From contig JAHDCN010000023.1 of NCBI GenBank assembly GCA_020629815.1, forward strand, positions 1-20,853: a DNA stretch of 20,853 nt, in the 5' to 3' direction. Numbering within the stretch: position 1 is the stretch's first letter; every line of letters starts with the position of its first letter. This document shows positions 1 through 20,853 of the stretch, one piece after another. Both the position numbers and the translations under genes were made by a program. A model generated the notes under the pieces. That model saw only the letters and a list, made by a program, of their open reading frames with translations, was not told the DNA's origin and did not search any database. The DNA is from Verrucomicrobiota bacterium. GTDB lineage: Bacteria; Verrucomicrobiota; Verrucomicrobiia; Verrucomicrobiales; DEV007.

Positions 1-48
1 GGCGGCCGCGGACTTTTCCAGAATGGAGATCAGTTTTTCGAGCATCAT
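1..48 (-). CDS. possible 5' end of a leftward gene, cut by the window edge
   Basis: Reading the minus strand from an ATG at 48 gives MMLEKLISILEKSAAA, a plausible amphipathic helical N-terminus that runs off the left edge without a stop. The same frame stays open upstream of the ATG for at least 190 bases, so the true start could lie further right, although that would overlap the divergent lipoprotein gene. No Shine-Dalgarno-like sequence precedes the ATG. I do not recognise the protein family. If real, it would be divergent from the lipoprotein gene at 145. Confidence 0.3.
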   Translation of the reverse strand, partial: MMLEKLISILEKSAAA

Positions 49-144
49 CGTGGGGCCGATATGCTCGGTTGGATTCGGGGTATAGTCAATGTTTTGGGCG
101 CTGAAGCTTGCTTCGGTTTTAGATTGAGCGAATGGTCTCCTGTA

Positions 145-939
145 ATGAGTTGTCGCGCATTTACCGTTCTGTTTGCCGTATTCCTGGTTTCGGCTTGCGG
201 AAAATCTCCTGAATCGAATGATTTGAAGCCTCTTCGAGTGGGTATGGAGCTGGCTTACGCACCGTTCGAGATGCGTGATACTAACAACCAGCCAGACGGT
301 ATCAGTGTGCGTATGTCGGAGGATTTGGCTGAATACCTGGGGCGGCCGGTCGAGATTGTAGATGTGGAATGGAACGGCATTATTCCGGCGCTTAAGTCAG
401 GCAAGATCGACCTGATTATCGCCTCTATGACGGTTACTGAGAAGCGGGCCCGGCAGATTGATTTTTCTGATGGCTATGTCACCAACGGCCTTTGCATGCT
501 GGTGGGAAAAGATTCGACCATCCAATCAGCAGACGATTTGAAAAAGGGAAAACCGAAGCTGGCGGTCAAGCTCTCAACGACTGGCCACCTTTGGGCAAAA
601 GAGCATCTCCCTGAAGCGGAATTAATTGTTCTCGATGAAGCGGCGACCTGTGTTCTCGAAGTCGTTCAGGGCAAGGCGGATGCGTTCATTTACGATCAAA
701 TCTCAATTTATCGACACTGGAAAAACCACGAGGACAAGACTCGCCCGATTCTGCAGCCGATTCGCGAGGAAACGTGGGCAGTCGGGATCAAGAAAGGTAA
801 CGATGACTTACGCAATGAAGTGAATGCCTTCCTTCACCAATATCGCGAGCAGGGCAGGTTCGACCAGCTTGCCGAACGCTATATGTCAGAAGAGAAATCG
901 GCCTTTGAAAAGCTGGGAGTGCCTTTCATTTTTCACTAG
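145..939 (+). CDS. polar amino-acid ABC transporter substrate-binding lipoprotein (SBP_bac_3 family)
   Basis: A 264-residue periplasmic solute-binding protein. I chose the ATG at 145 over the upstream in-frame ATG at 61 because it gives a clean lipoprotein signal peptide with lipobox V15-S16-A17-C18. The mature protein starts with the family pattern LRVGMELAYAPFEM, followed by a DGISVRMSEDLAEYLG helix, DLIIASMTVTEKRARQIDFS (the T-E-R/FS ligand-binding stretch) and KADAFIYDQ near the hinge return. The length is typical of family 3 binding proteins, which bind amino acids such as His, Arg or Gln. No permease or ATPase gene is adjacent, so it is an orphan here. Upstream, a small stem (CTGAAG/CTTCGG, 101-116) followed by TTTT may affect transcription. 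Specificity cannot be read from the sequence. Confidence 0.88.
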   Translation: MSCRAFTVLFAVFLVSACGKSPESNDLKPLRVGMELAYAPFEMRDTNNQPDGISVRMSEDLAEYLGRPVEIVDVEWNGIIPALKSGKIDLIIASMTVTEKRARQIDFSDGYVTNGLCMLVGKDSTIQSADDLKKGKPKLAVKLSTTGHLWAKEHLPEAELIVLDEAATCVLEVVQGKADAFIYDQISIYRHWKNHEDKTRPILQPIREETWAVGIKKGNDDLRNEVNAFLHQYREQGRFDQLAERYMSEEKSAFEKLGVPFIFH

Positions 940-981
940 CCGGAGAATACCACTTCGATCACCGAAATGGTCTAACTCCGG
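940..981. terminator. bidirectional stem-loop between convergent genes
   Basis: The hairpin begins one base after the lipoprotein stop and ends three bases beyond the stop of the response-regulator gene. The outer arms CCGGAG (940-945) and CTCCGG (976-981) pair perfectly. The inner arms ACCACTTCG (949-957) and CGAAATGGT (963-971) pair with one G-T wobble around a five-base loop. No clear T-run follows on either strand, so it is a terminator by position and strength rather than by the full intrinsic pattern. Confidence 0.6.
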
Positions 982-984
982 ATT

Positions 985-1425
985 CTACGCAGTTTCGCCC
1001 TCTTCACGAAGAACGTAGCGAATCTCAGAAGCCAATCGATCAGCGGTATAAGGCTTAGGCAGGATTCCAGCAAATCCGTGCTGGATCGCTGCAGCTCTGG
1101 CATTTTGCTCGAGATAGCCACTGCTTACAATTACTTTGGTTTCGTGATTGATCTGCTTCAACGCGATAGTTGCTTCAAGACCAGACATTCCTCCGGGTAG
1201 GGCAAGATCCATGACTACGATGTCATAGGGGGCTCCAAGTTGCGCAGCTCTCTTGAATTCCTCAAGAGCTTCCTCGCCGCTTCCAACGGTCTTAGCCTGA
1301 TGACCGAGACGTTTGACGATTGCAGATGCGAGCAATTGCATAGCCTGTTCGTCATCGACGATCAAGATACGGGTTGCGTTTGCTTCTGCGGGTGGGGTGG
1401 GGTTCTTTTTGATAACAATGCTCAT
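985..1425 (-). CDS. stand-alone response-regulator receiver (REC) domain protein
   Basis: A 146-residue protein consisting of one CheY-like receiver domain after a Pro/Ala-rich N-terminal tail of about 18 residues. The acidic pair D24-D25 follows strand 1 (ILIVDDE), the phospho-acceptor is D73 in VVMDLALPGG, the Ser switch is S101/S102 in VIVSSGY, and the conserved Lys is K124 in ILPKPY. There is no output domain, so it should signal through protein contacts. The D-L-x-x-P-G-G loop resembles receivers paired with hybrid histidine kinases. It lies 36 bases after pilB on the same strand and ends at the shared terminator, so it is probably the last gene of the pilus operon. A role in controlling the pilus motor or switching is inference. 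The leader lacks a Shine-Dalgarno sequence. Confidence 0.88.
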   Translation of the reverse strand: MSIVIKKNPTPPAEANATRILIVDDEQAMQLLASAIVKRLGHQAKTVGSGEEALEEFKRAAQLGAPYDIVVMDLALPGGMSGLEATIALKQINHETKVIVSSGYLEQNARAAAIQHGFAGILPKPYTADRLASEIRYVLREEGETA

Positions 1426-1461
1426 TGAATTGTCAGGTGTTGTTGGAAAATTGTATCACAA

Positions 1462-3648
1462 TTAGAATGCGGTGTAACTCACTTTACTGATTTCCTCCAT
1501 AGTTGTGTTGCCAGCAAGAACGTGAGTCAGGCCTTCCTGGTAAAGGGTTTGAAACCCGGTTTTCAGCGCGGCTTTCCGGAGCTCAGATTGCGGAGCCTGC
1601 TCTTCGATAAGATCAGCGATCTCGGAGTTGATTTCGCACATTTCCATGAGTGCCACTCGACCGCTATAGCCAGAGCCCTGACATTCAGGACATCCAGTAG
1701 CCTGATAAACACGCTCATTAGCGTTTTGGGGAATTACTCCCTGGCGTTGGAAAATAGCCTGTAGTTCCGGAGTCCAATCGACTGGCCGCTTGCAATAGGT
1801 GCAAAGTTTTCGGACCAGCCGCTGTGCTTCCGATAAGGCAAGGGAATCTCCAACCAGGTGAGGTTCCACACCCATGGAAAGCAGACGGGAAACTGCACGC
1901 AAGGAATCGTTGGCATGCAATGTGGTCAGAACTAAATGACCCGTGAGAGCTGCATTGATAGCTGAGTTTGCGGTTTCCTCATCACGACACTCACCGATCA
2001 GAATAACATCCGGGTCGGAACGAAGGAGAGCCCGAAGACCGGCACCGAAAGTCAATTCGTGAGTTGGGTCTGTTTGGGTTTGGTTAATCCCTTCGATTTC
2101 GTATTCAATTGGATCCTCAATCGTGTGAATGTTGATGCCTTCTTCATTTACACTGTTGATCAGCGCGTAAAGGGTCGTGGTCTTACCGGATCCAGTAGGT
2201 CCAGTAATCAGAACCAGCCCCTGGTCGCGGCCCATCACCCTTTTCACGAGTGTGTTTTGACGGCGATTGAGATTGAGTTGTGAGAGCTCCTTCAGGCCAT
2301 CCTGCTTATCGAGGAAACGCATGATGATTTTTTGCATCTCATTTCGACAGGGCACAGCGGCAACACGACAGTCAACCCGGCGCTGGCCAATAGCCATAGC
2401 AAAGCGGCCATCGAGCGCTTCCTGACGGGATTGGCTCATATTCGAGTAGTTTTTGATCAGCGCGATGAAACGCTGCATCATATCCTCGGGAGCTGTGTAA
2501 ATTGTCCGGAGCTTGCCGTCGATTCGAGCGCGGAAGCGAACGACGTTGTAAAATTTCTCCAAATGAAGGTCAGACGCCCGGGCATTGATAGCGGTGTAGA
2601 GAACCCATTGAATCAACTCTTCCGGAGTATGATTGAGGTTCTTTGGATTCACTTCCGCGATATCCTCTGGTTCGATCTCTACTAGACTCTCGGAATCGGA
2701 AATACTCAGGGTGGATTTCTCGATTTCGATACCGGCATTGTCAGCTGCACCGGTATTGCAGCGGCTAATAGCGCTTCTGATTACTCTTTCATCAGCGAGA
2801 ACATGAACGAATTCCAAAGGGTCATTTCCCTGTGACAGCCACTCATCTTCAAAAGCATAGTTGCTCTCAGATGCAGAAAGAAGGTATACCTTGTGTTCAC
2901 CAATATATACTGGATACACAGCGTGTTTCTCCATGAGAGGAACCGGGAACTGCTCCTGACGCTGTGCTTCCTCCGGGTTGAAACAAAGGAGTGACGGGCC
3001 CTGGAGAATGTAGGAGAGGGCTACACCAAGTGACGGCTGAATTGAGTTGAATCCGGCAAAATTGACAAAGCCCTCTTTCTCAACGATTTCGCCGTGAAGC
3101 ATTTGCAGTCGCTCTTTTTCTTTATCGTCGAAGGGATAATTTGCCAGCAACCATTCAAAGGCAGCTTCGAAATCGCCGGGTGGCAACTTTGGAGACTGCA
3201 GGGCCTCCATGGGATTGTCTTTTGGGAGAGGGGAATTCGAAAGACGCATTACCAGGTCTTTGCGAATCTTTTCGTATTGCTCTTCGGAAATCACCACACG
3301 AATTGCGAAGGGCGATGGAACACCCCACATATCTTCCGACTTGGGCGCGTGATGGGCAAAAATAATCGATGGTCCGAGGGTTGTGATCGGCAGCCATGGG
3401 CTGTCGGTTCGAGGAAAGCGACCAAGCTTACGAAGAATATTCTCTGCTTCCACTGAACAGTTTTCGCGGGGTAGCTCAACGGGAAGAATGCCGAACTGAA
3501 CAGCGGATCCCTCCAGGGACATCAGCCCTCCGAGGGCGTCGGCGAAGTTCATTGCACTGCCAACCTGGAGTAGGGAACTCATTGGGTCGGCAGCACCTGT
3601 CTCCGCGCTGGATGAAGCGCCGGGAGGCTCTGCGATTGCTTGACTCAT
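1462..3648 (-). CDS. pilB: PilB/GspE-family type IV pilus extension ATPase
   Basis: A 728-residue cytoplasmic hexameric ATPase that drives pilin polymerisation. The C-terminal half is canonical: the N2 domain begins near residue 340 (TPEELIQWVLYTAINARASD), Walker A is GPTGSGKTTT (483-492), the Asp box is IHTIEDPIEYE (507-517), Walker B is DPDVILIGE (545-553), and the His box is TGHLVLTTLHAND (569-581). A tetracysteine zinc site is present as C616-x2-C619 and C653-x2-C656, typical of PilB/GspE and absent from PilT. Residues 1-330 are divergent; 160-296 only loosely resemble a GspE_N domain, and a classical c-di-GMP-binding MshEN motif is not obvious. The gene follows four prepilin genes after an 85-base gap and precedes the REC gene. 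PilT encoded at the other end of the operon supports a pilus rather than T2SS role. Confidence 0.93.
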   Translation of the reverse strand: MSQAIAEPPGASSSAETGAADPMSSLLQVGSAMNFADALGGLMSLEGSAVQFGILPVELPRENCSVEAENILRKLGRFPRTDSPWLPITTLGPSIIFAHHAPKSEDMWGVPSPFAIRVVISEEQYEKIRKDLVMRLSNSPLPKDNPMEALQSPKLPPGDFEAAFEWLLANYPFDDKEKERLQMLHGEIVEKEGFVNFAGFNSIQPSLGVALSYILQGPSLLCFNPEEAQRQEQFPVPLMEKHAVYPVYIGEHKVYLLSASESNYAFEDEWLSQGNDPLEFVHVLADERVIRSAISRCNTGAADNAGIEIEKSTLSISDSESLVEIEPEDIAEVNPKNLNHTPEELIQWVLYTAINARASDLHLEKFYNVVRFRARIDGKLRTIYTAPEDMMQRFIALIKNYSNMSQSRQEALDGRFAMAIGQRRVDCRVAAVPCRNEMQKIIMRFLDKQDGLKELSQLNLNRRQNTLVKRVMGRDQGLVLITGPTGSGKTTTLYALINSVNEEGINIHTIEDPIEYEIEGINQTQTDPTHELTFGAGLRALLRSDPDVILIGECRDEETANSAINAALTGHLVLTTLHANDSLRAVSRLLSMGVEPHLVGDSLALSEAQRLVRKLCTYCKRPVDWTPELQAIFQRQGVIPQNANERVYQATGCPECQGSGYSGRVALMEMCEINSEIADLIEEQAPQSELRKAALKTGFQTLYQEGLTHVLAGNTTMEEISKVSYTAF

Positions 3649-3733
3649 GTGGTGGTAAAATGGTGAAGAGAGTGGATGTCTCTAAAATGAAAGATGCTTT
3701 GGATGGTGGGTGCGGGAAGGGAATGGGGAGGGA

Positions 3734-4237
3734 TTAGTAGGAAACCGGGAGTGTATAACCCGGCGGAAATGCTCGCGGTGTGCCGAGGTCAGAGCCATCG
3801 AAAACGATCAGCAGGCCGGCCCCGGTATCGTCTGGCCGAAGAAGTTTCCAGGATGATCCGGTCCATTGAGCCCGATAGTCGGTTGTGGCACTGGACGCGG
3901 CCGGGATCCAGTTGGGATTCATGAACGGTCCTTTCGGGATCAGTTCCAGCTCGGCTGTTGCCTGATATTGCAGTGCCATCAGAATAACTTCTTCGTCACT
4001 GGCTGAATTGGGAAGGCCCTGCAAAAATAGATCATTGTTTGCGTGACTGAATTCCCGTGTAGCCTTGTTCAAAGTCGAAATCAGATTCGATGCAACCGTA
4101 TCACGGGAACCTTCGATAACATTTCCGAATGTAGACATTCCAATGGCGGTTAGGATTCCCAGGACCGCAACAGTTACAATGACTTCAACCAAGGAAAATC
4201 CACTATTTCGAGGAGATATACCTATGCTGTTTTTCAT
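3734..4237 (-). CDS. type IV prepilin / pseudopilin-like protein
   Basis: A 167-residue protein with a class III signal peptide: a 13-residue leader ending in Gly, then FSLVEVIVTVAVLGILTAIG, with mature F1 at residue 14 and E5 at residue 18. The hydrophobic helix covers residues 14-36. The rest is a small globular domain with a helical continuation (NLISTLNKATREFSHANN) followed by a Trp-containing beta region and an Asp-rich stretch RPDDTGAGLLIVFDG near the C-terminus. There are no cysteines for a disulfide-bonded D-loop. It is the last of four consecutive small prepilin genes, 21 bases after the previous one. It is a minor pilin or alternative shaft subunit; which of these cannot be decided from sequence alone. 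Confidence 0.85.
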   Translation of the reverse strand: MKNSIGISPRNSGFSLVEVIVTVAVLGILTAIGMSTFGNVIEGSRDTVASNLISTLNKATREFSHANNDLFLQGLPNSASDEEVILMALQYQATAELELIPKGPFMNPNWIPAASSATTDYRAQWTGSSWKLLRPDDTGAGLLIVFDGSDLGTPRAFPPGYTLPVSY

Positions 4238-4258
4238 GGATGGATGCAGAAGAGGATA

Positions 4259-4657
4259 TTAGTAAATAATAGGAACTGGTGTTGCACCGGTCTGATCAGA
4301 AAGAGCAGTCTTGGTCAGAGTTCTCAGGTCAGGTGGCAAAGTCATTGAATAGCCAGCCGGTGTGAACTCGAGGAACGTTGCAGGAGCAAAGGAAATATAA
4401 GGAGATAGCAAAACGTAACGCTCCTGATCATTCGTTGTGGAAGCCCACTCCGTTTCCGCGGCGTCGCGTCCGTTTGTTTGCATGTAGGCAACGATTGCCA
4501 TGTTTACGGACTCCGCGCGGGAGATTGCCAGGTTCCTTTCGGAGTCCCGCTTGATCGCAACAATGTTTGGAATCGCAAGGAAGGCGATGATTCCAATGAT
4601 ACCAACTGCTGCCAGAACCTCTACCAGAGAGAAGGCGGATTTTTTGTGAGATTTCAT
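4259..4657 (-). CDS. type IV prepilin-like protein, Ala at cleavage position -1
   Basis: A 132-residue prepilin with a short eight-residue leader (MKSHKKSA) followed by FSLVEVLAAVGIIGIIAFLA, with E5 at residue 13. The residue before the cleavage site is Ala instead of the usual Gly. The mature part continues as a long helix (AISRAESVNMAIVAYMQTNG) in the GspG/PulG style, then a short globular part ending LSDQTGATPVPIIY. The D-Q-T-G-A string also occurs in the probable major pilin (5197-5595), suggesting a shared C-terminal loop or common ancestry. It has no cysteines. It sits in a run of four prepilin genes with 21-base spacers on both sides and is probably a minor pilin. Confidence 0.86.
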   Translation of the reverse strand: MKSHKKSAFSLVEVLAAVGIIGIIAFLAIPNIVAIKRDSERNLAISRAESVNMAIVAYMQTNGRDAAETEWASTTNDQERYVLLSPYISFAPATFLEFTPAGYSMTLPPDLRTLTKTALSDQTGATPVPIIY

Positions 4658-4678
4658 GTTTTGTCTTGGGATAAAAGG

Positions 4679-5113
4679 TTAAGGGGTGTCAATGAGCTCT
4701 ACTTTGGGATAAGAAGAGGCTGCCCACTGAGGAAGTTGGATCTGCTGACCTACTTTTCGAAGTGCAGTAGTGAGAAGGTCACCGTTGGGAGATGAGTTTG
4801 CGGTAATGTGATCAGCAGTGGAGTCATCGAGATATCCTCTTACCAGATTGAATCGAGCCATGCTGGTTGTTTGCCCATTGTAGGTCTGCTGGGCGGTAGC
4901 TAAGCCACTGACTGCTGATTGAGAGGTCACCCAGGCATTCACAGCATTTTGAATCGAAGCTTGCTGTTGGCGGGCGATTACCCGGCGTGTGTCCTGTGCC
5001 GCGCCGGAGAAAGAGGAAATTACCAGGGCCGACATAATCCCGATCACCGTGATTACGATGAGAAGTTCAACGATCGTAAAGGCCTGGCGCTTTGTGGTGT
5101 GGGAAAGGTTCAT
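4679..5113 (-). CDS. type IV prepilin-like protein, Ala at cleavage position -1
   Basis: A 144-residue prepilin. The leader MNLSHTTKRQA is followed by FTIVELLIVITVIGIMSALV, placing mature F1 at residue 12 and E5 at residue 16; the -1 residue is Ala. The long N-terminal helix continues through DTRRVIARQQQASIQNAVNA and the globular part is rich in Ser, Thr and Gln, ending KVELIDTP. It has no cysteines and lacks the D-Q-T-G-A motif of two neighbours. It is separated from the upstream major-pilin gene by an 83-base spacer that contains a strong stem-loop, so its expression may be lower than that of the major pilin. It is probably a minor pilin. Confidence 0.86.
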   Translation of the reverse strand: MNLSHTTKRQAFTIVELLIVITVIGIMSALVISSFSGAAQDTRRVIARQQQASIQNAVNAWVTSQSAVSGLATAQQTYNGQTTSMARFNLVRGYLDDSTADHITANSSPNGDLLTTALRKVGQQIQLPQWAASSYPKVELIDTP

Positions 5114-5147
5114 AGAGTGAAGGGTAGAAGAGTGTGAAAGGGGAAAG

Positions 5148-5181
5148 GAGAACCAGCCCGCAGTTGTGCGGGCCGGCTCTC
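5148..5181 (-). terminator. strong intra-operon stem-loop after the major pilin gene
   Basis: Two 15-base arms (5148-5162 and 5167-5181) pair without gaps, including two G-T wobbles, around the four-base loop CAAC on the minus strand. The hairpin starts 15 bases after the pilin stop codon. It is followed on the minus strand by a pyrimidine-rich stretch without a run of U, so full intrinsic termination is unlikely. A partial terminator or a 3' mRNA-stabilising structure that favours pilin over the downstream minor pilins is a reasonable inference. Confidence 0.6.
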
Positions 5182-5196
5182 GTAATTAAATCCGGA

Positions 5197-5595
5197 TTAG
5201 TTAGCGGAACCGGTGTACTGCATCATACCGTTAGCGATAGTAAGGTATTGAGCTGCACCAGTTTGGTCGTTAGCAGTAAGACCAGGTACTGAGAATACAG
5301 TTCCGTTGAAAGGGCTGGAAGTGTCAGTGATTTGAACAGCGCCGCCTACAAGATCACCAACGATGTTGGCAACAGCAGTCTCGTCTGTCCAGTTGTCGAA
5401 GCCAGCAGCTTCAGCAGAAGCATAAACAGAAGCAAGGTTCTGTGCATTGCGGCGGTCTTTCGCATCCTGAGCAGAAGCGTTGATGTTACCGATGTTAGGA
5501 ACAGCGATAGCAGCAATGATTCCAATCACAGCGATCACGACAAGCATTTCTACAAGGCTGAAACCAGCTTTGAGGTTGTGTTTCGATACTTTCAT
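5197..5595 (-). CDS. type IV prepilin, probable major pilin
   Basis: A 132-residue prepilin. The ATG at 5595 was chosen because it gives an 11-residue basic leader MKVSKHNLKAG, cleavage after Gly, then FSLVEMLVVIAVIGIIAAIA with E5 at residue 16. The upstream in-frame ATG (5676) would lie over the -10 element of the promoter described below. The helix continues into KDRRNAQNLASVYASAEAAG, a pattern seen in GspG-like pilins, and the globular part ends with DQTGAAQYLTIANGMMQYTG. It has no cysteines. Reasons to call it the major pilin: it has its own strong promoter, an A-rich unstructured leader (5596-5634), a stem-loop directly after the stop, the small size of a shaft subunit, and Gly at -1. 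It would be assembled by PilB on PilC and retracted by PilT. Confidence 0.88.
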   Translation of the reverse strand: MKVSKHNLKAGFSLVEMLVVIAVIGIIAAIAVPNIGNINASAQDAKDRRNAQNLASVYASAEAAGFDNWTDETAVANIVGDLVGGAVQITDTSSPFNGTVFSVPGLTANDQTGAAQYLTIANGMMQYTGSAN

Positions 5596-5674
5596 AGTTG
5601 TTGTTTTTGTTTTTTCTTTGGTTTTGTTTTTTAAAATGAGAACAATGCCCAAGAGGGGTTGGTCCTCAAAATAC

Positions 5675-5703
5675 AATATAATTAATAATTACTATAATTG
5701 CAA
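5675..5703 (-). promoter_or_regulatory. sigma70-like promoter of the major pilin gene
   Basis: On the minus strand, TTGCAA (5698-5703) and TATATT (5675-5680) are separated by exactly 17 bases within a very AT-rich stretch. The predicted start point near 5668 gives a leader of about 70 bases ahead of the ATG at 5595. The second half of the leader is almost only A and C. This 169-base gap (5596-5764) is the longest inside the operon, which supports an internal promoter. Confidence 0.6.
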
Positions 5704-5764
5704 TAATTAATAAGGGGCTTTTGTAAGGGTTTTCTCGTTTTTGCGAAATTGCGCCTCTGTTGCG

Positions 5765-6991
5765 TTATTTCTTCTTCAGAAGGGCATCTCCGAGTGAGAA
5801 GACGGGAGCGTAGATTGCGTAGATCAGAAATCCGACCATGGTTCCCAGGATAATAATCGTGAAGGGCTCGATCAGCTTGTCGATTTGGTTGGCAGCCGTA
5901 TCCAGTTCGTCTTCGTAATCTTCTGCAATTTCATTGAGCAGCTCAGTTCCTGAACCAGTCTCGGCAGCGACTTCCATGAAGCCGCAGATCATTCGACCGT
6001 CGTCACCCAGGAGGTGTGACTCGATCAGGAAGGCATCAGGCAGGGTCGTTCCTCCCAGAATGTGATCCCGGACACGGTTAAAGAACTCCTTGTATTGAAA
6101 GTGCCATGCTGTCTCAGCGGTAATTTCCAATGCAGTAGAAAGGCGAACATTCGCTTCGATTAGAAGAGCCAGAGTACGAAATCCAACAGCTGCTGCTGAT
6201 TTCCGAACCAGGTTGGAAATAATAGGCAGCTTAAGGAACAGCTGTTGAACCGGTCTCATCCGTGAAATTTTTCCCCAGTTTTTAAAGAAAAGGATAATCG
6301 CCAGTACTGGGATAGCTACCAACCACGGCTGCTTGAGCAGCACGTTGGAAAAAGTCATCATCATTTTCGTAGCAGCCGGAAGCTCGGTATCCAGTGATGT
6401 ATAGAGCTTTGTCATCGCTGGAACGAGAGTGAAGCTCATGGTAATCACAACGCCGATACCGAGTGTGATCACGACTCCGGGATAGATCATTCCGGATTTC
6501 AGCTTCTTGAGAATCCGTGATGTTTTCTTTTGGCTTGATCCGACCCGGCGGAAGATCTCGGGAAGGCGGCCCGACTCTTCGCCCGCGCGAATCAATGCGA
6601 TGAGATCCGGAGTGAAAAGGGTGTGATGCTTTTTCATCGCATCACTCATTTTTTCGCCCTGCTGCAGGTCCTCAGCAACTTCAGCGATCACGCCCCGGAA
6701 TTTCGAAGTCTTCACCCGGTTTGCCTGGAGCTTGAAACTCTTGATGATTGGAATATTTCGATCCAGGCACTTTGCCAATCCGTTGAAAAGAGCAACGCGA
6801 TCTTCGAGAGGCTTCTTCTTAGATGTGAGCCTTTGAATCGATTCGTCCAGACCGGTAATGTCACTGACTTTCGCGTTTTCTACCGGTGTTTTACCAGCGC
6901 CAACAAGAGCTTTCTCATCGGTAGTGGTGTCAACAACAGTATGTGTCTTCCGGTTTGTGTGGATATTGGTTAGGGTAACTTTCTTAAGCAT
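5765..6991 (-). CDS. pilC: PilC/GspF-family inner-membrane platform protein
   Basis: A 408-residue inner-membrane protein that links the ATPase to the growing pilus base. Two T2SSF-type helical domains are visible: the first at about residues 62-185 (LEDRVALFNGLAKCLDRNIP to IRAGEESGRLPEIFRR) and the second at about 265-385 (FRTLALLIEANVRLSTALEI to FMEVAAETGSGTELLNEIAE). Transmembrane segments are at about 168-190, 222-238 and 373-398. The size matches PilC/GspF proteins of about 400 residues. The first 60 residues are polar and weakly conserved. The gene lies between the PilV-like minor pilin (26-base spacer) and the major pilin promoter region. Confidence 0.93.
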   Translation of the reverse strand: MLKKVTLTNIHTNRKTHTVVDTTTDEKALVGAGKTPVENAKVSDITGLDESIQRLTSKKKPLEDRVALFNGLAKCLDRNIPIIKSFKLQANRVKTSKFRGVIAEVAEDLQQGEKMSDAMKKHHTLFTPDLIALIRAGEESGRLPEIFRRVGSSQKKTSRILKKLKSGMIYPGVVITLGIGVVITMSFTLVPAMTKLYTSLDTELPAATKMMMTFSNVLLKQPWLVAIPVLAIILFFKNWGKISRMRPVQQLFLKLPIISNLVRKSAAAVGFRTLALLIEANVRLSTALEITAETAWHFQYKEFFNRVRDHILGGTTLPDAFLIESHLLGDDGRMICGFMEVAAETGSGTELLNEIAEDYEDELDTAANQIDKLIEPFTIIILGTMVGFLIYAIYAPVFSLGDALLKKK

Positions 6992-7017
6992 GGTGGTGAG
7001 GACGGTGAAAGTGTGTA

Positions 7018-7416
7018 CTAATAAGTAGGCTCGAGAGCCTGAACGGTGAGGGTGCGGGTATCAGCCTGATCGCGATTAACCTGAAAGGTTACTGTGAAGG
7101 CTGTGCCCGGAAAGGTAAGAGAATTTGTTGTGTCATTGACCAGCAGCGGCTGGGTAGTGAGCGAGTTGATAATCGAATCAGATGGTAGCAAAGGAGCCAC
7201 ATCATCCGCCGGAACACCCAATTGATATAGAGCAACTGCTGTATCGATATAGTTTTGTGCCCGTGCTGTGTTCTCATTGATCTCCTCCTGTTTCAGAAGA
7301 GAAAGTGACATGGTAGCGGCGGCGCTGATACCGATCATCAAGACGGCACTGCCAACGAGTGCTTCAATCAGGGTGTAGGCCCGATTTGATAGATTCTTCA
7401 GTTTTGTGTGTTTCAT
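7018..7416 (-). CDS. PilV/GspI-like minor prepilin
   Basis: A 132-residue prepilin-like protein. The ATG at 7416 was chosen over the ATG at 7455, because the latter would overlap the upstream gene and put 13 extra residues before the leader. The leader MKHTKLKNLSNRA ends in Ala, and the mature protein begins YTLIEALVGSAVLMIGISAA with E5 at residue 18. Y-T-L-I-E-A-L-V is characteristic of PilV/GspI-type minor pilins. The helix carries EEINENTARAQNYIDTAVAL, and the beta-rich C-terminal part ends RTLTVQALEPTY. Its position after PilW- and PilX-like genes reproduces the usual grouping of minor pilins that prime assembly. The specific PilV assignment rests on the N-terminus and on gene order. Confidence 0.82.
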   Translation of the reverse strand: MKHTKLKNLSNRAYTLIEALVGSAVLMIGISAAATMSLSLLKQEEINENTARAQNYIDTAVALYQLGVPADDVAPLLPSDSIINSLTTQPLLVNDTTNSLTFPGTAFTVTFQVNRDQADTRTLTVQALEPTY

Positions 7417-7435
7417 AAACAGAGGGAGTAGAGGA

Positions 7436-9250
7436 TCAGTTTCCAAGCGGGACACGGAATGCTTCCAGCCAAGAGTGGCGAATCAAGAACGGGGCGAGAT
7501 CTTCCAGGTTGTCCTCCTGAGTCAGCTTCAGGTAGCGGGTGGTGTTCGTATTGGAAACATGAATACTGTTATCCGTCCGAATACCGCCTTTGATCGTCAG
7601 CACGCCTTGAACATTGGAAAGGTTCCAATCTGCAATCGTGCCTTGAAGTTCACAGATCATACGCCACGAAGGTGAGGAAATTGTTGTTCCATCCAACTCG
7701 GAAAACTGGAAAACTGTCCGCGCATTGGGCGAGGTTACCGGAATGCCGGCTTCATCGATAATGCCGGCATTGTCGAGAACGTTCTTGTTGGCTATTGCCA
7801 GTACAATTCGACGGTCATTAAAGCCCTGAAAATTGATCTGCTGGAGCTTTACGTTCAGGTCATTGTTCAGAACAATGAGTCTTGGCTCTAGGTTTTCATC
7901 ATCCTCAGCTGAAGAGCTGGTTGGGTGCCCCTTGATTGTCAGTGACGTGAAGTTCGTAAGGAGAAGGTTCGGCAGAAGCGGATCACGAAGATCCAGGGTG
8001 AAGTCACCTGCACCGTTCGAGATCAGATAGGTTCCAAGGCCGGCGTTATAGATTTCCTGAGTCCCATCCGGAAAGGTGTTTTCATATGCTTCGCTATTCA
8101 GAAGTGAGTTAACGTCATCGGCCAGAGGCAAGTTGGCGTTTGTTACGTTCAGGAGATTAACCAAAGATAATGCAGGCGTGCGGTTGAGTAATGCCGTCAT
8201 TACATCCGAAGAAAGAGGCGATGCATCGATTAATGTCTGCTCAAGAACGGTATCTGAAATGTTCGTATCATTAATATCGGTGATTAATGATCCATCGGCA
8301 GGTGATGCAGCAATCGTGTCTGGACCACTGCCAAGAGCCTTGGGGACTGCCCCTTGATAGGCATAGACAGTTGCGTTGATGGATGCGTAGTCGCCAATGT
8401 TGGCAAGGCGGTGCGCATATGAGTTCTGCTGCTCGACACCGCCACCCAGAGATGAAGGAACCGAAGAAACGAGCGTTGCGTAGCCTTGCAGGTGAAGGTC
8501 CGCCGGAATGGGAGTGGCGCTGCCTGCCAAAGACGTATTGACCGTGCCTGTGGAGGTTGGGCTGACGGGAAAGTTCTGTGGGGCAAGCGGAGTGCCGCCT
8601 GCAGGGTGACTCAATGTCATTCCTGAAACAGAAAGTTCAGGAAAATAGAATTCCTCCGCTTTGATGGCACTCAGGTTGTTTTGCACTGAGGTCGGCCAAA
8701 GAACAGCTCGACCGTGAACATGCACTTCCCCGGTTACTGTCGGAGCTTCTCCACTGCTGAAAACCGCATCAATCGAGTTATGTATAGTCAGCAGGTCACC
8801 ATAGGCCATGGGGTTGGCACTTTTCAGTTGGTAATTCCAATTGAAAGCGGTATCGCCATCACTAACTGAAACCGCCAATTCTTCCGAGAAAGCCCGGAAA
8901 GGTTGACTGCCGATTTTTTGCGTTCGTGTTGCAGCGGTTTCGACCAATGGATTTGTACTCGCACCGAGCTGAGCGAATCCCATGTCGTTTGCTAAGGTGA
9001 CAGACCGGGCGTTGTCCGCCCCAATAAGGCGGCGTCGGAAAGCCATGTCTTTTGCAACGATCTTACTGTTTCGATAACGAACCAGTCTTTCCGTAGCGAC
9101 AATGCCTTGCTCAGCAACGTGGCCACGGGCGTCCAAAAGGGAAACCCAGGCTGCAACACCGATCGTTCCGAGACCGGCGAGGACGAGGCAAACTACAAGT
9201 ATACTACCTCTGGAGTTTTGAAGTTTGGAAAATTTCTTGGAGAGTTTCAT
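7436..9250 (-). CDS. PilX-like minor pilin component with an unusually large passenger domain
   Basis: A 604-residue protein starting from the ATG at 9250, 21 bases after the PilW-like gene; an ATG at 9265 would overlap that gene. The N-terminus RGSILVVCLVLAGLGTIGVAAW (residues 14-36) matches PilX-type proteins, in which a basic Arg-Gly precedes a hydrophobic helix without Glu at position 5. The remaining 560 residues are rich in Ser, Thr, Asn and Leu, with many short beta-strand stretches such as GEVHVHGRAVLWP and, late in the protein, LTIKG and LNVKLQQINFQGF, suggesting an elongated beta fold. Typical PilX proteins are about 200 residues. The length and position between PilW-like and PilV-like proteins suggest a tip-complex or adhesive role. 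No known enzyme motif is visible. Confidence 0.72.
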   Translation of the reverse strand: MKLSKKFSKLQNSRGSILVVCLVLAGLGTIGVAAWVSLLDARGHVAEQGIVATERLVRYRNSKIVAKDMAFRRRLIGADNARSVTLANDMGFAQLGASTNPLVETAATRTQKIGSQPFRAFSEELAVSVSDGDTAFNWNYQLKSANPMAYGDLLTIHNSIDAVFSSGEAPTVTGEVHVHGRAVLWPTSVQNNLSAIKAEEFYFPELSVSGMTLSHPAGGTPLAPQNFPVSPTSTGTVNTSLAGSATPIPADLHLQGYATLVSSVPSSLGGGVEQQNSYAHRLANIGDYASINATVYAYQGAVPKALGSGPDTIAASPADGSLITDINDTNISDTVLEQTLIDASPLSSDVMTALLNRTPALSLVNLLNVTNANLPLADDVNSLLNSEAYENTFPDGTQEIYNAGLGTYLISNGAGDFTLDLRDPLLPNLLLTNFTSLTIKGHPTSSSAEDDENLEPRLIVLNNDLNVKLQQINFQGFNDRRIVLAIANKNVLDNAGIIDEAGIPVTSPNARTVFQFSELDGTTISSPSWRMICELQGTIADWNLSNVQGVLTIKGGIRTDNSIHVSNTNTTRYLKLTQEDNLEDLAPFLIRHSWLEAFRVPLGN

Positions 9251-9271
9251 GTTGGTGTGGGTCAAAGGGGG

Positions 9272-10210
9272 CTACAAAGCAGGGAACATGGGTAGAGCCA
9301 ACATCAGGCTCGATTTCATACTTTGTTGAGAGTAGGCAAAAACGGCTGGTGCAGTAACCGGGGCCAGGCCGGGATCCAGAATCGGCAGGGGATTGATCGT
9401 TGGATCTGGCAGCCACAGAAGGTAGAAAGGTCCTTTTGTCCCAATTTTAAAACGTTCGATACTGTTGGTCTCGGTGACTCCCTTTCTGTTCACATGTTCG
9501 AACGCGACGAATTGTGGGCCCGGCAGGTTGTTTGTTCCGAGAATTCCCTCATAGAAAACGTCGTAGTACTGGGTCAGGGTATTATTCTTGTAGCGCCTCA
9601 CTGATGCATAGAGCCCCTGCGGTGTTGTGGTAGTGACGAAATCAATATCGTAAACCGCATGCAAAGACATCAGAGTGTCACTGCTATTCGGCGCGACCAT
9701 AAACACCGTCATGTTCATCGTCGTATTGGGTGGGACATTCCTGATCGCTGTGGAAAAAACCGAAGCAGCAGCCGGGACCTGTTGAATCAGAAACTGACGA
9801 AACGCTTCCGGTGTATCCAGAGCGGGTTTCGTTGAGGTATCACTACTACCGGGGCCAAACGGAATTGTGCCCTGACGAACCGGATTGAACTGAGAGCGCG
9901 GGAGGCAGTAGACGGCGCTGGACATTTCAGCATCGTCCTGCATTTGCTGCCTCATAACCTGAGCAAACCCGAGCTTTCCGTAGTTGGGAGCAGTATAGAC
10001 CCTTCGTGATGTAGCATTCTCCCCATAGAAATCGGCGTTAGCAGAACCTATGGTGACCGTTGTCAGGTTGGTTAGTCGCTTGGAATTCTGGGAAATGCTA
10101 TAGAAGACCATTGTCGCGGCGCCGAGAAAGATCGCGCTCATCGAAATGGCAACCAGCATTTCAACAAAAGTCCAGGCTCCTACCTGGGTATGTTTCGTAG
10201 TGTGTTTCAT
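9272..10210 (-). CDS. PilW/GspJ-like minor prepilin with Trp at mature position 1
   Basis: A 312-residue prepilin-like protein. The leader MKHTTKHTQVGA is followed by WTFVEMLVAISMSAIFLGAA, with Ala at -1, Trp at +1 and E5 at residue 17. The helix is followed by a long, mostly beta C-terminal domain with many Asn, Thr and Pro residues, ending in a Leu/Met-rich segment SSLMLALPMFPAL. The size is close to PilW-type proteins. It lies 29 bases after the PilP-like gene and 21 bases before the PilX-like gene. Trp at the mature N-terminus is unusual for this family. Processing by the prepilin peptidase is assumed rather than shown. Confidence 0.8.
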   Translation of the reverse strand: MKHTTKHTQVGAWTFVEMLVAISMSAIFLGAATMVFYSISQNSKRLTNLTTVTIGSANADFYGENATSRRVYTAPNYGKLGFAQVMRQQMQDDAEMSSAVYCLPRSQFNPVRQGTIPFGPGSSDTSTKPALDTPEAFRQFLIQQVPAAASVFSTAIRNVPPNTTMNMTVFMVAPNSSDTLMSLHAVYDIDFVTTTTPQGLYASVRRYKNNTLTQYYDVFYEGILGTNNLPGPQFVAFEHVNRKGVTETNSIERFKIGTKGPFYLLWLPDPTINPLPILDPGLAPVTAPAVFAYSQQSMKSSLMLALPMFPAL

Positions 10211-10239
10211 CGAGTTGAAGGGGAGGGGGCTTTTATTGG

Positions 10240-10887
10240 CTAGCGGTAGTCGCGAGAATCCGGGTCATCCGCAGCGTAGCGGGCATTGGCTTGAGGCCGA
10301 TCGGGCCGAAGTCGCATCACTCCATATTTCGGAGTGGGCTTTTTCTTGCTGTCATCGGCACTGGCAGTGTTCTGACCGCTCAATTGGTAAGTGATCTTGG
10401 GTGTCAGATCGTAGCCAATTTGCATAGTCTTACCTGTGAGTTCGCTTGTCTCTACATCCATCCAGCCGAAGGTAATGGTGTTCTTGGTGATCTCAGTAAC
10501 CCGAAGGTTTTCTGTTTGATTTTCCAGTAGTTGAGGAAGAACGCGGCCATTTTGGAGAGTGATGTCTCCCATTTGTAGCTTCAGGTCTCCATTTGGGCCG
10601 CGGCTCGAACCGGAAACGGCCAGGCCCTGTAGAACCTTGCGAATCCGGGCTTCTTCAGAGTCAGCACCGATCTCTGTGACCGGATTCTGATCCTCAGTCC
10701 GCCTTGCATACGGATTGCGTTCGGTAACTTTCAAAGAAAGAGGGCGTTTGCTTTCCGGTTGAATCTGAATCTGACGAATGATCTGACGCTGTGGTGCGGC
10801 AGCTCCACCTGCAGGAACCGCAGGAGTCTGTGCTCCAGCAAAACTGGCAGTCAGAATGAAAAGGAGTGAAAGGGCAATAGCTTTCAT
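10240..10887 (-). CDS. PilP/GspC-like periplasmic alignment protein, without a lipobox
   Basis: A 215-residue protein with a Sec signal peptide (residues 1-19, MKAIALSLLFILTASFAGA) but no lipobox Cys. Mature residues 20-56 are Pro/Gln-rich. An RNPY segment (57-60) and R-I-R-K-V-L-Q-G-L-A-V-S-G (81-93) resemble the start of the PilP/GspC homology region, followed by beta strands (GDLKLQMGDITLQNGRVLPQ and NLRVTEITKNTITFGW). The C-terminal 45 residues are charged and probably disordered. The gene follows PilO-like and precedes the minor pilins, the place where pilP is expected. Canonical PilP is an inner-membrane lipoprotein bridging PilN/PilO to the secretin; this one would need another anchor. 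Similarity is weak, so the name rests on gene order and domain pattern. Confidence 0.62.
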   Translation of the reverse strand: MKAIALSLLFILTASFAGAQTPAVPAGGAAAPQRQIIRQIQIQPESKRPLSLKVTERNPYARRTEDQNPVTEIGADSEEARIRKVLQGLAVSGSSRGPNGDLKLQMGDITLQNGRVLPQLLENQTENLRVTEITKNTITFGWMDVETSELTGKTMQIGYDLTPKITYQLSGQNTASADDSKKKPTPKYGVMRLRPDRPQANARYAADDPDSRDYR

Positions 10888-10914
10888 GTGTTGGACTTAG
10901 ATAGGTAAAATGGG

Positions 10915-11487
10915 TTACTTGGTGGCCTTTGGTTTGGGCTGTGCAGTCGGGATACTTCGGACGATCGGCACCTGAATCTGCATTTCGAGATGAACATCAT
11001 TCCCGCGATCGCCGCGGGTGATTTTGCAGTGAGCAATTTGGCAGGCAGGAATCTGCTCCTCCAGCTTGCCCAGCCAGTTCATCACTTTCGAATACTCGTC
11101 TTCGACAATCAGATCGGCTCGAAGTGAGTGACTGATGAATCCGTTGCCCTCGATCTTGGAGGCTTTGAATTTCTGTGAAAGAACGAAAACGTCACCTTCG
11201 CGAATTACTTCGGCAATACGTTGTTCGCCGTCGCCTGTGTTACGAAATGATTCGAAGTGAGGGAGCCACTGGTCGTAACTGTCCCGCAATTGGGACGTTT
11301 TTGCTGACAGACTCTGAAGTTGAATTTCAGCAAACTTGCGCTGGCGCTCTGCTGTTTCAGCCTCTGTTCTGGCGGTTTCACCATCCTGTTTGGCTTTGAC
11401 AGCGATACCACGCACTTTATTCACTCCGAATCCCATCAGAAAGACGATCAGTCCGATGACGAGGCATGCTAATTTATGGTTACTCAT
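10915..11487 (-). CDS. PilO-like inner-membrane alignment protein
   Basis: A 190-residue bitopic membrane protein with a short cytoplasmic tail (MSNHK), one transmembrane helix (about residues 5-23), a predicted coiled coil (about 25-70, rich in Glu, Ala, Gln and Arg) and a small alpha/beta domain (about 85-178) with alternating strands such as SLRADLIVEDEY and VHLEMQIQVPIV. This architecture is that of PilO/GspM. It follows the PilN-like gene by 21 bases. This spacer is the only short one in the operon that is not strongly G-poor (4 of 21), but it still lacks a Shine-Dalgarno core. The C-terminal tail is Pro/Lys-rich. The family assignment is by architecture and order, not by clear sequence identity. 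Confidence 0.66.
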   Translation of the reverse strand: MSNHKLACLVIGLIVFLMGFGVNKVRGIAVKAKQDGETARTEAETAERQRKFAEIQLQSLSAKTSQLRDSYDQWLPHFESFRNTGDGEQRIAEVIREGDVFVLSQKFKASKIEGNGFISHSLRADLIVEDEYSKVMNWLGKLEEQIPACQIAHCKITRGDRGNDVHLEMQIQVPIVRSIPTAQPKPKATK

Positions 11488-11508
11488 TTTCTCTGATAAT
11501 CTTATTAC

Positions 11509-12060
11509 CTAGTTCTTTTCGTTGTAGATAAGGGTAGCCTGAAAATCGATGGCATTCTTTCCCTTTACTTCCTGAGCGGAGTAGGTTTGGTAGTTTAGAG
11601 CGTAGATAGAATCTAAGGTGGCCTGCACTTGCTGGCTGCCGCCGCCATTTACCTTCAATTCCATAAAAGTATGTGCTGGTATTTCCGGGTTACGATTGAG
11701 AGACAGTTCGGCAATCGTTGAGTTCTTAGCCATACTTCGGGCAATCGCCACGGTGATTGGCTGCAAAGGACGTGACCCTTCAAGCCATTGTGCGAGCTGG
11801 TTTGCACGAGTGGAGATTTCTCGAATCTTTAGATCCTGTTGCTGGATGCGCTGGGTTTCCCCCGTAGCATTAGTTGCGCGGTTCTTCATTACTTCAGCAG
11901 ATGACTTGTAGGCCTTGAATGAGAAGTAAAAATAGAGGCTCAGTAGAATTGAAAGAACCGTTCCGATATAAAAAGCGATCGGAACCAGCTTCAAGATTGA
12001 CGGAAGACCGCCGGAAACATTCTGCCGGTCGTTCTTCAGATCATGTATAATGATTTCCAT
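11509..12060 (-). CDS. PilN-like inner-membrane alignment protein
   Basis: A 183-residue bitopic membrane protein: cytoplasmic tail 1-25 (MEIIIHDLKNDRQ...), transmembrane helix at about 26-48, coiled coil at about 49-92 and a periplasmic alpha/beta domain at about 97-183 ending in the strand IDFQATLIYNEK. This is the layout of PilN/GspL C-terminal regions. In classical systems the PilN tail carries an I-N-L-L-P motif that docks into PilM; that motif is absent here, although the short strand EIIIHDL could play the same role with the PilM-like protein encoded just upstream. Spacing is 24 bases from the PilM-like gene and 21 bases to the PilO-like gene. Confidence 0.66.
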   Translation of the reverse strand: MEIIIHDLKNDRQNVSGGLPSILKLVPIAFYIGTVLSILLSLYFYFSFKAYKSSAEVMKNRATNATGETQRIQQQDLKIREISTRANQLAQWLEGSRPLQPITVAIARSMAKNSTIAELSLNRNPEIPAHTFMELKVNGGGSQQVQATLDSIYALNYQTYSAQEVKGKNAIDFQATLIYNEKN

Positions 12061-12084
12061 AGAATGAGGTGGTAGATACGTTGA

Positions 12085-12951
12085 TTAGTTTTTAGCGAGA
12101 ATATTCCAGAGGTTATTGTCCTCCGTCACATCGGTTACGTGGAGACTTCCAAACATGGAAAGGATGGCTTTACCGTGTGGAGATTGAGCTGTGTCACCCA
12201 TGAAGAGAACTCTTGTAGTTGGCTCGGCTCCCTCAATGAAAGGGCGAACCATCATTGCCAGGGCTGCCTCGTCGTCGATGGGTAAACCGCTACGGCAGCG
12301 CAGCTCTTTCCATTGGCCTGCCTTCTGTTTCAGAACGCAGAGAGAACCGTGTGACCAGGTGATTACGATTAGATCCTGATTCTTGAATGAGTCATCGTGT
12401 GAGATTCGATTCAGCAAGTGAGAAGTCATGCCAAACAACCCAACGCAGATTCGAGCGGCAGTCAGATTGTGAGCCTTCAGTTCCTCTTCGATCTGCTTGA
12501 TCATTGAGTCATCGCAGGCCATCAGCAGACTGGCACTGGTTTCCAGATTGTGGTGCATCGCGTATCGCTTGCTTCGATCGTACTTGGTGCCAAGGATTGC
12601 CTTGGGACTGATACGAATCTCGTCTTCCCATCCTTTCTTTCGGGAAAGGTTATGCTCGAGATTGATGATGAAGCGATTGTTCAGCGAAACTTGAACCCAG
12701 CCGTCTTCGGTATTGTTCTTCCAGTCATCACCCATTTGGGAAATGATGGTAGGAAACTCACCCTCTGCTTCGTCGACCTGGGAAACATTTCCCTTTTTGT
12801 CGAGGTATGCCCATGAGCAGTGGCCTTTGTTGATGTTAATGATCACAGACTTTCTTTTCGGAAAACGCTGCGGCCATGAGAAGTTCGGATTGTCTGCCTC
12901 CGGACGAAACGCAGCGAACGAGAGCACTTCTTTGATGTCTTTGAATTCCAT
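12085..12951 (-). CDS. PilM-like cytoplasmic protein, highly divergent
   Basis: A 288-residue soluble protein without signal peptide or membrane segment, encoded directly before PilN- and PilO-like proteins, where the actin-like ATPase PilM is expected. The segment KSVIININKGHCSWAYLDKKGNV (34-56) resembles the first strand-turn-strand of the ASKHA fold, DLIVITWSHGSLCVLKQKAG (193-212) resembles the second phosphate-binding hairpin, and RVLFMGDTAQ (247-256) resembles the adenosine-side strand. However, the usual Asp and Gly residues of the phosphate loops are largely missing, and the protein is shorter than PilM (about 350 residues). It may be a degenerate PilM that no longer hydrolyses ATP. 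Confidence is high that it is a real gene and moderate for the PilM relationship. Confidence 0.6.
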   Translation of the reverse strand: MEFKDIKEVLSFAAFRPEADNPNFSWPQRFPKRKSVIININKGHCSWAYLDKKGNVSQVDEAEGEFPTIISQMGDDWKNNTEDGWVQVSLNNRFIINLEHNLSRKKGWEDEIRISPKAILGTKYDRSKRYAMHHNLETSASLLMACDDSMIKQIEEELKAHNLTAARICVGLFGMTSHLLNRISHDDSFKNQDLIVITWSHGSLCVLKQKAGQWKELRCRSGLPIDDEAALAMMVRPFIEGAEPTTRVLFMGDTAQSPHGKAILSMFGSLHVTDVTEDNNLWNILAKN

Positions 12952-12972
12952 TTCGGTTGATAGATGGGTTGC

Positions 12973-14055
12973 TTATTGCGTTGCGGTGACTGTTTGATTA
13001 GCAGCAGGTTGAATGACTTGTTGTTTATGCAGATACTCTGCTACTTCGTATTCGGAGTAGCCGGTTTGTGTTTCCTTGGAGGGAGTGAAACCTTCAATCT
13101 GACGAGCACGAATACTGTGCTCGAAATTCATCATGCCCTTGCTGGTGCCGGTCTCGAGCTCATGGTCGAGACGCTTAAAGTCACCACGGCGAATCATCCC
13201 GGTTACGGAATCGTAGGGGAACATGATCTCGTGAATCGGGAATCGGCGCTTCTTCTTCTCATCGAATAGAAGTTGCTGACAGAGAATCATCTTCATCGAG
13301 TCGGCGAAAGAAAGCATGGCGTTCTCCAGCCGTTCACTGGGAACCATCTTCAAATATCGTTGCACAGTTTGTGCAGCAGAGGATGTGTGCATGGTTGCGA
13401 TGACAACGTGACCGGTTTCTGCAGCCTGAAGGGCGATCTCGGCTGTTTCGCCATCCCGAATCTCACCAACCATGATCACATCAGGTGCCTGACGCAAAGA
13501 TGCCCGGAGTGACTGTCCAAAATCTAACTCATCCGAACCCATCTCCCGTTGCGTGATAAGGGAGGCTAAGTTGGTTGGGAGAATATATTCGATCGGATCC
13601 TCAAATGTAATGATGTGCTCACGCCGCCGTTCTGCCCGCGCCTTAATCATGGAGGCAATGGTGGTAGATTTACCCGATCCGGTAGCACCACAGACGAGAA
13701 ACAAGCCGTTTTCGGCCTCAAGATAGGCCTTGAGAGCCTGCATTGGCAGATTGATTTGATTTGGATCAGGGATCTGGTTAGGGAGTAGACGCATCACCCA
13801 GCGAAGTCGTCCCCGGGTTACCAGTTTGTTGACACGGAAGCGGAGTCGGCCCAGCTGATGGGCGTAATCTTCACAACCTGGTTTTACCTCCAGCGCTGCT
13901 TCGGGTCGATAGACAAAGGAGTCAATGATCATGTCTCCATTGTGCCGATAAACCAATTGCTCAAAGGGGGTGATGTAAAAGTCACTGATATTGAACTCAT
14001 GCGCGAGATGCATGATTCGATTTCCAAGCGCGTGTCTTTCGTTAAGGTCTTGCAT
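12973..14055 (-). CDS. pilT: PilT-family type IV pilus retraction ATPase
   Basis: A 360-residue cytoplasmic ATPase that powers pilus retraction. The start at the ATG at 14055 avoids the 92-base overlap with the upstream prepilin gene that the longer frame (14172) would need. Numbered from that start: Walker A GATGSGKST (123-131), Asp box IITFEDPIEY (148-157), Walker B DVIMVGEIRD (192-201) and His box TGHVVIATMHTSS (214-226). The tetracysteine motif of PilB is absent, and the length fits PilT. The C-terminal A-I-R-N-L-I-R-E retraction motif corresponds to SVTGMIRR, so it is only partly conserved. The first 90 residues form a shortened PAS-like domain. The last 30 residues are extra relative to many PilT proteins. 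Confidence 0.92.
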   Translation of the reverse strand: MQDLNERHALGNRIMHLAHEFNISDFYITPFEQLVYRHNGDMIIDSFVYRPEAALEVKPGCEDYAHQLGRLRFRVNKLVTRGRLRWVMRLLPNQIPDPNQINLPMQALKAYLEAENGLFLVCGATGSGKSTTIASMIKARAERRREHIITFEDPIEYILPTNLASLITQREMGSDELDFGQSLRASLRQAPDVIMVGEIRDGETAEIALQAAETGHVVIATMHTSSAAQTVQRYLKMVPSERLENAMLSFADSMKMILCQQLLFDEKKKRRFPIHEIMFPYDSVTGMIRRGDFKRLDHELETGTSKGMMNFEHSIRARQIEGFTPSKETQTGYSEYEVAEYLHKQQVIQPAANQTVTATQ

Positions 14056-14080
14056 AGTAGGTGAAGAGAGAATGGAAGAA

Positions 14081-15646
14081 TTAGTTGGATGCAGGAGTGA
14101 TGGTCGCGGAAATCTCTGCGGTGGAGGAATTCCCCTCGTAAACATGAAATTGGTTCGAACTGGAAAAACCAAAGCTGTCTGTTGCCTCTACGCTTAGGTT
14201 CACGTCGTATTGAACTCCGCCGATTGTAATAGAGTGAGGCTCTCCAATATTTAGCAGGCGAACATAGTCAGCACTTGCAACCGGGTCGGTCGGATCGTTT
14301 GGCGTATTGACTAAATCCAAAGCAATATCGATTTGCAGGGGCTCTGTTTGACCCGAAAACTGAAGCTGTAGGTTTAGGGAAACAGATGACGCATGTGAGT
14401 TGTAGTAACTGTTTCCGTTGTAATAAGTTAAGTTGGCGATAGGGAAGGCTGTATCCGGAGGGACGTCTTGAAATGGAAGCGAGGAGACGCTCATTTCGTT
14501 AGGCAGACCTACGGCAACGGGAGGGTCACCGTTTCCGGGATCGAACTCATTGCTGCCATGAGTGAAATTCTGATTTGAATTCGTTAGTTCAAAATCAAGG
14601 TTCTCACCGCCGCTCGGGGAGTGAAACGCAGATTGAGAGGAGCCACTAACTCCAGTGACGATAGGGTAGTAAATTGCGGTAGCGATATCACTGTCCTGGA
14701 ATTCTTCGGGATCGACTGCTACAAACCGGGCCTCGATTGAATCGGAATTGCCGGGCACCCGGATTTGGTCAGCGTACAATGTCCACGATCTTCCCGTGCG
14801 AATGTAAGCTGTGCCGTTTGTAGAAGGAGGCAGATTGACGATGGTTACTGTCAGAGGAAAGCTGGTTTCCGGATAGTTGCCCGGAGGAGGGGAGAACTGG
14901 GGCGTGGCTAATTGAGGGATAACTGGATCGGGAGTGGAATCGTCATCATCTGATCCACCGCTGCCACCGCCATCACCTCCGCGGGGTCCTCCTTTGTCAT
15001 CATCAGTGGTGTCTGTCGGTATAGCTCCGGTATCGGGTGCGTTGGAGATAGTCGCTACGTCCGCACCCAGGTGTGTCACCGGTACCTCGGATGTGGTATG
15101 ATCCCAGACCCAATTAGATTCCGAGGCATAAGATACGGCCCCAGGTGAACGATCCTCAAGACCAGTGAAGCTCTCATTCAGATTTTCATCCAGATCGAAA
15201 GTGAATCCTGTTCCCTCGGAGCGAATTCGGAATTTTCGCTGATTTGAGTCGTAGAATGCGCGCTTGTCATCGCTACCTGATGAAACAGGTAGCATAACGA
15301 TCCTGATATCGATTAACCGACCCGATGGAGCGCCCGTGTGAAGTGCTTTGTCTGCGCGGCTGCGGGAGCTCTTCAGTTTGTTTAGGACAATCTGCGGTTC
15401 GGTAACACTCTGGAGACTACCTCCATTCGCTTGATAGAGCTTAATCGCCCGGTTCAGCGTGGCGACGTCGTTCTGGAGCTTACCGTCCTTGGCAGAACTC
15501 ACCATTCGGCCTACCGCGATGATGCTTATAGAGGAAAGGATCGCAATGACGATCAGCGCACAGAGAAACTCCATCAGGGTAAACCCCCGAGGGGAACCCT
15601 GAGTAAGCCCGCGAAATGTCGCGTTTATGGGAAATCTCTCCTTCAA
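14081..15646 (-). CDS. adhesin-like prepilin: pilin helix, CHB_HEX-like domain and choice-of-anchor K-like domain
   Basis: A 521-residue first gene of the operon. A prepilin N-terminus is clear: the leader ends in Gly21, then FTLMEFLCALIVIAILSSIS with E5 at residue 26. A pseudopilin-like helix follows to about residue 80, then an Asp/Gly/Thr-rich linker (203-240). Residues 244-328 (ATPQFSPPPGNYPETSFPLT onward) resemble the chitobiase C-terminal-like CHB_HEX domain. Residues 334-517 fit the choice-of-anchor K pattern: NLDFELTNSNQNFTHGSNEF, then IANLTYYNGNSYYNSHASSV, then NTPNDPTDPVASADYV. Such domains normally sit on surface proteins with other anchors. The frame opens with TTG at 15646 and no in-frame ATG precedes the signal, so the exact start is uncertain; an AAGGAG overlaps the first codons. 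A pilus-tip adhesin is the best guess. Confidence 0.82.
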   Translation of the reverse strand: MKERFPINATFRGLTQGSPRGFTLMEFLCALIVIAILSSISIIAVGRMVSSAKDGKLQNDVATLNRAIKLYQANGGSLQSVTEPQIVLNKLKSSRSRADKALHTGAPSGRLIDIRIVMLPVSSGSDDKRAFYDSNQRKFRIRSEGTGFTFDLDENLNESFTGLEDRSPGAVSYASESNWVWDHTTSEVPVTHLGADVATISNAPDTGAIPTDTTDDDKGGPRGGDGGGSGGSDDDDSTPDPVIPQLATPQFSPPPGNYPETSFPLTVTIVNLPPSTNGTAYIRTGRSWTLYADQIRVPGNSDSIEARFVAVDPEEFQDSDIATAIYYPIVTGVSGSSQSAFHSPSGGENLDFELTNSNQNFTHGSNEFDPGNGDPPVAVGLPNEMSVSSLPFQDVPPDTAFPIANLTYYNGNSYYNSHASSVSLNLQLQFSGQTEPLQIDIALDLVNTPNDPTDPVASADYVRLLNIGEPHSITIGGVQYDVNLSVEATDSFGFSSSNQFHVYEGNSSTAEISATITPASN

Positions 15647-15712
15647 ATTGCGAAAATTTTAGAATAATAACAAAAATTACCATAAAAACCAGAACAAACA
15701 AATTAATTTTTC

Positions 15713-15756
15713 TTAGAAATTTATAAAAATTATCCTTGATTGTTAAAATTTCTTAA
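15713..15756. promoter_or_regulatory. imperfect inverted repeat, possible operator
   Basis: TTAGAAATTT (15713-15722) and AAATTTCTTA (15747-15756) form an inverted repeat with 9 of 10 matching positions, separated by 24 bases. The second arm lies between the -35 and -10 elements of the secretin promoter. Because the surroundings are extremely AT-rich, chance is a serious alternative. Confidence 0.25.
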
Positions 15757-15764
15757 ATTATAAT
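15736..15764 (+). promoter_or_regulatory. sigma70-like promoter of the secretin gene
   Basis: TTGATT (15736-15741) and a perfect TATAAT (15759-15764) are separated by exactly 17 bases. The predicted transcription start is near 15771, at or just after the first in-frame ATG (15769). This argues that translation begins at the ATG at 15790, with a short leader of about 20 bases. Confidence 0.65.
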
Positions 15765-15789
15765 AATTATGAATATTGTTATTAAACTA

Positions 15790-18018
15790 ATGAAAAAACT
15801 ACTTCTTGTTTCATTACTTGCGTTGGGAACAGCGTTTTCGACAACTGGCCATGCACAAATGGGCCAGATTTCGTTGCGCGGCTCTTACGCTTACGAGACG
15901 GCCGCGAGACCTCTTCGCGGGGCAGCTCCACGTCAGTACAACTTCTCGAAAGCAGTACTGTCAGATATTATGCGCCTTATGGCGGAAGATGCCGGAATTG
16001 GCTTCTTCGGTTTGCCGGAGACGGCCAACAGCCAGGATCGCGTAGTCACCTTCACAATCAATGCCAGTCCCTTTGCGGCTCTGGAGACACTTGCGAAGGC
16101 TAATGGAATCTCCCTCATCTATGATTCGGGGATTTGGTACCTTCGTCCTGCTAACGACGGCGAATTGATTGGTCGGATCTATCAGATCAACTACAATGCC
16201 CAAGAGTTGGTAAGAAAGAATGGCAGCTCTGCTGATCTTGGTTCATCGCAGGGAAGCGGGCAGTCAGGCGCCGGTGGTGGTGGTCTGAGTCTACAGGGAT
16301 CTCCTGATTTCTTTATCACTGAGCCCAGTAAGCTTCTGGAAGATATTCGGGGGATCATCGATATCCCGACTACCGGATCAATTGCGACGATCGCACCTAC
16401 TGCATCTGTGAATAACGGGCAGTTCTCTCTGAGCAACTTCCAGGGCCAGCCGACATTGGGGCAGCCCAATATTCCTCAAGCTAACGTAGGAGGCACCGTT
16501 GGAGTAGCGCAGAGCGCAGGTTCTCAGGCAGCGGGAAATGGTTCCAAGGTAATTTGGAACAGTGACTCCAATTCGCTGTATGTCGTGGCAACACGCCAAC
16601 AGCACTTGTGGATCGAAGCCTACCTGGCATCCGCAGATAAGCCGCAACCAATGGTGGCGATTGAGGTGAAATTCCTCGAAATGAGCAAGGATCCATCATC
16701 CGAGATCGGCGTCGATTGGACCGGTGTTCTTGGAGAAGACGGATTGGGCGCCACCCTTTCTAACGCCAGTGGCCCAATCAATTTGGCTAACATTGGCAGC
16801 TACTCGCTTCCGACTGCAGTTTTGAGTTACAACGACTTGAACCTGACACTGAGATCTTTGTATCAGGACCGTCGTACCAAGTCTGTTTCCTATCCACGGA
16901 TGGTTACTCTGGACAACCGCGAAGTTTCATTCCGCAGCGTTGTGAATCAGCCAGTGCTTGGCTCCAGTGCCAGCACCAGCCTTGGGGCGGGTGCGACTCA
17001 GACCTCTTCGGTTGAATACATTCCTATCGGCACCGTGATCAACATTCTGCCGAAAATCATGGCAGACTGCAAAGTGCTGCTGAACGTGTCCGTTACCGTA
17101 TCGGATATTATTGGAACAGAATTTATTAACGGGAACCCGTTCCCGATTGCGACCTCCCGCGTTTACACCGCGCCGCTTACTGTAGCCAGTGGTTACACAG
17201 TAGCGATCAGTGGTCTCGATGCGGCTCGCACTGAGAATAACGAGCGTGGCGTTCCGGTTCTGGGCAAACTGCCCCTGGTCGGTGGTGCGTTCAAAACCCG
17301 CAACAAAGACCGCAGCCGCCAGCACCTGATGATGCTGATTACTCCGGTGGTGATCAACTCTCACTGCACCGGTGTGCCAAAAGCCCCGATGTCTCGCGAC
17401 CCGAATGTTTCCTATCCGATCCATGCCAGTGCCAAGGCACAGATTTGTAATACTGGATGCGACAGCAAGATGCCACCGCTGCCACCGCAAAATCCTGAGC
17501 GCCCACGCACTCAGCATATTCCCGAGCCCCAGTTCACGAATGCTGGCAGCATGAAAAAGTCCAACCAGACTTTTGGCAGCAAGCCCGAGCCAGCAGTTGT
17601 GGCCCGTCCTCTGCCTGAAGCGAAAGTGGAAGACAAAGGTCTCGGTGCCAGTGGTAATGTAGCGGAAGCTGTCTCCAGCGATCCGGCACCAGCTGCAGCA
17701 CCAGCACCGCCTGCAGCTCCGGAGAATGATGCCAAACTTTCAGACATCAAAGACCAACTGGACTCCTTGCAAGGTAAACTGAAAGCGCTCCCGGCCGGAG
17801 ATGCCAAGTTAACCTCTGAGCAGGGGAAAACTGCGAAAGCGATCTACGACGAAAGTCGCACGCTATTGACTGAGATTGACGGTATGCGTGCCGATAGCAG
17901 TAAGCCTCTCCAGGGTGAACTCGGTGATGTCTGGTGGAGTATCATCCAGCTGAAAACCGATGCAGGAAAATTCGAGGAACGTCTGCCTGACGGGCTCGCA
18001 ATTAACTTTGACGAATAA
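15790..18018 (+). CDS. pilQ: PilQ-type outer-membrane secretin with extended C-terminal tail
   Basis: A 742-residue protein; the ATG at 15790 is preferred because the promoter -10 box ends five bases before the other ATG (15769). The signal peptide MKKLLLVSLLALGTAFSTTGHA is cleaved after A22. A secretin/TonB N-terminal (STN/N0) domain spans about residues 49-121, a Gly/Ser-rich linker about 147-168, and an N1/NHN-like domain about 175-285 interrupted by a Gln/Gly-rich insertion. The secretin core at about 287-522 shows VAIEVKFLEM at its start, VSYPRMVTLDN, and the family signature VPVLGKLPLVGGAFK, ending MLITPVVI. A tail of about 220 residues follows: three Cys (525, 553, 557), a Pro/Ala-rich stretch (558-645) and a helical, coiled-coil-like end (about 647-742). 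It is the pore through which the pilus exits, and is divergent from the pilus operon. Confidence 0.92.
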   Translation: MKKLLLVSLLALGTAFSTTGHAQMGQISLRGSYAYETAARPLRGAAPRQYNFSKAVLSDIMRLMAEDAGIGFFGLPETANSQDRVVTFTINASPFAALETLAKANGISLIYDSGIWYLRPANDGELIGRIYQINYNAQELVRKNGSSADLGSSQGSGQSGAGGGGLSLQGSPDFFITEPSKLLEDIRGIIDIPTTGSIATIAPTASVNNGQFSLSNFQGQPTLGQPNIPQANVGGTVGVAQSAGSQAAGNGSKVIWNSDSNSLYVVATRQQHLWIEAYLASADKPQPMVAIEVKFLEMSKDPSSEIGVDWTGVLGEDGLGATLSNASGPINLANIGSYSLPTAVLSYNDLNLTLRSLYQDRRTKSVSYPRMVTLDNREVSFRSVVNQPVLGSSASTSLGAGATQTSSVEYIPIGTVINILPKIMADCKVLLNVSVTVSDIIGTEFINGNPFPIATSRVYTAPLTVASGYTVAISGLDAARTENNERGVPVLGKLPLVGGAFKTRNKDRSRQHLMMLITPVVINSHCTGVPKAPMSRDPNVSYPIHASAKAQICNTGCDSKMPPLPPQNPERPRTQHIPEPQFTNAGSMKKSNQTFGSKPEPAVVARPLPEAKVEDKGLGASGNVAEAVSSDPAPAAAPAPPAAPENDAKLSDIKDQLDSLQGKLKALPAGDAKLTSEQGKTAKAIYDESRTLLTEIDGMRADSSKPLQGELGDVWWSIIQLKTDAGKFEERLPDGLAINFDE

Positions 18019-18085
18019 GCAGCAAAACAATTTCCCCCTTACACTTTCCCAACAGACCCCTTGAAGGGGCCTAAAACACGGAAAC

Positions 18086-18108
18086 CGGCGCGGGGAAACC
18101 CGCTGCCG
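18086..18108 (+). terminator. stem-loop with GAAA loop downstream of the secretin gene
   Basis: CGGC-GCGGG (18086-18094) pairs with CCCGC-T-GCCG (18099-18108) around a GAAA tetraloop, giving nine base pairs with one bulged T. It lies 68 bases after the secretin stop. No T-run follows, so it may be an RNA-stability element rather than a terminator. Confidence 0.45.
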
Positions 18109-18137
18109 CTAAGGGAAAAAACAAACAAGAAGTAGAA

Positions 18138-18169
18138 AGCTGTCCTGCGGCGAGTGTCGCGGGGCAGCT
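18138..18169 (+). terminator. probable terminator stem-loop between secretin and rhomboid genes
   Basis: The arms 18138-18150 (AGCTGTCCTGCGG) and 18157-18169 (TCGCGGGGCAGCT) pair over 13 positions, with three G-T wobbles, around the loop CGAGTG. The downstream sequence TCTTCGTGT is moderately T-rich. With the GAAA hairpin before it, this makes termination in the 220-base gap before the rhomboid gene likely. I see no gene in this gap. Confidence 0.5.
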
Positions 18170-18238
18170 TCTTCGTGTACAAAAATCCTTCGGCTTTATA
18201 AGGCGACATTCCTCTGGGAGTGCTAAGCTTTGGGCAGC

Positions 18239-18856
18239 ATGGAAACATCACCCGCTACGCCTCCTCCTTTGCCGCCCAAAGGGCAGATGGTGAAAGAAAC
18301 CTTTAAAGACAACTTCGTTTTCCTAATTGGATTGGTTGTCATTCTATGGGGCATTGAGATTGCCGACACCGTTTTGCTTAATACTCTGGACAATTTTGGA
18401 ATCAAGCCGCGGCATATTCCATCCGTATTCGGTATCGCCAGTGCACCGTTTCTACACCTGGGATTCGGGCACTTGGCCTCCAACACACTGCCGTTTTTTG
18501 TTCTTGGTGGGCTGGTTCTTTTAGGGGGGCGTGCCACCTTCATTTCGGTATCGGTTTTGATCGCTGTCCTTGGCGGCGGCTTGCTCTGGCTGCTAGGTCC
18601 CGGGCAGACCAACCACATCGGTGCGAGTCTGGTGATCTTCGGCTATCTCGGCTTTTTACTGACCCGGGGGCTGTTTGAAAAATCGGGATTCTGGGTGCTG
18701 GTCTCCGTTGTTATTCTGATTATCTACGGATCAATGATTTTCGGTATGCTGCCTGGTCAGCCCGGCATTTCCTGGCAAGGGCACCTGTTCGGTTTTATAG
18801 CCGGCGTCGTCTCCGCGAAGCTACTGTTTTCCAAGGAGAAAACCCTGTATCAGTAA
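18239..18856 (+). CDS. rhomboid-family intramembrane serine protease
   Basis: A 205-residue polytopic membrane protein. The start is the ATG at 18239 (a TTG three codons earlier is also in frame). Catalytic features, numbered from that ATG: the nucleophile Ser130 in G-A-S of HIGASLVIFGYLGF, the catalytic His182 in WQGHLFGFIAG, and the H78-x3-N82 pair in FGHLASNTLPFF that forms the oxyanion site. Five or six hydrophobic segments are visible. The N-terminal 20 residues are Pro-rich. Rhomboids cleave transmembrane segments of membrane proteins; the substrate here is unknown. The gene lies 220 bases after the secretin gene with hairpins in between, so it is probably transcribed separately. A link to pilus biogenesis is speculation from adjacency only. 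Confidence 0.85.
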   Translation: METSPATPPPLPPKGQMVKETFKDNFVFLIGLVVILWGIEIADTVLLNTLDNFGIKPRHIPSVFGIASAPFLHLGFGHLASNTLPFFVLGGLVLLGGRATFISVSVLIAVLGGGLLWLLGPGQTNHIGASLVIFGYLGFLLTRGLFEKSGFWVLVSVVILIIYGSMIFGMLPGQPGISWQGHLFGFIAGVVSAKLLFSKEKTLYQ

Positions 18857-18904
18857 GGCAAGTGAAAGGGGTACGAGCACTCCTGCCCGTATTGTTGATG
18901 CCAG

Positions 18905-18924
18905 TGCGGACAGGAGTGTCCGCA
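18905..18924. terminator. stem-loop after the rhomboid gene, with an alternative pairing
   Basis: TGCGGAC (18905-18911) and GTCCGCA (18918-18924) pair perfectly around a six-base loop. The loop and the right arm also contain CAGGAGTG (18911-18918), which is the exact complement of CACTCCTG at 18878-18885, so two mutually exclusive hairpins are possible. The site lies between convergent genes and probably contributes to termination of the rhomboid transcript. Confidence 0.45.
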
Positions 18925-18934
18925 TCCCGGAGCA

Positions 18935-18987
18935 AACAGGGTATGGTCACTGACCTAACCCTGTTAACTCATTGACCTAACCCTGTT
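18935..18987. repeat. three-copy 15-bp repeat, palindrome plus direct copy
   Basis: TGACCTAACCCTGTT occurs exactly at 18951-18965 and again at 18973-18987, a spacing of 22 bases. Its near reverse complement AACAGGGTATGGTCA (13 of 15 positions) lies at 18935-18949. The first two copies form an almost perfect 31-base palindrome around a single C. The third copy covers the last codons and stop of the cyclase gene. This could be a terminator, a protein-binding site or a remnant of a small repeat element. Confidence 0.6.
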
Positions 18988-20853
18988 GAGTCACAGCCTC
19001 TGAGGGCTGAGATGCCTCACCCGTTTCGATTCGCTCGAGTAGGTAGGCGCTGGTTGCTTCGCTGAAACCTTTGAGTTCCAGGCCGGGGAGTTCGCGGGAT
19101 TCTGAAAAGTCAGAGATCGCAGCGTGAGTTTGATCATCGATGACAACCTCCATCGGGCCAGCCTTGCTGCACAGGCGTGCGGCGAGGTTCACCCGGGCTC
19201 CGAGAACAGTGTAGTTGAGGCGATCGTGGGAGCCCATGCAACCCGCGACGACTTCTCCTGTGGCGATGCCAATTCCAATCGCGATTGGCTGTTCCAGCCC
19301 CTGATTCAAGCGCTCGCGTTCCTCGATCATTTTCAAGGCGCAGGCGGCTGCGTTAGCGGTGTCGTTGCCGTAATTTTTCAGTGCTCCGAACACAGCCATG
19401 ATTTCATCCCCGACGAACTTGTCGACTACCCCGTAGTATTGCTGCACTACCCGCGTCATCGCCGTCATGTGTGCATTGAGCATATCGATCACCTCGGAGG
19501 GGTGCATGGTTTCGGTGAGCGCAGTGAAACCGCGGATGTCGCAGAACAGGGTGGAAACCTCCTTCATTTCGCCGCCTAGTTCGAGATCGAGCGATCCGCT
19601 GATCATCGCCTGGGCGACCGCTTCATCACTGACCTTATTAAGCAGTTCGCGATATCGCTCTTTCTGCTTCAGTTCCTCGGCCATTCCGTTGAATGATTGG
19701 GCGAGTTGGCCGATTTCATCCGAGGAACGCACTTTCACCCGGGCGTCGAGATTACCATCCTGAATAGCCTGGGTTCCATCAGATAAATCCCGAATCGGAA
19801 CGGAGAGATTACGCGAAAGCAGCAAGGCCAGGCCGAGCCCGACCAGTAGTGCTGCCAGGCCGGTCGCCGCACCGCGGATCCGCATGTCGCGAATTTCCTT
19901 TTTCAATTCAGAAAGGGGAACCAGCATCACCTGCCAGGCCGTGGGAAGATTTGATTCCGGATTGAGAGCACAGTAGTGAACCAGGTGAGGGGAGCCGTCG
20001 ATTGCCATTTCCCGCTTGCCTGAATGCATGCTCGGATCGCGCATTAAAATCGCCTCGCGCTGAGCCAAAAAGGTATCAAGAGAAGAGGCGATTCGCTTCT
20101 GCTCGTCTTCTTTGACGTTTCGCGAAAAGAAAGAATCCTCGACGACAATGCCGCTTCGGAGTTTCTCGGCGCTGTCGGAAAACTGGCTTTGGTAGCGCTC
20201 GAGGAATCGCTCGGCTGCAGTCTCTGCTGGAGCACCGCGAACAAAGTGCCCGATGATTTCCCCGGAGTCGGGATCTTTCACCGGGGAGAAAACCATTTCC
20301 TGAACGGCCGAATCCCCGGACTTGGATTCTACTTCGAAAAATCCGATTTGCTGTTCGTCTTTGAAGAGATAATCCGATTTGTCGCCAATCTTCCGGGTCG
20401 GTCGCTTCGCCTGCACTTTGTTGCGGCCTTTTTGTTTTCGGGCGGCACCGGCAATTGTCGGATGATTGAGCGTGTAGCGATTCCCTTCCAGATCGACCAC
20501 ACCTACCAGGCCGATCTTGCTGAGTGCTTCCGCGTTGCCCTTGTTGGGAGAAATCTGACTGATTCGGTTGAGCAATCCGCCGGAGCCCGGACCGCCGCTG
20601 GCACCACCCGGACCACTGTTGCGGAGAGGGCCGCTTTTTTGAAATAGACCCGGTAGTGAGATATTCAGGCTTTCGCCATATTTTTTCCAGAAGTCGATGC
20701 GTTGAGATTCCGGAGGATCTTTATCCAAAATGGATTGCACAATATACGGGTGCTTGGCCAGCTTCTTGGAAATCTCCAAAAATTCCTGAGAGCGTGCTGC
20801 CCGGGAATCATTGATCTGGTCCACCTGAGACGCAAAGCTCTCTTCGAAGCGAC
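18977..20853 (-). CDS. membrane-bound class III adenylate/guanylate cyclase with sensor and HAMP domain, 5' end outside the window
   Basis: The frame is open to the right edge. A GTG at 20824 would give 615 residues, but the upstream sequence (RFEESFASQVDQ) continues the same helix and a first transmembrane segment is missing, so the gene is probably truncated by the window. Numbered from the GTG: extracytoplasmic Cache-like sensor region 1-315 with a Gly/Pro insertion at 64-83, transmembrane helix 318-337, HAMP about 338-392, cyclase domain about 420-598. Metal-binding Asp residues are D429 (FCDIRGF) and D473 (VGDEIMAVFG); the Lys of the substrate-specificity pair is K469. Transition-state residues N546 and R550 are present (VNLAAR), but the adenine-contacting Asp of the usual V-I-G-D-x-V-N motif is Ala543. 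It should make cAMP in response to a ligand, though the missing Asp leaves the substrate open. Convergent with the rhomboid gene. Confidence 0.88.
   Translation of the reverse strand, partial: RFEESFASQVDQINDSRAARSQEFLEISKKLAKHPYIVQSILDKDPPESQRIDFWKKYGESLNISLPGLFQKSGPLRNSGPGGASGGPGSGGLLNRISQISPNKGNAEALSKIGLVGVVDLEGNRYTLNHPTIAGAARKQKGRNKVQAKRPTRKIGDKSDYLFKDEQQIGFFEVESKSGDSAVQEMVFSPVKDPDSGEIIGHFVRGAPAETAAERFLERYQSQFSDSAEKLRSGIVVEDSFFSRNVKEDEQKRIASSLDTFLAQREAILMRDPSMHSGKREMAIDGSPHLVHYCALNPESNLPTAWQVMLVPLSELKKEIRDMRIRGAATGLAALLVGLGLALLLSRNLSVPIRDLSDGTQAIQDGNLDARVKVRSSDEIGQLAQSFNGMAEELKQKERYRELLNKVSDEAVAQAMISGSLDLELGGEMKEVSTLFCDIRGFTALTETMHPSEVIDMLNAHMTAMTRVVQQYYGVVDKFVGDEIMAVFGALKNYGNDTANAAACALKMIEERERLNQGLEQPIAIGIGIATGEVVAGCMGSHDRLNYTVLGARVNLAARLCSKAGPMEVVIDDQTHAAISDFSESRELPGLELKGFSEATSAYLLERIETGEASQPSEAVTQQG

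Follow-up and report, generated by a model that had tools for sequence, protein, structure and literature searches.

Described modular pilins and peptide-binding adhesin domains

According to the accessible portions of PMC8179133, modular pilins comprise more than 1,200 proteins in 264 architectures, and PilB and PilC of Streptococcus sanguinis are built from a small pilin module, a linker, and a large C-terminal functional domain. The protein described here, encoded in a 20,853-nt stretch of DNA (hereafter the window; contig JAHDCN010000023.1 of GCA_020629815.1, an uncultured Verrucomicrobiota bacterium; Verrucomicrobiales; DEV007), resembles them in this layout; it differs in its choice-of-anchor K domain of the peptide-binding domain (PBD) type, which is set on an Ig stalk, in its long disordered linker, and in its diderm operon. 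The K domain is not named for modular pilins in the same portions of that survey, its Dataset S1 architecture list aside. PilY1/PilC tip adhesins of diderm type IV pili have the place and role that we propose for the prepilin-K protein, but PilY1 is not a pilin. The PilY1 profile (PF05567) matched none of the 74 genomes in the GTDB family of the window, the control genomes likewise being without a match, and its absence is therefore not claimed.

The PBD of the Marinomonas primoryensis ice-binding RTX adhesin (MpIBP/MpAFP; 5k8g, 6x5v, 6x5w, 6x6q) has the same fold as the K domain and sequence homology over most of its length. Its host protein is a 1.5-MDa RTX adhesin, whereas the K domain of the window is fused to a prepilin and has its ligand predicted by homology. 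Available excerpts of two studies give a C-terminal tripeptide, -Tyr-Thr-Asp being the best, as the ligand of this PBD and credit it with aiding diatom binding (PMC12077191), and place its attachment at the final three residues of proteins, with affinities that range over 1,000-fold (PMC10865825). The FrhA PBD of Vibrio cholerae (9ybq, 9y9w) is part of an RTX adhesin with a different anchor and is very distant from K in sequence. RTX-like adhesins from symbionts of clams are mentioned in an excerpt of PMC11171427 as having choice-of-anchor K domains, in line with a link between K and the PBD.

No pilin bearing a K or PBD-type domain was described in the literature searched, which covered few PBD papers, and pilins with a PBD are not described in the available parts of PMC13090378, PMC9611117, and PMC7616799. 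The nearest case is PilW of Acidithiobacillus, which was modeled by threading, at low confidence, on six templates that included 5K8G (TM-score 0.42 +/- 0.14); a PBD in that protein is not claimed in the accessible text (PMC6322766). Where these proteins are named, the name covers K or the pseudopilin PulG, half of the fusion in either case, which may explain how the fusion came to be overlooked.

Gene cluster and architecture of the prepilin-K protein

The modular prepilin gene (14081..15646, minus strand; 521 aa from a TTG start), recognized by NF038131, ortholog alignment, and a structural model, is the first on its strand in the cluster, as the original prediction had it. The next gene, 25 nt downstream, encodes a PilT-like retraction ATPase (12973..14055; PF00437, E 4e-47), and the divergent neighbor on the plus strand is a secretin (15769..18018; PF00263, E 4.6e-31). 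The secretin domain ends at about residue 529 of 749; the remainder is a Pro/Ala-rich extension, probably coiled. Further along the minus strand are a PilM-like gene (12085..12951), named from its position and conserved as a neighbor in relatives, and two genes in the PilN/PilO positions (10915..12060), named from order and size; none of these had a Pfam match. They are followed by two putative large pilin-like minor subunits of 312 and 609 aa, also without a Pfam match (7436..10210), a PilC/GspF-like platform protein (5765..6991; NCBIfam-type profile match), four small prepilins of 132-167 aa, likely shaft or minor pilins (3734..5676; TIGR02532 matches), and a PilB-like assembly ATPase (1462..3648; PF00437, E 6.4e-104), all on the minus strand. 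The 609-aa gene (7436-9265), in the pilin part of the cluster, is perhaps a PilX/GspK-like minor subunit; it gave no NCBIfam match at E <= 1 and no Pfam match at E <= 0.01. The prepilin-K protein is 3.1 to 3.9 times the size of the four small pilins, close to the factor of about four first estimated.

The N-terminal part has the hallmarks of a type IV prepilin, with G or A at position -1, E at +5, and a modeled long helix and small beta sheet. The leader (residues 1-21; 15584..15646, minus strand) ends at Gly21; apart from the alignment, it is recognized by PF07963 (N_methyl; residues 20-40, E 1.6e-4, 21.5 bits, narrowly above the gathering score of 21.2) and TIGR02532 (E 2.8e-6). These generic signal models miss some orthologs, with matches in 9 of 15 for N_methyl (E <= 0.1) and in 5 of 15 for TIGR02532 (E <= 0.001). 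E26, the mature E5, is kept in all 15 aligned sequences, and the residue at -1 is G in 12 and A in three. The pilin N-terminal helix (residues 22-73; 15428..15583, minus strand), modeled over residues 24-73 and matching PDB pilins, leads into a pilin head (residues 74-170; 15137..15427, minus strand) with four predicted strands at 116-152. The prepilin signal, E5, and pilin helix of the original prediction are borne out by these data.

The 497-aa database entry for this protein, P0002, begins at Met25, inside the pilin helix, so that the leader is clipped and the prepilin signal hidden. A frame that truly began there would not encode a prepilin, an objection already raised with the original prediction. 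Besides the entry itself, this start is favored by the absence of a clear Shine-Dalgarno sequence upstream of the TTG. We regard it as highly improbable: all 14 aligned orthologs have an upstream ATG and a leader ending in G or A ahead of the conserved motif, and the family profile retrieves type IV pilins from PDB sequences at E 9e-10. The TTG directly precedes a AAGGAGAG stretch, so the true start may lie slightly downstream; any start close to the TTG retains Gly21 and Glu26, and expression from the TTG is assumed here.

The pilin part is followed by the Asp/Gly linker noted originally, an Asp/Gly/Pro-rich region (residues 171-240; 14927..15136, minus strand) that is disordered in the model (pLDDT < 50 over 171-234). 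A separate, confidently modeled Ig-like stalk domain comes next (residues 241-330; 14657..14926, minus strand), supported by model and alignment and present twice in three relatives (L023, L025, and L026). The structure prediction as a whole yielded a pilin helix, linker, Ig-like domain, and K domain. A CHB_HEX-like domain had been proposed for residues 244-328; its boundaries agree with the Ig-like model (243-330), but the family name does not hold. Searched against Pfam up to E 10, the window protein gave no CHB_HEX match, and neither did its middle segment alone; among the orthologs there was none in 15 at E <= 0.1, and one of 10 middle segments gave E 0.06, below the cut-off. CHB_HEX_C_1 (PF13290) was therefore dropped for this region, the searches having covered whole protein, orthologs, and isolated middle segments. 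In its place, three of the 15 orthologs match the OmpL47-type NF047446 (best E 3.2e-7). CHB_HEX_C_1 does occur above the cut-off in relatives with other modules (L088, L089, L094, L178, and L179), and in the three compared the matching domain lies later than the stalk match. Three prepilin frames of 2133-2238 aa (L100:2574-9287, L101:1694-8338, and L102:3-6401, the last cut by the stretch end) carry the same prepilin head, followed by 12, 14, and 20 recognized Ig-like stalk copies, respectively.

Homology of the K domain and distribution of the fusion

The K domain (residues 331-521; 14084..14656, minus strand) matches NF038131 over residues 334-512 (profile positions 1-168 of 169; E 2.3e-23; 82.9 bits against a cut-off of 30), which upholds the assignment of segment 334-517 to the choice-of-anchor K family. 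The match recurs in 15 of 15 orthologs, far beyond chance. With a profile built from 75 K domains (69 of pilins, six others), the Marinomonas PBD (E 1.5e-10) and the FrhA PBD (E 6.5e-10) were found among PDB sequences, the next match being at chance level (0.56). Alignment of the K profile with the PBD fragment by hhalign gave a probability of 95.8, and NF038131 scores the Marinomonas fragment at 82.3 bits; the fragment also matches NCBIfam PEP_CTERM_THxN, below the cut-off (74.4 vs 85). No PBD was found at E <= 10 with a profile of 18 K domains from the operon slot upstream of pilT alone, and direct BLASTP of the window K domain against the PBD fragment gave no link (E 4.7); the sequence link between K and the PBD depends on the wide K family. 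The K model superposes on the PBD with the same fold at 14-15% identity, so PBD specificity is not transferable to K, and PBD entries were the sole clear structural match among the structures aligned. Residues G364, N410, N450, D460, and E504 are near-invariant in K domains and identical in both PBDs.

Fourteen full-length relatives align with the window protein at 31-43% identity. The named relative loci come from Verrucomicrobiota MAGs, mostly labeled Verrucomicrobiales, two of them Akkermansiaceae. In the family of the window, 59 of 74 genomes had a match at E <= 1e-8, individual places being among the matches listed. Two GTDB families of the order conserve the fusion together with its gene order (divergent secretin, prepilin-K, pilT). 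Leaving our own locus aside, 18 of the 19 best loci (L009-L027) adjoin a secretin or pilT and 13 of these adjoin both, the exception (L024) being a paralog; five genomes of the second family (f3) have the same fusion beside pilT. A whole-protein profile gave full-length matches only in f1 and f3 (E <= 1e-20) across 288 sampled genomes of the phylum, five candidates being scored in each genome listed.

The slot was surveyed in the 49 of 74 genomes of the family with pilT at E <= 1e-100. A K-prepilin occupies it in 20 genomes, several being cut by contig ends, and a beta-propeller protein in 11 (nine complete with a prepilin head, two with only the propeller end on the contig). Another 11 have the divergent secretin alone, its match lying 136-423 nt from the pilT match; the remainder were ambiguous (G065), without recognizable secretin or prepilin (three), or at a contig end (three). 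The slot gene of genome G028 (L072:1235-2263, 343 aa) has a prepilin head and a shortened K domain missed by NF038131. The complete propeller proteins, found in some genera of the family, are prepilins of 1288-1346 aa (L086, L088-L095); three of the nine were scanned and have DUF5122/delta-60 propellers (DUF5122 E 6.1e-93 or better), the others being assigned by similarity. VWA was detected in 12 of 20 scanned non-K paralogs, a selection rather than a census (19 of 20 loci, L185 being omitted, and one from L098). A paralog in the same genome as the window (L002:1426-3612, contig C308) has the same prepilin head and stalk with a C-terminal VWA, the domain also borne by S. sanguinis PilB in the accessible text of PMC8179133.

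NF038131 matched 84 places in 38 of the 74 genomes. In 69 of them the open frame is shared with a prepilin head, as judged with a head profile built from 15 aligned orthologs; eight are truncated upstream where the fetched stretch or the contig ends, and seven have no in-frame head. Five of these seven appear frame-broken or partial and two (G064:C109 and G063:C359) seem truly headless; none has a VPEP-type tail. Up to five K-prepilins occur in one genome (G063). In G066:C289 (L098, L099), eight head-bearing long prepilin frames, three with K, lie within about 26 kb and resemble a tandem expansion. Five pilus machinery genes were looked for at E <= 1e-5 in 58 non-slot stretches of about 3-20 kb (L106-L135 left out), and none was found; 30 K-prepilins are located in fetched stretches that lack such genes.

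In a sample of 387 genomes of the phylum, K was found in 15 genomes at 20 places, our own included. The other 19, read from their sequences, comprise 10 with a PEP-CTERM-like tail, five with a prepilin head, and four with neither, two of which have another tail resembling a sorting signal. Other Verrucomicrobiota PEP-CTERM proteins (L047, L050, L051, and L054 among others) share the K domain and have the PEP-CTERM-like tail instead of a prepilin N-terminus. The anchor swapping expected of the family was thereby recovered, and the pilus as the likely anchor here is supported as well. In a quick K-domain tree, the K domains from the f1 and f3 slots cluster together with support (SH-aLRT 98). A single origin of pilin-borne K domains was not rejected (p-AU 0.478), such non-rejection being no demonstration; the head tree has many weak forks, and no order of module swaps is therefore claimed.

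Predicted function and alternatives

The fusion of a prepilin with K is confirmed, and its earlier interpretation is partly supported. As shown by sequence comparison and modeling, the protein combines a prepilin signal, a pilin fold, a flexible linker, and an Ig-like stalk with a PBD homolog at its C-terminus; this extra domain (K, NF038131), by its profile match, is not specific to pilus biology, in line with a modular pilin. We consider it fairly likely to be an accessory modular minor pilin with a PBD-type head, predicted to sit at the tip and to grip protein C-termini rather than glycans. It would be an accessory adhesin, outside the assembly core, since the gene is missing from the locus in some relatives with secretin and pilT. 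Prepilin peptidase would cut after Gly21, and the pilin helix would pack into the type IV pilus that this operon encodes. The protein would probably be placed at or near the tip, because its bulky C-terminal part would clash within the shaft. There the K head may hold a partner protein, on another cell or on a surface, by the exposed C-terminus of that protein, and PilT-driven retraction would then draw the partner in. Ca2+ takes part in peptide binding by the Marinomonas PBD, and by analogy may take part in holding the ligand here.

Glycan binding had been suggested as a possibility; since K is homologous to a domain that recognizes protein C-termini, a peptide ligand is the better guess, and peptide binding is a strong homology-based prediction. 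The same modular pilin could nevertheless re-use the PBD fold for another ligand, such as a glycan or surface polymer. The low identity of K to the PBD would allow this, as would the diversity of K domains, which fall to 17% identity with that of the window, and S. sanguinis PilC bears a lectin module (PMC8179133, accessible text). We nevertheless find such a ligand unlikely, given that the most invariant K residues are common to both peptide-binding PBDs, that no other clear structural match emerged among the structures aligned, and that no carbohydrate-binding family (Pfam, NCBIfam) matched the window protein. Still less probable is a structural role, in which a large minor pilin starts or caps the pilus and its head binds another pilin or a periplasmic partner. 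The gene is first in the operon and adjoins pilT, another pilin might offer its C-terminus as the ligand, and the K head is better conserved than the pilin part, as expected for an internal partner; conservation this strong is unusual for a host-specific adhesin. Set against this are the slots that are empty or hold a beta-propeller protein (11 of 49 pilT genomes each) and the 30 K-prepilins whose fetched stretches showed no pilus machinery gene.

A modular pilin is in principle nothing unusual; what is new in the accessory pilin favored here is its head and the extent to which the clade uses it. More tentatively, and with some doubt, the type IV pilus of this clade may be the standard anchor of an extracellular peptide-reading domain, the prepilin repertoire reading the protein C-termini of neighbors, and the slot exchanging a peptide-binding head, a beta-propeller head, or none as interchangeable recognition tips. 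Choice-of-anchor K, a family whose name refers solely to the changeable anchor, gains a concrete candidate function because the experimentally studied PBD falls in the same model (NF038131), and the pilus joins the list of its anchors. Recognition at the type IV pilus tip becomes directly testable with short peptides, and the pili of the prepilin-K operon may be built for grabbing proteins.
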